Part shown: in pieces, positions 1 through 64,000 of the stretch
Layout: every line of letters starts with the position of its first letter
How positions within the stretch are numbered: position 1 is the stretch's first letter
Assembly (NCBI GenBank): GCA_035710745.1
Contig: DASTCX010000018.1
Location: 72,001 to 136,000 of the forward strand
Source of the DNA: Candidatus Eremiobacteraceae bacterium
GTDB taxonomy: Bacteria > Vulcanimicrobiota > Vulcanimicrobiia > Eremiobacterales > Eremiobacteraceae
DNA length: 64,000 nt
Direction of reading: 5' to 3'
The notes under the pieces: model-generated
The model's database searches: none
What the model was told of the DNA's origin: nothing
What the model saw: the letters and a program-made list of their open reading frames with translations, nothing else
Position numbers and translations under genes: made by a program

Positions 1-1652
<1,652 letters not shown>

Positions 1653-1699
1653 AGGGAGTGTCTCCTGCCCGGCCAGCCGTGACCGGGACGTCCGTCCTA

Positions 1700-2266
1700 C
1701 TATATACGTTCGGCGGACGTCTGAAGTTTACATATATAAGGGAGATTTCTGAACCGTTCTTGGTGGTCTAAACCGTAACCTACCAGGAAGGCGTCGGGGG
1801 CGTCCAGACCTACGAAATCAACTGTGACGCCTTCGTGCCTGTGGAACGGTTTATCGAGCAGGACGCACGCCCGCAGGCTGGCGGGGCCATGGCTGCGGAT
1901 CGCAGCCAACAGGCGACCGAGCGTCACACCTTCATCGACGATATCCTCGACGAGAATGACGTGTCGTCCCTTGAGGTCGCCGTCGATATCCTTCACGATC
2001 CGAACGTCGCCGGCTCCTGTGCTTCGACCCGTTCCATACGATGTCACAATCATGAAATCGATGGTGAGCGGATAGTCGCCGAGCGCACGCATGAGATCGC
2101 CGATGAAGATCGCGGCGCCTTTGAGCACGCCGATGAGAAGCACCGGCTCGCCCGCGTATGCGACGCGGATCTGGGCCGCGATCTTTTCGATCGCGCTTGC
2201 GATCTGCTCCGCGCCGAAAACGACCTCGAGCGATTCACCGCGCCGCAGAGCCGGCTCGACCATCAT
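1700..2266 (-). CDS. hpt: hypoxanthine(-guanine) phosphoribosyltransferase
   Basis: Purine salvage enzyme transferring phosphoribose from PRPP to hypoxanthine or guanine in the cytoplasm. The PRPP-binding motif is [14 protein letters not shown], slightly divergent from the usual VEDIIDTG by having [11 protein letters not shown] and the C-terminal [17 protein letters not shown] are typical of the family. The chosen ATG (2266-2264) forms an ATGA overlap with the tilS stop, giving 188 residues, close to the usual 180. A TTG 30 bases upstream (2296) would give 198 residues and is less likely because it lies within tilS and adds a non-conserved tail. Co-transcription with tilS and ftsH is probable. 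Confidence 0.93.
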
Positions 2267-3762
2267 ACTTGATGTATCGGCAGCGGCGGTTCCCAACGGA
2301 CTTCGATCACCCGTCGACCCGGACGAGCCGCAAAAGCGGCGCTCGCGCGCACGCCGACCGCCGCGGCGATCGAGCCGTTCTTGCAGAGCAGCGGCACGTG
2401 GCGACGCTGTTCGAGCGGTAGCCCGGCTTTGCCAAGAAAACGCGCCATCCCGACGGTGCCGCGCCTGCCGGCGGGGACGAAACGGTCGCCAGTCCGCGGC
2501 GATCGCACGACAAGCTCCGCGCCGGGCGGCAGCAGCTCGGAGTCGAGTAGGATGGTACGAGAAGCCGGCGCACGCTCGTCACCAGATCTACGAGCGGCTC
2601 GGGCCGCGATACGACGCATGGTGATCGAGCCGCCGCCCCAGGCGATGTTCAGCCTCGTGCACGGTGCCGCGATGGTGAGCGCTTCGCCGTCGCGCGAGCG
2701 CCGGCTCGCCGCGATCGGCGTGAACGTCGCGCGCCCTGCCGACAGTTCGGCCTTCGCACGCCCGGCGTGAAACGACCCGCCGCGACGCGTACGGATCGCG
2801 CTCGCGATCGCGGCGCAGTGCGCGAACGTGAAATCGCGCGCGACGCCTGCGACGCGGCGGACTTCGATCCGGAGGACGCGCCGCAAGAGGGCGTCGGGCA
2901 ACCGGCGGAGTTCCGACGCGACGAGCGACGCGCCGTCGCGCGAGCGCACGCGCCGCCACGCCGAGGCAGCGACCGCGTCGAGCAGCGCCTTGTCGTCGTT
3001 GGCGATCGCCGCGCCGCGCGCGATCGCTTGACGCGAACCCGGCGCGATCGATTCGAGATCGAGCAGCACCCGGCGGATCGCGTTGCGCCGGAAGCGATCG
3101 TCCGCGTTCGTCTCGTCCTGCGCGACCGCAACACCGTTCAGCCGCGCGTACTCGGCCAAGAGCGCTTTCGGCGCCCACAAGAGCGGCCGGACGATGTCGA
3201 CATCTGCGCCGATCGACCGGCGCGGCCGCATCGCAGCGATGCCATCGATGCCGCTTCCGCGGAGCAGCGCCATGAGCGATGACTCGGCGACGTCGTCGCG
3301 TTGATGACCTGCGATCACGATAGAAGCGCGTTGCGACCGAGCGAACTCGGCGAGCGCCTTATAGCGCCGTGCGCGAAGGCGCGCCTCGGGTGAACTGCCT
3401 TCATCCACCTCACCGGCAAGACGAACGCTCGCGAGCTCGGCGCCGGATGCCCGCGCTTGCGCTTTCACCGCGCGCTTGTCTTTGGTGATATTCGCTCGGG
3501 GGCGCACGTCGTGGTCGACGTAACAGGCGATCAACTGCGCGGTTGGTCGAGCGCTTCGAACCGCGAACAGAGCGGCGGCGCTGTCCGAGCCCCCGGAGCA
3601 TGCGACGACGATCCTCGATGGGCCGCTCGGAATGCCGAGCATGTCGCAGGCGGTGCGGACGCGCGTTTCGACGTCGTCGATCAGCCGCGCGTCAGCCTCG
3701 TCGCGCGACTCGTTCGATCTCGCGACGGACTTCGCGTTCTTTGATCGCTTGCCGCTTGTCAT
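2263..3762 (-). CDS. tilS: tRNA(Ile)-lysidine synthase TilS
   Basis: Converts the wobble cytidine of tRNA-Ile(CAU) to lysidine using ATP and lysine. The PP-loop SGGSDS sits in the segment IVVACSGGSDSAAAL (about residues 50-64), followed by YVDHDVRP and the N-type ATPase fold; the C-terminal part (about 390-499) holds the TilS C-terminal domain with RTGDRFVPAGRRG. At 499 residues it is within the family range. The ATG at 3762 overlaps the end of smpB by 71 bp, which is long; a later non-ATG start inside the Arg/Glu-rich N-terminal 35 residues cannot be excluded. It is followed by hpt through an ATGA overlap. Confidence 0.9.
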   Translation of the reverse strand: MTSGKRSKNAKSVARSNESRDEADARLIDDVETRVRTACDMLGIPSGPSRIVVACSGGSDSAAALFAVRSARPTAQLIACYVDHDVRPRANITKDKRAVKAQARASGAELASVRLAGEVDEGSSPEARLRARRYKALAEFARSQRASIVIAGHQRDDVAESSLMALLRGSGIDGIAAMRPRRSIGADVDIVRPLLWAPKALLAEYARLNGVAVAQDETNADDRFRRNAIRRVLLDLESIAPGSRQAIARGAAIANDDKALLDAVAASAWRRVRSRDGASLVASELRRLPDALLRRVLRIEVRRVAGVARDFTFAHCAAIASAIRTRRGGSFHAGRAKAELSAGRATFTPIAASRRSRDGEALTIAAPCTRLNIAWGGGSITMRRIAARAARRSGDERAPASRTILLDSELLPPGAELVVRSPRTGDRFVPAGRRGTVGMARFLGKAGLPLEQRRHVPLLCKNGSIAAAVGVRASAAFAARPGRRVIEVRWEPPLPIHQV

Positions 3763-4153
3763 GCGTTTTCTTTCCGCGCCCGAGCCCCAGTTCCACCTTG
3801 ACGTTGCCGCGTTTGAAATAGGCGCGCAGGGGGATGAGGGTGAGCCCCTTCTCTTGGATCGTGCCGACGAGCCGTTTGATCTCGAGGCTGTGGAGGAGCA
3901 GCTTGCGATCGCGCTTCGGCTCGTGCTGCGAGAAGAACGTGCCGCGATCGTACGGCGGTATGTGGACGTTCACGAGCCACGCTTCGCCGTTGCGCAACCG
4001 GACGAAACCGTCGCCGAGGCTGCAGCCGCCGGCCCGCATGCTCTTGACTTCCGTGCCCGTGAGCACGATGCCGGCCTCGATCTTGTCGACGAAAGAGTAT
4101 TCGTGATAGGCGCGCCGGTTCGAGGCGATCGGCTTGATGCCGTCGTCAGCCAC
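3692..4153 (-). CDS. smpB: SsrA-binding protein SmpB
   Basis: Partner of tmRNA in trans-translation, delivering SsrA RNA to stalled ribosomes. The 153-residue protein has the expected OB-fold signatures: NRRAYHEYSFVDKIEAGI, LTGTEVKSMRAG, and the basic C-terminal tail GKKTHDKRQAIKER that enters the ribosomal A site. The start ATG overlaps the 3' end of the upstream thioesterase gene by 8 bp, so the two are probably translated from one message. No ssrA gene itself was found in this window. Confidence 0.96.
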   Translation of the reverse strand: MADDGIKPIASNRRAYHEYSFVDKIEAGIVLTGTEVKSMRAGGCSLGDGFVRLRNGEAWLVNVHIPPYDRGTFFSQHEPKRDRKLLLHSLEIKRLVGTIQEKGLTLIPLRAYFKRGNVKVELGLGRGKKTHDKRQAIKEREVRREIERVARRG

Positions 4154-4592
4154 CGTCGCGGCCGCCTTCTTCGGTCCCGAGCTCCGTCAAGAACCGCGCT
4201 TTGCCTTCGGCGTACAGCGTGCCGTCTTCGCCGCGCAGCGTGCTCTCCATCTCCATGACGCGCCCGCGGCGGCCCTGCACCTTGCCTTCGACCACAAGCG
4301 GCGCGTCGGTCGGCACGGCTTTGCGGAAGCGCACTTCGATCCGCGCCGTCACCGCGCGCTCGCCCGCGGCGATCGCCGCATGCGCCATCGCTTCGTCGAG
4401 CAGCGTCGCGACGATGCCGCCGTGCATGATATTCGACCAGCCGCCGAATTCGCGCCGCGGCACGACGCGGCTTTTCGCCGTGCCGTCGCCGTAGTCGAAG
4501 GTCATCCGAAGTCCGGTCGCGTTGTCGGGCCCGCAAGCGAAACAGCGCCGGTCGTCGGCCAGGCGCGGCTTCATCGGCTCCGTCGGCTTCAT
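4146..4592 (-). CDS. PaaI-type hotdog-fold acyl-CoA thioesterase
   Basis: Predicted cytoplasmic hydrolase of acyl-CoA thioesters; substrate unknown. The hotdog signature HGGIVATLLDEAMAHAA (about residues 57-73) carries the HGG and the acidic residue of the PaaI/YbdB group; FACGPDNATGLRM near residue 18 is the cysteine-containing opening often seen in this subgroup. Length 148 is typical. The gene starts immediately after the TPR gene stop (spacing zero) and overlaps smpB, so it belongs to the same minus-strand run, though no functional tie to ribosome rescue is apparent. Confidence 0.82.
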   Translation of the reverse strand: MKPTEPMKPRLADDRRCFACGPDNATGLRMTFDYGDGTAKSRVVPRREFGGWSNIMHGGIVATLLDEAMAHAAIAAGERAVTARIEVRFRKAVPTDAPLVVEGKVQGRRGRVMEMESTLRGEDGTLYAEGKARFLTELGTEEGGRDGG

Positions 4593-5497
4593 TGTATCTT
4601 GCCGGCGCGGATGCGATCGAGCTGCGCTTTCGCGTACTCCGGCTCTTCGCCGAACGTCACCGCGTCCGCATAGGCCTTCTTCGCGAGCTCGAGCTCGTGG
4701 AGCTTGAGGTAGAGATCGCCGAGGAGCGGCAATCCGAACTGGCCGGCCTCGCCGACGTGGCCGCCGTCGAGATCGATCGCGGTCTTCAAATACGCGACGC
4801 CGGCGTCGTACTGGCCGAGATCTTCCATGACCGAGCCGAGGTGGAAGTATGCGTCCGCGTAGCCGGGGATGAGGTTCGGGATGTCGATGAGATACGTCAG
4901 CGCGCGCTGCGGGTCGCGCAGATCGTTCTGATAGATGCCCGAGAGGTACTCGAGCGCGAGGATATCGTGCGGCTCCGATGCGATGGCCGAGAGAAATTCC
5001 GCCTTCGCGCGATTCGTCGACTCCTCACCGAGCCGATAGATGCCGAGCCCGACGTGAGCGCCGGCGAGCGTGGGCTCGGACGCGACCGCTGCGTCGAGCG
5101 CGTCTTTCGCGTCGCTCGACCTCTGCGGCACCGTCTGCGCCTCGAAGAGGTATGTGTAGGCGAGGCGGGTCTGCGCGATGGCGTCCTTCGGATGTTTGAC
5201 GACCTCGTCTTCCTCATCGTTCGCGAGCGAATCGAGCGCGTCTGGACCGACGTTGCTCACCGCCGCGTTCATGAGCGAGAGCGCGAGCGAATCGGTCGGC
5301 GCGATCTTCAGCGCCGCGTTGAAGTCGGTACGCGCATCATCGAAGCGCTTGCCGTAGAACGCCGCGAGCCCCGTGTTGAGATCGGATACGAAAGCATGGT
5401 CCGTGTAAGGATCGGCGTTCGACGCCGCGGCGAGCGCCGGCGCGCACGACATCGTCGCACCCACGATCAAGAGCGCTGCAGCGATCGAGGTCTTCAT
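4589..5497 (-). CDS. exported tetratricopeptide-repeat protein
   Basis: 302-residue protein with a Sec-type signal peptide (MKTSIAAALLIVGATMSCAPALA, cleavage likely near the ALA) and several TPR-like helical pairs from about residue 35 to 295 (for example AYADAYFHLGSVMEDLGQYD in shorter pieces: FHLGSVMEDLGQYDAG). It probably acts as a periplasmic or envelope scaffold; no partner can be named. The start ATG at 5497 overlaps the last base of the phosphoesterase stop (TGATG), indicating coupled translation; a longer reading frame upstream only shadows the phosphoesterase gene. A cysteine at residue 18 does not sit in a good lipobox. Confidence 0.8.
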   Translation of the reverse strand: MKTSIAAALLIVGATMSCAPALAAASNADPYTDHAFVSDLNTGLAAFYGKRFDDARTDFNAALKIAPTDSLALSLMNAAVSNVGPDALDSLANDEEDEVVKHPKDAIAQTRLAYTYLFEAQTVPQRSSDAKDALDAAVASEPTLAGAHVGLGIYRLGEESTNRAKAEFLSAIASEPHDILALEYLSGIYQNDLRDPQRALTYLIDIPNLIPGYADAYFHLGSVMEDLGQYDAGVAYLKTAIDLDGGHVGEAGQFGLPLLGDLYLKLHELELAKKAYADAVTFGEEPEYAKAQLDRIRAGKIQ

Positions 5498-6228
5498 CAA
5501 TATCCGAGCGCCAGCCGGTCGGCGAGCTGCGAGGGAAGTCGAGCGCTTTCGATCCGCTCCTGGACCGCACGCACGTCGTACGTCACCCTCCGCACGTCGA
5601 CGTATGCCTCGTCGACGTCGATCACGGCGAACGCCGCCTGCGGATTCCGGTCGCGCGGCTGGCCGACGCTGCCGGGGTTGACGATGTAACGATATTCGTC
5701 GGATATGTCGATCCGTCCGCCGTGGAGCAGACGCTGCTGGAACGTCCGGCCCGACTTCTCTTGGTAGTAGACCTCGGCGATGTGGCTGTGGCCGACGAAC
5801 GTCAGCGACGCGTCCGTGCGCCCGAACGCCGCCTGCGCATCGACGACGTCGAGGATGTAATCGAAGTGGTAGACCGGCGCGCCGTGGACGATGTCGAACG
5901 TCGGAAACGTCCGGACTCGCGGCAGCGAGGCCAAATATTCGAGGTGTTCGCGCGACAGCGCGGCTCGATTCCACTCGATCGCCTCGCGCGCGAGCGGACT
6001 GAAGTAGTCGATGCCGGACTCGTTCGCGGCAGCCTCATCGTGATTGCCGGCGATCGAGACGCAGTTCCGTCCGATGAGCGTCGCGCAGCACTCGTTCGGG
6101 CTCGGGCCGTAACCGACGATGTCACCAAGACAGATCAGGCCGTCGATCTGCAGCGAGTCCAACTCGCCGAGGACGGCAGAAAGTGCTTCCATGTTCGAAT
6201 GGACGTCGGAAATGATGCCGTAGCGCAT
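5497..6228 (-). CDS. calcineurin-like metallophosphoesterase (YfcE/ApaH-like)
   Basis: Binuclear metal phosphoesterase of 243 residues. All metal-ligand motifs of the family are present in order: ISDVHSN (residues 6-12), GDIVGYGP (about 36), GNHDEA (about 60), FVGHSHIAE (about 145) and NPGSVGQPRD (about 185). The set is typical of the YfcE-like/MPP-superfamily group acting on phosphodiesters or nucleotides; the actual substrate is unknown. ATG start is the first codon of the conserved MRYGIISDVHSN segment. The stop overlaps the start of the TPR gene. Confidence 0.88.
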   Translation of the reverse strand: MRYGIISDVHSNMEALSAVLGELDSLQIDGLICLGDIVGYGPSPNECCATLIGRNCVSIAGNHDEAAANESGIDYFSPLAREAIEWNRAALSREHLEYLASLPRVRTFPTFDIVHGAPVYHFDYILDVVDAQAAFGRTDASLTFVGHSHIAEVYYQEKSGRTFQQRLLHGGRIDISDEYRYIVNPGSVGQPRDRNPQAAFAVIDVDEAYVDVRRVTYDVRAVQERIESARLPSQLADRLALGY

Positions 6229-6311
6229 AAGAGCGGTGGGGGATCGCCTCGTAAGCTGCGGGTGTTTCTCGTCGCCGGCGACGCCTACCTTTGGTCGATA
6301 TCTTCAGCCCA

Positions 6312-6869
6312 CTACTTGACTATCGCGAGTTTGTCGACCACCGATGTCACGCCTTTGACGCCGTGGACCGTTTGATCAACGACCGCCTTGTGCGCCGGCG
6401 ATGGCACGTGCCCCGTCAGCGTCACGACGCCGCGATGCACGTCGACGTGGATGTCCGCCGCGTTGACACCCGTCTGCGCGACGAGCGCGCCGTGCACTTT
6501 CGCCGATAGCGCCAGATCTGCTTCGATTTCTGCCGCCGTCGGCGCAGATGCATCGACGACGACTTGATCGTCGAGCGTCTCGACGCCCTTGACGCTGCGC
6601 GCCGCCTTGTCGATAGCTGCGCGTTCACCCATATTCGCGATCTTGCCGGTGAGCGTCACGACACCGTTGCTGCTGGAGACGTGTACGAGACCGACCGTCG
6701 CGGCGTCGATGCCGGCGATGGTCACTTGCACCTGAGCGGCGAGCAGTGCGTCATCTCCAGCCGAGCGCGCCTTATCGGTTCCGTTCTGACCGCAGTCGAC
6801 GAGCGACAGAGCCAGCGCGATAACTGGTATGCTCGCGATCGCGCGCAGAGCTTGCAAACGTGCTTCCAT
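6312..6869 (-). CDS. BON-domain exported protein, possible lipoprotein
   Basis: 185-residue envelope protein with an N-terminal hydrophobic segment ending SLVDCGQNG, which may be a lipobox although Asp at -1 is unusual. Two BON domains follow (about residues 38-100 and 112-184), each with the repeated pattern VHVSSSNGVVTLTGKI / IHVDVHRGVVTLTGHV. BON proteins such as OsmY bind phospholipid or envelope surfaces and are often stress induced. The ATG at 6869 is chosen because GGAGG lies 10 nt upstream; it starts 3 bp after the MoeA-PBP gene stop, hence probably one transcript. Confidence 0.82.
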   Translation of the reverse strand: MEARLQALRAIASIPVIALALSLVDCGQNGTDKARSAGDDALLAAQVQVTIAGIDAATVGLVHVSSSNGVVTLTGKIANMGERAAIDKAARSVKGVETLDDQVVVDASAPTAAEIEADLALSAKVHGALVAQTGVNAADIHVDVHRGVVTLTGHVPSPAHKAVVDQTVHGVKGVTSVVDKLAIVK

Positions 6870-6871
6870 TG

Positions 6872-8656
6872 TTATCCGACCTCCGAGCCCATACCGATGT
6901 ATTCCCATCCGAGGGCACCGCTAGCGCTGGCAACCGCTCCGAGCGCCGCCGGAACGGCGATCGCCCAAGGAAAGCGATGACCCGGCCCGTCCTCCCACAC
7001 GATCGCATAAAGCGCCGGCTTGCCCTCTTCGAACGCAAGCGCGAACTGTTCCGCGAGGAATTTCGTGGTCCTCGCCGACGTGCGCATTCCGGCCGCGATC
7101 GATGCGGCCGTTTCCCAGGGGTCCTCCGAGGTCCGACGCTCGAGCTCGACGGCCGCACCAGTGCTCGAGTGGCTTGCGCTGCGCGCTTTAGCGATACCCT
7201 CCCGGCGCGACCCGATGACGAGCAGCGTGCGACCTTTTCCCAAACGTGCTTGGACGCGCTCGAATGAACCGTCGCGCACGATGATGCCTGCGGCATCGGC
7301 CGTACCTTCTTCGAGCGCCTCGCCGCTCTCGTCAGCCGTCCACCGGCAGCGGAATCCCGCGAGCGCGGCGAGCTCCTCGATGAGCGGATCGTATGGACCG
7401 GCGAAAAGCGGCATCGATGTGTCGTCGCTTTCGCGCAGCGGCGTCCATTCGACGGCCACGTGACGCACGTGATGCGCCGTGCCGCTTCGCAGACGAAAGC
7501 GCGCGTCGGCGCGCGCGAGACGATAGAGGCCGCCGCCGATGTCCGGCAGCGGATCGACGATCGCGCGCGGGCTGCCGGGCGCGGTGAGCACCGTCGCGAG
7601 CGGCCATTCGTCGCGCGAACCATCCGTGTCGACATCTCTCGCGAGTCGTGCGCGCCGCGCCTGCGTATCGGCGAAACCGCCGAGCCTTCGGAGCAGCGGC
7701 GCGACGTACGCTTCGAAAGCGAAATGGCACGACGCCGGATAGCCGGGCAGGTTGACGATCGCGACGCCGCCGCTGTGTCCGAGGATCACCGGCCGCCCAG
7801 GTCGCGTCGCGACGCCGCGGACGTCGATCGCACCGACCCGTTCGATCGTGCGCGCGCCGCGATCGCGCGCGCCGTTCGAAGAGCCGGCCAGCAGCGCGAC
7901 GACGTCGGAGTTGGCGACCGCGTCCGTCAATGCATCGAGAAGCGCGCCGTCGTCATCGGCGATGACAGCCGTCACCGTGACCTCCGCGCCGAGCGCGCGC
8001 GCGGCTGCGGCGATCATGGGCGAATTGCTGTCGATGACGGAGCCGGGCTTCGAAGGGGCTCCCGCCGCGACGACCTCGTCGCCGCTCGGGATGACGGTGA
8101 GACGCGGCTTGCGCACGACGTCGATGGTCGTGCAGCCGCTCGCGATGAGCGCGGCGCAATCGACCGGACGCAATGCGACGCCCGGCCAACCGATCGCGAC
8201 TCCTGGGGGCACGTCGTCACCCGGGAGGCGAACGTGTTTTCCGATCGCGATGCGCTCTGCCACGACGATCGTCTGACCGTCGACCACGACAGCCTCGATC
8301 GGGATCACCGCGTCCTTGTCGCGCGGCACCTTCGCGCCGGTGTCGACCGGCGTCGCATCAGTGCCTAACGTCAAGCGTTTTGGATTTGCCGCCGACGCAT
8401 CGCGGAGGTCGGCGGCGCGCACCGCGAAACCGTCCATCGCAGCAGCACGATACGTCGGACAGGGTTCTTTCGTGCGCGTGACGTGCGCGGGCGCGCGCCC
8501 GACGGCGTCGTGGAGCGCGATCGCCTCGGCCGCAAGTCGATCCGGACATCCGGCGTCGCGCAGGTGCGTCCACCACGTCCGCACGGCCTCGGCGAACGGC
8601 GTCGCGTGCGGCGCGCCGCCGTCCGTCACGGCCGCGGCGGAGCGCTTAGCGGCCAC
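6872..8656 (-). CDS. MoeA-like molybdopterin molybdenumtransferase fused to a PBP-like domain
   Basis: 594 residues: MoeA fold to about residue 390, then a periplasmic-binding-protein-like domain (about 400-594) beginning FAGPYDPLIEELAAL. Catalytic features of MoeA look intact: AAAMDGFAV, PSGDEVV, IDSNSPM and LAGSSNGARD, plus NLPGYPAS in place of the usual LPGNPVS. MoeA inserts Mo or W into molybdopterin-AMP. The PBP-like tail (as in archaeal and actinobacterial MoeA fusions) may bind molybdate, tungstate or another oxyanion, acting in the cytosol since no signal peptide is present. The start overlaps the upstream moeA by 31 bp. Confidence 0.88.
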   Translation of the reverse strand: MAAKRSAAAVTDGGAPHATPFAEAVRTWWTHLRDAGCPDRLAAEAIALHDAVGRAPAHVTRTKEPCPTYRAAAMDGFAVRAADLRDASAANPKRLTLGTDATPVDTGAKVPRDKDAVIPIEAVVVDGQTIVVAERIAIGKHVRLPGDDVPPGVAIGWPGVALRPVDCAALIASGCTTIDVVRKPRLTVIPSGDEVVAAGAPSKPGSVIDSNSPMIAAAARALGAEVTVTAVIADDDGALLDALTDAVANSDVVALLAGSSNGARDRGARTIERVGAIDVRGVATRPGRPVILGHSGGVAIVNLPGYPASCHFAFEAYVAPLLRRLGGFADTQARRARLARDVDTDGSRDEWPLATVLTAPGSPRAIVDPLPDIGGGLYRLARADARFRLRSGTAHHVRHVAVEWTPLRESDDTSMPLFAGPYDPLIEELAALAGFRCRWTADESGEALEEGTADAAGIIVRDGSFERVQARLGKGRTLLVIGSRREGIAKARSASHSSTGAAVELERRTSEDPWETAASIAAGMRTSARTTKFLAEQFALAFEEGKPALYAIVWEDGPGHRFPWAIAVPAALGAVASASGALGWEYIGMGSEVG

Positions 8657-9819
8657 GCGTCGACGCTCGTGCCGGCGTCGATGCGGCCGATGCCGAGCGG
8701 CACGGTGACAAGCGCGTCGGCGAACGCGAGGATGTGCATCATCGCCGACGTGCCGAACAGGGGCCGCGCGCGGACCTCGCCGTTATCGCGATGGAGCGCG
8801 ACCGGAATGCGGTGTTCGAGCGTCGGGCTCACGTCGATCGTCTGCGAGAGGATCGCTCGCACGGCGACGTCGTTCGGCATTCGGTCGAGCATCCGCAGCA
8901 AGATCGGCTTGCCCAAAGTCTCGAGCATGACGAGCGCGGAAACGGGATTGCCGGGAAGTCCGATCACGGGCTTGTCGCCGACCGCACCGAGCACGGTCGG
9001 ACGACCGGGTTTCGCCCGGACGTGATGGACGATGACGCCGGGCGGCCCGGCGGCCTGCACGACGTCGGGGGTGAAGTCGCGCTCGCCCGCCGACGATCCG
9101 CCCGAGATGACGACCGCATCGCACTCGTCGAGCGCGCGTTTGAAGGCTGCTTCAAATGTCGTGCGGATATCGGGAACGCGATCGTACTGCACGGGCTCGA
9201 ACCCCATCGCCGCAAGCGCCCCCGCGAGCGAGAAACGGTTGATATCCCGGATCTCTCCGGGATGGATGGGATCGCCCGGCGCGACGAGCTCGTCGCCGGT
9301 GAGCAGCATGCCGACGCGCGGCCGTTCGTAGACGTCAATCGTATCGATCCCGGCGCCCGCGAGCATCCCGACGCGAGCCGGCGTCAAAACTGTCGCCGAA
9401 TCGAAGAGCAGATCGCCGCGGCGCACATCGGCGCCGCTGCGGGTGATGTTGTGCTCGGCATCGGAAGCGTCGCGTACGGTCGCGATGCGATCGTACTCTT
9501 CCGTATCCTCGATCATGACCGCAGCATCGGAGCCGGGCGGCAAGGCGCCCCCGGTCGAGATGCGCATGGCCTGACCGCGCGCGATCGGGCCCGGCGGCGC
9601 GGCGCCCATCGCCACTTCGCCGACGACTCTCACCGTCGCAGGTCTTTCCCGCGATGCACCGGCGACATCGTCTGCGATGACGGCGTAGCCGTCGACGCGC
9701 GATCTCGAGAACGGAGGCACGTCCTCGACGGCCTGGATCGGGCCTGCGAGCGTACGCCCGACGGCGTCACGCACGCTCACGCGGACAGTTCTAGCGCGGC
9801 GGAGTGGGACCTCAGCCAT
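8626..9819 (-). CDS. moeA: molybdopterin molybdenumtransferase MoeA
   Basis: Molybdenum cofactor synthesis: metal insertion into adenylylated molybdopterin. Motifs include SRVDGYAV, LLTGDELV, DAVVISGGSSAGERD and VIGLPGNPVSALV. From the ATG at 9819 it has 397 residues, but the family N-terminus (a helix like VTIAEALAAM) is encoded in frame just upstream without any ATG, GTG or TTG before a stop. A GGAGG at 9890-9886 stands 9 nt ahead of an in-frame ACG (9876), so either a rare start or an indel is possible. It precedes the MoeA-PBP gene with overlap; both are probably co-transcribed. Confidence 0.9.
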   Translation of the reverse strand: MAEVPLRRARTVRVSVRDAVGRTLAGPIQAVEDVPPFSRSRVDGYAVIADDVAGASRERPATVRVVGEVAMGAAPPGPIARGQAMRISTGGALPPGSDAAVMIEDTEEYDRIATVRDASDAEHNITRSGADVRRGDLLFDSATVLTPARVGMLAGAGIDTIDVYERPRVGMLLTGDELVAPGDPIHPGEIRDINRFSLAGALAAMGFEPVQYDRVPDIRTTFEAAFKRALDECDAVVISGGSSAGERDFTPDVVQAAGPPGVIVHHVRAKPGRPTVLGAVGDKPVIGLPGNPVSALVMLETLGKPILLRMLDRMPNDVAVRAILSQTIDVSPTLEHRIPVALHRDNGEVRARPLFGTSAMMHILAFADALVTVPLGIGRIDAGTSVDAWPLSAPPRP

Positions 9820-10033
9820 CGCCGCAAGTGCTTCGGCGATGGTGACGCGGTTGCGCGGGACCTCGATTAGTGGCGTCGCTCACACCCTCCGAGAGCGGCC
9901 GCACGGCGGCCGATATTTTTAACGTGGGGGACTTCGCCACGCGCCCGCGCCGTGCGAGCCTGGCATCCTTTGTCGCGGCCCGATAGCGACCCTCGCTCCG
10001 CGCCCGAACCGCTCGCGTAAAATTGGAGGCTCG

Positions 10034-11131
10034 ATGTATCCGGTCAAGATGGATGACTTGCTGAAGGCGACCGTCGAGAAGGGAGCTTCCGACCTACATC
10101 TCGTCGTCGGCAGCCCGCCGATGATCCGGCTTCACGGCCGTCTCGAACCGCTCACGACGGATAACGTGTCGCCGGCTGTCGCGCAAGAGCTCATCATGTC
10201 CATCACCAAGAAGGAAGAGACCGATGCGCTCATCGAGCATCGCGAGGTCGACTTCGCGTACTCGCTGCCTGGTGTGTCGCGCTTCCGCGTCAACGCGTGC
10301 TATCAGCGCGACAGCATCAGCGCCGTCATGCGAGCGATTCCCGGCCTGCCGCCGGCGCTCGAGGAGATGGACCTCCCCCCGATCGTCGCCGAAGTGACGA
10401 AGAAACCGCGCGGACTTGTCGTCGTCACGGGCCCGACGGGATCGGGCAAATCGACGACGCTCGCCGCGATGATCAACTTCATCAACCGTCGTGAGGCGGT
10501 ACGGATCGTCACGATCGAAGACCCGATCGAATTCCTCCATCAGAACATCAAGGCGGTCATCAGCCAGCGCGAAGTCGGACGCGATACACTCTCGTTCAAG
10601 AACGCGCTTCGCTCCGCGCTTCGCCAGGATCCCGATGTCATACTCGTCGGTGAGATGCGCGATCTCGAGACGATCTCGCTCGCGCTCACCGCTGCCGAAA
10701 CGGGCCATCTCGTCTTCGGTACGCTTCACGTCACGTCCGCACCGGAGTCGATCAACCGCATCGTCGACGTCTTCCCGCCCGAGGCGCAGGAGCAAGTGCG
10801 CCTACAACTCGCGGGCGTGCTCGAAGCGGTTTTCACGCAGACGCTCGTTCCGCGTGTCACCGGCGACGGCCGAGTATGCGCGATGGAGATCCTCGTCGGC
10901 ACACCCGGCGTGCGCAACCTCATCCGCGAGAACAAGCCCGCGCAGATGATGAACGCTATCCAGACCGGCTCGTCGGTCGGCATGATGTCGCTCGAGAAGA
11001 GCTTGGCGGCGTTCGTCGCTGACGGTCGGATCTCGCTCGAAGCGGCGCTCGAGAAATCGTCGCACCCCGACGAGCTCAAGCGGATGTGTTCGGAGAGCGC
11101 TCCGAAGACGCGCTTCGCCTCCAACTTCTAA
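10034..11131 (+). CDS. pilT: type IV pilus retraction ATPase PilT
   Basis: Hexameric ATPase that powers pilus retraction (twitching motility, DNA uptake). 365 residues with N-terminal PAS-like domain, Walker A GPTGSGKST (about 135), Asp box and Walker B region DPDVILVGEMRD (about 200), His box TLHVTSAPES (about 236), and the AIRNLIRE-type signature seen here as GVRNLIRENK. The start ATG has GGAGG 5 nt upstream. No pilB, pilC or pilin genes are near; it stands alone between moeA (divergent) and serS. The C-terminal ALEKSSHPDEL matches the PilT rather than PilU style. Confidence 0.94.
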   Translation: MYPVKMDDLLKATVEKGASDLHLVVGSPPMIRLHGRLEPLTTDNVSPAVAQELIMSITKKEETDALIEHREVDFAYSLPGVSRFRVNACYQRDSISAVMRAIPGLPPALEEMDLPPIVAEVTKKPRGLVVVTGPTGSGKSTTLAAMINFINRREAVRIVTIEDPIEFLHQNIKAVISQREVGRDTLSFKNALRSALRQDPDVILVGEMRDLETISLALTAAETGHLVFGTLHVTSAPESINRIVDVFPPEAQEQVRLQLAGVLEAVFTQTLVPRVTGDGRVCAMEILVGTPGVRNLIRENKPAQMMNAIQTGSSVGMMSLEKSLAAFVADGRISLEAALEKSSHPDELKRMCSESAPKTRFASNF

Positions 11132-11152
11132 CGCATCGACGGGTCGCTTGTA

Positions 11153-11175
11153 GCGGTCGTGCTTTAGCTCGACCG
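11153..11175. repeat. family A palindromic repeat, degenerate copy 1
   Basis: Imperfect palindrome GCGGTCG / CTCGACCG with an 8-base middle, 21 bp after the pilT stop and ahead of serS. It matches the inner part of the ten-copy family A described in the findings. Confidence 0.55.
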
Positions 11176-11212
11176 AGTAGGGCATGGACCGCTCGTCCGA
11201 TAATAGCGGCCC

Positions 11213-12487
11213 ATGCTCGACCGCGCGCTCATAAGAGAAAATCCAGACCGCGTCCGGCGCGCGCTGGGCCGCCGCCAGCTTTCGAGCGCCGTCGTCGACG
11301 AGTATCTCGAAATCGATCAGCGTTGGCGCGCCGCCGTCACCGCGCTCGACGTCTTGAAGTCCGAGCGCAATAAGCTCTCGGCCGAGTTCGCCGCGGCAAA
11401 AGGGAAAGCGCCCGACGTGCTTGCGGCGCTGCGCGAGCAGTCCACGAAGATCGGCGAGCGCATCAAAGAGCGGGAGCACGAAGCGACCGCGCTCGATGTG
11501 CGGCTCGCCGCGCTGCTCGCCAACGTGCCGAACGTCCTCGCCGACGACGTGCCCGACGGCGCCGACGAACGCGCGAACGTCCAGCTGCGGGCCCACGGCA
11601 CGCCGCCGGCGCTGGGATTCGAGCCTCGCCCGCACTGGGAGATCGGCGAGCGGCTCGGCATACTCGATTTCGAACGCGGCGTATCGCTCGCGCGCAGCCG
11701 CTTCACGGTTCTCACCGGCCTCGGGGCGCGGCTAAACCGTGCGCTCGTCAACTTCTTCCTGGAACGGAACACGGCGGCAGGGTTCACGGAGATCGCGCCT
11801 CCTTTGCTCGTCAATCGGGAGAGCGTCGAGGCGACCGGTCACCTATCGAAGTTCAGCGACCTCATGTTCTCGGTCGAAGACGGCTCGCTGTTCCTCTCGC
11901 CGACGTCGGAGGTGCAGCTCGTCAATCTCCATCGCGGCGAGACGCTCGAGAACGGCGCCTTGCCGAAACTCTACACGGCCTATACGGCGTGCTTCCGCGA
12001 AGAGGCCGGCGCCGCTGGCAAAGATACGCGCGGACTGATCCGCCAGCACCAGTTCGAAAAAGTCGAACTCGTCTCGCTGTGCCGCCCCGAGGAGAGCGCT
12101 GCGATCCACGAACGGATCGTCGCGTTAGCCGAAAGCTTGCTACGCGCGCTCGAGCTGCCGCACCGCGTGATGCTCCTGTCTTCCGGCGATACCGGGTTCG
12201 CGTCGCAGAAAACGTACGACATCGAAGTCTGGCTGCCCGCGCAGAACACGTATCGCGAGATCTCGTCGTGCAGCAATTGCGGCGATTTCCAAGCCCGGCG
12301 CGCCAACATCCGCTATCGCCCCGGACCGAAATCGCGACCGGAGTTCGTCCATACGCTCAACGGCTCGGCGCTCGCCGTCGGGCGGACGCTTGTCGCGATA
12401 CTCGAGAATTATCAACAGGCCGACGGATCGGTCCGCGTTCCCCATGTCCTCAAGCCGTACATGAACGGCGTCGACGTCATCGCCTGA
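11213..12487 (+). CDS. serS: seryl-tRNA synthetase
   Basis: Class II aminoacyl-tRNA synthetase charging tRNA-Ser. 424 residues: N-terminal coiled-coil arm (about 1-105, ending in ALLANVPNVLADDVPDG), then the catalytic core with motif 2 TACFREEAGAAGKDTRGL (about 260-277) and motif 3 LNGSALAVGRTLVAILEN (about 382). No Shine-Dalgarno sequence stands before the ATG; GATAAT at 11199-11204 lies 8 nt upstream, so the message may be nearly leaderless. A tRNA-Ser(UGA), one of its substrates, lies elsewhere in the window. Confidence 0.96.
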   Translation: MLDRALIRENPDRVRRALGRRQLSSAVVDEYLEIDQRWRAAVTALDVLKSERNKLSAEFAAAKGKAPDVLAALREQSTKIGERIKEREHEATALDVRLAALLANVPNVLADDVPDGADERANVQLRAHGTPPALGFEPRPHWEIGERLGILDFERGVSLARSRFTVLTGLGARLNRALVNFFLERNTAAGFTEIAPPLLVNRESVEATGHLSKFSDLMFSVEDGSLFLSPTSEVQLVNLHRGETLENGALPKLYTAYTACFREEAGAAGKDTRGLIRQHQFEKVELVSLCRPEESAAIHERIVALAESLLRALELPHRVMLLSSGDTGFASQKTYDIEVWLPAQNTYREISSCSNCGDFQARRANIRYRPGPKSRPEFVHTLNGSALAVGRTLVAILENYQQADGSVRVPHVLKPYMNGVDVIA

Positions 12488-12501
12488 CCGCAACCATCAC
12501 A

Positions 12502-12536
12502 GGGAGCGGTCGAGATTTATCTCGACCGCCGCGGCC
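12502..12536 (-). repeat. family A repeat copy 2 (left inverted copy of the pair)
   Basis: 35-bp unit, the exact reverse complement of the copy at 12889-12923. Core GCGGTCGAG / CTCGACCGC with a 5-base middle. It lies 14 bp after the serS stop and opens the segment that holds the zinc-ribbon gene. Confidence 0.85.
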
Positions 12537-12647
12537 TGACGGTACTGATTACAGTCAAGACCGACCGTACGTTCGGAATTGTGCGGTTTCAGACAAAGTA
12601 GTACCGTTTATTCTGTGGGGCAGCCAACCTCACGGAAAGCCGTCGTC

Positions 12648-12809
12648 ATGATATGCGACATATGCGGCGAGGACAGGTCTGGCATCATCATGATTGTCGA
12701 TCAAGACGGACGCTATGTAGTCTGTCCTGATTGCGCGCGTCTCATGCCACCATCGTTCTGGAAACAGGAGCCACGCGAGCCCGAGGAATCGGACGAGCAG
12801 ACCGGATAG
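12648..12809 (+). CDS. small zinc-ribbon protein
   Basis: 53-residue cytoplasmic protein starting MICDICGEDRSG with a second pair VVCPDCARLMP: two CxxC knuckles 24 residues apart that should bind one zinc ion, followed by an acidic tail rich in Glu and Pro. Function unknown; such proteins often act as small nucleic-acid or protein adaptors. The ATG is chosen because GGAAAG lies 8 nt upstream and both CxxC pairs follow directly. Local GC (about 52% by eye) is below that of neighbours, and the gene sits between perfect inverted 35-bp repeats, suggesting a separately acquired cassette. Confidence 0.65.
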   Translation: MICDICGEDRSGIIMIVDQDGRYVVCPDCARLMPPSFWKQEPREPEESDEQTG

Positions 12810-12888
12810 CTACGGCTCTGCGTTCTATGCGGCGCTTCCCAGCCATCTTCTCCCAGTGCCCTGACGACTTCGCGACCTCGCTATGAAA

Positions 12889-12923
12889 GGCCGCGGCGGT
12901 CGAGATAAATCTCGACCGCTCCC
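12889..12923 (+). repeat. family A repeat copy 3 (right inverted copy of the pair)
   Basis: 35-bp unit opening GGCCGCGGCGGTCGAG and closing CTCGACCGCTCCC; identical in inverse orientation to 12502-12536. It lies between the convergent zinc-ribbon and LolA-like genes and ends 6 bp before the latter's stop. Confidence 0.85.
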
Positions 12924-12929
12924 TTTATC

Positions 12930-13742
12930 TTATGTATGTGTCGGTGATGGCGAGGCCATCGCGGTAGGCGATGGAGACGGCGTCGCGGTCGCAAGGCCGG
13001 GCGCGGGTGCCGCCGACGAGCCGGGCGCGGGCATGGCGAAGATCGAATCGTCTATCGCGACGTTCACTTGCTCCGATGTGATCGTCTCAACTGTCGTGCC
13101 TAGTCCAGGCGAGGTAGTCACGACCGTCTTGGGGTAACGTTCGCCTGCCGAACCAACCTGGTAGTTCGAAAGGTTCGCCGATTGCTCCGTATCGCTAACC
13201 TTAGTGATAAAGTACGTGGCCGGATCGACGAGCATAGTCGCCTCAGGGCAATCCTTTTCGATGACGTCCAAGGACTCATATTCTTTGCCGTCGACCGTCG
13301 CTCTGCTCGACCGCACGGACATCACCGGCGGACCCGCGGCCGATTGTAGCAGCGTGAGGATCGGGTCGATCGCCTGGCAGCGAAAAGTAGATAAATCGCT
13401 GCCGCTCATCTCCTGGACGTGTCCGTAGGAGTCGCGCACCCAGCCACGCGTACCATCAAATCCGTAAGTCTCGGTTATACGCATCGCGGGTACTTGGACG
13501 ACTCGGACCAGTCGATTGGGCCGTTCGTAGGTCATCGTTATCGTCGCTGCCTCGCCCTGGAATGGCAATGAGACGACGACGACGCGCGTCTTGATCGAAT
13601 CGAGAACGGCACTGCCGCCGTACGCTTCGATCATCTTCGCGATGACCGGATTTATCTTCGTCGCGCCGGCAGACGGAGCGACGGATGCGATCGCCGCCAC
13701 GACAAGGGCGGCGCAGACCAGGCCGAAAGCTCTCGCTCTCAT
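12930..13742 (-). CDS. exported LolA-like lipid/lipoprotein-carrier-fold protein
   Basis: 270 residues with a signal peptide (about 1-26, ending SAGA), a central region whose pattern MIEAYGGSAVLDSIKT, TITMTYERPNRLVRVV and ETYGFDGTRGWV resembles the half-barrel LolA/MucB/outer-membrane lipoprotein sorting superfamily, and a low-complexity tail of Pro, Ser, Ala and Thr (about 235-270). It is probably periplasmic. Assignment to the superfamily rests on pattern and is not certain; a specific role in lipoprotein sorting is not claimed. It is divergent from the large metalloprotease gene across a 241-bp gap in which no clear promoter was recognised. Confidence 0.65.
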   Translation of the reverse strand: MRARAFGLVCAALVVAAIASVAPSAGATKINPVIAKMIEAYGGSAVLDSIKTRVVVVSLPFQGEAATITMTYERPNRLVRVVQVPAMRITETYGFDGTRGWVRDSYGHVQEMSGSDLSTFRCQAIDPILTLLQSAAGPPVMSVRSSRATVDGKEYESLDVIEKDCPEATMLVDPATYFITKVSDTEQSANLSNYQVGSAGERYPKTVVTTSPGLGTTVETITSEQVNVAIDDSIFAMPAPGSSAAPAPGLATATPSPSPTAMASPSPTHT

Positions 13743-13983
13743 GCGTTTTCCTCAGGATGACTCTAGATGATTGCGGGACGTGGGTCGCAAGCCGCCCCAA
13801 ATCATCGTGCGTGAAAAGCGCCTGAAAGGCCTTCCGCGCTCGCACGCCCACACTGCAAGGAACCTACGCCGGACGGTGAACTGTGGTCTTCGGCGCACGG
13901 ACGTTCCGGTCCGTGCGATTCCGCAATCATCTAACGCACCGAGAGGCATTTCTCGTTCCGCGCTGACTGGGGGTAGTTCTTCC

Positions 13984-16599
13984 ATGAGACGATTTTTCTA
14001 TGCGACGCTGGCGGTGCTCGCGCTCTTCGTCGCGCCCGCGACCGTAAGAGCCGATGATTCGGGCGGTGGCGGTGGACCCGCGCCGTATGCCGATTTCACG
14101 AAGGGCGCCCAGGCCCAGCGCGGATTGTTCACCGTGTGGCGCAAGGACGGCAAAGTGTTCCTCGAGCTCTCGCCCAAGCAGCTCGACGTCGACTTCATCC
14201 AGACGGCGGTACCGCGCAACGGCATCGGCGGCTACTTCTTCTTCAACGGCTCGACCGATTTCGCGCCCGCGCGTCTCATCCGCTTCACGAAGGTCGACGA
14301 CAAAGTAGCGATCTCATGGCCGAACACCGATTTCATCGCGACGAACGATTCCGCGGCGCTCGCGATCTCGCAGACGTTCGCGTCGTCGACCGTCGACGTC
14401 GCGCCGATCGCCTCGACTGACGACGCGACCGGCGACGTCGTCTTTGACGCGTCGCCGTTCCTCGGCGACATTCTCGACATCGCCACGACGTTGAAGAATG
14501 TCCTTAACGTCCAAGATCCGGAGAACGGCTACCGGCTCGATCCGCAGCGCACGTACTTCGGCCCGACGAAGGCGTTCCCGGACAACGTCCTCATCGAGGC
14601 CGATCAGACCTTCGCATCCGATCTGCCGAACGTCATCGATAACGTTCCCGACCCGCGCTCGCTGCTCATCAAGGTCGACTACAACATCGCAAGCGCGCCG
14701 GACAACTCCGACTTCATGCCGCGGCTCGCAGACGATCGCGTCGGCTACTTCGACAACACGCATCTCGAGTTCGGTAACGACAACGTCCGCTCGCGCGATG
14801 TGCGCTACATCATCAAGTGGGATCAGCAGCCGTCGGATCCGAGCAAACGCGTTTCGCCGTCGAAACATCCGCTCGTCTTCTACTTGAGCAGCACGATCCC
14901 GCCGGAATACCGGCCGGCGGTGCGCGACGCGCTCCTCACCTGGAACAAGGCGTTCCTACCGCTCGGGATCAGCGACGCCATCGTCGTCAAGGAGCAGCCG
15001 GATCCGTCCGTCGACCCGACTTGGGACGCCGACGACATCCGCTACAACGTCGTCCGCTGGCTCACCGAGAGCAACAGCGGCGGCTTCGCGGAAGCTCAGC
15101 TCGTCTACGATCCGCGCACTGGCCAGGAGTTCCACACGGGCATCGTCATCGACGCGGATCTCATGCAGTTCGGAAGCATCTCGTATCCGTTCGAAGTGCA
15201 GCCGAACGTCACCGCGACGAAGACGTTCTCCGGCACGGAGGCGCTCTACGCGCAAGGCATGCGGCGTGAGGCGAGCTTCGGCATCGAAGCGCTCCAGATG
15301 ATGGGGCTGATGAGCTACCAGGTACCCTCGCAATACAAGTACGACTTCCTCAAATCGATCGTGCTCCACGAGTCCGGCCACGACATGGGCCTGCAGCACA
15401 ATTTCATCGGCTCCGACGACTACACGCAAAAAGAGCTGCAAGACAAGTCGTTCACGTCGCGCTACGGCGTCGCGACGTCGGTGATGGAGTATTCGCCGAT
15501 CAACTTGTGGCCGAAGGGCTACCACCAGGGCGACTTCTACCAGCTGACCCTTGGTCCATACGACTACTACGTCATCCACTGGGGCTACGCGAAGATCGCC
15601 GGGGCACGCTCGCCGCAAGATGAGGTTCGGACCCTCAACAGCTGGGCGTCGGCTTGGTCGGATCCGCGCTATCGCTTCGCGTCAGATGAAGACGTCGCGT
15701 GGGCAGATGCGCACGCCGTCGACCCGCGCGTCAACCATTGGGATCTGTCCAACGATACGCTCGGCTGGTGCGACACGCGCATCAAGCTCGCGAGCGATCT
15801 CATCAACGGTCTCGACAAACGCTTCCCGCAGGCGGGCCAGTCGTACGAAGAAGCGCGCGATGCGTTCGGCGTCGCGATGGGCGAGTATCTGACGTGCGCG
15901 GTCATGCCCGAGCACTTCATCGGCGGAGAATGGCTGTCGCGCGCGCATGCAGGCGACCCGAAAAGCAGCGCGCCGCTGACGCCGGAACCGCGCAGCGAAG
16001 AACAGCGCGCCTTTTCGATGCTCGACCACTACGTCTTCGGCGACAGCGCGTGGCAGTTCTCGCCGAAGCTTCTCAACGGCATGACGTACGCCGAGTGGTC
16101 GCCGTTCTGGGAAAACGGCTCATGGGCGTACAACCCGTCCGACCGCCACGACATCCCGGTCGCCGAGCTCGCGGAGGGCATCCAAGACCAGGAACTCCAT
16201 ATCATGTTCCAGCCGCTCATGCTCAACCGCATCGACGATATGTCGCTGCGCTCGAAGCCGGGTCAGACGATGAGCCTCACCGATCTCTTCTCGTGGACGC
16301 AAGCGAGCGTCTTCGGCGATCTGCGCGGCAAGCAGATCGGATCTATCTCGCTCATCCATCGCAGCGAGCAGCAGAGCTATACGGCGCTGCTTTCAAGCTT
16401 GCTGCTCACCCCCGCGCCGGGGACGCCGTACGACGCGCAAGCGCTCGCGCGGCTCGAGCTCACCGACCTCCAGTCGAACCTGCGGTCGGCGCTCGCATCG
16501 ACCAAACTCGACACGATGACCCGTGCGCACCTCGAAGACCTCCAAGTCAGGGTCGGGCGGACGCTCGACGCGCGGACGGTCGTTCCCGCGGGCGGCTAG
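13984..16599 (+). CDS. secreted metzincin-like zinc metalloprotease (DUF5117/DUF4953-type)
   Basis: 871 residues with a signal peptide MRRFFYATLAVLALFVAP... cleaved near the VRA-D junction, a glycine stretch, a long N-terminal domain (QRGLFTVWRKDGKVFLELS) and a catalytic site LHESGHDMGLQHNF (about residue 459) which has the metzincin zinc pattern HExxHxxGxxH. The architecture matches bacterial DUF5117/DUF4953 zinc-dependent metalloproteases. It probably degrades extracellular or periplasmic protein. The start ATG has GGGGG 11 nt upstream and opens the signal peptide; an open frame extends farther upstream but codes nothing plausible. Confidence 0.88.
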   Translation: MRRFFYATLAVLALFVAPATVRADDSGGGGGPAPYADFTKGAQAQRGLFTVWRKDGKVFLELSPKQLDVDFIQTAVPRNGIGGYFFFNGSTDFAPARLIRFTKVDDKVAISWPNTDFIATNDSAALAISQTFASSTVDVAPIASTDDATGDVVFDASPFLGDILDIATTLKNVLNVQDPENGYRLDPQRTYFGPTKAFPDNVLIEADQTFASDLPNVIDNVPDPRSLLIKVDYNIASAPDNSDFMPRLADDRVGYFDNTHLEFGNDNVRSRDVRYIIKWDQQPSDPSKRVSPSKHPLVFYLSSTIPPEYRPAVRDALLTWNKAFLPLGISDAIVVKEQPDPSVDPTWDADDIRYNVVRWLTESNSGGFAEAQLVYDPRTGQEFHTGIVIDADLMQFGSISYPFEVQPNVTATKTFSGTEALYAQGMRREASFGIEALQMMGLMSYQVPSQYKYDFLKSIVLHESGHDMGLQHNFIGSDDYTQKELQDKSFTSRYGVATSVMEYSPINLWPKGYHQGDFYQLTLGPYDYYVIHWGYAKIAGARSPQDEVRTLNSWASAWSDPRYRFASDEDVAWADAHAVDPRVNHWDLSNDTLGWCDTRIKLASDLINGLDKRFPQAGQSYEEARDAFGVAMGEYLTCAVMPEHFIGGEWLSRAHAGDPKSSAPLTPEPRSEEQRAFSMLDHYVFGDSAWQFSPKLLNGMTYAEWSPFWENGSWAYNPSDRHDIPVAELAEGIQDQELHIMFQPLMLNRIDDMSLRSKPGQTMSLTDLFSWTQASVFGDLRGKQIGSISLIHRSEQQSYTALLSSLLLTPAPGTPYDAQALARLELTDLQSNLRSALASTKLDTMTRAHLEDLQVRVGRTLDARTVVPAGG

Positions 16600-16656
16600 T
16601 CCTTGTAACAAAGCGCGTTACGGGCAGGTCCATCGTGCAGAAAGGTAATCACTGCC

Positions 16657-16803
16657 GTGAACCTGCCCGCAACCCGGATCGGTCTCTTCGTCTTCCTCTC
16701 GGTGATCGCCGTCGCTGCCGTCGCCGGCGGTGTGGCGCTCTCGCGCCGGCCGGCTCCGGTCGAGGACGCGCTCCACGCGTATTGGGGTGCCTCGGCGGGC
16801 TAG
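16657..16803 (+). CDS. putative small single-pass membrane protein
   Basis: 48-codon frame from GTG: a hydrophobic stretch IGLFVFLSVIAVAAVAGGVAL (about 20 residues, residues 8-28) followed by Arg-Arg and a short acidic tail. AAAGG lies 11 nt upstream. It begins 57 bp after the metalloprotease stop and ends 30 bp before a strong terminator, which supports expression with the protease, but no homologue is recognised and chance coding is possible. Confidence 0.4.
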   Translation: MNLPATRIGLFVFLSVIAVAAVAGGVALSRRPAPVEDALHAYWGASAG

Positions 16804-16833
16804 GGCCTACGGATATGCCTTGCAAGCCGTAAA

Positions 16834-16856
16834 GCCGAGCGCAGCTCGGCTTTTTT
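16834..16856 (+). terminator. Rho-independent terminator, probably bidirectional
   Basis: Perfect 7-bp stem GCCGAGC / GCTCGGC with a 3-base loop followed by six T on the plus strand; on the minus strand a shorter T run follows. It separates the metalloprotease/small ORF unit from the convergent disulfide reductase, whose TAA stop lies inside the T tract. Confidence 0.85.
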
Positions 16857-18201
16857 AGTCCAACAGCAGGCGGGCCAAGCTCGGCAGCCCTTCGGCGTAG
16901 GTGGGATGCACGTGGACCGAGCGCTCGAGGACGCGCCACGTCGATCCGGCTTCCATGTGTGCGAGGATGACGTGGACGAGCTCGCCGGTCTCGTAGCCGA
17001 CAAGCGTCGCCCCGAGGATCTTCGCGCTCTGCTTGTCGACGACGAGCCGGAAAAAGCCGACCGTTTGCCCCCACTCGACGGCGCGCGCGACGTCCCCGAT
17101 CGGCAACGTGACGGCGCGCACATCGCGGCCGGTCTTGCGCGCTTCGTCCGCCGTCATCCCGACACGCGCGACCTGCGGCTCCGTAAACGTCGTGTAGGCG
17201 AGCACGCGATCATCTCGCGTCCGGATACCACCGGCGAGGATGTCTTCAAGACGACGGTGATCTTCCCAGGATACGTGGGTGAACGCCGGCTGGCCCGCGA
17301 CGTCGCCGATCGCATAGACGCCGGTGCAGCTCGTCGCGAAACGCGCGTCGATCCCGATGTTGCCGCGCTTGTCGAGCGCGATGCCAGACTTCTCCGGTGC
17401 GAGCGCCTCTGCGTTCGGACGGCGGCCGACGGCGACGAGCAGCGCGTCGGCCTGCAACGTAGAACCGTCGTCGAGTTCCATCTCGAAGGCGCCGTCGTAG
17501 CGGATCGCGACCGCCTGGCGGCCGAGATGGAGCGACATGCCGTCTGCCAGCAGCCCTTGCGCGAGCGCCTCCGACGCGTCCGGTTCTTCGCGCGCGAGGA
17601 CACGCGCGTTCGAATCGACGACGTGCACCTCGCAGCCGCAGCGAGCCATGCCCTGACCGAGTTCGAGCCCGATGTATCCTCCGCCCATGACGAGCAGGCG
17701 TTTCGGCAAAACGCGCTGATCGAAGAAGGTGAGGTTCGTCATGTAGGGCGTGCCGGCGAGGCCGTAAACCATCGGCACGAGCGGCGACGTGCCGGTGTCG
17801 ATGACGATGAGCGGCGCTTCGAACTGTTCGCCGCCCGCCGTGACGATGCGCTCGCCGCTGAACGACGCCTCGGCTCGCACGACGCGGATCCCGGCGGCCG
17901 CGACCCGTTTCTCGACGCTCTGCATGAACTCGTCGCGTATCGCGCGCACGCGATCCATCGTCGCGCCGAAATCGACGCTGACGTCGCCGCGTACGCCGAG
18001 CTTTTCGCCGTGGCGCGCGCGGCCCGCGGTGTGCGCGGCGGCGAGGAACGCTTTCGACGGCGTGCAGCCGTAGTTGACGCACGAGCCGCCTAGGCGTCCC
18101 CGGTCGATGAGCACGACGCGCTCGCCGCGCTTCGCGCGATCGACCGCGAAGGGCACGCCTCCCTGACCGCTGCCGATGACGATGACGTCCACGCTCTCCA
18201 T
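16855..18201 (-). CDS. FAD-dependent pyridine nucleotide-disulfide oxidoreductase (mercuric reductase/lipoamide dehydrogenase type)
   Basis: 448 residues. N-terminal FAD site VIVIGSGQGGVP, redox pair GGSCVNYGCTPSK (about residues 39-51), NAD(P)-binding LLVMGGGYIGLELGQ (about 168), second FAD motif GVYAIGDVAGQPAF (about 288) and the C-terminal dimerisation site with HPTYAEG (about 436). This is class I of the family. No N-terminal heavy-metal domain or C-terminal Cys pair typical of true MerA is present, and no pyruvate/2-oxoacid dehydrogenase genes are near, so the substrate is undefined. The GH63 gene stops 6 bp upstream of its ATG, so the reductase may be read together with the glycosidase pair. 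Confidence 0.88.
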   Translation of the reverse strand: MESVDVIVIGSGQGGVPFAVDRAKRGERVVLIDRGRLGGSCVNYGCTPSKAFLAAAHTAGRARHGEKLGVRGDVSVDFGATMDRVRAIRDEFMQSVEKRVAAAGIRVVRAEASFSGERIVTAGGEQFEAPLIVIDTGTSPLVPMVYGLAGTPYMTNLTFFDQRVLPKRLLVMGGGYIGLELGQGMARCGCEVHVVDSNARVLAREEPDASEALAQGLLADGMSLHLGRQAVAIRYDGAFEMELDDGSTLQADALLVAVGRRPNAEALAPEKSGIALDKRGNIGIDARFATSCTGVYAIGDVAGQPAFTHVSWEDHRRLEDILAGGIRTRDDRVLAYTTFTEPQVARVGMTADEARKTGRDVRAVTLPIGDVARAVEWGQTVGFFRLVVDKQSAKILGATLVGYETGELVHVILAHMEAGSTWRVLERSVHVHPTYAEGLPSLARLLLD

Positions 18202-18207
18202 GTTCGT

Positions 18208-20886
18208 CTAGTCCTTAGCGCTTCGGCCGTCGTATTGGGCGACTTGGCGGATCATCTTCGCGACGATACCGGTCCAGCCGGTCTGATGGCTCGCGCCCAA
18301 GCCGGCGCCGTCGTCGCCGTTGAAATATTCGTAGAACGGGATGTGATCGCGCCAATGCGGGTCGGTCTGGAATCTCTCGGACGCACCGAAGACCGCGCGT
18401 TTGCCTTGTGAATCGCGGGCGAACAATCCGATGAGCCGGCGCTCGAGCTCCATCGCGACATCCCAGAGATTCATGTACTTGCCCGATCCGGTCGGGCACT
18501 CGACCATAAAATCGTCGCCGTAGTAGTAGTGGTACACTTGAAGCGCCTCGATGATGAGGTAATTGATCGGGAACCATACCGGCCCGCGCCAGTTCGAATT
18601 GCCGCCGAATGCGCCGGTACGCGATTCGGCGGGCTCGTAGCCGACCATGTGCGTCGTCCCGTTCGATTCGATCATGAACGGTCGCAGCGCATGGTACTTG
18701 GAGAGCGCACGCACGCCGTGCGGCGAGAGGAACTCCGATTCGTCGAGCATCCGATAGAGGATGCGCGACAGACGATCGCGGTTGACGATCGAGAGCAGTC
18801 GCCGTCCGTCGACGCCGGGCATGACGAAGCTCGCGACGTTGTCCGCTAGATCGGGCCGGTGCGCGAGGAACCACTCGACGCGCGCGCGCAGGTTCGGCAG
18901 CTTCTCGCCGAGCGCAGCTTGGGCTGTCGCCACCGCGAAGAGCGGCGCAAGCCCGACTGTCGAGCGAACGCGGAGCGGGTCGTGCTCGCCGCTCGGCAAG
19001 TGGAGGACGTCGTAGTAGAAGCCGTCCTCGTCATCCCACAGGCCGATCTCTTTCTCGCCCACGTGGTTCATCGCTTCGGCGATGCGCAGGAAGTGCTCGA
19101 AGAACTTGCTCGCGATGTCTTCGTACGCCGGCTTCGTCATCGCGAGCTCGACCGCGATCGTGAGCATGTTCATGCAGTACATGCCCATCCACGCGGTGCC
19201 GTCAGCCTGGTCGATATGGCCGCCCGTCGGCAGCTGCGCGTTGCGATCGAAGACGCCGATGTTGTCGAGGCCGAGAAAGCCGCCTTGGAAGATGTCGTTC
19301 TCGTCTGCGTCTTTGCGGTTGAGCCACCACGTGAAGTTCATGAGAAGTTTCTGGAAGACGCGTTCGAGGAAGAGCGTGTCCGCGCGGCCGTACATCTCGC
19401 GCTCGATGCGGTAGACGCGAAGCGCCGCCCACGCATGGACCGGCGGATTGACGTCGCCGAATGCCCACTCGTACGCCGGCAGCTGACCGTTCGGGTGCAT
19501 GTACCATTCGCGCGTGAGCAGCGCGAGCTGCTCCTTCGCGAACGCAGGATCGATGAGCGAGAACGTCACGACGTGGAACGCGAGATCCCAGGAAGCGAAC
19601 CAGGGGTATTCCCATTTGTCCGGCATCGAGAGCACGTCGTCGGCGTACATGTGCACCCATTCGTGGTTGCGGCCGTTAAGACGCTCGGCGGGCGGCGGAG
19701 GACCGGCCGGATCCCCATCGAGCCAGCGCTCGACGACGTAGCGGTAGAACTGTTTCGACCAGAGCATACCCGCGAACGCTTGGCGCTGGATCGCGCGTAG
19801 GTCGTCGGACATAGCAAACGGCGTGATGCGTTCGTAGAACTCGTCCGCTTCCGCCTTGCGCTTGTCGAACAGATCGTCGAAAGCCGTGCTGAATGCGGCC
19901 GGCAGGGATGCGGGCAGCCCCGAGTGGAGGCGCAGGCGGATGACGCGCGTCGCGCCCGCGTCGATCGCGATCGCGTAGCGCAGCGCGCACTTCGTGCCTT
20001 CTCCGAGCGGATTGACCGCATCGCTCTCACCGTCGATGATGTAGCGGTGAAATGCGTCCTTCACGTAGTCGATCTCGTTGCGGACTCCGAAAAGCCGCTC
20101 GTAGTTCGTCTCGTTTTCGGTGAAGAGCGTTTGCGGTTCGCCTTCGCACTCGAGGAGCATGCGACCGAGACTTGGGTGAAGCGCCTCGACGGCGACGTGC
20201 GCCGCGTCGGTGGCACGGTGGAGCGACGGCCTCGGGCTTTGTGGCGCCCACGACCAGGTGTTCCGGAACCAGAGCGTCGGCACCACCTCGATCTCGGCGC
20301 GTTCGGGCCCGCGGTTCGTGACGGTGATGCGGATCGACACGTCGTCGACGTCTGCTTTCGCGTACTCGACGAAGGCGTCGAAGTAGCGGTCGCCGTCGAA
20401 AATGCCAGTGTCGACGAGCTCGAACTCGGGATCGTTCCTCGTGCGCCGGCGGTTTTCGGCGAGCAGCGCCTCGTAGGGGAATGCGGCTTGCGGATACTTG
20501 TAGAGGCACTTCATGTACGAGTGCGTCGGCGTGCCGTCGAGGTAGAAGTAGCACTCCTTGACGTCCTCGCCGTGGTTGCCTTCGTTGCCCGTGAGGCCGT
20601 AGAGGCGCTCTTTGAGGATCGGGTCCTTCTTGTTCCAAAGAGCGACCGCGAAGCAGAGGAACTGGTGATCGTCGGAGATCCCAGCGATGCCGTCTTCACC
20701 CCAACGATAGGCGCGCGAACGCGCGTGATCGTGCGGGAAATATTCCCACGCGGTTCCGCCGGCGCTGTAGTCCTCGCGGACGGTTCCCCATTGGCGCTCG
20801 CTCACGTACGGCCCCCAGCGACGCCATCGCGCTTTGCCGGCGGCGTCATCCTGGAGACGCTGCTCCTCGTGCGTCAGCGGGGTCAT
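18208..20886 (-). CDS. GH63-family glucosidase (MGH1-type glycoside hydrolase)
   Basis: 892-residue cytoplasmic glycosidase. Segments typical of bacterial GH63 proteins: [19 protein letters not shown] near the N-terminus, [13 protein letters not shown] (about 440) with the likely catalytic Asp, [15 protein letters not shown] (about 487) and [14 protein letters not shown] (about 785). Related enzymes hydrolyse alpha-glucosides, mannosylglycerate or glucosylglycerate. The ATG at 20886 forms an ATGA overlap with the stop of the debranching enzyme gene, arguing for joint action on the same alpha-glucan or compatible-solute pool. A longer upstream frame is only a shadow of that gene. Confidence 0.87.
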
Positions 20887-22859
20887 GGGCGTCTCTGCGC
20901 GGCCAACGTCATCCAAGCCTCCAGCGTCTGCGCCACCGACCAAGCTTGGGCGATGCAACCGCCCGGCGCATGCGGTGCGTCGCCGTCAAAAACTTCAGGG
21001 ATCTGTCCGAGCCCGTATGCGAAGAGCGCATCCTCGAGCGGCGCGAGCAGCATTCGGGCTGCGCGCGCGTCACCGTACGCGCGATAGTGTGCGATCGCGT
21101 ATGGGCCGAGCAGCCACGGCCAGACCGTTCCTTGATGGTACGCGCCGTCGCGCCGCGACGGATCACCTTCGTAGCGGCCGGCGTAGCGCGGATCGCTTGG
21201 GGCGAGCGTGCGCAAGCCGTACGACGTGAGGAGCGCTCTGCCGCAGGCGTCGACCACCTTGCGCATCCTCGTCTCGTCGAGCAGCGGCTCCGGCAGCGAA
21301 ATCGCGAAGATCTGGTTCGGCCGCAATGATGCGTCCGCTCCGTCCGGACCATCGAGGACGTCGACGCAGAAACCGAGATCCTGGCGCCAAAATCGCTCGA
21401 AACCCGCGCGAGCGTTTGCGGCAAGGCCGTCGAACTTCGCGGGCGATCCGGCCGTCGTCATCGCGAGCCGGCCGGCGGCTGCGAGTGCGTTGACCCAAAG
21501 CGCATTCACCTCGACGGGTTTGCCGATGCGCGGCGTGATGACGTTGTCGCCGACCTTCGCGTCCATCCACGTGAGCTGGACGCCCGCCTCGCCGGCGGCG
21601 AGCAGCCCGTCCGTCTCGTCCATCTTGATTCCGTGACGCGTGCCGCGAACGTGCCAGTCGACGATCGTGTCGACGACCGGTAGCATCTCGCGCGCGAACG
21701 CGGCGTCTTGCGCACTGCTCGCGCACCGCTCGATCGCGAGGATGTACCAAAGCGTCGCGTCGACCGTGTTGTACTCGGGCGCGCCGCCCGTGTCGGGGAA
21801 CTGGTTCGGGATCATGCCGCGATCGACGAACCGCGCGAACGTCCGGAGCACCGATCGCGCGACGTCGAAGCGGCCGGACCCCAGCGTGAGGCCGGGGAGC
21901 GATATCATCGTATCGCGCCCCCAGTCCGTAAACCACGGATAGCCGGCGATGACGGTATCGCCTTCACCGCGCTTGACGATGAACTGGTGTGCCGCGAGCC
22001 CCAGGCGATCGATCCACGGCTCGTCCGAGCCTGCGGTCTGTGTGGCACGCAAAGCGGACGCGACATCGCGCTCGCGCGCCGCGAATGCCTCCCACTCGTC
22101 GTCCTCGGGCGCGGCCGGCGTTTCGCTTTCGGCGCCGAGAGCAATCGCGCAGCCGGCGCCTTGTGCGAGCGTGATGCTGCCGTGCGCCGCGCAGATGTGA
22201 TCGTCTCGCGCATCGAGCCCGCGCTCGCGTTCGCGCGCAAGATCGAACCCGTAGTACCACGAGCCGTCGAGCACCCACGCTATCGCGTCCGACATCGCCC
22301 AACCCGCCGGCGCACCCGGCGCGGTGGCGAATCGGAAGCCCCCGTGCGACGGCTCGAGCGTCGGCGGCGCACCGCTCGCGCGCGTCGAGCCGTGATGGTC
22401 GCGCCCGTCGATGAAGAGGGTGATGCTGAGGTCGACCGGAGCGGACGCGCGCGCGACCTCGTAGCGGACGAACGTGATGTTCGCGCCGCGCTTCATCCAA
22501 ATGCGCTTTTCGAGGATCGCGTCGGCGAACGCATAGCGCCAGACCGGCGCGGTGCCATCGAGCCTGAACGATTCGATCGACGTGAAGCCGCGCGGATCGA
22601 CCGTGCCGTCCGCCCAGCCGTTGGCGCCGAGCGCGTAGGCGCGCCCGTCGTAGGTCACCGACTCGTCGACCTTAGGGACGAGCAGCGTACGGCCCGCGGG
22701 CGGCGAGGTGGCGGCGACGAGCAGGCCGTGGTAACGGCGCGTCAAGACGCCCGCGACCGTACCGCAGGCATAACCGCCGAGCCCGTTTGTGACGAGCCAC
22801 TCGCGGCGCTCGGAAAAAGCGAGATCCGCGCACGAGGTGCTGCCGAAGCGGATGGTCAA
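20883..22859 (-). CDS. glycogen debranching enzyme, amylo-alpha-1,6-glucosidase (GH133)
   Basis: 658 residues with the N-terminal GDE domain ([18 protein letters not shown], about residue 20; [10 protein letters not shown]) and the C-terminal (alpha/alpha)6 catalytic domain ([18 protein letters not shown], about 305; [20 protein letters not shown] written here in part as [14 protein letters not shown]). Releases glucose at alpha-1,6 branch points. Start is TTG at 22859 with no strong ribosome-binding site; translation may depend on the creatininase gene that ends 13 bp upstream. Overlaps the GH63 gene by ATGA. Confidence 0.92.
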
Positions 22860-22872
22860 CGGCCGCCCGGCC

Positions 22873-23682
22873 TCAGTGATGATCTCGGCGGATCGGTTTG
22901 CGACGTGACCGCATCTCGTCGATGAGCTCGACGATGCCGGCAGCGGCCGCTGCCAGTAGGCGTTCGCCCTTTTCCGCCGTCGCCTTCGTGGGATCGCCCA
23001 TGACGCCGCTCTCCGAGATCGCGCTCCAATGCTCCATCATCGCAAGCGGACCGTCGCCGGCGATAAGATCGGTCCAATAATTCTTCGTCGGCTCGTGCGA
23101 TAGATCGCGCGACGCCTTCGACATGTCGACGAGGTCGGGACGCAGCGCCAGATAGATCGACGTCTCGAACTCGCAAGCATGGTTCATCCCGCCGACCTTG
23201 TCGGATTCTCTCAACGACTCGGCGACCTCGCGCACTCCAGGCGCCGCCCAGTAGTTGACGGCAGCCGCGAGCGCGCCGGTTTGCACGACGGTGAGCCTCG
23301 CCATGATGTCGACGAACGGCGTGTTGCTGCCGTGGCCGTTGACGATGAGGATACGCTCGAAACCGTGACGCGCTAGACTCGTACAGACGTCGACGCCGTA
23401 ATGGATGAACGTCTCGGCGCCGATGGTTATCGGACCCGGAAAATCCATGTGGTGCGGCGTGAACCCGTGGATGATCGGCGGCACGAGAACGGCGCGGTCC
23501 GCCGCTGCCTCCGCAGCTCGCTCGCACGCGGCGACGCATAGCCGGACGTCGGTATCGATGGGCAGATGCTTGCCGTGGTCTTCAAGTGTCGCCGTTGGGA
23601 CGACAGCGACCTTGCGCGCTTCGACGGCCGCCTTCACTTCCGGCCACGTCAATTCGCCGTAGCGGTATTTTTGCTGCGTCAC
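22873..23682 (-). CDS. creatininase family amidohydrolase
   Basis: 269 residues of the creatininase/MftE superfamily, metal-dependent amide hydrolases. Signature residues are visible in LEDHGKHLPIDTD (about 33-45), GFTPHHMDFPGPIT (about 73), LIVNGHGSN (about 112) and the acidic HACEFETS (about 167). Substrate is unknown: true creatinine amidohydrolase, formamide-type and mycofactocin-maturation members share these motifs, and no mycofactocin genes lie nearby. It heads the minus-strand glycosidase group. Confidence 0.85.
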   Translation of the reverse strand: MTQQKYRYGELTWPEVKAAVEARKVAVVPTATLEDHGKHLPIDTDVRLCVAACERAAEAAADRAVLVPPIIHGFTPHHMDFPGPITIGAETFIHYGVDVCTSLARHGFERILIVNGHGSNTPFVDIMARLTVVQTGALAAAVNYWAAPGVREVAESLRESDKVGGMNHACEFETSIYLALRPDLVDMSKASRDLSHEPTKNYWTDLIAGDGPLAMMEHWSAISESGVMGDPTKATAEKGERLLAAAAAGIVELIDEMRSRRKPIRRDHH

Positions 23683-23700
23683 GCGCCCGTTTTCAGCCGA

Positions 23701-23727
23701 AGGGCGGGTCGTACCTTGACCCGCCCT
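23701..23727 (-). terminator. terminator-like hairpin after the TonB receptor gene
   Basis: Perfect 10-bp stem AGGGCGGGTC / GACCCGCCCT with a 7-base loop, 11 bp downstream of the receptor stop on the minus strand. Only a short AAAA/TTTT run follows at some distance, so intrinsic termination is likely but not certain; it may instead protect the 3' end. Confidence 0.55.
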
Positions 23728-23737
23728 CCCGCTTCGA

Positions 23738-26700
23738 TCAGTACTTCGTGCTGATGAAGAACGTCCAGACGCGCGGTACCGGCGAGTTCGCTTCGTTCTC
23801 GTACGGCAAGCGGCCCAGGTTGTACATGAAAGGTTCGCAGCCGAGCGTCTGGCCCGGCGCGCACTGGTTCGGATTGAAGCCCGAGCCCGGTCCGGAGCTA
23901 CCGAGGCCGTTGGGCACGTAGAAGCCGTTGTTGCCCGGGTTGGTTCCGGTACCCGTCGAGCCGGTATAGTTGCCGAGGATGTTCTCGACGCGAATGCCGA
24001 CCTCAGTGCCGTTCGAGTTACGGCCGAGCTCGTGGGCGACCGTCAGGTTGACGAACGCGACCGGGATGCCCCGGATCGATCCCGGATCATCGCCTTCCGG
24101 CGTGCCGCGCGACGCCGTGATGTTCGGCTGGAACACCGTGCCCGGGTTCGCCGGGTCGGTGAAGTAGTACGCGTCCGCCGACGTGCCGGGGCCACAGGTG
24201 TTCTCCGCGAGATCCGTGTTGAGCACTTTGACGGGGATCGCCGGAAGCGACGGATCGCAGAAGTTCGCGAAGACCCAGACTTTCTTGCCGACACCGTACG
24301 GGTAACCGGACTCGTACGGCATGTTCATCGACACGTGCCAGCCGTTCGGCGAATCGTACGCGAGGTTGAACGTGCCGGTCACGGGCGCGACGTACGAGAC
24401 GTGGAACATCTGTCCGGACGCGAGCGCCGCATCGTTCACGAACGGGAAGAAGTCGCCGTCGTAGTTCGCGAGCGTGTTGTCGTACGTGAAGTTGAGGAAG
24501 CCCGTGAGACCGGTGCTCGCCTCGCGCTGCAGGTCGAACTCGACGCCGAAGTTCTTGTTGATGCCGGCGTTGCTGAAGTGGAACGGTCCAAAGACCGGCG
24601 TACCCGACGGCAGCGTGAAGAGCAGGCTTGAGCTGCCGACGACGTAGTCCGTGCCTTTGCGATAATACGGCGAGACCTTCAGCTCGAAACCGCTGCCGAA
24701 CGCGTGCTCGAACGACATGTCGTAGTTGACGGCGCGCTGCGGCAGCACGGGCGTGTATTGCGCGAAGTTGTTCGTGTTCTGGTCGATGAGGATCTGCTGG
24801 TAGAGGTTGGTGATATTATTGGTCGGCGTACCCGGAACGGGTTGGTTCGGGTTCGGTCCGACGATGAACCCCGGCATGCCGGGATACGGCGCGCCTTGGA
24901 GCAGATGGAAACAGCCGTTGTTCGGCGTCGTTCCGACCGTGCAATTCGCGAGCGCCGGGTCGATGCGGTACTTGTTCTCGATGCCAGACTCGGGTTCGAA
25001 TTCGATGTTCTTGCCGTACGAGAAGCGCAAGACGTCGCGATCGCTCAGCTTGTATGTCAGCCCGAGCCGTGGGCTTATCTGCTGGGGCTGCGTGACGTTC
25101 GTTCCGATCGGCGCGCCGAGATGCGTGACGAAGTTGAAGTTATCGTCGAACGTGTAGTACATGTTCTGTTGCGGCACGTCCGGCGGCAGCGAGTAGATCT
25201 GCTTGTCGAAGCGCACGCCGATGTCGGCCGTGAAGCGGTCGGACGGCTGCCAGAGGTCCTTCACGTAGAAGTTCATGCGGTGGACCGGGTCGTCGACATA
25301 CGATAGATCGCTCGGGAACGTCGTGAGCGGAGCTAGCGAATGACTCGTCGGCAAGTTGAAACCTGGGCGGATCGCATCGATAGCCGCATTGAGCGGCGCG
25401 ATGTAGCAGCCGCCCGAGTCGTTGAAGCCGAGCAGCTGCACGCAGCTCGTACCCTCGAGCGGCATATCGAAGGGCTCGAAACTGGGGACACCTGCGGAAT
25501 AGAGCGATTTGAAAACCGTGTAGTCGGCGCCGACGCCGAGCGAGTGCCGGCTCGATAACTGGTTCGTGTAGTCGAAGCCGGCCCCGAGGCCTTGGGTCTG
25601 GAGATCTTCGTAGAAATCGGAGAAAGATCCGACGTCGTATGGGTAGTTGAAGATCAGGTTCTCGATCGTCTGGTGAACGCGCGTCTCGACGAAACTCGAC
25701 GAGCTGAGCTGACGTTTGAACTGGAACTTATCGATGGCCGAATTGAAGCTCTGCGAGTCAGGATACTTGATGAACTGGTTGTTCGCCACCTGACCTGGGA
25801 ACGGCGTCAGGTAGTCCGCTTCGGTGATGTTGCCGATCGGGTTGCCGTTCGGGCCCGTCACCTCTTCGGCGAGTCGCACGTTGCCGTTCGCAGAAGCGTA
25901 CGGCGCGGTGTTCGGGTTCATGAGCAGGCCGAAGATGAAGTCGCCGGCCGTTACGTCTGAGAGGAACTGCAGCTCGTTCGACTGGTTTTTGCCGAAGTGG
26001 TAGTACATGTTCGCGACGGTATCGTCGGTGTCGACGAAGTTCGTGAAATTGAGGTCGAACGGGAGGGTGTCTTTTAGATTGCCGTAGCCGGCGGCGTCGC
26101 GCTGACCGCCGAACGAAAAGTAGTACGAGAAGCGGTTGTCCGGTGTCGCGTTGCCCCAATCCATCGAGAGCTCGTGGCCATAAAGCGGGCCGGTGATGCG
26201 AACCGTCGCCTGACCAGAGCCGGGATACGCACCACGCGTGATCACCTGGTTGATGACACCCGAATTCGTGTTGCCGTTGCTCACGTCGTAGCCGCCGGTC
26301 GAGAGCTGGATGCTCCGCGTGCCGTTGAGGCTCAGGCCGTTGAGGAACTGGCCTGTGACGGGATCGGTGTTGTCCACCCCTTCATATTCGTATCCGACGT
26401 CGTTCTCTTGACCGGCGCGGATGATGGGATATCCGAAGTTGTCGGTCGTTACGCCTGGAAGCGAGTTGAAAGCCTGGAAGCCGTTGAGGTCCTGCGGCGT
26501 ACCGTTGATGTTCTGAACGACGGATTGGGTCACGGTATACGTGTCGGCGGTCTGCGTCGGCTGGATGACCGACGTCTGCCCGCGCACGGTGACGTTGCCG
26601 AGCGTCTTGATCGAAGCGGACAAACTGCCGTCGACCCTGCGGTTTTGGTCTTGGACGACCGTCACGCCCGCGATGATCAGCGGTTCGAATCCCTGCTTGC

Positions 26701-26953
26701 TGAATGTGACGCGATACGTGTCGACCGGTAGGCCGGTGATGACGTAGTATCCGTTCGCGCCGGTCGTCGTCGTCGTCGTGGACGTCGGCGAAGCGACCGA
26801 GACGTGGACGCCCGCCAGCGCTCTGCCGGAGGGATCGGTGACGAATCCTTGGATCGTGCCGGTGGTTCCGGCGGATGCGTACGAGGCGAAGCATCCGATC
26901 GCCAACATCACGAGGGCGACGATGGTCGCTATGCGCGTCGGTCGGCTTGACAT
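23738..26953 (-). CDS. TonB-dependent outer-membrane receptor with N-terminal carboxypeptidase-regulatory-like domain
   Basis: 1071 residues: signal peptide (about 1-28, ending YASA), a carboxypeptidase-regulatory-like beta-sandwich (TIQGFVTDPSGRALAGVHV to about residue 110), a plug domain with YEYEGVDNTDPVTGQ, and a long beta-barrel ending in a short hydrophobic/aromatic strand VWTFFISTKY with a terminal aromatic, as for BamA-inserted proteins. The class resembles the large Oar/SusC-like receptors for oligosaccharides or peptides; the ligand is unknown. The ATG at 26953 has GGAGG 6 nt upstream. The gene is divergent from the tryptophan dioxygenase-like gene. It is direct evidence of an outer membrane. 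Confidence 0.93.
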   Translation of the reverse strand: MSSRPTRIATIVALVMLAIGCFASYASAGTTGTIQGFVTDPSGRALAGVHVSVASPTSTTTTTTGANGYYVITGLPVDTYRVTFSKQGFEPLIIAGVTVVQDQNRRVDGSLSASIKTLGNVTVRGQTSVIQPTQTADTYTVTQSVVQNINGTPQDLNGFQAFNSLPGVTTDNFGYPIIRAGQENDVGYEYEGVDNTDPVTGQFLNGLSLNGTRSIQLSTGGYDVSNGNTNSGVINQVITRGAYPGSGQATVRITGPLYGHELSMDWGNATPDNRFSYYFSFGGQRDAAGYGNLKDTLPFDLNFTNFVDTDDTVANMYYHFGKNQSNELQFLSDVTAGDFIFGLLMNPNTAPYASANGNVRLAEEVTGPNGNPIGNITEADYLTPFPGQVANNQFIKYPDSQSFNSAIDKFQFKRQLSSSSFVETRVHQTIENLIFNYPYDVGSFSDFYEDLQTQGLGAGFDYTNQLSSRHSLGVGADYTVFKSLYSAGVPSFEPFDMPLEGTSCVQLLGFNDSGGCYIAPLNAAIDAIRPGFNLPTSHSLAPLTTFPSDLSYVDDPVHRMNFYVKDLWQPSDRFTADIGVRFDKQIYSLPPDVPQQNMYYTFDDNFNFVTHLGAPIGTNVTQPQQISPRLGLTYKLSDRDVLRFSYGKNIEFEPESGIENKYRIDPALANCTVGTTPNNGCFHLLQGAPYPGMPGFIVGPNPNQPVPGTPTNNITNLYQQILIDQNTNNFAQYTPVLPQRAVNYDMSFEHAFGSGFELKVSPYYRKGTDYVVGSSSLLFTLPSGTPVFGPFHFSNAGINKNFGVEFDLQREASTGLTGFLNFTYDNTLANYDGDFFPFVNDAALASGQMFHVSYVAPVTGTFNLAYDSPNGWHVSMNMPYESGYPYGVGKKVWVFANFCDPSLPAIPVKVLNTDLAENTCGPGTSADAYYFTDPANPGTVFQPNITASRGTPEGDDPGSIRGIPVAFVNLTVAHELGRNSNGTEVGIRVENILGNYTGSTGTGTNPGNNGFYVPNGLGSSGPGSGFNPNQCAPGQTLGCEPFMYNLGRLPYENEANSPVPRVWTFFISTKY

Positions 26954-27085
26954 GTCATGCCTCCGCTGAATCGGGAAAATTGCCGTTCGGCGAGGCCGTG
27001 CTCTCTCGCATGCGGCTCGCTGGACCAAATCGAGTTCTTCGCCGGAAATCGCCGCCCTGTCGCGTGCCTGCCGGAGGTTCGGACG

Positions 27086-27115
27086 ATGAACCGCGGAACG
27101 CTGTCCCCGCGATGA
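27086..27115 (+). promoter_or_regulatory. nine-codon leader ORF coupled to the dioxygenase start
   Basis: ATG at 27086 with GGAGG 8 nt upstream encodes MNRGTLSPR and ends at TGA 27113-27115, which overlaps the ATG of the next gene as ATGA. The downstream gene has no ribosome-binding site of its own, so this short frame probably delivers ribosomes by coupling. It has no Trp codon, so it is not a tnaC-like attenuator. Confidence 0.45.
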
Positions 27116-28380
27116 CGCGCGACAGCGACGGTAACTGGTGGACGTTCACCATCGATAAAGATGTCCGGGCGGACAACGTGAAAAGCCGCTTTACGGGCGA
27201 AATGGACGTCAATCCTGAATTGCCCGGTGGTTTTCACCGCCTCGACTATCACGATTACCTCGGCCTCGATAGACTGCTTGCCTGTCAGCGACCTAGCTCG
27301 CGGATTCCCGACGAGCGCGCGTTCATCGTGACGCATCAGCTCATGGAGATCGTCTTCAAGCTCGTCGTTTTCGATTTGGCCGTCGTGGCAGCGACGCTCC
27401 AAGACGTCTCTTCTTCGGACCAGACGGCCGCTGCGGTCATCGAAGGTCGCGGAGCAGACGACGCGTGGCGCCCCGCGCTCACGGCAGCCGCTCGCATCTC
27501 TTTCGCTTGCCGAGAGCTTCTGCCGTCTACGATGCGCATTTTGTCGGACCCGAGCGACGCCGATGAAACGTTCAACAGCATCGAGTTCCACCGGTTCCGA
27601 CAAAACCTCGAACCCGCGAGCGGGTTCCAATCCGCGCAGTTCCGGCTCATCCAGCGGGCGCTCGGCAAAGCGAATCTCTTGTCGGTTCGACTATTTCCGG
27701 CCCGTACGTATCGACAGTTCTACGGCGACGTCGCCGGCGACACCGTCAGGGTCGACGATCCCGTGATCCTGCGAGAGGATTCAACGGTCGCGTCGCCGTC
27801 ACCAGGCGACCCGCTCGAACGAGTGGCTCGGCTTGAAGAATCCGCCAACGCCGCCTTGGAGCAGGTGGCCCGCGTCGCCGGCGCATCGCCCGACGCAAGC
27901 GGTCCTGATGTCATCGACGATCAGGACGTCAAACGCGCCGTGACGCTGCTCGAACGCATCCTTTCAAGAGGAAGAGGCGGTGCGCGAACGACCGGCTCCG
28001 CGTCGGCGGTCCAGTTCGCCGAAGACCTTTCCGCGGCCGCGGCGCGCGAGAACGCCCGTCGCAACGGACTTCAACTCGCACGTGCCGGCGCCCACATCTT
28101 GCGCAAGCGCGCGCCCGCGTCGCCGCTCCACGATATTCTCTCGCGCCTCAGCGCGGCCGACGAAGCGCTTCACGGCACGGCGCACGACAGTTTTCTTTCG
28201 GTCCACCTGCGCGTGACGCGCGAGCGGTTGCGCCAGATCCGCGCCTATGCGGCGAAATCTGGCGAACCCGAGCCGTCGATCGGCACGGGCGGCGGCGGCA
28301 TCGAGTATCTCGGATGGTCGCAGCGCTACTTGATCCCGCTCTTCCCGGCGCTCGTCGCCTTCCGCGAACTCGGCGACTGA
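27112..28380 (+). CDS. tryptophan 2,3-dioxygenase-like heme protein
   Basis: 422 residues, related to the enzyme that opens the indole ring in the kynurenine pathway. Conserved features: DYHDYLGLDRLLACQRP, FIVTHQLMEIVFKL (distal His), FHRFRQNLEPASGFQSAQFR (substrate-binding Arg and PASGFQS), and near the C-terminus SVHLRVTRERL (candidate proximal heme His) with SIGTGGGGIEYL. It is well over the usual 280-300 residues because of an insertion of about 100 residues (roughly 215-320) rich in Asp, Ala and Arg, so activity on tryptophan is not assured. No kynurenine pathway genes are adjacent. Start chosen by the ATGA overlap with a leader ORF. Confidence 0.75.
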   Translation: MTRDSDGNWWTFTIDKDVRADNVKSRFTGEMDVNPELPGGFHRLDYHDYLGLDRLLACQRPSSRIPDERAFIVTHQLMEIVFKLVVFDLAVVAATLQDVSSSDQTAAAVIEGRGADDAWRPALTAAARISFACRELLPSTMRILSDPSDADETFNSIEFHRFRQNLEPASGFQSAQFRLIQRALGKANLLSVRLFPARTYRQFYGDVAGDTVRVDDPVILREDSTVASPSPGDPLERVARLEESANAALEQVARVAGASPDASGPDVIDDQDVKRAVTLLERILSRGRGGARTTGSASAVQFAEDLSAAAARENARRNGLQLARAGAHILRKRAPASPLHDILSRLSAADEALHGTAHDSFLSVHLRVTRERLRQIRAYAAKSGEPEPSIGTGGGGIEYLGWSQRYLIPLFPALVAFRELGD

Positions 28381-28514
28381 CCCGCGCCGCGGCGCGGCCG
28401 AGCGCGAAATGGAACGCCTTTTCATCTGGTTTGTTCCCGGACTGTCACACCTCCGGACGTATCCTCTCGGGTAGAACCCGGCCCAACTGGAGGCCGGTCT
28501 GGGAGGACATGCTG

Positions 28515-30224
28515 ATGTTTCGCTTGGGAATCGTGACGGCGGCGGTGGTCTGCTTATTCGCCTCGAGTGCGATGCAGGCGTCGGCGTCTGCGACTGACGG
28601 CATCGCGGCGGGCGTTCCGCATTTCGCGAGGACCGCGGTCTATTTGGGCCGAGCCAACCCGAACATGCCGGTCCGGCTCGTCGTCCATCTCGCCTATCCA
28701 AGACCGAAGGACGTCGACTCATTCCTACACGTCGTGAATGATCCGTCGTCACCCGTCTACGGCCGCTACCTCACTCCGGCACAATTCGCAGCCGCGTTCG
28801 CGCCGTCACCGCAGGCGTACGCACACGCGATGGCCACGCTCGAAAACGCAGGCTTCCGCGTCATCGGCACGTACGCCGACCGGAAGGCCATCGACGTATC
28901 GGCTGACGTCCGGCATGCGCAAGCCTTCTTTGGAACATCGATCGGCATGTTCCGGTTCGGGCGATCGGCGACGTACGCGAATATCACGCCGGCTCGCATA
29001 CCGACGGCGCTTCGCGGCACGGTCATGGCGGTGAGCGGCTTCAACAACTTCACGCGCCTTCACAACCACCTTACCGGAAGGTATCGCTCGTCAGGTGGGC
29101 TGAGCCCGAGCGGCACCAACCCCGGACCCTACGGACCGACGGACATCCAGACCGCGTACAACGAGTCGATCCACGTCAATCCGGCGATCAACGGCGATGC
29201 GCCGAACGGCAACCACGCGACGATCGCGATCGAAACCGCTTTCGACTATCAGGACAGCGATCTCACCGGCTTCTGGACGATGGGCGGCGTGACGCGAGCG
29301 CCGGGCGCGTACGTCTTTCGCGTGCTCGTCGATAACTCGACCGGGCAGGGCATCTTCAACGCCGACGAGAGCGAAGAGACGACGGCCGACGTCGAACAAT
29401 CGTCGTCGAACGCGAGCGGCGCGAACGTCCTCGTCTACGAAGGCGTCGACAACCTCTTGTCGACGTTCGACGATGTCTACCTCGCCGTCGTGAACGACAA
29501 GCGCGTCGACGTCGTGACGACGTCGTGGGGGCTCTGCGAGATCGACGAAGACATCAATGAAGTGCTCGCGGATAACGATCTCTTCAAGCAAGGCGCCGCG
29601 GAAGGGCAGACGATGTTCGCGGCATCGGGCGACAACGGCTCGAAGGACTGCCAGGACTCGACCAACCAGAACACGGTGACGGGCGTCGACTTCCCATCGA
29701 GCTCGCCGTGGGTCGGCGCGGCCGGCGGCACGTCGATGCTATTGAACTCCGACGACTCGATCAACACGGACACCGGCTGGTCGGGCAGCGGCGGCGGGAT
29801 CTCGGTCATCTTCCCGTTGCCGTCCTATCAGACGTCGGTGCCGACGCTCGGAAGCACGAGCGGCCGCAATTCGCCCGACGCGGCGCTGCTCGCCGACAAC
29901 ACGACCGGCTACACGTTCTACTACGTCGGTTCGGGCACGCTGCTGAAGATCGGCGGTACGAGCATCGTCGCACCGAACTTGGCCGCCGACTACGCACAGT
30001 ACGCCGGCTACTACAACAAGCGTCTCGGCCTCGCGCAGTCCGGATTGTACGCGATGTTCCCGAAGCGCACGTATCCGGGAAAGGTCTTCTACGATATCCT
30101 GACAGGCAGCAACGGCGACTACAACGCGCACGCGGGGTTCGACAACGTGACCGGCACGGGGTCGTTCAACGGATACCTGTACATGACGAAGGTGCTGCCG
30201 CACGCCGGCAACACCCCCCTCTGA
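28515..30224 (+). CDS. secreted S53 family peptidase (sedolisin/kumamolisin type)
   Basis: 569-residue acid-type serine-carboxyl peptidase. Signal peptide (about 1-27), pro-domain (about 40-180: HLAYPRPKDVDSFLHVVNDP, YGRYLTPAQFAAAFAP), then the catalytic domain with the Glu/Asp pair region NADESEETTADVEQ (about 300), oxyanion Asp in VTTSWGLCEID region, SASGDNGSKDC-like AASGDNGSKDC (about 375) and the Ser motif GGTSIVAPNLA (about 487), with a likely calcium site at the end (VFYDILTGSNGDY). GGGAGG 8 nt before ATG 28515 fixes the start. Enzymes of this family usually work outside the cell at low pH. Confidence 0.9.
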   Translation: MFRLGIVTAAVVCLFASSAMQASASATDGIAAGVPHFARTAVYLGRANPNMPVRLVVHLAYPRPKDVDSFLHVVNDPSSPVYGRYLTPAQFAAAFAPSPQAYAHAMATLENAGFRVIGTYADRKAIDVSADVRHAQAFFGTSIGMFRFGRSATYANITPARIPTALRGTVMAVSGFNNFTRLHNHLTGRYRSSGGLSPSGTNPGPYGPTDIQTAYNESIHVNPAINGDAPNGNHATIAIETAFDYQDSDLTGFWTMGGVTRAPGAYVFRVLVDNSTGQGIFNADESEETTADVEQSSSNASGANVLVYEGVDNLLSTFDDVYLAVVNDKRVDVVTTSWGLCEIDEDINEVLADNDLFKQGAAEGQTMFAASGDNGSKDCQDSTNQNTVTGVDFPSSSPWVGAAGGTSMLLNSDDSINTDTGWSGSGGGISVIFPLPSYQTSVPTLGSTSGRNSPDAALLADNTTGYTFYYVGSGTLLKIGGTSIVAPNLAADYAQYAGYYNKRLGLAQSGLYAMFPKRTYPGKVFYDILTGSNGDYNAHAGFDNVTGTGSFNGYLYMTKVLPHAGNTPL

Positions 30225-30231
30225 CCGGCAA

Positions 30232-30266
30232 GGCCGCGGCGGTCGACCGTAAAGGTCGACCGCTCC
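30232..30266 (+). repeat. family A repeat copy 4
   Basis: 35-bp unit 7 bp after the S53 peptidase stop, with compensatory change of the inner stem to GGTCGACC / GGTCGACC around GTAAA. The paired changes on both arms support selection for an RNA or DNA hairpin. Confidence 0.8.
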
Positions 30267-30279
30267 ATCTCATCTCGAA

Positions 30280-30314
30280 GGCCCGCGGCGGTCGAGCTAA
30301 AGCTCGACCGCTAC
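30280..30314 (+). repeat. family A repeat copy 5
   Basis: 35-bp unit in direct orientation 13 bp after copy 4, with the arms GGTCGAGCT / AGCTCGACC. It ends in CTAC instead of CTCCC and lies 5 bp from the thiC stop, between convergent genes. Confidence 0.8.
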
Positions 30315-30318
30315 ATCT

Positions 30319-32130
<1,812 letters not shown>

Positions 32131-32228
32131 GGCCTGACCCCTTCGCTGGAACGGCCTCGCGCGACCTGCGCGAGCGCATCGAAGGTCCGCCAAGTTGACG
32201 CCGAACCGCTGCGAGCTATATGCCGGTC

Positions 32229-32439
32229 ATGACGATAGAGAGCGACCAGCCGACCGCGCGCGCGATGAAGACGACGTCGCAGTACTCAAGACCGACGTGA
32301 GAACGCTCGGCGAATCGTTTTTCGGCCCGAACGCCGAGTCATCCGCATCGACGACCGGTTGTCGGGCATCGAGGATCTTCGGCTACGCTCGGTCCTCGAC
32401 GACCACGAGCGGCGCATCGCGCGCCTCGAAGGGTTCTGA
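32229..32439 (+). pseudogene. decayed small coiled-coil protein gene
   Basis: Protein-like text is spread over three frames: an N-terminal piece MTIESDQPTARA, then DEDDVAVLKTDVRTLGESFF in a second frame, then VIRIDDRLSGIEDLRLRSVL and DDHERRIARLEGF ending at TGA in the third. The heptad-like Leu/Ile/Asp pattern is that of short coiled-coil proteins. Two frameshifts (near 32262 and 32334) would be needed, so it is either a pseudogene or an assembly error. It has no recognised family. The rest of 32131-32228 shows nothing. Confidence 0.35.
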
Positions 32440-32443
32440 CGCA

Positions 32444-32467
32444 GCCGAGCTTCGCTCGGCCTACTAC
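32444..32467 (+). repeat. family B palindromic repeat, copy 1
   Basis: Perfect stem GCCGAGC / GCTCGGC around TTC followed by CTACTAC, just after the stop of the decayed gene and 28 bp from the stop of phhB. Same unit as 32841-32864. Confidence 0.7.
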
Positions 32468-32495
32468 ATCCTAAGCGAATTCACGTTGAGCGAAT

Positions 32496-32825
32496 TCAGG
32501 CGAACAAAGCGTCGCATTTCGCCGCGAAGACGAAATCGCTCTCCGTCAAGCCGTTGATCTTGTGCGTCCAGATGTCGATACGGACCGTGCCCCACGCCAA
32601 GTAGACGTCGGGATGATGCCACTGCTGTTCGGCCATGGCACCGACGCGATCGACGAAAGCGAGCGCCCCGGCGAAGTCCTTGAACTTGTACGTCTTCGTG
32701 AGGTGATGGTCGTCGACGGATCGCCAGCCGTCGACTTCCGCGAGCAGAAATTTGATCGCGTCCGCGCCCAAAGGCGGCACGCCGCCTTTGCACGGGATGC
32801 AATCGCGCTCTGCGAGGCCGCTCAT
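32496..32825 (-). CDS. phhB: 4a-hydroxytetrahydrobiopterin dehydratase (pterin-4-alpha-carbinolamine dehydratase)
   Basis: 109 residues; recycles the carbinolamine formed by aromatic amino acid hydroxylases, and also works on molybdopterin-type pterins in some bacteria. The PCD signature EQQWHHPDVYLAWGTVRID (about residues 66-84) holds the His-His-Pro and Asp of the active site; an N-terminal CIPCKGG with two Cys is typical of bacterial forms. No phenylalanine hydroxylase gene is seen. It lies 35 bp after cytochrome b on the same strand, with a family B hairpin between them. Confidence 0.93.
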   Translation of the reverse strand: MSGLAERDCIPCKGGVPPLGADAIKFLLAEVDGWRSVDDHHLTKTYKFKDFAGALAFVDRVGAMAEQQWHHPDVYLAWGTVRIDIWTHKINGLTESDFVFAAKCDALFA

Positions 32826-32840
32826 GTGTTCCGCCCGCCT

Positions 32841-32864
32841 GCCGAGCTTCGCTCGGCCTACTAC
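32841..32864 (+). repeat. family B palindromic repeat, copy 2
   Basis: Same 24-bp unit as copy 1: GCCGAGC-TTC-GCTCGGC plus CTACTAC. On the minus strand it starts inside the cytochrome b stop codon region and would form a hairpin in the cytochrome b-phhB spacer. Confidence 0.7.
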
Positions 32865-34363
32865 TTTTTCGGTGTCTTCTTCGGCGGGGCGGCCTTGCCG
32901 CCGAGAGCGGCTCGGACCTGCGCCGTCGTCACCGGACTGCCGCTATTGCCCCACGATCCGCGGATGTAGCTTATGACTTGCGCGATCTGATCGGGGGTCA
33001 AGATGCCTTTCCAAGCCGGCATCGCCATGGAGCCGTAGCTCGTGCCCATCGCCGGCTGTCCGTGCATGCCATTGGCGACCGTCAAGATGACTGCTTTCGC
33101 ATCGCCCGAAACGAACGGATTGTTGGCCAGGGCTGGCGCGACGTTCGGCGTTCCACCGCCGGTCGCACCGTGGCAGCTGACGCAATTCGTCGTGAAGACT
33201 TGCTGTCCAGCCGCGTTTGCGACGGCAGCGCCGCCCGCCGGTGCGGGCGTCGCCGGGGAAGCGCCGGCGCCTTCGACCGGCGTCAATCCGTGGAAGCCGC
33301 TCGCGGCTTGCCGCTCGCCGATGACCTTCGCGCCGAACCAGCTCATGTAGACGATGTTCGCAAAGACGAACGCCGTGATGCCGAACAGGAGATAACGCGT
33401 GCCCCATTTCCTGCTCGGATTGCGGTCGATCCACGGCAACGCGAGCAACACGAGGACCGCGAGACCCGGCAGGATGACGGTCGCGACGAGCTCCATGCTC
33501 GGCGGCGAGGCGTTGAGGATGCCGTACAGCGAGTAGAAATACCAGGCGGGCGTCGGCACGAACTGCGCGTCGTTCGGATCGGCCTGCGCGAGCAGCGGTG
33601 CCGGCGAGTGCCATGCGAGCAGCGCGATGATGCCGAACATGATGAACGCGACGACCGTATCCATGAATATCTGGTCGGGGAAGAACTGTCCGACTTTCTT
33701 CGGCTTCTCGTCGACCGGCGGGCCCGCCGCGCCGTTGTGCCGGAAGATCGCGAGGTGCGCGCCGACGAGCAACAAGATGAGGATCGGCGTCAGCCAGACG
33801 TGCAGGCCGTAGAAGCGGCCGATCGTCAGCGTACCCATCGTCGAACCATCTTGGAGGAAGTTCGCGATGGCCGTCCCGATGACGGGCACGGTGCCGGCGA
33901 TGTTGATCGATACTTGGGTCGCGAAGTACGCGTCGAGGTCCCACGGCAGCAGGTAGCCGGTGAGCCCCATCGCTAGCGTCGTGAAGAACAACAAGACGCC
34001 GACGATCCACTGCATCTCGCGCGGCTTCTTGTACGCGCCCCACACGAGCGTCTGGAGCAGGTGCATCGTCATGAGGACGATCATCGCCGATGCGCCCCAG
34101 TAGTGGAGGCTGATGACGAACTGACCGAGCGTCACGTTCTCGTAGATGAATTTCGTCGACGCCCACGCGGTCGTCGCCGACGGCGAATAGTAGAACGTGA
34201 GGAAGATGCCGGTGACGATCTGGATGACGAGCGCGATAAGCGTGGCGCTTCCGAACGTGTACCAGTAGCTGACGCCTCCCGGCACGTCTTCCGTGAGGAA
34301 GTCTTTCGTCAGCGTGACGAAACCCGTCCGCTGATCGAGCCAGGTCAGAACGTTCTGGATCAT
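32861..34363 (-). CDS. cytochrome b of a bc-type complex fused to a C-terminal cytochrome c domain
   Basis: 500 residues. Cytochrome b with both parts joined: N-terminal four-helix b-heme half (ISLHYWGASAMIVLMTMHLL with HYWG and MH ligands, GYLLPWDLDAYFA, HVWLTPILILLLVGAHLAIF) and C-terminal subunit-IV-like half (PAPLLAQADPNDAQFVPTPAWYFY). After about residue 385 comes an Ala/Pro linker and a single-heme c domain (CVSCHGATGGG, with distal Met region AMGTSYGSMAMPAW). It oxidises quinol and passes electrons onward, with the fused heme c replacing a separate cytochrome c1 or f. Rieske gene is 27 bp upstream; GAGGACAG lies ahead of ATG. Confidence 0.93.
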   Translation of the reverse strand: MIQNVLTWLDQRTGFVTLTKDFLTEDVPGGVSYWYTFGSATLIALVIQIVTGIFLTFYYSPSATTAWASTKFIYENVTLGQFVISLHYWGASAMIVLMTMHLLQTLVWGAYKKPREMQWIVGVLLFFTTLAMGLTGYLLPWDLDAYFATQVSINIAGTVPVIGTAIANFLQDGSTMGTLTIGRFYGLHVWLTPILILLLVGAHLAIFRHNGAAGPPVDEKPKKVGQFFPDQIFMDTVVAFIMFGIIALLAWHSPAPLLAQADPNDAQFVPTPAWYFYSLYGILNASPPSMELVATVILPGLAVLVLLALPWIDRNPSRKWGTRYLLFGITAFVFANIVYMSWFGAKVIGERQAASGFHGLTPVEGAGASPATPAPAGGAAVANAAGQQVFTTNCVSCHGATGGGTPNVAPALANNPFVSGDAKAVILTVANGMHGQPAMGTSYGSMAMPAWKGILTPDQIAQVISYIRGSWGNSGSPVTTAQVRAALGGKAAPPKKTPKK

Positions 34364-34390
34364 CTCTGTCCTCTCGGTCGCTGCAGTGGG

Positions 34391-35044
34391 TTACGAGTAG
34401 GAGACGACGATACGCGTCGGCTCACCCTGTTTGTAGCGGATCCAGGTGATCTTGGCGATGCCGCTCTTCTCCTCGATCGGGAGCGGGTCGAGACCGCGCG
34501 GCGCCGGACCGGCGACGTGCTCGCCGTATTTCGTGAACTGCGAGCCGTGGCATGGACAGGCAAATTTTTGGAGGTCTTTTTGCCAAAGAGGTTTGCAACC
34601 GAGATGTGGGCAGATCGAACTGAACATCATGAAGCCCATGACGACGGCGGGGTACGGCGAGATGCCCTCCGCCACGACTTTTAGATCGGGAAGGTCCGGA
34701 CGCGCCGCCTGCAGTTTTGCCATCCCGTCAGGACCGAGCTTCATGCCCCACACGTATTCGGGCTCGTCCGTTTCGATGTAGCCGTCCTTGACGTGGTGCG
34801 TGAAGTGGATCTGGACCGGGGTCTCCGCGCTCGCCTCGAGCTGCTTCAGATCGGAGGCGTCGAGCGGCCACTGCCCCTTGGAGCCAGCGATGATCGCCTC
34901 GGTCGGCACGAGCGACAAGATCGCGGGAATCGCGACGCCGACACCGACGATGCCGCCGAGCACGACGGTAGCGCCGGCCATAAATGTCCTGCGGCTGATC
35001 TCTTCAGGGGTGCCGGGATCCTGCGCGCTCTGGCTGCTCGTCAC
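34391..35044 (-). CDS. Rieske iron-sulfur subunit of the bc complex
   Basis: 217-residue Rieske protein with a Tat-like N-terminus (ISRRTFMAGATVVLGGIVGV) that forms the membrane anchor, and the [2Fe-2S] box pair CPHLGCKP and CPCHGSQFTKYG (about residues 155 and 174). With the adjacent cytochrome b it makes a quinol:cytochrome c oxidoreductase. Start taken as GTG at 35044, 7 nt after GGAGGG; an ATG 15 bases upstream lies within that ribosome-binding site. The 266-bp gap to the divergent lipoprotein gene shows no clear regulatory site. Confidence 0.92.
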   Translation of the reverse strand: MTSSQSAQDPGTPEEISRRTFMAGATVVLGGIVGVGVAIPAILSLVPTEAIIAGSKGQWPLDASDLKQLEASAETPVQIHFTHHVKDGYIETDEPEYVWGMKLGPDGMAKLQAARPDLPDLKVVAEGISPYPAVVMGFMMFSSICPHLGCKPLWQKDLQKFACPCHGSQFTKYGEHVAGPAPRGLDPLPIEEKSGIAKITWIRYKQGEPTRIVVSYS

Positions 35045-35310
35045 CGCCCGTCCCTCCATATAATTGCGCCGAAACCGCGTCGCTGCGCACTGTCGGCCTG
35101 TCTGTTCTCTACGCTGTGCGGGACGCCTGCCCGATGATTGGGCCGCGCGACACCCTCTCTGCATCGTTTGGCGCACTGCGCCCGTTACGCGGGAGTTCGC
35201 GCAAACGGGACCTCCGGGTGGCGCGCATTGGGCTCTTCGAATGGGGGTTGTGAGCCGCGTCCGCGCGCAGTAGCCTGTGCTCCACATCACTACGTCCGGA
35301 AGGTGCGCAC

Positions 35311-36003
35311 ATGAGGCTTAGAAACGCTTTATCGACCGCGGCGGTCGCAACCATCGCGACGGCGATCGTCGTCGCGGGCTGCTCGATGTACGGCACGAGC
35401 GGCGTTCAATCTCCGACGTCGCGGAGCGGCCACGCGGCCGCGCCTTTCGACGTGCCGTCGCCGACGCCGACGCCGATCCAGCTCGCCATCGCTGGTCTAA
35501 TCGGTACGCCGACGTGGCCCAACCACGACACCGCGACGGGCGGACAGGGCCAGCAGGTCGCCGGCCTCAATTGCCTCGCCCAGCTGTCGGAGCCGTTCCA
35601 CCACCACGTCCAGTTGAGCATCTTCGTCAACGGCCAGCAGCTCACGGTGCCGATGGGCGTCGGGATGTTCCAGCCTGGCAGCGGCAAGAGCGGCTACATC
35701 TACCACACGACGTGCCTCTACTTCGTACACACGCACGACCGGACCGGCATCATCCACATCGAGTCGAAGGTCGACCAGCCGTACACGCTTGGGACCTTCT
35801 TCAAGCTCTGGGGTGAGCCGCTCACGAGCACGCAGATCGCGCAGTTCACCGGGCCGGTGTCGATCTACATCAACGGCACGCTCGACACGACCGATCCGAT
35901 CGCGTCGGTGCCGCTGACCGGCGGCAGCGACATCACGCTCGTCATCGGTACGCCACCCGCGTGGATCCCGGCGTACATACTACCACCGAGCCTGTCGCCC
36001 TAG
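35311..36003 (+). CDS. lipoprotein of unknown function
   Basis: 230 residues. Type II signal peptide with lipobox IVVAGC (Cys at residue 24), then a Pro/Thr linker PSPTPTP and a compact domain with many aromatic and His residues (FHHHVQLSIFVNGQQLTVP, YFVHTHDRTGIIHIES, YTLGTFFKLWGEPL). The His-rich HTHDRTGIIHIE pattern is shared by a family of uncharacterised secreted bacterial proteins and could bind a metal, which is inference. It is a single-gene unit ending at a strong terminator. Confidence 0.8.
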   Translation: MRLRNALSTAAVATIATAIVVAGCSMYGTSGVQSPTSRSGHAAAPFDVPSPTPTPIQLAIAGLIGTPTWPNHDTATGGQGQQVAGLNCLAQLSEPFHHHVQLSIFVNGQQLTVPMGVGMFQPGSGKSGYIYHTTCLYFVHTHDRTGIIHIESKVDQPYTLGTFFKLWGEPLTSTQIAQFTGPVSIYINGTLDTTDPIASVPLTGGSDITLVIGTPPAWIPAYILPPSLSP

Positions 36004-36016
36004 CCTGTCGCCACAG

Positions 36017-36067
36017 CGCGCTCCGCCCGAGGCAAAGCATCCGGCCTCGAAGCGGAGCGCGTTTTTT
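36017..36067 (+). terminator. Rho-independent terminator after the lipoprotein gene
   Basis: Outer stem CGCGCTCCGC / GCGGAGCGCG, inner stem CGAGGC / GCCTCG, followed by six T. It starts 13 bp after the stop and its T run overlaps the stop of the convergent 68-residue gene. Confidence 0.9.
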
Positions 36068-36272
36068 ATTTCTTGCGGTCTTTTTTGTTGACCCAATCGA
36101 AGCGGCTTATATCGCCCGAGAGCTGCTCGACGGCGCCGTCTGCGGTAACCGCAGCCCTTATCGGCTCGTTGCCGCGCAGTTCGACGAATACGTTGCCGTT
36201 CGCCGCCTTCCCGATGACGACAAAGCCCAACGATTGGAACTTCTTGACGACGTCCTGCTGCTTATCTGGCAT
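36066..36272 (-). CDS. small hypothetical protein
   Basis: 68 residues, MPDKQQDVVKKFQSLGFVV at the start and a Lys/Asp/Arg-rich end. Pattern suggests a small alpha/beta fold with a central strand NVFVELRGNEPIRAAV. No signal peptide or known motif. It stands alone, divergent from the 110-residue gene, and ends in the shared terminator region. Function unknown. Confidence 0.6.
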   Translation of the reverse strand: MPDKQQDVVKKFQSLGFVVIGKAANGNVFVELRGNEPIRAAVTADGAVEQLSGDISRFDWVNKKDRKK

Positions 36273-36346
36273 GAAATTCCCGCTTCGGCGGGACGGAAAG
36301 CCACCCTCTGGTGTCGAACATCACCGGTCCTGAAAGGTAGTGAATC

Positions 36347-36679
36347 GTGGAACCGGACCAGTACATCAAGGAATTCTTCGATACCATCAAAGCGCAGCTC
36401 TCGGACACGCGCGTCGACGTCGAGCGCCGTCGCGCAAGCTATAAGAACTCGGTCGTCACCGCGCGATGGTCGGACTACTTCTGGGATGTCGAGATGAAGT
36501 CCGCAGAGTCGGAGCCGCTGCGGCGGCTGTACGACCCCTCGAACGCCCGGTCGTCGGAGACGGCCGCGGAGTATTTCGTCGACGCGCTGCTCAAGGCGGC
36601 TGGAGACGATCCGCTCCCGCCGGAGATGCGTCCCCCGAGACGCGGACGGCGCCATTTCGGGAAGCGGGCGGCGACCTAA
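36347..36679 (+). CDS. hypothetical protein, charged
   Basis: 110 residues from GTG with GAAAGG about 10 nt upstream. N-terminal half is helical and charged (QYIKEFFDTIKAQLSDTRVD), the end is Arg-rich (PPRRGRRHFGKRA). Not a recognised family. Convergent with the cyclopropane synthase, stop to stop with 2 bp between them. Confidence 0.55.
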   Translation: MEPDQYIKEFFDTIKAQLSDTRVDVERRRASYKNSVVTARWSDYFWDVEMKSAESEPLRRLYDPSNARSSETAAEYFVDALLKAAGDDPLPPEMRPPRRGRRHFGKRAAT

Positions 36680-36681
36680 AC

Positions 36682-38037
36682 CTAGCGGCGGTAAATGTCC
36701 TCGCGCGTCGGCGGCACGCGGACGCTCCCGTCGGGCAGACGCTTCGCTAGGAGCGTCTGGCCCAGTCCCATGCGCCCCACCGAAAAGCCGTGCGCGGAGC
36801 CGGCCATGTAGAAGCGCCAGACGTTGTACGTCTCGTCGCCGACGGTCGCGCGCGCCCGCGCTTCGTTCGCTTCGAGCCGGCGCACCCACTCGCGCAACGT
36901 GAGCGCGTAGTGCTCGCGCAAGTTCTCGACGTCGCTCACCTCAAAGCCGGCCTCCTCCGCGGCGACGGCTATCTGATCGATGCGAGGCAGGTCGCCGTCG
37001 GGGAAGACGTAGCGCTCGATGAAAGTCGAACGTTTCGGCGCGAACCGCTCGACAAGAGCGGCGAGCCCGCTCGGCCGAACGCGCTGCGACGTGATGCCGT
37101 GATTGAGGAACAAGCCGCCGGGCACGAGCGCTCCGTGGACCGCTCGGAAGTAGCTCGGCAACATGTCGATCCCGACGTGCTCGACCATCCCGACGCTCGC
37201 TGCTTTGTCGAACGGTCCGAGCTTGTCAAGTTCGCGATAGTCGAGCAGCTCGACCTCGCAGCGATCGGTCAACCCCTCGGCCTCGATTCGCTTGCGCGCG
37301 TATTCCGCTTGCCGACGGCTGAGCGTGATCCCCACCGCTTTGGCACCGTACTCGCGCGCCGCGAAACGGACGAGACTCCCCCAGCCGCATCCGACGTCGA
37401 CGAGCCGCTCCCCGGCACGTAGTCGCAGCTTGCGGCAGATGTGGTCGAGTTTTGCGAGCTGCGCGTCGTCGAGCGAGTGCGAACCGTCCTTGAAATACGC
37501 GCACGAATAGACGAGTTCGCGGTCGAGCCACAATTCGTAGAATTCGTTCGAGACGTCGTAGTGGTACGCGATCGCCGCTTTGTCGCGATCGAGCGAGTGT
37601 TTGCGACCGCGCGCGCGGTAGGCGCGACGCGTACGGCCATTCGTGCGATCGCTTAACGAGGGCGGCAAGCGAAGCGCCATCGACACGATAGCAGCCGCAT
37701 CGCGCGCTCGTAGCTCGCGCGAAAGACGCTCGACCTGCGCGATCGCAAATTCGACCTCACCCCGGACATCGAGGTCGCCTTCGATGACGGTGCGGGCCGC
37801 GGACGCGCTCTCGGGGCCGAGGGCGAGCGCGCGAAGCGCTCCCAGATGACGCGCGATGATGACCGCGCGCGGCGCACCTTCGCACGCGTAGAGCGTCGTC
37901 CCGTCGGCGAGCTCGGCGCCGAGCCGATCGGTGTGGCCCTCAAGCATGATGCGCAACATCGATCGCGCGACGTCGACGGCGTCGGTGTCGGCGCGCTTAG
38001 CGCTAAACGATCCGTGTGTGAGGTCGGGCCTCATCAT
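36682..38037 (-). CDS. cyclopropane-fatty-acyl-phospholipid synthase family methyltransferase
   Basis: 451 residues. N-terminal CFA domain, then the SAM-dependent methyltransferase fold: YHYDVSNEFYELWLD (about 160), YSCAYFKDGSHSLDDAQ, motif I LVDVGCGWGSLVRFAA (about 215) and GMVEHVG (about 285). It methylenates unsaturated acyl chains of membrane lipids, a change linked to acid and envelope stress. Start taken at ATG 38037 (MMRPDLTH). TATACT at 38047-38042 sits only 4 nt upstream and no Shine-Dalgarno sequence is seen, so a leaderless message is likely. Confidence 0.9.
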   Translation of the reverse strand: MMRPDLTHGSFSAKRADTDAVDVARSMLRIMLEGHTDRLGAELADGTTLYACEGAPRAVIIARHLGALRALALGPESASAARTVIEGDLDVRGEVEFAIAQVERLSRELRARDAAAIVSMALRLPPSLSDRTNGRTRRAYRARGRKHSLDRDKAAIAYHYDVSNEFYELWLDRELVYSCAYFKDGSHSLDDAQLAKLDHICRKLRLRAGERLVDVGCGWGSLVRFAAREYGAKAVGITLSRRQAEYARKRIEAEGLTDRCEVELLDYRELDKLGPFDKAASVGMVEHVGIDMLPSYFRAVHGALVPGGLFLNHGITSQRVRPSGLAALVERFAPKRSTFIERYVFPDGDLPRIDQIAVAAEEAGFEVSDVENLREHYALTLREWVRRLEANEARARATVGDETYNVWRFYMAGSAHGFSVGRMGLGQTLLAKRLPDGSVRVPPTREDIYRR

Positions 38038-38074
38038 CCATAGTATACCGCAGCTCCGGCCGATAATGCATCGT

Positions 38075-38113
38075 GGCGCGGAGTTCCGGTGGAGATGAAT
38101 CTCGACCGCTCCC
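38075..38113 (+). repeat. family A repeat copy 6 (degenerate)
   Basis: Right arm ATCTCGACCGCTCCC is intact but the left arm has decayed to GTTCCGGTGGAGAT. Lies between EamA (3' end) and the upstream part of the cyclopropane synthase gene. Confidence 0.6.
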
Positions 38114-38129
38114 AGGCCGAAAGTCCCGT

Positions 38130-38969
38130 CTAGCCGCGGGCGATGAGCGAGATGCCGATGGCCGCGCAGCCGACGCCGAGCCACTGGAGCCGGCCGAGCC
38201 TCTCGCCGAGGACCATGCGGGCGAGCATGACGGTGCTCGCCGGATAGAGCGACGTTATGACCGCAGCGACGGAGATGAACGTGTAGCGGAGCGACAACAG
38301 GTACAAGACGTTGCCGCCCATGTCGAGCACCCCGCTCCACGCCATCGTCCTGATTGACTTCGGCGCCGGGACGGTGAAGCGCCCCAACGCGAGCGCGACG
38401 GCGCCAACCGAAGCGACCGAGACGACACGAGCTGCCACCAGCGGCCACATCCCGCGCGACGTCTGCGACAGGATGACGTAGAGCAGACCGAAGCCGATGC
38501 CCGCGGCGAACGCTTCCACGAGCCCGGCGCGTCGCGGCTCGGCTTGTCCACTGACGTCCTCATGCGACGACGAGGAGATGAGCGCCACGGCGCCGATCGC
38601 GAGGACGATGCCGATGATGGCGATCGTCGACGGCCGTTCGCCGATGACGAACCCATAACCGACGGGGACGACCGCGGCGATGACGGCGGTGATGGGCGCA
38701 ACGACGCTCATGCTGCCGATCGCTAGCCCGCGATAAAGACACGCGATCGCGACGCCGCCGAACACACCGACGAGCGCGCCGAGTTCGAGATCACGCGCGC
38801 TCGGCGGTCCGGGGCTGAGCAACGGCACGGCGAGGAGCGCCGTCGCAAGACCGAACAGACCGGTGAGCGGCACGACGGTGAGGACCGAGTCACGCTTTGT
38901 GGCTAGGCCGCCGAAGAAGTCGCCCGCACCGTACACCGCCGCGGCAGCGAGTGCGATGATGACGCCCAA
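38130..38969 (-). CDS. EamA/DMT-superfamily transporter
   Basis: 279 residues with about ten hydrophobic segments arranged as two EamA halves (GVIIALAAAAVYGAGDFFGG at the N-terminus; VLDMGGNVLYLLSLRYTFIS and AAVITSLYPASTVMLARMVL near the C-terminus). Members export amino acids, metabolites or drugs; the substrate cannot be told. Start is TTG at 38969, directly after the VOC gene stop (9 bp). Confidence 0.85.
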   Translation of the reverse strand: MGVIIALAAAAVYGAGDFFGGLATKRDSVLTVVPLTGLFGLATALLAVPLLSPGPPSARDLELGALVGVFGGVAIACLYRGLAIGSMSVVAPITAVIAAVVPVGYGFVIGERPSTIAIIGIVLAIGAVALISSSSHEDVSGQAEPRRAGLVEAFAAGIGFGLLYVILSQTSRGMWPLVAARVVSVASVGAVALALGRFTVPAPKSIRTMAWSGVLDMGGNVLYLLSLRYTFISVAAVITSLYPASTVMLARMVLGERLGRLQWLGVGCAAIGISLIARG

Positions 38970-38978
38970 GGCGGCGCG

Positions 38979-39332
38979 TCAGCTCTTGCGCTGGTGGAGT
39001 GCGAAGCGGTTCCCTTCCGGATCGGTGACGAAGCACGCCCGGCACATCGGATTGTCGAAGACGTCGCCGATCTCGACGCCCAGTTTCTTCAGACGATCGT
39101 GCTCCGCATCGACATCATCGACTTCGAAGGCCGCGCTGCCCTGAGAGCCCGCTTTGATGCCGATCGACTCGCCGTTGCCGATCCCGAAGGTCGATTCGCC
39201 GACGTCGAATTCGGCCCAGAAGTCGGTGAACATGTCGCCGGGAGTCAAGCCGACGACATCGCGGTAGAACTTGATCGCACCCGGCACGTCTTTGACCGAG
39301 TATGCGATGAACGCCAATCCTTTATACATCAC
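38979..39332 (-). CDS. VOC-superfamily (glyoxalase-like) protein
   Basis: 117 residues, one vicinal-oxygen-chelate domain: FIAYSVKDVPGAIKFYRDVV at the start, AFEVDDVDAEHDRLKKLGVE in the middle, and FVTDPEGNRFALHQRK at the end. The expected metal-binding His/Glu positions are only partly present, so it may be a binding or resistance protein rather than glyoxalase I. Divergent from the OPT transporter across 131 bp. Confidence 0.82.
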   Translation of the reverse strand: MMYKGLAFIAYSVKDVPGAIKFYRDVVGLTPGDMFTDFWAEFDVGESTFGIGNGESIGIKAGSQGSAAFEVDDVDAEHDRLKKLGVEIGDVFDNPMCRACFVTDPEGNRFALHQRKS

Positions 39333-39463
39333 GGCCTTTTCTCGCGGTCGCGCGCGCTACCCTCGACGCGAAAGGCATCGCGCGCGGGCCCGCCCAACGT
39401 GAACCCTCGACCGCGGCCTCACTCGCCGCGCGCTCGCGCGTTGCGCGCTCTCGCCGCGAAAGG

Positions 39464-41455
39464 ATGGCGCCCTTGGCCACCGCGACAGCCTCGCAAGACC
39501 GGGAAGCCCAAATCGAACTCACGTGGCGCGCGATCATCCTTGGCGCGGCGATCACTTTGGTCTTCACCGCGGCGAACGTCTATCTCGGACTCAAGATCGG
39601 CCTCACCTTCGCGACGTCGATCCCCGCCGCCGTCATCTCGATGGCGGTCCTTCGCGCCTTTCGGTCGGCGACGATCTTCGAGAACAACATCGTCCAGACG
39701 GTCGCGTCGGCCGCAGGCACGCTCTCGTCGATCATTTTCGTGCTGCCCGGGCTCGTCATGGTCGGCTGGTGGACTGGCTTCCCATACTGGGAGTCTTTCA
39801 CGATTTGCGTCACGGGCGGCATCCTCGGCGTCATGTACAGCGTGCCGCTGCGGCGCGCGCTCGTCGCGCAATCGGATCTGCCGTATCCTGAAGGCGTCGC
39901 CGCCGCAGAAGTACTCAAGGTCGGCGTCGGTTCGCGCGGCGCGACAGCCGCGTCGATGGACGAGAACAAGAAAGGCCTGCTCACCCTCGTCGTCAGCTCG
40001 ATCGTGTCGGCGGCCTTCGCGCTCGTCGTGGCCTCACGCGTGTTCATCGACACGCTCCAGGGCTATATCCGAGTCGGCATGGGTGCGAGCGGATTCGGCA
40101 TCGGCTTGTCGCTCGCGCTGCTCGGTGCGGGGCACCTCATCGGACTTGCGGTCGGCATGGCGATCTTCGTCGGGCTATTCCTCGCGTGGGGCGTCTTGAC
40201 GCCGCTCTTGACCTCGATGCATCCGATGGTGGGCGACGCCGCCACCGTCGCGACGACCGTCTGGGCACACCAAGTTCGCTTCATCGGGGCGGGCACCATC
40301 GGCATCTCGGCGATCTGGACGATCTTCAGACTCGCAAAGCCGGTGTGGACGGGCGTGACGTCCGCGATCGCCGCGACCCGCGCCCGCACGAAAGCAGGCG
40401 GCGATGCCGGTCTGCCGCGCACCGAGCGCGACCTTTCGATCAGCGTCGTCGGGATCATAAGCCTCGCGTGCTTCATACCTATAGCCGCGCTACTCGCGAT
40501 CTTTCTCAACGGTAGCGCGCTCGCATCGCTGACGGTGCCGCTCGTCGTCGTCGGCGTGCTCTATATCGTCGTCGCGGGATTTTTCGTCGCTGCGGCGTGC
40601 GGCTACATGGCCGGACTCATCGGCTCGTCGAACAGTCCTGTCTCCGGCCTTGGCATCTTGAGCGTCATCGGCGCCTCGCTCGTGCTCGTCGTCGTCGCGA
40701 AGACCGCTGGGCCGGCCGGCGCGCCTGCACTCGTCGCTTATGCATTGTTCGTCACTGCCGTGCTGCTCAACGTCGCGACGATTTCGAACGACAACTTACA
40801 AGACCTTAAGACCGGTCAGCTCGTCGACGCGACGCCTTGGCGCCAGCAGGTCGCACTCATCGCCGGCGTCATCTTCGGCTCGATCGTCATCCCGCCGATA
40901 CTGTCGCTCCTCAACACGGCGTACGGCTTCGGCGCAGGGCCGCACGCGCTGCCCGCACCGCAGGCGACGCTCATCTCGGCGCTCGCGAAGGGCGTTATCG
41001 AAGGGCAAATCGATTGGGGGCTTATCGGCACGGGTGTGCTCATCGGCATCGGCATCATCATCTTCGACGAGGTCCTTCGCGCCACGACGAAATGGCAGCT
41101 GCCGCCGCTGGCCGTCGGCCTCGGCATCTACTTACCCGCTTCGACGACCGCGGGCGCGGTTGTCGGCGCCGTCGTCGGATATGCGTACAACCGTTGGGTC
41201 GCGGGCAAGCCGTTCGGCGAGGTCGCACGCCGGCTCGGCGTGCTGGTCGCCTCTGGTTTCATCGTCGGTGAGAGCCTGTTCGGCGTCGTCAACGCGGGCG
41301 TCATCGTCGCCTCGAAGAACTCGACTCCGTTCGCGGTCGTCGGCGATTCGTTCGCATCCGCGTCGAATTGGCTCGGCGCATTGGCGTTCATCGTGTGCGT
41401 CTACGCCACGTATCGCTGGACCGCCGGTCTCGCAAGCAAGTCTCCTACGTCGTAA
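39464..41455 (+). CDS. OPT-family oligopeptide (metal-chelate) transporter
   Basis: 663-residue integral membrane protein with about 14-16 hydrophobic segments. Family features: ANVYLGLKIGLTFATSIPAA near residue 40, ENNIVQTVASAAGTLSSI (about 76), DLPYPEGVAAAEVLKVG (about 140) and KPFGEVARRLGVLVASGFIV near the end. OPT proteins import oligopeptides or peptide-like metal chelates by proton symport. AAAGG touches the ATG; a TTG 9 bases on (39473) would have better spacing and is an alternative start. Confidence 0.92.
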   Translation: MAPLATATASQDREAQIELTWRAIILGAAITLVFTAANVYLGLKIGLTFATSIPAAVISMAVLRAFRSATIFENNIVQTVASAAGTLSSIIFVLPGLVMVGWWTGFPYWESFTICVTGGILGVMYSVPLRRALVAQSDLPYPEGVAAAEVLKVGVGSRGATAASMDENKKGLLTLVVSSIVSAAFALVVASRVFIDTLQGYIRVGMGASGFGIGLSLALLGAGHLIGLAVGMAIFVGLFLAWGVLTPLLTSMHPMVGDAATVATTVWAHQVRFIGAGTIGISAIWTIFRLAKPVWTGVTSAIAATRARTKAGGDAGLPRTERDLSISVVGIISLACFIPIAALLAIFLNGSALASLTVPLVVVGVLYIVVAGFFVAAACGYMAGLIGSSNSPVSGLGILSVIGASLVLVVVAKTAGPAGAPALVAYALFVTAVLLNVATISNDNLQDLKTGQLVDATPWRQQVALIAGVIFGSIVIPPILSLLNTAYGFGAGPHALPAPQATLISALAKGVIEGQIDWGLIGTGVLIGIGIIIFDEVLRATTKWQLPPLAVGLGIYLPASTTAGAVVGAVVGYAYNRWVAGKPFGEVARRLGVLVASGFIVGESLFGVVNAGVIVASKNSTPFAVVGDSFASASNWLGALAFIVCVYATYRWTAGLASKSPTS

Positions 41456-41493
41456 GGAAAGCACGAGTAGTCGTCTAAGACGGCGGTCCGCCC

Positions 41494-41578
41494 GGAGGGG
41501 TGGCGGAGCGGTTTAACGCGGCGGTCTTGAAAACCGTTGAGGCGCAAGTCTCCGTAGGTTCGAATCCTACCCCCTCCG
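41494..41578 (+). tRNA. tRNA-Ser (anticodon UGA)
   Basis: Class II cloverleaf: acceptor GGAGGGG with CCCCTCC, anticodon arm GCGGT-CTTGAAA-ACCGT (anticodon TGA at 41528-41530), long variable arm GAGGCGCAAGTCTCC, T arm GTAGG-TTCGAAT-CCTAC and discriminator G. CCA is not encoded. It lies 31 bp before the cNMP reductase gene. Confidence 0.97.
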
Positions 41579-41609
41579 TTCTATTCGCATTTACGCCGAG
41601 GTTCCGCTC

Positions 41610-43265
41610 ATGGTCACGATCGCCGAGCTGCGCACTATTCCGCTTTTCGAAGGCGTCGCTGACCGCGATCTCGAGCAGCTCGCCAATGCTGTCGCTGACA
41701 TCCGACTTCTCGCGGGCGAATACGTCGCCCACGAAGGTGAGGGTCGCGCGCTCATCATCGTCTTGGAGGGGCGCGGCGAGGTCCTCAAAACGGTCGACGG
41801 CATCGAACGCGTCATCGGTGTCCGCCGGCCGGGGGACTTCTTCGGCGAAGTCCCCATCGCACTCAACGTGCCGTTCGCCGCGAGCTTGCGGGCCGGAGAA
41901 CCGTCGCGCGTCATCAGCATCGAGCCGAAGGACTACCACGCGCTCGCCGCTTCGTCACCGGCCGTTTCCGCGAGGGTTGGAGCATCTGCGCTGGATCGGA
42001 TCGGCGGTCTACAGGATGTCGCGTCCGAACCGAGCGCTCCCGAGCTTATGGTCGTCGCTCCGCGATGGGATCCGAAAGGCCACGAGCTTCGCGACTTTCT
42101 CCATCGGAATCAAGTGGCGTACACATCGGTCACTCCCGACGATCCGAGTGCTGCGACGCTCGCTGAAGCGGCAACCGGTCCGTATCCCGTCGTTCGGCTT
42201 CGCGACGGATCCACTGCCGTCGCCCCATCGCGACGCGATATCGCCAGAGCTGTCGGCTTGTCGATCGCGCCGAAGGGACGCGAGTACGACGTCGTCATCA
42301 TCGGCGGCGGACCCGCCGGCATGGCGGCGGCGGTGTATGGGGCATCTGAGGGGTTGAACACTGTGCTCATAGAGCGCCAAGCGCCGGGCGGTCAGGCCGG
42401 GCAGTCGTCACGGATCGAGAACTATCTCGGTTTCCCCGTCGGTGTCTCCGGCGATGAGCTCGCGAGCCGAGCCCTAAGGCAAGCTCGACGTTTCGGCGCC
42501 GAGATCGTCGTGACTCGCGACGTGACAGGCGTCGACCCTCGGTCTCGAGTTATCGAGCTCGACGGCGGCGACCGCCTAAGCGCTCGTACGATCATCATCG
42601 CTGTGGGCGTCACGTACCGCCGGCTCGCGGTCGAGTCATGCGACCGCTTCACTGGGCGAGGCGTATTCTACGGCGCTGCACGGAGCGAGGCGAGCTCGAC
42701 GCAAGGTCAAGACATCTTCTTGGTCGGCGCCGGCAATTCGGCGGGTCAGGCCGCACTCTTCTTCGCGAATCACGCTCGTTCGGTGACGCTTCTCGTCCGC
42801 GGCGACGCGCTCGAGAAGAGTATGTCGTACTACCTTATCGAGGAGATGAGGACGAAACCGAATATCAGCGTCGAGCTGCGATCGGAAGTCGCGGACGCCC
42901 ATGGCGACGATCACCTCGAGGCGGTGGACGTCGTCGACCACGCGACGGGGAAGATCGCCCGCCGTGCGGCGGCCGCACTGTTCGTCTTCGTCGGCGCCAA
43001 CGCCGACACGTCGTGGCTACCGCAAGAGATCGCTCGCGACTCGCGCGGGTTCGTGCTCACCGGGGCGGACGCGAGCAAGTCCGGCTCCTGGGAGCTAGAG
43101 CGTCAGCCGCATCTGCTCGAGACGTCGGTTCCCGGAATATTCGCCGCGGGCGACATCCGCGCCGGATCGATCAAGCGCGTCGCGGCGGGCGTCGGCGAAG
43201 GCAGTATGGCGATCGCGTTCGTGCATCAGTATTTGCAAGAACGTCAAGCGGAGCGGGCGGTGTGA
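41610..43265 (+). CDS. cyclic-nucleotide-binding domain + thioredoxin-fold + thioredoxin-reductase-like FAD protein
   Basis: 551 residues in three parts: cNMP-binding domain (about 1-125, with EGRALIIVLEGRGEV and PGDFFGEVP), a thioredoxin/glutaredoxin-like domain without cysteines (about 145-220), and a TrxR-like flavoprotein (VVIIGGGPAGMAAAVYG about 230; FLVGAGNSAGQAALFF about 371; GIFAAGDIRAGSIKRVAAGV near the C-terminus). The usual redox site CATC is replaced by YGAARSEA, and only one cysteine (VESCDRF) exists in the whole chain. It may use NAD(P)H and FAD with a partner other than thioredoxin. Cyclic nucleotide control is inference. Confidence 0.87.
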   Translation: MVTIAELRTIPLFEGVADRDLEQLANAVADIRLLAGEYVAHEGEGRALIIVLEGRGEVLKTVDGIERVIGVRRPGDFFGEVPIALNVPFAASLRAGEPSRVISIEPKDYHALAASSPAVSARVGASALDRIGGLQDVASEPSAPELMVVAPRWDPKGHELRDFLHRNQVAYTSVTPDDPSAATLAEAATGPYPVVRLRDGSTAVAPSRRDIARAVGLSIAPKGREYDVVIIGGGPAGMAAAVYGASEGLNTVLIERQAPGGQAGQSSRIENYLGFPVGVSGDELASRALRQARRFGAEIVVTRDVTGVDPRSRVIELDGGDRLSARTIIIAVGVTYRRLAVESCDRFTGRGVFYGAARSEASSTQGQDIFLVGAGNSAGQAALFFANHARSVTLLVRGDALEKSMSYYLIEEMRTKPNISVELRSEVADAHGDDHLEAVDVVDHATGKIARRAAAALFVFVGANADTSWLPQEIARDSRGFVLTGADASKSGSWELERQPHLLETSVPGIFAAGDIRAGSIKRVAAGVGEGSMAIAFVHQYLQERQAERAV

Positions 43266-43269
43266 CGGC

Positions 43270-43677
43270 CTAGCGGAAGCGCGCGGACGAGTAGGCGACG
43301 CCGCCCTCGGCCTTGAGGCGGAGTTGCGCCGCGACGTAGCGGCGCAGCGCTTCTGCGTCTTGATCGCGCAGCCCGACGAAGCGGACGCCGTAATCGATGT
43401 GAAGTTGACCTTGACGCGGCCGGATCGAGACGATGCGGCAGACCGCCTGGATCTTGACGCCGTATGCCGTCTCGACGATGATCGTCAAGACGTCGCTCTT
43501 CGTCAGGCGCATCGGTGTCGAGATGCGCGCGCCGCCGGCGGCGAGATCTTCCAACAAAACCGAATGGACCGCACCGTCGCGCGCTAGACGCGCATCGACA
43601 CGGACTTCGACCGGGATGCGTGCGCTCGAGCGCGATGTGCGATTTTTTTGCGCGTTGAGACCGTCGAAGATTCCCAT
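43270..43677 (-). CDS. PilZ-domain protein, degenerate binding motif
   Basis: 135 residues from ATG 43677 (a GTG at 43692 would add five). PilZ fold with the RxxxR-like RSSAR in the N-terminal strand and LEDLAAGGARIST where the c-di-GMP motif DxSxxG should be; Ser is replaced by Ala, so binding may be weak. YGVRFVGLRDQDAEALRRYV closes the fold. The end overlaps nothing; it is convergent with the cNMP reductase. Likely pairs with the neighbouring PilZ gene. Confidence 0.82.
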   Translation of the reverse strand: MGIFDGLNAQKNRTSRSSARIPVEVRVDARLARDGAVHSVLLEDLAAGGARISTPMRLTKSDVLTIIVETAYGVKIQAVCRIVSIRPRQGQLHIDYGVRFVGLRDQDAEALRRYVAAQLRLKAEGGVAYSSARFR

Positions 43678-43725
43678 CGCAACATAGGACACCCCATGCC
43701 GCGGAATTGTGACGTCACATCCAGT

Positions 43726-44139
43726 TCATATGAACGCTGCGGCCGTGTGGCGCGCGTCGTCGCGCGCGGCGACGAACGTGCCCAGCCGTTCTAGGTCTCC
43801 TGGTCTGACGCGCACGAACTGGACACCGTAGTCGCTATGGATGCGACCAGGCTTCTGGCGCGCGAAGATGACGGAACACCCGAGGGTGAATGAAGCGCCG
43901 CGCCCCGCGGCGATCGTAAGCGTCAGGTCCTCGCCTCGCGCGAAACGCTGCTCCGACGAGATGCGCGCGCCGCCGACCGACAGATCGTAGATGATGACGG
44001 TGTTCTTGCTCTGATCTTTTGCGCGATAGAGATCGGCGCGCTCTTCCATAGAGATGCGTTTGGAAGCGCGGGGACGCCTGAACGCCGCGCGGTTGACTCG
44101 GCGCTTCCCAACGCCGAACAGCGCGTCCAAGAAACTCAT
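43726..44139 (-). CDS. PilZ-domain protein with intact c-di-GMP motif
   Basis: 137 residues. N-terminal RASKR (RxxxR) and YDLSVGGARISSEQ (DxSxxG) form a full c-di-GMP-binding set, then a PilZ barrel with YGVQFVRVRPGDLERLGTFV. It is 48 bp upstream of the second PilZ gene on the same strand. Possible target is surface motility through type IV pili, since pilT is present elsewhere in the window; that link is inference. Confidence 0.85.
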   Translation of the reverse strand: MSFLDALFGVGKRRVNRAAFRRPRASKRISMEERADLYRAKDQSKNTVIIYDLSVGGARISSEQRFARGEDLTLTIAAGRGASFTLGCSVIFARQKPGRIHSDYGVQFVRVRPGDLERLGTFVAARDDARHTAAAFI

Positions 44140-44186
44140 GACTGGGATGATTTGGCCCAGCGCGGCGACGAAACCTCGGGCCGTCC

Positions 44187-44465
44187 ATGGGCCGTCTACA
44201 TGCGATCATACGAGGGAGCGTCCAAGGCGTATTTTTCAGGGCGTCCGTCGTCGAGCAGGCTCGGTCGCTCGGCCTCGTCGGCTGGGTCCGTAATCGCCAC
44301 GACGGCTCGGTCGAATGCGTCGCGGAAGGCGATCCCGAGAGCCTGCTCGCCCTTCGGGCCTATTGTGAAAATGGGCCGCCCGGCGCGCGCGTCGTGAGCG
44401 TCGAGACGATCGACGAACCCGAGACGGGCGGATTCACTTCGTTCGCGATGCGCTCAAGCGGGTAA
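44187..44465 (+). CDS. acyP: acylphosphatase
   Basis: 92-residue alpha/beta sandwich enzyme hydrolysing acyl phosphates. Catalytic motif GSVQGVFFRASV (Arg) near residue 10 and GWVRNRHDGSVECVAEG (Asn) near residue 32 are both present. The FF in GVFFR replaces the usual GF. Its 3' end overlaps the convergent MocA-like gene by 32 bp. Confidence 0.94.
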   Translation: MGRLHAIIRGSVQGVFFRASVVEQARSLGLVGWVRNRHDGSVECVAEGDPESLLALRAYCENGPPGARVVSVETIDEPETGGFTSFAMRSSG

Positions 44466-45051
44466 GGTCGCGGCGGCGATCGACGTCGGCGAACGCCGAG
44501 GGGGTCGATGCATCGACGAGGGTTACGCGATCGCGGTTCAGGACCGTACCCTTCGCGCCTCGATCGCCGCTCAGGCGGGCGAGCTTGGCGTACATCGATC
44601 GCGGGAAGATCGCGGGCGAGCCCCACACGCTTCCGCTTCGCAATGCCGCAGGGCGATCTTGATTGTCGAGCCAGGCGGCGATCAGCGCGTCTATATCTGT
44701 GACGTTGATGAGCGGCGCATCGGCGAGCATGAGCACGAACGCGTCTTCGTGCGCGTGGGTCGCCGCTGCTAGCGCGATCGACGAACCGATCCCGGTCGCC
44801 CACCGATCATTCGAATAGACCGCCAGCCGTCGCGGATCGACCGCGGCGAGAACGCGATCGACGGCCGCGCCCACGATGAGGCTGCAACACGAAGCGCGCG
44901 ACGCAGCGGCTGCGTCGATCGCGTGCTGTGCCAGCGGTTTGCCTGCCGTCATCGCGACGAGCTTTTCACCCGGCGCGCCGAAGCGACTCCCGGCTCCAGC
45001 GGCGAGCACCGCACATCCGATCGCGCGGACTGCGCCGCGGCGATCACGCAT
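44434..45051 (-). CDS. MobA/MocA-like nucleotidyltransferase (molybdenum cofactor cytidylyl/guanylyltransferase family)
   Basis: 205 residues. N-terminal nucleotide-binding loop AVLAAGAGSRFGAPGEKLVA (about 14-33), RWATGIGSSIALAA (about 83) and DAFVLMLADAPLI (about 103) define the MobA-like NTP transferase group; the lay-out is closest to MocA/NboR-type cytidylyl transferases that make MCD for molybdo-hydroxylases. This fits the two MoeA proteins elsewhere in the window, though no molybdenum hydroxylase gene is near. ATG overlaps the inositol phosphatase stop by 8 bp. Confidence 0.85.
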   Translation of the reverse strand: MRDRRGAVRAIGCAVLAAGAGSRFGAPGEKLVAMTAGKPLAQHAIDAAAASRASCCSLIVGAAVDRVLAAVDPRRLAVYSNDRWATGIGSSIALAAATHAHEDAFVLMLADAPLINVTDIDALIAAWLDNQDRPAALRSGSVWGSPAIFPRSMYAKLARLSGDRGAKGTVLNRDRVTLVDASTPSAFADVDRRRDLTRLSASRTK

Positions 45052-45847
45052 ACTTCGCGACCACCTCGATCATCCGATCGTGGATCTTGCCATTGCTGGC
45101 GACGAGTCGACCGCCATCGAGCGAGAACGCTTCGCCGCGGTAGCCGCTGACGCGTCCACCCGCTTCCGTGCAGATGAGCGCACCTGCCGCGACATCCCAT
45201 GCGTGCAGACCAGGTTCCCAGAATCCGTCGAAGCGGCCGCAGGCGACGTAGCATAGATCGAGCGCCGCCGATCCATCGCGCCGTATCGCGCGTGTGATCT
45301 GCAAGAAGTCGCCGAACGGATGGATATTCGATAGCGGATCGTCGACTCGATGCGCGGGAAAACCGGTGACAAGCATCGCGGCGCTTGCGTCGTCGCACGA
45401 TGAAACGCGTATCCGACCGCCGTTGCACGTCGCGCCGCTGCCGCGTTCCGCCGAGAACAGCTCGTCTGCCATCGGGTCGAAGACGCAGCCGAGTTCGACG
45501 ACGCCTTCGCGCTCGAAGGCGATCGACACCGAGAAGCATCGATAACCGTGCGCGTAGTTCGTCGTGCCGTCGAGCGGATCGACTATCCAGCGGCCGCGGC
45601 TCGGATCGCCGCTCGAGCCGGTCTCTTCGCCGAGAAACGCTTCGCCGTGGAAGGCTTCCGAGAGGATAGAACGGATGAGCTTTTCGCTCTTCGTGTCCGC
45701 GTCGGTGACGAGATTCGTCCGGACGTCCTTCGAACGGACGTGCATTTCGGTCCCGAGCATCGAACGGAGCAGCGCGCCCGCCTCGCGTGCTGCGCGAGAT
45801 GCGACGTCCATACGACGGTCCACGTCCGCCACTTGGCGCGGCGGCAT
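45044..45847 (-). CDS. inositol monophosphatase family protein
   Basis: 267 residues; Mg2+-dependent phosphatase of the IMPase/SuhB/FBPase family. Metal-binding motifs: FLGEETG (about 71), WIVDPLDGTTNY (about 87-98) and the C-terminal GLHAWDVAAGALICTEAGG (about 215). The substrate could be inositol phosphate, NADP or 3'-phosphoadenosine phosphate. The first 12 residues are not conserved, so a start at the second Met is possible. Confidence 0.92.
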   Translation of the reverse strand: MPPRQVADVDRRMDVASRAAREAGALLRSMLGTEMHVRSKDVRTNLVTDADTKSEKLIRSILSEAFHGEAFLGEETGSSGDPSRGRWIVDPLDGTTNYAHGYRCFSVSIAFEREGVVELGCVFDPMADELFSAERGSGATCNGGRIRVSSCDDASAAMLVTGFPAHRVDDPLSNIHPFGDFLQITRAIRRDGSAALDLCYVACGRFDGFWEPGLHAWDVAAGALICTEAGGRVSGYRGEAFSLDGGRLVASNGKIHDRMIEVVAKYA

Positions 45848-45883
45848 GATTGTTCATTCAGCGGCTGGAAAGACGCATGTATC

Positions 45884-47212
45884 ATGCTCGAAACGCGTTC
45901 GCAGATCCCCGACTACGAGCTTCCCGGTCCGGCCGCAGCCGAAGTCGTCAAGCGCGAAACCGCGCTCATGACGACCGGCACGAAGACCGCACCGGTCGCC
46001 GTGAAGACCGCGAAGGGCCTCTTGCTCGAGGACGTGGACGGCAACGTCTTCCTCGACTTCACGAGCGGTATGGTCGCCGCCGTCGGCCACTCGCACCCGA
46101 AAGTCGCGCAGGCGATCGCGGATCAGGCGCAGCGATGGCTCTTCATCAATAGCCCCGACTTCTATTCGCCGCTCGCGGCGGAAGTGGCGGAGCGTCTAGC
46201 GCGTCTCGTGCCGGGTACGGCCGGAAAAAAAGTCTTCCTGTGCAACAGCGGCGCCGAGGCGAACGAGGCCGCCATCAAGGCGACGCGGTGGAACAACCCG
46301 ACGCGCAAGCGCCTCATCGGTTACATCGGTGCGTTTCATGGGCGGACGATGGGTGCGAACGCGCTCACCGCGAGCAAGATCGCGCAGCGCGCGCGCTTCA
46401 CGCCGAACATGCCGGACGTCCATCACGTGCCTTTTGCGACGTGCTACCGCTGTCCGTACAAGATGACATACCCGAGCTGCGACATATGGTGTGCGCGCAT
46501 CCTCGAAGAGCTCTACTTCAAGCAGCTCATACCGCCGGACGAAGTGTCGGCGATCTTCGTCGAGCCTATCCAAGGCGAAGGCGGCTACATCGTGCCGCCG
46601 CCGGAGTTCGTGCAGATCGTCCGCGACATCGCGAACCGCTACGGCATCCCGTACGTCGACGACGAAGTGCAAGCAGGCATGGGCAAGAGCGGCAAGATGC
46701 TCGCGATCGAGCATCACGGCGTCACGGCGAATTGCACGTCGATCGGCAAGGCCCTCGGGTCCGGCGTCGCGGTTGCGGCGCAAGTGCTCGACGCGAACCT
46801 CGACTTCGGCGTCCAGGGCGCGCATTCGAACACGTTTGGCGGCAACGGCATCGCGCTGGCGGCCGCCAAGGCGACGCTCGACGTCTTCGAGGAGGAGCAC
46901 CTCGTCGACCGCGCGGCCGAGCTCGGCGCATATCTCTTCGATCGCCTGCTCGAACTTCAGAAGAGTTTCCCGGCGATCGGCGACGTTCGGGGCAAAGGCC
47001 TCATGCTCGCGATCGATTTCGTCGTCGATCGAAAGTCTCGGACCCCCGATCCGGCCCATCGAGACCGCGTCCTCGAGGGCTGCTTCAGGCACGGACTCAT
47101 GTTGCTGCCGTGCGGCTTCTCCGCGATCCGCTTCACGCCGGCGCTCGTCGTCGAGCGCGAGCAGATCGATCGTGCTATCGCGGTCCTCGACAAAGCGATC
47201 AGGGAAGCCTGA
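45884..47212 (+). CDS. class III aminotransferase (4-aminobutyrate/acetylornithine type)
   Basis: 442 residues, PLP-dependent. NSGAEANEAAIKATR (about 122), FHGRTMGANALT, VEPIQGEGGYIVPP (about 227), VDDEVQAGMGKSG and CTSIGKALGSGVA (Schiff-base Lys, about 290) are all present. The stretch YRCPYKMTYPSCDIWC with four Cys (about 190) is typical of the gabT/ornithine-type aminotransferases of Deinococcus and archaea. Start ATG at 45884 with GGAAAG 11 nt upstream. The reverse neighbour is the inositol phosphatase. Confidence 0.9.
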   Translation: MLETRSQIPDYELPGPAAAEVVKRETALMTTGTKTAPVAVKTAKGLLLEDVDGNVFLDFTSGMVAAVGHSHPKVAQAIADQAQRWLFINSPDFYSPLAAEVAERLARLVPGTAGKKVFLCNSGAEANEAAIKATRWNNPTRKRLIGYIGAFHGRTMGANALTASKIAQRARFTPNMPDVHHVPFATCYRCPYKMTYPSCDIWCARILEELYFKQLIPPDEVSAIFVEPIQGEGGYIVPPPEFVQIVRDIANRYGIPYVDDEVQAGMGKSGKMLAIEHHGVTANCTSIGKALGSGVAVAAQVLDANLDFGVQGAHSNTFGGNGIALAAAKATLDVFEEEHLVDRAAELGAYLFDRLLELQKSFPAIGDVRGKGLMLAIDFVVDRKSRTPDPAHRDRVLEGCFRHGLMLLPCGFSAIRFTPALVVEREQIDRAIAVLDKAIREA

Positions 47213-47245
47213 CCGCGGCGGTCGAGATGAATCTCGACCGCTCCC
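47211..47245 (+). repeat. family A repeat copy 7
   Basis: Begins within the aminotransferase stop codon (TGACCGCGGCGG...) and ends CTCGACCGCTCCC; middle GATGAAT. Separates the aminotransferase from the promoter of the Mg2+ module. Confidence 0.8.
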
Positions 47246-47296
47246 TAATCGAGAAAATCGACTCGCCCTTCGGGGCATGACAATAGCGACGGTGGC

Positions 47297-47326
47297 TTGC
47301 CCTGGCGCTGGTTTATTAAGTACAAT
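47297..47326 (+). promoter_or_regulatory. sigma-70-type promoter for the MgtE-N/NRAMP operon
   Basis: TTGCCC at 47297-47302 and TACAAT at 47321-47326 with an 18-base spacer, ending 23 bp before the GTG start; GGAGG follows in the leader. Sequence match only. Confidence 0.5.
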
Positions 47327-47349
47327 GGCGCTAGAGGAGGGCGTGCGCG

Positions 47350-48663
47350 GTGGAACCCGTCGAAGCGTTCGTCAGCGAGCTATGCGGACGACCGGTCGAG
47401 CTGTCGGCCGGCGGCGCTCGCACGCGCATCGGGCGGGTCGAGGATATCGCGGTCGACGCCGCCGAGGCCTATCCTCCGGTCGTGGGCGTCTACGTGAAAT
47501 CGCGCGGCAAGCTGCGCTACGCGCCGGCCTCGGAGATCGCCTCGATGGACGAACGGGTGACCGTCCTTACGGCGGCGCCGAAGGACCCGGCCGACTCGTC
47601 GATCTCCCCGAACGAACTGCTCCTCAACAAGGAACTGCTCGACAAGCAGATCGTCGACGTCGACGGCCGTAAGGTCGTTCGCGTCAACGACGCGCGCCTT
47701 GCGACGACCGGCGAGACGCTGCGCCTCATCGCGGTCGATATCGGCATCTCGGGACTCTTGCGCCGCCTCGGACTGCGCGGTCTCGGCCAAGCCTGGCTCC
47801 GGCGCGTGACGAAACCAGGTCTGCGGCCGGCGCTGATCTCGTGGGATGCTGTGCAGCCGCTCCATCGCGATGCGGCCGGCGAGGCGATACGCCTGCAAGT
47901 CCCGCGCGAGCTCATCAACCGCATCCACCCGTCCGACCTCGCGTCGATCATCGAGGAGCTCAACGCTTCAGACCAGGCGTCGCTCGTCGGCTCGCTCGAC
48001 GAAGAGACGGCCGCGGACGCGTTCGAGCAGCTCGACTCCGACACGCAGCTTTCGATCCTCGAGGATCTCTCGCCCGATCGCGCCGCCGACATCATCGAGA
48101 ATATGTCGCCGGATGACGCGGCCGACGTCCTCGGCGAGGTCGAGCCCGAGAAGCAAGAACAGATCCTGCGCCTCATGGAGCCCGACGAGGCGAAAGACGT
48201 GCGCGAGCTGCTCACGCACGACGAAGAGACCGCCGGCGGTCTCATGACGACGGAGTACCTCTCGATCCCGCCTGGCCTCACCGTGGCGCAGACCTTCGAT
48301 CACATCCGTCAAGCGGCGGAAGACGCCGAACTCATCTATTATCTATACGTGCTCGAGCCGGATGAGAAGATCGTCGGCGTCGTGGCGCTCAAGGATCTCA
48401 TCACCGCGCGCCTCGACGCGCCCGTCGACGCAATCGCGGTCGACGACGTCGTCCACGTGCCGCTCGAAGCGAGCAAGGAAGAGGTCGCGACGACGATCGC
48501 CCGCTACGACTTCCTCGCGGTTCCGGTCGTCGACGAGCACGGCCGCATGCACGGCATCGTCACGGTAGACGACGTCATCGACGTCCTGCTCCCCGAGAAG
48601 CTCCGGCGCATGCTCAGCCGCGTCGGAAAGTCGCGGTCGAAGTCGCAGAAAGCGCCGCGGTAG
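47350..48663 (+). CDS. stand-alone MgtE-type Mg2+-sensing protein (PRC-PRC-MgtE_N-CBS)
   Basis: 437 residues with no transmembrane segment: two PRC-barrel-like parts (about 5-75 and 90-150), a helical MgtE N-domain with repeated LxxLxPDxAADII units (ILEDLSPDRAADIIENMSPD and DDAADVLGEVEPEKQEQILR, about 235-275), and a CBS pair (MTTEYLSIPPGLTVAQ, about 298; VALKDLITARLDAP; FLAVPVVDEHGRMHGIVTVD). In MgtE this N-CBS unit senses cytosolic Mg2+ and gates the channel; here the channel is missing and the next gene is an NRAMP-like carrier. GTG start has GGAGG 9 nt ahead. Likely the gate or regulator of the carrier. Confidence 0.85.
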   Translation: MEPVEAFVSELCGRPVELSAGGARTRIGRVEDIAVDAAEAYPPVVGVYVKSRGKLRYAPASEIASMDERVTVLTAAPKDPADSSISPNELLLNKELLDKQIVDVDGRKVVRVNDARLATTGETLRLIAVDIGISGLLRRLGLRGLGQAWLRRVTKPGLRPALISWDAVQPLHRDAAGEAIRLQVPRELINRIHPSDLASIIEELNASDQASLVGSLDEETAADAFEQLDSDTQLSILEDLSPDRAADIIENMSPDDAADVLGEVEPEKQEQILRLMEPDEAKDVRELLTHDEETAGGLMTTEYLSIPPGLTVAQTFDHIRQAAEDAELIYYLYVLEPDEKIVGVVALKDLITARLDAPVDAIAVDDVVHVPLEASKEEVATTIARYDFLAVPVVDEHGRMHGIVTVDDVIDVLLPEKLRRMLSRVGKSRSKSQKAPR

Positions 48664-48666
48664 GTC

Positions 48667-49947
48667 TTGGAAGCCGTCGAGACGGTCGACACCGCGCGTC
48701 AGTCCAAGCGTCCGAATCTCCTCCGGACGCTCTTGATGTTCTTGTCCATCGTCGGCCCGGGGATGATCACCGCGAACATCGACAACGATGCCGGCGGCAT
48801 CGCGACGTACTCGCTCGCCGGCGCGAATTTCGGCTACGAGTTCTTGTGGCTCATCGTCGTCATCACCGTCGCGCTCATCGTCATCCAAGAGATGTGCATC
48901 CGACTCGGCGTCGTGACGGGCAAGGGTCTCGCGGATCTCATACGCGAGCGCTTCGGCGTGCGCATCACGCTCGTCGTCATGATCTTGCTCGCGCTGTGCA
49001 ACCAGTTCACGACGGTCGCCGAATTCGCCGGCATCGCTTCGAGCGCGGACGTGCTGCACATCAGCCGCCTCGTAGCGGTCGCCGTCGCCGCGCTCATCGT
49101 CTCGCTGCTCGTCTTGCGCGCCAACTACAAGGTCGTCGAAAAAGTCTTCCTCGCCGCGTGCCTCGTCTATCTGACGTACATCGTATCCGGGATTCTCGCT
49201 AAACCCGATTGGCCCGTCGTGCTGCGCGCGACGATCTCGCCGCATATCTCGTTCGCGCCGGCGTATCTCGCGATGTTCATCGGCGTCATCGGCACGACGA
49301 TCGCGCCATGGATGCAGTTCTACATCCAATCCTCGGTCGTCGAAAAGGGCGTCAAGCCGAAGGAGTTGCGCTACTCGCAGGTCGACGTCGTCCTCGGCTC
49401 GTTCGTCACCGACATCGTCGCGTTCTTCATCATCGTGGCATGCGGCGCGACGCTCTTCGTCCATCACGTCGTCGTGAACGATGCCGGCCAGGCCGCCGCG
49501 GCGCTCGAGCCGCTCGCAGGCCGCTACGCGTCGCTGCTATTCGCGATCGGCTTGCTCAACGCGTCGCTCTTCGCGGCATCGGTGCTGCCGCTGTCGACGG
49601 CCTACACGGTCTGCGAAGCGTTCGGATTCGAGTCCGGCGTCGACAAGCGGTTTGCGGAAGCGCCCATCTTCTTCTCCCTCTATCTCGTCATCATCGTGCT
49701 CGGCGCGCTGCCCGTCCTCTTCCCTCATGCGCCGCTGCTCACGATGATCTTCTGGTCGCAGGTCATCTCGGGCATGCTCTTGCCTGTCGTCGTCATCGCG
49801 ATGCTCATCCTCATCAACGATAAGTCGCTCATGGGCAAGCACGTCAACGGCCGGGTCTTCAACATCATCGCATGGGCTACGGCAACCGGCGTCATCGCCG
49901 CGACGCTGGTGTACCTGTTCTTCCTCGTCACGGGCACCGGATCATGA
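48667..49947 (+). CDS. NRAMP-related divalent metal transporter with non-canonical metal site (possible Mg2+ carrier)
   Basis: 426 residues with about 11 TM segments. In TM1 the DPGN motif reads DAGG (GPGMITANIDNDAGGIAT), keeping Asp but replacing Asn by Gly; in TM6 the metal-contacting Met of classical NRAMP is Ala (GTTIAPWMQFYIQSS). Loss of this Met is known to relax discrimination against Ca2+ and Mg2+, and NRAMP-related Mg2+ transporters lack the standard site. Together with the preceding MgtE-type sensor this suggests Mg2+ uptake, not Mn2+. Start is TTG, 3 bp after the sensor stop, so translation is coupled. Confidence 0.85.
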   Translation: MEAVETVDTARQSKRPNLLRTLLMFLSIVGPGMITANIDNDAGGIATYSLAGANFGYEFLWLIVVITVALIVIQEMCIRLGVVTGKGLADLIRERFGVRITLVVMILLALCNQFTTVAEFAGIASSADVLHISRLVAVAVAALIVSLLVLRANYKVVEKVFLAACLVYLTYIVSGILAKPDWPVVLRATISPHISFAPAYLAMFIGVIGTTIAPWMQFYIQSSVVEKGVKPKELRYSQVDVVLGSFVTDIVAFFIIVACGATLFVHHVVVNDAGQAAAALEPLAGRYASLLFAIGLLNASLFAASVLPLSTAYTVCEAFGFESGVDKRFAEAPIFFSLYLVIIVLGALPVLFPHAPLLTMIFWSQVISGMLLPVVVIAMLILINDKSLMGKHVNGRVFNIIAWATATGVIAATLVYLFFLVTGTGS

Positions 49948-51161
49948 CCGCCGACGAGATCGCGCAGCTCGCCGAGCGCGCCGCCCGTGTCATCACCGGC
50001 GGCGGCGGCATCAAGGCGCTCGCACAATTGCTCGCCGACGCCGTCGACGGATCGGTGCTCATGGAGGACGAGCAGTGGCGTCATCTCGCGCTGGCCGAGG
50101 GTGCCGGCGCGACGGGGGCGCTGCCTGCGTCGTTCGCGCCGTTTCGGAGTGGTGCGCCGATCGCGCAAGGAGCCGACGGCGCCGTCGCTCGAGCGAAGAT
50201 CGACGAACGAATCACCGCGTTCTGCGCGCCGATGCCGGGCGCGCCGGATGCGGACGGCGTCGCCGGATACGTCACCGTGTTCGTCGCCGGCAAGCCCGCG
50301 TCGGCAGTATCGGCGGCGTTGCGCGTCGTCGCGGGCGCTGCGGGCGTCGAGCGAGTACGGCGCGGCGCGGGCAAGTCGCAGGCGAGGCGCGCATTTTGGG
50401 ATCGCGTGCTCGGCGGCGGCTATGCCGATTCGGCGGCGCTGAAGGACGATGCGGCCGCAGCCTCCATAACGCTCGCACCGTCGTACGTCGCCGCCTTATT
50501 CGACGTCGAAGGCGCATCGCCGACCGCCGTCCGCGATACGATCGCGCAGGCGCTCGCCTCGACCGACGTGGTGTGTCCGCCGGTTCCCGCGGGCGGCCAC
50601 GTACTCGTGCTCTTCGGGGTCAGGCACCAAGCCGATGTCGCCCGCGCGCGTCAAGCCGCGGCGAACGCCGTGCGGGATCTGCCGGCGCAAGCCGTCGCTC
50701 GGTCCGTGACGTGCGGGATCGGCGCGCATCACGCCGATCCGCTCGACATCGCCCAATCGTTCAAGGAAGCGCGCCAAGCACTCGTTCTCGGCCGACGGCT
50801 TCGCGGGCGCGGCAGCGTCACGACGTACGCCGAGCTCGGCATCCACGCGCTGCTCCATGCGGGCGCCGATCGGGATTCGTTCGCACGTTTTGCGGACGCG
50901 ACGATCGAACCGCTCGTCGCGTACGATCGTAAACACAAGACGGAGTTGTTGAAGACGTTGCGCCTGTTCTTCGAGGTCGGGGAGAACGTCAAGGAGGCGG
51001 CCGAACGGCTCTCGGTCCATCGCCACACGATCTTCTACCGCCTCAACCAGATCGCGCAGATCTTGAAAGTCGACCTCAATAACCCCGACGACCAACTCGG
51101 CGTCCGCGCCGCGCTCGCCATCAGGCAGATGCACTCGGACGACGACAGAGGCTTGCCATGA
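49944..51161 (+). CDS. PucR/CdaR-type transcriptional regulator
   Basis: 405 residues. N-terminal GAF-like region, central CdaR GGDEF-like part (about 180-310) and a C-terminal helix-turn-helix of the PucR type: LLKTLRLFFEVGENVKEAAE and RLSVHRHTIFYRLNQIAQIL (about 335-380). The start overlaps the carrier stop (ATGA) and its own stop overlaps the glutamine synthetase start (ATGA). PucR proteins control purine or amino-acid nitrogen use; here the natural targets are this operon and nitrogen metabolism. Confidence 0.87.
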   Translation: MTADEIAQLAERAARVITGGGGIKALAQLLADAVDGSVLMEDEQWRHLALAEGAGATGALPASFAPFRSGAPIAQGADGAVARAKIDERITAFCAPMPGAPDADGVAGYVTVFVAGKPASAVSAALRVVAGAAGVERVRRGAGKSQARRAFWDRVLGGGYADSAALKDDAAAASITLAPSYVAALFDVEGASPTAVRDTIAQALASTDVVCPPVPAGGHVLVLFGVRHQADVARARQAAANAVRDLPAQAVARSVTCGIGAHHADPLDIAQSFKEARQALVLGRRLRGRGSVTTYAELGIHALLHAGADRDSFARFADATIEPLVAYDRKHKTELLKTLRLFFEVGENVKEAAERLSVHRHTIFYRLNQIAQILKVDLNNPDDQLGVRAALAIRQMHSDDDRGLP

Positions 51162-52480
51162 CCAAACGCGACATCCCCAAGCGGGCGCGCGAGCTCGGCG
51201 TCCAATTCGTCCGCCTGCAGTTCAACGACATCCACGGCGTCACGAAGAACGTCGCCATCCCGGCGAAAGAACTCGACGCCGCGCTCGACGGAAACGTCGT
51301 CTTCGACGGATCGTGCATCGAAGGATTCGTCCGTTTCGAAGAAGCCGACATGTACCTCATGCCGGATCCGGCGACGTTCGCCGTCCTTCCGACCGCGCCG
51401 GGCGCGCCGGTCGAAGCGCGGCTCATGTGCGACGTCAAGAACCCGGACGGATCGCCGTTTGAGGGCTGCCCGCGCAGCACTCTGCGCCGAGCGCTTGACG
51501 AGGCTGTGGCGCTCGGTTACGGAGTCCGCGCCGCCGCGGAACTCGAGTTTTTCCTCTTCGAAACGCCGGCTGGCGGCGGATCGCCGGTCGCGACGACCGA
51601 CACCGGGTCGTACTTCGATCTGAGCCCGATGGACCGCGGCGACCTCGCGCGCCGAGATGCCGCTTTGGCCCTCGAGGACATGGGGATCCGCGTTTCGGCG
51701 ACGCATCACGAGGTGTCGCCCGGGCAGCACGAGATCGATCTTGCGGTGACCGACCTGCTCGCTCTCGCGGACGGCGTCGCGACGGCTCGCGTCGTCGTCA
51801 AGACGATCGCCGCTCGGCACGGCCTCAACGCGACGTTCATGCCGAAGCCGCTGCTCCATCGCGACGGCAGCGGGCTGCACGTGTCGCAATATTTCACGGC
51901 CGGCGACGGCGCGAACGCGTTTCTCTCGGCAGGGACGTTGGCGAACCTCAGCGAGATCGGCTTGGCATACGTCGGCGGATTGCTCGCGCACGCGCGAGGC
52001 TTCACGGCGATCACGAATCCGACGGTCAATTCCTACAAACGCCTCGTGCCCGGCTACGACGCGCCGTCGTTCGTCACGTGGTCGCAGCGCGCGAAGAGTT
52101 CGCTCGTCCGCGTGCCCGACGAGCGCGGCGGGGTCGTCCGCGTCGAGCTGCGGTCGCCCGATCCGTCGTGCAATCCGTATCTGGCGTTCGCATGCATCCT
52201 CAAGGCCGGGCTCGACGGCATCCGCCGCAAGCTGGTGCCGGGCGACCCCGTCGACCTCAATGTCTCGACGATGCCGGAGGACGAGCGCTCGGATCTCGGG
52301 ATCGATCAATTGCCGGCTTCGCTGCAAGAGGCGATCGTCGCGCTCGACGCCGACGCGGTGACCCGCGCGGCGCTCGGCGACCACAGCTACCACCGGTTCC
52401 GCGAGGCGAAGCTTTCGGAATGGGAGTCCTACCGGACGCAGGTGACCCCGTGGGAACTCGACGCGTACTTGACGCTGTGA
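51158..52480 (+). CDS. glnA: glutamine synthetase, GSI-alpha-like
   Basis: 440 residues, the size of Gram-positive-type GSI-alpha. Catalytic segments: FDGSCIEGFVRFEEADMYLM (about 49-68; Cys in place of the usual Ser), AAELEFFLF (about 128), SATHHEVSPGQHEID (about 184), FMPKPLLHRDGSGLHVSQYF (about 230), NPTVNSYKRLVPGYDAPS (about 287) and VELRSPDPSCNPYLAFA (about 330). The adenylylation tyrosine region of GSI-beta is absent. The start overlaps the PucR stop, so the enzyme is tied to that regulator. A GSI-beta paralogue is 6 kb downstream. Confidence 0.93.
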   Translation: MTKRDIPKRARELGVQFVRLQFNDIHGVTKNVAIPAKELDAALDGNVVFDGSCIEGFVRFEEADMYLMPDPATFAVLPTAPGAPVEARLMCDVKNPDGSPFEGCPRSTLRRALDEAVALGYGVRAAAELEFFLFETPAGGGSPVATTDTGSYFDLSPMDRGDLARRDAALALEDMGIRVSATHHEVSPGQHEIDLAVTDLLALADGVATARVVVKTIAARHGLNATFMPKPLLHRDGSGLHVSQYFTAGDGANAFLSAGTLANLSEIGLAYVGGLLAHARGFTAITNPTVNSYKRLVPGYDAPSFVTWSQRAKSSLVRVPDERGGVVRVELRSPDPSCNPYLAFACILKAGLDGIRRKLVPGDPVDLNVSTMPEDERSDLGIDQLPASLQEAIVALDADAVTRAALGDHSYHRFREAKLSEWESYRTQVTPWELDAYLTL

Positions 52481-53022
52481 AGCTGTGTCAAGCGCTCCTC
52501 GCAACATTGGTGGCATTTGCGGCGTTGACGTTTCCTTGCGGTTCGGTCGCCGATATCCACGCCACCCCTTCAGCAGACGAGGCGGCTATTCGACGTCAAA
52601 TCCAGACGTTTGTCGGCCCGATCCCGCCCACGGATCGCAAGTCGATGAAGTTCATCGTCGCGTTCCCTCGACTCGAGGATGGGGCCTCGACGGCGCTCGT
52701 CTACCTGATCGGCAGCGGCTACTGCGGTAGCGGGGGTTGCATGTTGTTCGTCATGGTGAAAGATGGTGACCATTGGCGGATGATGAGTCGGACTACGATC
52801 ACGCGGCCTCCTATCTACATGCTCCGCCAGACGTCTCACGGCTGGCACGATATCGCAGTCCTCGTTTGCGGAGGCGGAATCATCAACTGCTATGAGTCCG
52901 AAATCCCATTCGATGGGAGGACTTACGCGTTGAATCCTTCGGTACCGCCGGCACGAAAATTGCAGCATGTGTCGGGCACCGTCGTCATTAGGTCGTACGG
53001 TCAGGCGATTCCGCTCTACTAG
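52477..53022 (+). CDS. small exported protein of unknown function
   Basis: 181 residues from GTG, whose TG overlaps the glutamine synthetase stop (GTGA). Hydrophobic signal sequence about 1-26 (LLATLVAFAALTFPCGSVAD). The mature part has CGSGGCMLFVMVKDGDHWRM and a second pair of Cys (VLVCGGGIINC), so likely two disulfides. Codon use is less GC-rich than in its neighbours. Unknown family; the overlapping start argues it is co-made with the operon but says little about its role. Confidence 0.7.
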   Translation: MKLCQALLATLVAFAALTFPCGSVADIHATPSADEAAIRRQIQTFVGPIPPTDRKSMKFIVAFPRLEDGASTALVYLIGSGYCGSGGCMLFVMVKDGDHWRMMSRTTITRPPIYMLRQTSHGWHDIAVLVCGGGIINCYESEIPFDGRTYALNPSVPPARKLQHVSGTVVIRSYGQAIPLY

Positions 53023-53028
53023 TCAAAT

Positions 53029-53053
53029 GCCGAGCTTCGCTCGACATACCACA
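53029..53053 (+). repeat. family B palindromic repeat, degenerate copy 3
   Basis: GCCGAGCTTCGCTCGACATACCACA; the right arm is altered (GCTCGAC). It follows the small exported protein stop by 6 bp and is next to a family A copy. Confidence 0.5.
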
Positions 53054-53066
53054 TTAGCTCTTGCAA

Positions 53067-53101
53067 GGCCGCGGTGGTCGAGATAAATCTCGACCGCTCC
53101 C
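53067..53101 (+). repeat. family A repeat copy 8
   Basis: 35-bp unit GGCCGCGG-T-GGTCGAGATA... CTCGACCGCTCCC with one base change against copy 3, between convergent stops of the exported protein and the GAF receptor. Confidence 0.8.
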
Positions 53102-53110
53102 GGGCACCCT

Positions 53111-54847
53111 TTACAGTTTGCCGACCATGTTGCGGATGAGGTTCGTCTCGATCGCGAGGCCGGCGATGCGGGCGAACACCTCGATCGCCTGGATGATCTC
53201 GTAGGCCGGCACGCGCCGGTCTTTCGGATCGTCCGGTGTGAGAACGCCGATCAGCTCGCCGTTCGAGTTGAAGATCGGGAATAGCAAGATATCGTTCTCG
53301 TGCCACTGGCCCGAGTCGACGCGCGGAAGCACCGCGCGGCTCGGATCGCGCGTGACGCCGCCCGCGACGTTGAGTTCCATCGGCGCGTAGTAGAACGTCT
53401 CGCGCACGAGGGTGCGCTCGTTCATCATCTCGCGCAGGTCGGCGCCGCTCACCTCACGCCCCTCGACCTCGCGCGGAAAACCGACGGCCGCACGGCGCAC
53501 GTACGAGTCGCTGCCGGATCGCCGCAGCAAGATCGTGCCTGCGTTGAAGCCAAAGCTCTCGAGCATGACCGCGATGATGCGGTGGAGCAGCTTGTCAAGG
53601 TCACGCTCGACGAAGATCGCGGCTGTCAGATCGAGGATCTTCGCGACGCGCTGCATCACCTCGCGCTGCGGCTCGATCGACCCCAAGTGGACATTCTCGA
53701 TCGCCGACGCCGCGATGCGCGCGAACATAGCGATGTTGCCGAGCGTCTCGACCGACGGCACCTGTCCGTCGATCGGCGCATCCGGACATAGCAAGCCGAT
53801 GATCTCGCCGCTCGAGGAGGTCAAAGTGAACAAGAGCGTATCGGCTTCATGCCAAGCGCCCTTTCGCTCGCGCGGAACGAGCATCGCTTCGGGCCTGTAG
53901 CACGAGAGCGGGTCCGTATGCCACGATTGCCGCTCGATCGGTGCGTAGTACGCAGACGGGCGCACCAAGAAGCGCTCGTCGAGCTTGATGTATGCCTGCG
54001 CGAACGGCACTTCGCGCACCATGAGCCGCCGCATCTGCTCGGGCGCGTAGCCCAACGCCGACCGATACGCGAACACTTGACGGTCGCGCTCCGCGGTCAA
54101 TATCGAGCCGCAGTGGAAGCCGAACGTCTGGACCGTCGCCTCGAGGATGCGGTCGAGCAGCGGCGCGAGTTCGCGCTCGCGCATGAGCGTGATCGCCAGC
54201 TCGACGACCTTGCGCATGCCGTCCGCCTGGGCTTCGAATTCCGCACGCCGCGACGTCTGCGCGTCGGCGATCTCCCGCATCGCGTCGGAGTGGGCGAGAA
54301 GCGACGCGCTTCGCGAGACGATCGATCGGTACATGACATCGACGCCGGCGGCCATGAGACCGATGATGCTGACGTCGATAAGCACGTCGATCCAACTGAC
54401 GATGACGGTCGGCGGATACGCCGGCCACAGAAACGCCGCGATGACGACGATCGCCGAGACGACCGCGGTCGGGATCGCCGCACCTTGGCGGTCCTGCGTC
54501 GCGCCAAACACGACGAGCAGCAGAAAGAACGCCCAGACGTCATGGTAGAGCGGCGCGAATAGGTAGACGAGAATTGCGGTGACGAGCAGGTCGCCGACGA
54601 GCAGCACGCGAGACAGCGAGCGGATCTGCTCTTGGGTCGACGATGCTTGCAGCCAGCGTGCGGCGATCCCGCCTTGGATGACGAGGACGGCGATCGCGAC
54701 GCCCTTGAGCCATGTCGGATACGGCCATTGAAGGATCGCGATGAGAATGGTGCCGGCGATGATGAAGATGAAACGCGCTAAGAGCGCGCCGGACATCAGC
54801 CAGCGTTGTTCTTGGGTCCGCGTCGAAGTCGAGATGGCATCCTGCAT
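53111..54847 (-). CDS. membrane GAF-domain receptor without recognised output domain
   Basis: 578 residues. Six hydrophobic segments fill about residues 18-170, followed by a helical linker and two GAF domains (about 215-385 and 400-575). The GAF repeats share the pattern FGFHCGSILTAERD / FGFNAGTILLRRSG, YYAPIERQSW / FYYAPMELNV and SSGEIIGLLCPDAP / SNGELIGVLTPDDP. No kinase, cyclase or HTH follows, so signalling must be to a separate partner or through self-association. The C-terminus ends right after the second GAF, so it is not clipped by a frameshift in the window. Ligand unknown. Confidence 0.82.
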   Translation of the reverse strand: MQDAISTSTRTQEQRWLMSGALLARFIFIIAGTILIAILQWPYPTWLKGVAIAVLVIQGGIAARWLQASSTQEQIRSLSRVLLVGDLLVTAILVYLFAPLYHDVWAFFLLLVVFGATQDRQGAAIPTAVVSAIVVIAAFLWPAYPPTVIVSWIDVLIDVSIIGLMAAGVDVMYRSIVSRSASLLAHSDAMREIADAQTSRRAEFEAQADGMRKVVELAITLMRERELAPLLDRILEATVQTFGFHCGSILTAERDRQVFAYRSALGYAPEQMRRLMVREVPFAQAYIKLDERFLVRPSAYYAPIERQSWHTDPLSCYRPEAMLVPRERKGAWHEADTLLFTLTSSSGEIIGLLCPDAPIDGQVPSVETLGNIAMFARIAASAIENVHLGSIEPQREVMQRVAKILDLTAAIFVERDLDKLLHRIIAVMLESFGFNAGTILLRRSGSDSYVRRAAVGFPREVEGREVSGADLREMMNERTLVRETFYYAPMELNVAGGVTRDPSRAVLPRVDSGQWHENDILLFPIFNSNGELIGVLTPDDPKDRRVPAYEIIQAIEVFARIAGLAIETNLIRNMVGKL

Positions 54848-54941
54848 ATCATAGGAAGGCGGTTCGAACCGCCCCTCATATGAAGTATCGGCAGGAGCAG
54901 GCTAGCGATTGATGACCGGCACGCGGTCATTCGTGGACGGT

Positions 54942-55154
54942 TCAATAACCGTCGAAGCCGACGGTCACCGTTCCGTTCGGGGACACTATCGTCGGGACGC
55001 GCAGCTGCGGCGAGAGGCGACGCAGCGCTTCCCGCGCTTCGCGGTCGCCGGCCGCGTCTCGCTGCCGGAATGTGACGCCGCGCGACCGCATATCCGCCAT
55101 CGCCGCCGCACAATACGGACAGCCGGGTTTCGTGAATATCTCGACTTCGTCCAT
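54942..55154 (-). CDS. glutaredoxin-like protein
   Basis: 70 residues from ATG 55154 (alternative starts at 55166 and TTG 55175). Thioredoxin-fold with active site KPGCPYCAAAM (about residues 9-19), and VPTIVSPNGTVTVGFDGY in which the Pro is the cis-Pro loop. Reduces disulfides or glutathione/other thiol adducts. Stands alone between the GAF receptor and the divergent RidA gene. Confidence 0.85.
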   Translation of the reverse strand: MDEVEIFTKPGCPYCAAAMADMRSRGVTFRQRDAAGDREAREALRRLSPQLRVPTIVSPNGTVTVGFDGY

Positions 55155-55243
55155 CGTCTCGCCCATCTTCCTCAAGGTTTTACACGCCGGCGCCCGAACG
55201 TCGCGCTCCGTTTCACCGCTATCATCCGAAAGGAACGCCGCCC

Positions 55244-55627
55244 GTGCCGCTTCGCTCGATTTCCACCGCGTCCGCTCCGAACCCCGTCGGCCCGTATTCG
55301 CAAGCCATCGTCGCCGCGGGCTTCGTGTTCACGGCCGGTCAGGTCGGTCTCGATCCGGCGACGGGGAAAGTCGTCGAAGGCCTCGACGCGCAGGTGAACC
55401 AGGCGCTCAACAACATCCGCGCGGTCCTGACCGCGGCGGGCCTCGATGTCACCGACATCGTCAAGGTGACGTTTTTCTTGACCGACATGTCGGCGTTCGG
55501 CGCGGTCAACGCGATATACGAGCGCTTCCTCGGAACGCACAGGCCGGCGCGCACGACCGTCGGCGTATCGGCGCTGCCCGGCGGCTCGCTCTTCGAGGTA
55601 GACGCGATCGCCGTCGCGCGTCAGTGA
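55244..55627 (+). CDS. ridA: RidA family enamine/imine deaminase
   Basis: 127 residues from GTG. Deaminates reactive 2-aminoacrylate released by PLP enzymes. Conserved NPVGPYSQAIVAAGFVFTAG, IVKVTFFLTDMSAFGAVN and RTTVGVSALPGGSLFEVDAI; the Arg of RTTV is the substrate-binding Arg. Converges on the TPR gene with a 7-bp overlap of the ends. Confidence 0.94.
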   Translation: MPLRSISTASAPNPVGPYSQAIVAAGFVFTAGQVGLDPATGKVVEGLDAQVNQALNNIRAVLTAAGLDVTDIVKVTFFLTDMSAFGAVNAIYERFLGTHRPARTTVGVSALPGGSLFEVDAIAVARQ

Positions 55628-56817
55628 CCGGCTAGCGACTCGACCTGCGTGAGATAGTCCTTCGCGCGAGGATCGCTCGGGTCGTACGTCATCGCGAGCT
55701 TGTACTGCTCGATCGCCTGATCGTACTCGCGGCGGTTCTGATAGTAATAGCCGAGCGCGAGGTGCAGGATCGCGTCGTGCGGATTGATCGCGATGCCTTT
55801 GATATATGCCGCATACGCGAGATTCATGAACCCGTGCTCGAAATAATCGGAGCCGAGATTGTAGTAGACCTGCGGCACGTGGGGATCGAACGAGATCGCC
55901 TGGTCGTAGAGCTCGATCGCCCTTTGCGAATCGCCGAGCGCGTCGTACGCGACGCCGAGATTCATATAGGCCATGCCGAATTGACCGTTGATCGTCAGCG
56001 ACTTCTGGATCTTGTCGATCGCCGACTTCGGGTCGCCCGAGTTGATGAGCTCGACGCCCCAGTTCATCCAGCACTGGAAGCAGCTCCCCTGCGCGTTGAT
56101 CGCCATCTTGTATTGCGAGATCGCGTCGGTGAAGCGGCCTACCTCGCCGTAGACGATACCGAGCCCGTTGTGCGCTTCCCAAAACCTGGGGTTGAGCTGG
56201 ATGGCCTGATTGTATAGGCTGATCGCCTCCGGGTAGCGCTTCTCCGCGTCGAGCACGGTCGCGAGCTCGAAGCGCGAGATCGGATCATCCGACGGCGAGC
56301 GATCCATATCGAGCTCGTCCTGCGCCTCGAGCTCTTTGAGCCGGCCTTCCTCTTTATAGACCTCGACGAGGTTGAGCATACCCTCTTGCGACGGCAAGCT
56401 CAGTTTGAACTGCGCGATCGCGTCGTCGATGCGGTTTTCCGCGACGTAGACGCCGCCGAGACGGTTGTGCACGTCGCGATCGGACGGCGAGTTCGCGAGG
56501 ACGATCTTGTACGAGGCCTCGGCAGCGGAGTAATGCTCGAGACGATATTCGACATCGCCGAGGAGCCTTTCGGCCGCCATGTTCGTCGGATCCATTGCGA
56601 CCGATTGCGCCGCCTCGTCGCGGGCCTGTTGGTTGCGGCCGCTGGCGGCATCGAGCTGGGCCTGGGCGAGCAATGACGCCGATGTTTGCGGGGAGGCCGA
56701 GGGCGCTGGGGAGGCGGTCGACGACGTCGACGAGCGGGCTTCGGCGGGAGTCCCCATGAGGCCGCTGACGGTGAGCAGCGCGGCCGCGGCGACGAATGGC
56801 GTGAGGCGGTCGTTCAT
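55621..56817 (-). CDS. exported TPR protein
   Basis: 398 residues from ATG 56817. Signal peptide (about 1-30, ending PAEA), a Ser/Ala/Pro-rich linker, then about eight TPR units (for example AISLYNQAIQLNPRFWEAHN, FGMAYMNLGVAYDALGDSQR, YYNLGSDYFEHGFMNLAYAA) to the end. Likely periplasmic scaffold. A TTG seven codons earlier is a less likely start. A good promoter lies upstream. Confidence 0.87.
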   Translation of the reverse strand: MNDRLTPFVAAAALLTVSGLMGTPAEARSSTSSTASPAPSASPQTSASLLAQAQLDAASGRNQQARDEAAQSVAMDPTNMAAERLLGDVEYRLEHYSAAEASYKIVLANSPSDRDVHNRLGGVYVAENRIDDAIAQFKLSLPSQEGMLNLVEVYKEEGRLKELEAQDELDMDRSPSDDPISRFELATVLDAEKRYPEAISLYNQAIQLNPRFWEAHNGLGIVYGEVGRFTDAISQYKMAINAQGSCFQCWMNWGVELINSGDPKSAIDKIQKSLTINGQFGMAYMNLGVAYDALGDSQRAIELYDQAISFDPHVPQVYYNLGSDYFEHGFMNLAYAAYIKGIAINPHDAILHLALGYYYQNRREYDQAIEQYKLAMTYDPSDPRAKDYLTQVESLAGH

Positions 56818-56864
56818 ATAGTTAGTAGGCTCCACCAATCCCCGATGCCCGTCCTGCGTGACTT

Positions 56865-56894
56865 AGTATACCGCTCCCAAAGAACGGGTGCAAC
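56865..56894 (-). promoter_or_regulatory. sigma-70-type promoter for the TPR gene
   Basis: On the minus strand TTGCAC (plus 56889-56894) and TATACT (plus 56865-56870) with an 18-base spacer; about 48 bp upstream of the ATG. Best promoter match seen in the window. Confidence 0.6.
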
Positions 56895-56973
56895 GACCCT
56901 CAGGTCACTGTCAGAGGTGTGCCGATGGCCCGCGCGAAGCGGTCGCCGGGGCCGCATCTCCGGAGAAAACTTC

Positions 56974-57300
56974 ATGCGAAAGATATTCGGTATCGCCGCG
57001 CTGATCGCCGCCATCGCGCTCGGCGGGTGCCCGAACCCGAACAACATCGGCGTACAGAACTACGGCACCGTAGCGGTCACCGTCGTCGACGGGACGACCG
57101 GCAAGCCGGTGAGCGGCGCACTTGTCAGCGCGGGCAGCACGTACACGTGCACGACCGGCGCCGATGGGATCTGCACAAACCCGCTCCGGCTCCCGGTCGG
57201 GAACTGGACGATCACCGCCGTCACGGCGGGCCAAAAGGGATCGTCTGACGTCACCGTCGTGGAGAACCAACAGATCTCGACCACGATCCAGATACAGTAG
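56974..57300 (+). CDS. lipoprotein with carboxypeptidase-regulatory-like domain
   Basis: 108 residues. Lipobox ALGGC (Cys at residue 19), then a small beta-sandwich with VAVTVVDGTTGKPVSGALVS, VGNWTITAVTAGQKG and STTIQIQ end, of the type used as a surface or adhesion module. GGAG 8 nt before ATG 56974. Divergent from the TPR gene, and ends 21 bp before fpg. Confidence 0.8.
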   Translation: MRKIFGIAALIAAIALGGCPNPNNIGVQNYGTVAVTVVDGTTGKPVSGALVSAGSTYTCTTGADGICTNPLRLPVGNWTITAVTAGQKGSSDVTVVENQQISTTIQIQ

Positions 57301-57321
57301 GCGGCGAGCAGCCGCGCGCGC

Positions 57322-58143
57322 ATGCCCGAGCTTCCCGAACTCGAACTGCTGCGCGTCAAGCTCACCGAGTATCTCTCGGGCCGCTCGATCATCGCCGTCG
57401 CCGTCGACCCGCGACGGCAAGTCGTTCTCCGCTATCCGCCGGCCGATTTCGCCCGCGATCTGACCGGCCGTGAGTTCGCGGCCGTCGAGCGGCGCGGTAA
57501 ATTCCTCGAGTTCGCTTTCAAGGATGGCGGCACGCGCCTCATCGTCAATCCGATGCTCGGCGGACGATTCGCTTTCTGCACGCGTGCTGCGCCAGAGCTG
57601 CCGTCGACGTGCTTCACGCTGCAGCTCACGGGCGCGATGGACCTGCGCTTTCTCGACGCCGTCCAAATGGCACGCGTCTACTTGACGGATGACCCGGCGC
57701 AAGACATCCAGTCGTATTCCGATATGGGACCCGACGCGCTCGACCCGGCGCTCACCTTCGAAGAATTCGAACGCCGGCTCAAACGACATCGCGGCGAGAT
57801 CAAGAACGCGCTTCGAAATCAAGCATTTGTCGCCGGCATCGGCAACGCGTATTCCGACGAGATCCTGTACGCGGCGCGGATCCGACCGCTGCGCCGCGCG
57901 AGCACGCTGAAGCCCGACGAACGCCGCACCCTGTACGACATGATGCGATCGACGCTGGGCCACGCGGTCGAGACCGTGCGGTCGCAATACGCCGCGGGCA
58001 AACATCCGCTCCACAAACAGGACCGGTCGTTCATGCGCATCCATGCCAAGAAGAAGACCGCGTGCCCGCGCTGCGGCCATCGCATATCAAGCATCCATTC
58101 GGGCGGCGAGACGACTTACTTCTGTCGCGGCTGCCAGTTATGA
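57322..58143 (+). CDS. mutM: formamidopyrimidine-DNA glycosylase (Fpg/MutM)
   Basis: 273 residues; removes oxidised purines such as 8-oxoguanine and nicks the abasic site. Starts MPELPELELLR, with Pro2 nucleophile and Glu3 after Met removal (the usual PELPEVE is PELPELE here). Middle motif VAGIGNAYSDEIL carries the conserved Asn, and the C-terminal zinc finger is ACPRCGHR ... FCRGCQL. Start is the only Met that exposes Pro2. Confidence 0.95.
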   Translation: MPELPELELLRVKLTEYLSGRSIIAVAVDPRRQVVLRYPPADFARDLTGREFAAVERRGKFLEFAFKDGGTRLIVNPMLGGRFAFCTRAAPELPSTCFTLQLTGAMDLRFLDAVQMARVYLTDDPAQDIQSYSDMGPDALDPALTFEEFERRLKRHRGEIKNALRNQAFVAGIGNAYSDEILYAARIRPLRRASTLKPDERRTLYDMMRSTLGHAVETVRSQYAAGKHPLHKQDRSFMRIHAKKKTACPRCGHRISSIHSGGETTYFCRGCQL

Positions 58144-58288
58144 ACAGGCCCACCGGGTTATACACAGCCTAGTTCCGACAAGAGTCCAAGGCCTCGTCTT
58201 CACGCTCCGACACCCGGACAAATGGGCCGGCACGCGCGTCACGTAGCCGCCTAGCACATCGGTCAACAGGTGTGAAGAGGAGGCTTTC

Positions 58289-59740
58289 GTGGCAGCAAGT
58301 GGATCGCCGGTGAAGACCGCGCTCAACTTCATCAAGAAAAGCGGCGCCAAGATCGTCGATTTCAAATTCATCGACATGCCCGGCATGTGGCAGCATACGT
58401 CCGTGCCCGCCGAGACGGTCGGTGCCGGCGAGTTCGCCGACGGCATCGGTTTCGACGGTTCCAGCATTCGCGGTTTCCAAGAGATCCAAGAAAGCGACAT
58501 GGTCTTGCTGCCCGACCCGGCGACGGCGCGGGTGGACACGTTTTGCTCGGTGCCGACCGTCTCGTTCGTCTGCGATGTCTTCGACCCGCGCGAGCAGAAA
58601 CTGTATCCGCGCGATCCGCGCGGCGTTGCGAAGCGCGCCGCCGCGCACTTGAAGAAGTCCGGCGTCGCCGACGTGTCGTACTTCGGGCCCGAGCTCGAGT
58701 TCTTCATCCTCGACCATCTCAGCTTCGATGTGTTGCCGTACATGAGCGGTTACCAGATCGATTCCGAAGAGGGTCACTGGAATTCGGGCAGCGCCGACGC
58801 GCCGAACATGGCGTACACGCTGCGGCCGAAGGAAGGCTACTACCCGGTCGCCCCATCGGACAAGCACATGGACATCCGCTCGGAGATGGTCCTTGCGCTC
58901 GGCGAGTGGGGCGTGCCGGTCGAGATGCACCACCACGAAGTCGCGACCGCCGGCCAGACCGAGATCGACATCCGTTACAACGATCTCGTCACTCAGGCCG
59001 ACAACGTCATGACCTACAAGTATGTGACGCGCAACGTCGCGCGCAAGTACGGCAAGACCGTCACCTTCATGCCGAAGCCGCTCTTCGGCGACAACGGCTC
59101 GGGCATGCACGTCCACCAAAGCCTCTGGAAGGGTAAGACGAATCTCTTCTACGATCAGAAGGGCTACGCCGAGCTATCGAAGCTCGCGCTCTACTACATC
59201 GGCGGGCTGTTGACGCACGTCGATGCTCTCTTGGCCTTCTCTGCACCGACGACGAACTCGTACAAGCGGCTCGTGCCGCACTACGAGGCGCCGGTGAACA
59301 TCGCGTTCTCGAAGGGGAACCGGTCGGCCGCGATCCGCATCCCCATCTTCTTCAAAGGCCCGCGCTTCTCGAAAGCCAAGCGCATCGAGTTCCGTCCGCC
59401 AGACTGCACGGCGAACCCGTACCTCGCGTTTTCCGCGATGCTCATGGCCGGCCTCGACGGCATCAAGCGCAAGATCGACCCGGTGAAGGCCGGCTTCGGT
59501 CCGCTCGACACGAACATCTACGAACTGCCTGCCCGCGAGGCGAAGAAGATCAAATCGGTTCCCGGCAGTCTCGACGAGTCGCTCGCGGCGCTCGAGAAAG
59601 ATCATGCGTTTCTGCTCGAAGGCGGTGTATTCAGCAAAGACCTCGTCGATACGTGGATCGAATACAAGCGCACCAAAGAGATCCAAGAAGTCAAAGTGAG
59701 GCCGCATCCATATGAGTTCTACCTCTACCACGACCTTTGA
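58289..59740 (+). CDS. glnA: glutamine synthetase, GSI-beta type
   Basis: 483 residues; ammonium assimilation. FDGSSIRGFQEIQESDM (about 52), FFGPELEFF-like YFGPELEFFIL (about 133), HHHEVATAGQTEIDI (about 214), FMPKPLFGDNGSGMHVHQ (about 259), TTNSYKRLVPHYEAPV (about 321), and the adenylylation-type site TNIYELPAREA (Tyr about 408). Length and the Tyr loop match GSI-beta. Start GTG has GAGGAGG 5 nt upstream. It overlaps the PhzF gene by 29 bp. Compare the GSI-alpha-like enzyme at 51158. Confidence 0.94.
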   Translation: MAASGSPVKTALNFIKKSGAKIVDFKFIDMPGMWQHTSVPAETVGAGEFADGIGFDGSSIRGFQEIQESDMVLLPDPATARVDTFCSVPTVSFVCDVFDPREQKLYPRDPRGVAKRAAAHLKKSGVADVSYFGPELEFFILDHLSFDVLPYMSGYQIDSEEGHWNSGSADAPNMAYTLRPKEGYYPVAPSDKHMDIRSEMVLALGEWGVPVEMHHHEVATAGQTEIDIRYNDLVTQADNVMTYKYVTRNVARKYGKTVTFMPKPLFGDNGSGMHVHQSLWKGKTNLFYDQKGYAELSKLALYYIGGLLTHVDALLAFSAPTTNSYKRLVPHYEAPVNIAFSKGNRSAAIRIPIFFKGPRFSKAKRIEFRPPDCTANPYLAFSAMLMAGLDGIKRKIDPVKAGFGPLDTNIYELPAREAKKIKSVPGSLDESLAALEKDHAFLLEGGVFSKDLVDTWIEYKRTKEIQEVKVRPHPYEFYLYHDL

Positions 59741-60524
59741 TCGGCAAAAGCTCCCGATCTACCAGCTCGACGCCTTCACCTCGACGACATTCGGCGGCAA
59801 TCCAGCCGCCGTTTGTCCCCTTCCGACGTGGCTCGACGAGGCGAAGATGCAGGCGATCGCAGCGGAGAACAACCTAGCCGAGACCGCGTTCTTCGTTCCG
59901 GCAGGCGACGACTACGAGATCCGCTGGTTCACACCGCTCCACGAGATCGGGCTATGCGGACACGCGACGCTTGCTTCCGCATTCGTCATCTTCAACTACT
60001 TGCGGCCCGGCCGCGATCGTGTTTCGTTCGAATCGAAGAGCGGCCCGCTGCGCGTCAGCGCAGTTGACGGACGCTTGACGCTCGATTTTCCGTCGCTCCC
60101 GGCCAAGCCGGTCGCTCCGCCGGCTCGCATCCGCGAGGCGCTCGGCTCCGCACCCGAAGCGACGTTCGAGGCGACGGCGCTGCTCGCGGTCTTCCCCACC
60201 GAACGCGACGTCCGTTCGCTCTCGCCGGATTTCGCTCTCGTCAGCGAGATCCACCCGCACGGCATCGTCGTGACGGCGCCCGGTGACGACGTCGATTTCG
60301 TGTCGCGCTTTTTCGTGCCGAACTACGGCATCGCGGAAGACCCGGCGACCGGCTCGACGCATTGCACGCTCGCGCCGTATTGGGCGGAGCGCCTCGGCAA
60401 GACGAAGCTGCGCGCTCGTCAAGTGAGCGCGCGCGGCGGTGAGTTCTGGTGCGAGCTCTCGGGCGATCGCGTCTTCATCTCCGGACACGTCGCGCCGTAT
60501 CTCGAGGGCCACATCGACGTATGA
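59712..60524 (+). CDS. PhzF-family epimerase/isomerase-like protein
   Basis: 270 residues of the PhzF/diaminopimelate-epimerase fold: FGGNPAAVCPLP (about 27-38), NLAETAFFV with the catalytic Glu (about 54), LHEIGLCGHATLASA (about 76), AEDPATGSTHC (about 208). Function in bacteria outside phenazine synthesis is poorly known. The gene starts inside the glnA end and stops in an ATGA overlap with the GNAT gene. Confidence 0.9.
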   Translation: MSSTSTTTFDRQKLPIYQLDAFTSTTFGGNPAAVCPLPTWLDEAKMQAIAAENNLAETAFFVPAGDDYEIRWFTPLHEIGLCGHATLASAFVIFNYLRPGRDRVSFESKSGPLRVSAVDGRLTLDFPSLPAKPVAPPARIREALGSAPEATFEATALLAVFPTERDVRSLSPDFALVSEIHPHGIVVTAPGDDVDFVSRFFVPNYGIAEDPATGSTHCTLAPYWAERLGKTKLRARQVSARGGEFWCELSGDRVFISGHVAPYLEGHIDV

Positions 60525-60988
60525 ATAGCGCGTCCGCGAAGGCGGTCATCCGCCGCGCCACGCCGAGCGACGGCGAGGCCGTGCGACGTTTCGTGTTCGA
60601 CACGCTGCGCGCGTACGGCGTCGAGCCCGAACCGCACGATCACGACAAGGATGTGATGACGTTCGGCCAAGACCCCGAGCCGATCGACGCGTTCGTCGCA
60701 GATGTCGACGGCGTCGCGGTCGGCTGCGTCATGGTGGCGCCCCGCGCGGGCCCCGTCGGTTGGCTTTCGAAGTTCTTCGTCGATCGAGCCTTTCGCGGCC
60801 GCGGCATCGGTCGTGCGCTCCTCGAACGGGCGGTCGCCGCCGCGCACGAACGCGGGTACAAGCGGCTTGCGCTCGATACGCGCACGTATTTCAAGGAAGC
60901 GATCCATCTGTACGAGACGACCGGCTGGCGGCTGTCGCCGGGTGAATCGCATCCGCCCTGCGACGCGTACTACTACCTCGATCTCTAG
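60521..60988 (+). CDS. GNAT-family N-acetyltransferase
   Basis: 155 residues. Acetyl-CoA motif A is VDRAFRGRGIGRALLERAV (about 89-107); upstream VAVGCVMVAPRAGPVGWLSK is the central sheet. Similar to small-molecule acetyltransferases; substrate unknown. ATG overlaps the PhzF stop (ATGA). Confidence 0.88.
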   Translation: MNSASAKAVIRRATPSDGEAVRRFVFDTLRAYGVEPEPHDHDKDVMTFGQDPEPIDAFVADVDGVAVGCVMVAPRAGPVGWLSKFFVDRAFRGRGIGRALLERAVAAAHERGYKRLALDTRTYFKEAIHLYETTGWRLSPGESHPPCDAYYYLDL

Positions 60989-61056
60989 CCCGTGCGGGCT
61001 CTATCGGACGCCCCGTGAAGGGCGAGCCGCTCGCTGTGCGCGAACCCCGCGCCTCT

Positions 61057-61161
61057 ATGGATAAGCCCCCCAAATTGTGGCGCTTGCTGGTGATGCTCGC
61101 CGCGGTCGTCGCGGTGATCGTCTATCTCAAGTATTTCTTGCCCGCTCAGTTGGCGAAATGA
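61057..61161 (+). CDS. putative small membrane protein
   Basis: 34 codons: MDKPPKLWRLLVMLAAVVAV and on to IVYLKYFLPAQLAK, one hydrophobic span. Its TGA overlaps the ATG of the phosphohexomutase (ATGA), as a coupled upstream frame would. No clear ribosome-binding site. Could be a real peptide or only a leader. Confidence 0.4.
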   Translation: MDKPPKLWRLLVMLAAVVAVIVYLKYFLPAQLAK

Positions 61162-62507
61162 CGTCGCGACCGATCGACCTCGGGATCTTCAAGAGCTACG
61201 ACATCCGAGGGACCTACCCCGACGAGCTCGACGAGCGGGTCGCCGAGATGATCGGGCGCGCCTTCGTCGATCACGTCGGGCCGTCGACCGTCGCCGTCGG
61301 GCGCGACATGCGCGAGTCGTCGAAGCCGCTCTTCGATGCGTTCGCGCGCGGCGTGATGATGCAAGGCGCCGACATCGTCGACCTCGGCCTGACGAGCACG
61401 GACGAGCTGTATTTCGCCGTCGGCAAATTCGGATATCCGGGCGGCGCGATGATCACCGCATCGCACAATCCGAAGCAATACAACGGCTTCAAGCTGTGTC
61501 GAGAAGGCGCGATCGCGCTGTCTGCGGAGACCGGCGTTTTCGCGATCCGCGATATCGTCGCACACGGGGCATTCAAGTCGGCCGGGCGGCACGGAACGAT
61601 GACGTCGCGCGACGTGTTGCCCGATTTCGTCGAACACTGCTTGTCGTTCATCGACCTCGACACGATCCGGCCGCTGCGCATCGCGATCGATTGCGGCAAC
61701 GGCATGGGCGGCCTCATCGTGCCTGCGATCTTCAAGCGGCTGCCGGTCGAGGTCATCCCGCTGTATTTCGAGCTCGACGGTTCGTTCCCGAATCACCCGG
61801 CGAGCCCGATCGAGCCTGAGAACATGGCGGATTTGCAACGTGCGGTTCGCGAGAGCAAAGCGGACCTCGGCGCGGCGTTCGACGGCGACGCCGATCGCGT
61901 CTTCATAACCGACGAGCATGGCGAACTCGTCGGCGGCGATATGGTGACCGCGCTCGTCGCGGATATGCTCTTGCGCAGCCACCCGGGCGCGACCATCCTG
62001 TACAATCTCATCTGCTCGCGCGGCGTACCGGAGCTCATCAGCAAACGCGGGGGCGTCGGCGTGCGCACGCGCGTCGGGCACTCGATCATCAAGGCCGTGA
62101 TGCGCGAGCGCGACGCCGTCTTCGGAGGCGAGCACTCCGGCCATTTCTATTTCCGCGATCACTACTTCGCCGACTCGGGCCTCATCGCGCTGCTCGTCGT
62201 GCTCGAGCTCATCTCGCGCGAGAACAAACCGGTGAGCGAGCTCTTGGCGCCGCTCGACCGCCGTTTCCGGTCCGGCGAGATCAACAGCCGGGTCGTCGAC
62301 GTGCCGAAAAAGCTCGAGGAGCTCGTCGCCGCGTACTCGGACGGCGAGATCGACCGCCTCGACGGGGTCACCATCCAATATCCGCAGTGGTGGTTCAACG
62401 TGCGGCCGTCGAACACGGAGCCGCTGCTGCGCCTCAACGTCGAGGCCGACAGCCGCGAGCTGCTCGAAAAGAAACGCGACGAAGTGTTGAAGATCATCCG
62501 CGGGTAG
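61158..62507 (+). CDS. phosphomannomutase/phosphoglucomutase
   Basis: 449 residues, alpha-D-phosphohexomutase superfamily. Phosphoserine loop ITASHNPKQYNG (about 94), metal loop FDGDADRVF (about 237), sugar loop GGEHSGHFYF (about 320) and phosphate loop RPSNTEPLLR (about 414) are complete. Length and GGEHSGH are of the PMM/PGM (ManB) type. Start ATG overlaps the small membrane ORF stop. Makes mannose-1-P or glucose-1-P for glycans. Confidence 0.94.
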   Translation: MTSRPIDLGIFKSYDIRGTYPDELDERVAEMIGRAFVDHVGPSTVAVGRDMRESSKPLFDAFARGVMMQGADIVDLGLTSTDELYFAVGKFGYPGGAMITASHNPKQYNGFKLCREGAIALSAETGVFAIRDIVAHGAFKSAGRHGTMTSRDVLPDFVEHCLSFIDLDTIRPLRIAIDCGNGMGGLIVPAIFKRLPVEVIPLYFELDGSFPNHPASPIEPENMADLQRAVRESKADLGAAFDGDADRVFITDEHGELVGGDMVTALVADMLLRSHPGATILYNLICSRGVPELISKRGGVGVRTRVGHSIIKAVMRERDAVFGGEHSGHFYFRDHYFADSGLIALLVVLELISRENKPVSELLAPLDRRFRSGEINSRVVDVPKKLEELVAAYSDGEIDRLDGVTIQYPQWWFNVRPSNTEPLLRLNVEADSRELLEKKRDEVLKIIRG

Positions 62508-62517
62508 CATTACTTTG

Positions 62518-62542
62518 TAGCGGTCGAGCTTCAGCTCGACCG
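62518..62542 (-). repeat. family A repeat copy 9
   Basis: TAGCGGTCGAGCT-TC-AGCTCGACCGG; inverted orientation, 10 bp after the phosphohexomutase stop. Confidence 0.75.
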
Positions 62543-62572
62543 GAACGACCGCCCCTCACTCGAGGAAAGGTC

Positions 62573-62602
62573 ACGGCGGTCGAGCTAAAGCTCGACCGCT
62601 AC
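62573..62602 (+). repeat. family A repeat copy 10
   Basis: ACGGCGGTCGAGCT then AAAGCTCGACCGCTAC; opposite to copy 9, 30 bp away, making a BIME-like inverted pair just ahead of nagA. Confidence 0.75.
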
Positions 62603-62630
62603 ACGGCACTCAACGAAAGGCCGCACGAGC

Positions 62631-63740
62631 ATGCTCATCATCGGCCCGGCCACGATCGCGGTCGGAGACGGCACGACCTTCCAGGGATGCGTCGGCGTCG
62701 AAAACGGCCGTATCGCATCGCTCGAGGACGGCCCGCAGCACATCGACGTCGAGCTGCCCTTCGGCAGCACGATCACACCCGGGCTCGTCGACCTCCATAT
62801 CAATGGATGGTCGACGTCGTGGTTCAATCGCGAGCCGGCCGAAGCCGTTCGAGCCGTGTCGTCCGGCGGCCCGAAGCATGGTGTCACGTCATTTCTGCCG
62901 TCGATCATGACCGCTCCGTGGGAGCAGATGTTGCGAGCCGCGCGCGAGACGTACAAGACGGTCGGCGTTCCGACGTCGGGAGCGCGACCGCTCGGCGTTC
63001 ATTTCGAAGGCCCGTTCCTCAGCACCGAATACCGGCGCTTTCACAAGAAAGAGTGGATACTGGCGCCGACGCCTGCGATGATCGAAGCGCTTCTCGACAC
63101 CTGGACAGCCGGAAGATGCCGCGTCACGATGGCGCCCGAGATCGAGGACGCACCGCGTGCCGCGGCCGAACTGCGCCGTCGCGGCGTCACGCTCGCCGCC
63201 GGGCACACCGCCGCGACGCGCGCGATGGGAGACGCCGCGATCGGAGAGGGCTACCGCATCCTCACCCATGCGTTCAACGCGATGCCGCCGATCAACCAGC
63301 GAGCGTCGACGATCCTCAGCGCATATCTGCTCGACGCCGCCGCGTTCTGCGAAGTCATCGCCGACGGCGTCCACGTCGCGCCCGAACACCTCGCGCTGCT
63401 CTATCGCTTGAAGAACGTCAACCTCATACTGACGACCGATCACATGCCGGTGCGCGAGGGCCTCGCGGAAGACGGCGGCGTCGTGCGCGACCGCGACGGC
63501 ACGATCGCCGGCAGCCACCTGACGCTCGACCGCGCGGTGCGTAACCTCATGGCGGCGACGGGCATCCCCCTCGCCGAGGCGGTCTCATGCGCCACGTGGG
63601 CACCCGCGCGAGCGATGTCGCTCGACGACGAAGTCGGCAGCTTGCGCGAAGGCATGCGCGCCGACCTCGCGGTTTGGGACCGGCGTCATCAGATCTCGCA
63701 CACGTTCGTCGACGGGAAGCTCGCGTACTCGAACGACTAG
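62631..63740 (+). CDS. nagA: N-acetylglucosamine-6-phosphate deacetylase
   Basis: 369 residues, amidohydrolase fold. Metal and catalytic sites: TPGLVDLHINGW (about 49), GVHFEGPFLSTEY (about 122; Glu metal ligand), LAAGHTAATRA (about 188), LTHAFNAMPPINQRAS (about 209) and the catalytic Asp in LTTDHMPVREG (about 267). Recycles amino sugar of peptidoglycan or chitin. The family's GAH motif after the EGPF site is replaced by FHKKEW. Starts 28 bp after a family A repeat pair with GAAAGG upstream. Confidence 0.9.
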   Translation: MLIIGPATIAVGDGTTFQGCVGVENGRIASLEDGPQHIDVELPFGSTITPGLVDLHINGWSTSWFNREPAEAVRAVSSGGPKHGVTSFLPSIMTAPWEQMLRAARETYKTVGVPTSGARPLGVHFEGPFLSTEYRRFHKKEWILAPTPAMIEALLDTWTAGRCRVTMAPEIEDAPRAAAELRRRGVTLAAGHTAATRAMGDAAIGEGYRILTHAFNAMPPINQRASTILSAYLLDAAAFCEVIADGVHVAPEHLALLYRLKNVNLILTTDHMPVREGLAEDGGVVRDRDGTIAGSHLTLDRAVRNLMAATGIPLAEAVSCATWAPARAMSLDDEVGSLREGMRADLAVWDRRHQISHTFVDGKLAYSND

Positions 63741-64000
63741 ACCGCCAGGATCTCTCCCACGATCGCACCGGCGTGGTTCTTGACCGCCGGCCGGCGGTGC
63801 CGCTCGAGGAGCGTGGCCGCATCTTCGTCGATGGCATCAAGTTCGAGAAGCCGCTCGATGACGAAGGGCGACACCGCACGATAGTTGCCGTCGGCGACCT
63901 TGACGCACATGCCGACCTTGCGCGTGATCGATGCCGACGCGTGGAAGCCTTCCGCACCGCCCTTGCAGACGACGTTCGGGAAAGTCGCGCGCATGAGGTC
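63737..64000 (-). CDS. L-asparaginase II family protein (C-terminal end only)
   Basis: The last 87 residues of a protein whose N-terminus lies beyond the window. NVVCKGGAEGFHAS, VGMCVKVADGNYRAVSPFV and NHAGAIVGEI match the C-terminal part of the asparaginase_II family (Rhizobium-type asparaginases, pfam06089). Its stop overlaps that of nagA (convergent). Confidence 0.8.
   Translation of the reverse strand, partial: DLMRATFPNVVCKGGAEGFHASASITRKVGMCVKVADGNYRAVSPFVIERLLELDAIDEDAATLLERHRRPAVKNHAGAIVGEILAV

Follow-up and report, generated by a model that had tools for sequence, protein, structure and literature searches.

A detached MgtE-like sensor encoded beside an NRMT-type carrier in Candidatus Eremiobacteraceae

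The gene pair and its sensor protein

Within the window, the 64,000-nucleotide stretch of Candidatus Eremiobacteraceae DNA analyzed here, two genes follow each other closely on the forward strand. The first (47350..48663, +; GTG start) encodes a soluble protein of 437 amino acids with the domain order PRC-PRC-MgtE_N-CBS-CBS, which we call the sensor, and the second (48667..49947, +; TTG start) encodes a LeuT-fold carrier of 426 amino acids. The TAG codon of the sensor gene ends at 48663 and the TTG codon of the carrier gene begins at 48667, leaving a gap of 3 bp. An earlier note on this DNA had described a soluble PRC-PRC-MgtE_N-CBS gene 3 bp from a carrier of the NRAMP superfamily; open reading frames, Pfam and hydropathy all agree with it, with the second PRC domain contributed by AlphaFold2. 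Long open frames in four other genomes (G045, G039, G098 and G042), considered as natural sensor-carrier fusions, proved to be overlapping frames instead.

The pair is framed by genes on the same strand. Upstream of the sensor lies a class-III aminotransferase gene (45917..47212, +) that is syntenic within the family, and downstream follow two syntenic neighbors, a gene for a PucR-type regulator (49944..51161, +) and one for a glutamine synthetase-like enzyme (51158..52480, +). ATGA overlaps across 49944-52480 join the carrier stop to the regulator start and the regulator to the glutamine synthetase, so the Mg2+ pair may share a transcript with nitrogen-metabolism genes. Elsewhere in the window, a TPP riboswitch (32025-32138, -) scored above the Rfam threshold, and a twister-sister match (E = 0.37) was treated as noise.

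A 19-residue hydropathy scan of the sensor peaked at 1.29, with nothing above 1.6, and identified no membrane segment. Pfam recognizes one PRC domain, MgtE_N and two CBS stretches, and the AlphaFold2 model (pLDDT 88.7, from a 40-sequence alignment) arranges the chain as two small N-terminal beta domains, the helical MgtE_N and the CBS pair. PRC-barrel 1 (residues 5-73; 47362..47568, +) is supported by both Pfam (PF05239, E = 4e-5) and the modeled strands. The second, PRC-like domain and the two helices that follow it (residues 89-165; 47614..47844, +; hereafter PRC2) fall below the Pfam threshold in the window sensor, and two relatives give weak PRC hits (E 0.002-0.011). Its assignment rests on the AlphaFold2 model, which folds residues 89-130 into another small beta domain, and the region is marked by conservation over 102 sensors. 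Next come the MgtE_N superhelical domain (residues 192-293; 47923..48228, +; PF03448, E = 9e-28) and the CBS pair (residues 294-416; 48229..48597, +), assigned by Pfam and by alignment to MgtE. At the C-terminus, a basic helix (416-433 in the AlphaFold2 model) and tail (48598..48660, +) replace the acidic plug helix of MgtE, and no pore domain follows. The closest solved structures to the sensor model are all MgtE cytosolic domains, with Mg2+-bound 2yvy superimposing at a TM-score of 0.86 and an rmsd of 1.8; among the solved chains listed, none covers the PRC part.

Closure of Thermus thermophilus MgtE depends on the cytosolic sites Mg4 (D91/D247), Mg5 (D226/D250), Mg6 (D95) and Mg7 (E59), as well as on the plug-helix sites Mg2 and Mg3 and the pore site Mg1 (PMC5882242). 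On the MgtE_N side, the sensor keeps D223 (E59 in MgtE, Mg7), D255 (D91, Mg4) and D259 (D95, Mg6), and on the CBS side D387/D411 (D226/D250, Mg5) and D408 (D247, Mg4). All residues that were mutated to disable Mg4-Mg7 in MgtE (PMC5882242) therefore have acidic counterparts in the window sensor. Judged by these residues, the Mg4-Mg7 sites are retained, and hence the sensing half of MgtE appears to have been kept. The same residue mapping also recovers the ATP site, for which PMC5529423 names six residues: Y331, D349, F388 and a valine are kept, an arginine is replaced by K348, and N203 is replaced by V364. Across the alignment of 102 sensors, the ATP site is poorly conserved.

Upon aligning these 102 sensors, we found invariance to be densest in PRC2 rather than in MgtE_N or CBS. 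Ten of its 77 residues are conserved at ≥95%, and the most invariant residues of the protein (D98, Q100, D103, R111, N113, D114, G135, R138, R139 and W165) fall within its signature, DKQIVD..G.KVVRVND...RRLG...ISW. If the sensor docks on the carrier, this clustering makes PRC2 the best candidate for the contact. Our literature search found no paper linking a PRC-barrel with MgtE.

The carrier and its ion site

The best PDB relative of the carrier (PF01566, E = 6e-96) is EleNRMT (7qia; 364 bits, E = 1e-107), compared with 99 bits for MntH, and EleNRMT is also the top Foldseek match of the predicted structure (TM-score 0.90). The TM1 ion-site motif (48787..48798, +) reads D41-A-G-G44 within NDAGG, where D41 and G44 correspond to EleNRMT D55 and G58. 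The TM6 motif (49294..49314, +) reads T210-T211-I-A213-P-W215-M within GTTIAPWM, with T211 at the position of EleNRMT T224 and with the same Met-to-Ala and His-to-Trp replacements as in EleNRMT. The alignment thus upholds the earlier reading of DAGG in TM1 and of alanine for methionine in TM6. D41, G44, T211 and A213 are the residues that identify an NRMT ion site; MntH, by contrast, is recognized by DPGN in TM1 and by methionine in TM6, where the carrier has DAGG and alanine. The proton-relay histidines are likewise absent, W215 and I220 standing in their places. All 132 NRMT sequences compared have D41, G44, T211, P214 and Q365 in common.

In a maximum-likelihood tree, NRMT-like carriers, the window carrier among them together with EleNRMT and carriers under M-box control, split from MntH at full SH-aLRT support (100); the position of EleNRMT inside the NRMT clade is unreliable due to its long branch. 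Alignment and phylogeny, the check proposed with the earlier note, thus placed the carrier with NRMT and not among true Mn/Fe NRAMPs, and by its sequence we identify it as a member of the NRMT (NrmT) clade.

The earlier note went further and held that the carrier had lost its transition-metal site. This is too strong, because EleNRMT, with the same residues, is reported to bind and transport Mn2+ besides Mg2+, in both cases without proton coupling (PMC8806188). Its supporting argument, that removal of the NRAMP methionine admits alkaline-earth ions, stands for Ca2+, which passed through EcoDMT lacking the methionine, and fails for Mg2+, transport of which was not conferred even by a full NRMT-type site, as reported in the same paper (PMC8806188).

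The window genome also encodes one CorA and two further NRAMP-related carriers. One is an MntH adjoining a DtxR/MntR-like gene; the other (120628-121719 of contig C35) is 38% identical to the window carrier, and its motifs (DDDPSG in TM1, GTTISPYM in TM6) match the site of neither MntH nor NRMT.

Joint inheritance and Mg2+ riboswitches

The tree also puts a carrier from a named Eremiobacterota/Vulcanimicrobiota member among those of the host phylum. Among 148 genomes of this phylum, 112 contain both sensor and carrier, seven the sensor only, two the carrier only and 27 neither (Fisher p=7e-21, a value not independent of phylogeny). The nine one-gene cases are mostly incomplete genomes or contig ends; in G097, the absence of the carrier is only apparent, its gene being cut by a contig end. 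Sensor and carrier adjoin in 67 instances, 63 with both genes on the same strand and the sensor first and four convergent, and about 45% of the sensors do not adjoin a carrier. Beyond the phylum, 81 NRMT loci were compared, which represent a dozen phyla as well as two methanogen MAGs, and 62 of them have a sensor within the flank; an automatic match at one further locus (L089) was an unrelated CBS pair. The pair also occurs on five plasmids, from Alicyclobacillus, Arthrobacter, Citrobacter, Cellulomonas and Leifsonia. The 67 instances in the phylum and the 62 of 81 loci outside it show that the adjacency is not due to chance, and the neighborhood survey that had been proposed as a second check thus revealed conservation across phyla and on plasmids. 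Pairwise distances among sensors track those among carriers (r 0.66, higher than in any of 2000 within-phylum permutations), a weak test in that species history is only partly controlled.

Throughout the class, the genes form a row of sensor, carrier (where present), PucR and glutamine synthetase, to which the family adds the aminotransferase in front. In two loci (L015 and L025), the carrier is inverted in place. In several genomes, it has left the row and is located elsewhere, and the sensor stays between the aminotransferase and PucR-GlnA. That the two genes separate and yet remain in the same genome argues that function, not position, ties them together.

The M-box, a Mg2+ riboswitch, occurs 123 times in 96 genomes of the host phylum, 84 times upstream of an NRMT or sensor gene. 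It precedes 39 of the 63 same-strand pairs and lies within 800 bp upstream of 29 of 56 other carriers and within 3 kb upstream of 10 more. In five genomes (G019, G054, G087, G093 and G136), an unlinked sensor has its own M-box match, three of them clear and two below the Rfam cut-off, and here M-boxes precede sensor and carrier separately. Among other records, an M-box lies upstream of 11 pairs or carriers, including that of the Alicyclobacillus plasmid. A search of the window yielded no M-box even with a cut-off of E≤5, and none was found in the window genome; the same holds for the other members of its branch (G105, G053 and G071). Most of the class has DVGG/ISPW carriers, many with an M-box, and in the tree the carriers of the window's branch are set apart from these. 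Control by the M-box is thus seen in many relatives and is not a defining property of all NRMTs. Of the 112 pair-bearing genomes in the host phylum, 3 also encode the MgtE channel, versus 12 of the 36 others; in the window genome, no PF01769 match was detected, in the sensor or elsewhere.

Several loci show arrangements of their own. Genomes of genus g12, among them G042 (locus L040:2927-5302), have their M-box some 1-3 kb ahead of the NRMT gene, and the gene that intervenes in L040 encodes a protein of secreted or outer-membrane, beta-rich appearance with no Pfam match, possibly a Mg2+-controlled outer-membrane partner. Two further loci (L061 and L105) showed M-boxes, one on the NRMT gene of a MAG resembling Eremiobacterota and the other on a pair from an Acidobacteria MAG, while altered sensor ligands prevail among Acidobacteriaceae pairs. 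On Citrobacter freundii plasmid pPSV (L158) and on a Cellulomonas plasmid (L159), a divergent NRMT-like carrier and a PRC-MgtE_N-CBS sensor adjoin ArsR-type regulators and heavy-metal P-type ATPases, on pPSV also a Tn3 transposase, a context that suggests spread of the pair with metal-resistance elements. On the actinobacterial plasmids (L157, L159 and L160), TM1 reads NDAGA, with alanine at the position of EleNRMT G58, the carriers carry long extensions at both termini, and the sensor is encoded downstream rather than upstream.

A model for gating in trans, its rivals and known systems

The arrangement seen here has a precedent. Shin et al., 2014 (PMC4072509) reported the pairing of an MgtE fragment with NrmT, at Ca_c0685 in C. 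acetobutylicum and Acp2976/Acp2977 in A. capsulatum, and suggested that it serves feedback control; the concept itself thus dates from that study. Of the two-part Mg2+ system put forward earlier, the substance fits an NRMT carrier, a conserved neighborhood and Mg2+ riboswitches in relatives; that the combination was uncharacterized does not hold, as Shin et al. had described it.

Family membership, ion-site residues, Mg2+ ligands, co-occurrence, co-localization and the riboswitches shared in relatives form the computed support for the reading that we consider probable, namely that an NRMT uniporter is gated in trans by a detached MgtE sensor. The carrier would admit Mg2+, and probably some Mn2+, down the electrochemical gradient without proton coupling. 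The sensor would bind cytosolic Mg2+, and perhaps ATP, at the MgtE_N/CBS interface and close like the cytosolic half of MgtE. In its closed form, it may dock on or near the cytoplasmic face of the carrier, probably via PRC2, and slow transport, inhibition being the presumed direction of control. When Mg2+ drops, the sensor would open and release the carrier. Speaking against this reading are the experiments of Shin et al., in which the sensor was dispensable and without effect, the missing M-box in the window lineage, the large share of sensors that lie apart from a carrier, and the altered and poorly conserved ATP site.

According to Shin et al., 2014 (PMC4072509), the A. capsulatum carrier, which lacks a riboswitch, moved mainly Mn2+: it fully rescued a mutant in Mn2+ transport and gave only weak rescue of a Mg2+ mutant. 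The window lineage also has no M-box, and NRMT-type sites are reported to carry Mn2+ too, which together would fit a carrier that mainly moves Mn2+ and an MgtE-like sensor re-tuned to this ion, as suggested for A. capsulatum. We regard this as unlikely for the window pair. In Acidobacteriaceae, the carrier motif is usually DSGG or DTGG and the sensor has in most cases lost ligands of Mg4 or Mg5, whereas the window carrier shares DAGG with EleNRMT and 10 of 11 M-box carriers and its sensor retains all four ligand sets. Moreover, the window genome has its own MntH beside the DtxR/MntR-like gene, and no MgtE. Because of the missing M-box and the A. capsulatum precedent, we call Mg2+ only the likely substrate here.

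The sensor might also not act on the carrier at all, serving another Mg2+-dependent task, for example with PucR or glutamine synthetase, or as a buffer or chaperone, with adjacency reflecting only a shared Mg2+ regulon. That it keeps its place between the aminotransferase and PucR-GlnA even where the carrier lies outside the row would be in line with this, as would the reports that the sensor is unnecessary for NrmT function and that co-expression of the A. capsulatum pair changed nothing, and the chaperone role raised by the same authors (Shin et al., 2014; PMC4072509). Sensors outside the class, however, adjoin NRMT without PucR or GlnA, the plasmid pairs travel without both, and at least four genomes that are >90% complete (G072, G040, G064 and G086) lack sensor and carrier together, which leaves this explanation rather improbable. 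A third possibility, that the sensor activates the carrier or is a subunit required for its assembly instead of inhibiting it, would account for the near-strict co-occurrence and the invariant PRC2 surface. It strikes us as very improbable, since C. acetobutylicum NrmT and EleNRMT are reported to function without a sensor and three genomes (G090, G106 and G115) hold an extra carrier without a second sensor.

We return to gating in trans by the detached sensor. In its most specific form, to which we give somewhat less than even credence, the MgtE-derived sensor would be a gating subunit of an NRAMP/LeuT carrier, with PRC2 (DKQIVD..RVND..RRLG..ISW) as its dock, and would provide the main Mg2+ feedback in the M-box-free window lineage. 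Beyond the 2014 report, the present data provide strong evidence that sensor and carrier share their evolution, their spread and their induction. That an MgtE-like gene accompanies NrmT is no accident of gene order: the two are kept or lost together across the host phylum, stand under the same Mg2+ riboswitch even when apart, and largely replace the MgtE channel. The comparison singles out the Mg4-Mg7 ligands and the PRC2 signature, and it offers a sequence marker that might distinguish pairs for Mg2+ from the Mn2+-type pair of the first study.

Compared to the pairs of Shin et al., 2014, the window has the same two gene types side by side with the sensor gene upstream, in a different phylum (Eremiobacterota/Vulcanimicrobiota) and with no M-box at the pair; its sensor differs from most Acidobacteriaceae sensors in its intact Mg4-Mg7 ligands, and PRC domains are not mentioned in the available portion of that description (PMC4072509). 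With T. thermophilus MgtE, the sensor shares the MgtE_N-CBS fold (TM-score 0.86) and the Mg4-Mg7 ligand positions; it lacks the pore and the acidic plug helix, and with them the Mg1-Mg3 sites, and has two extra PRC-like domains at its N-terminus. The carrier is 46% identical over the aligned length to EleNRMT of Eggerthella lenta (7qia; Ramanadane et al., 2022), the available text of which discusses no partner protein (PMC8806188). The two carriers share the D-A-G-G and T-I-A-P-W site, a conserved glutamate on helix 3, a glutamine on helix 10 and the tryptophan that replaces the first proton-relay histidine, and they differ at the second relay position, which is isoleucine in the window carrier and asparagine in EleNRMT. 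With MntH and canonical NRAMPs, the carrier has the LeuT-fold superfamily in common and only about 25% identity, and it has replaced both their DPGN/MPH metal site and their proton-relay histidines.
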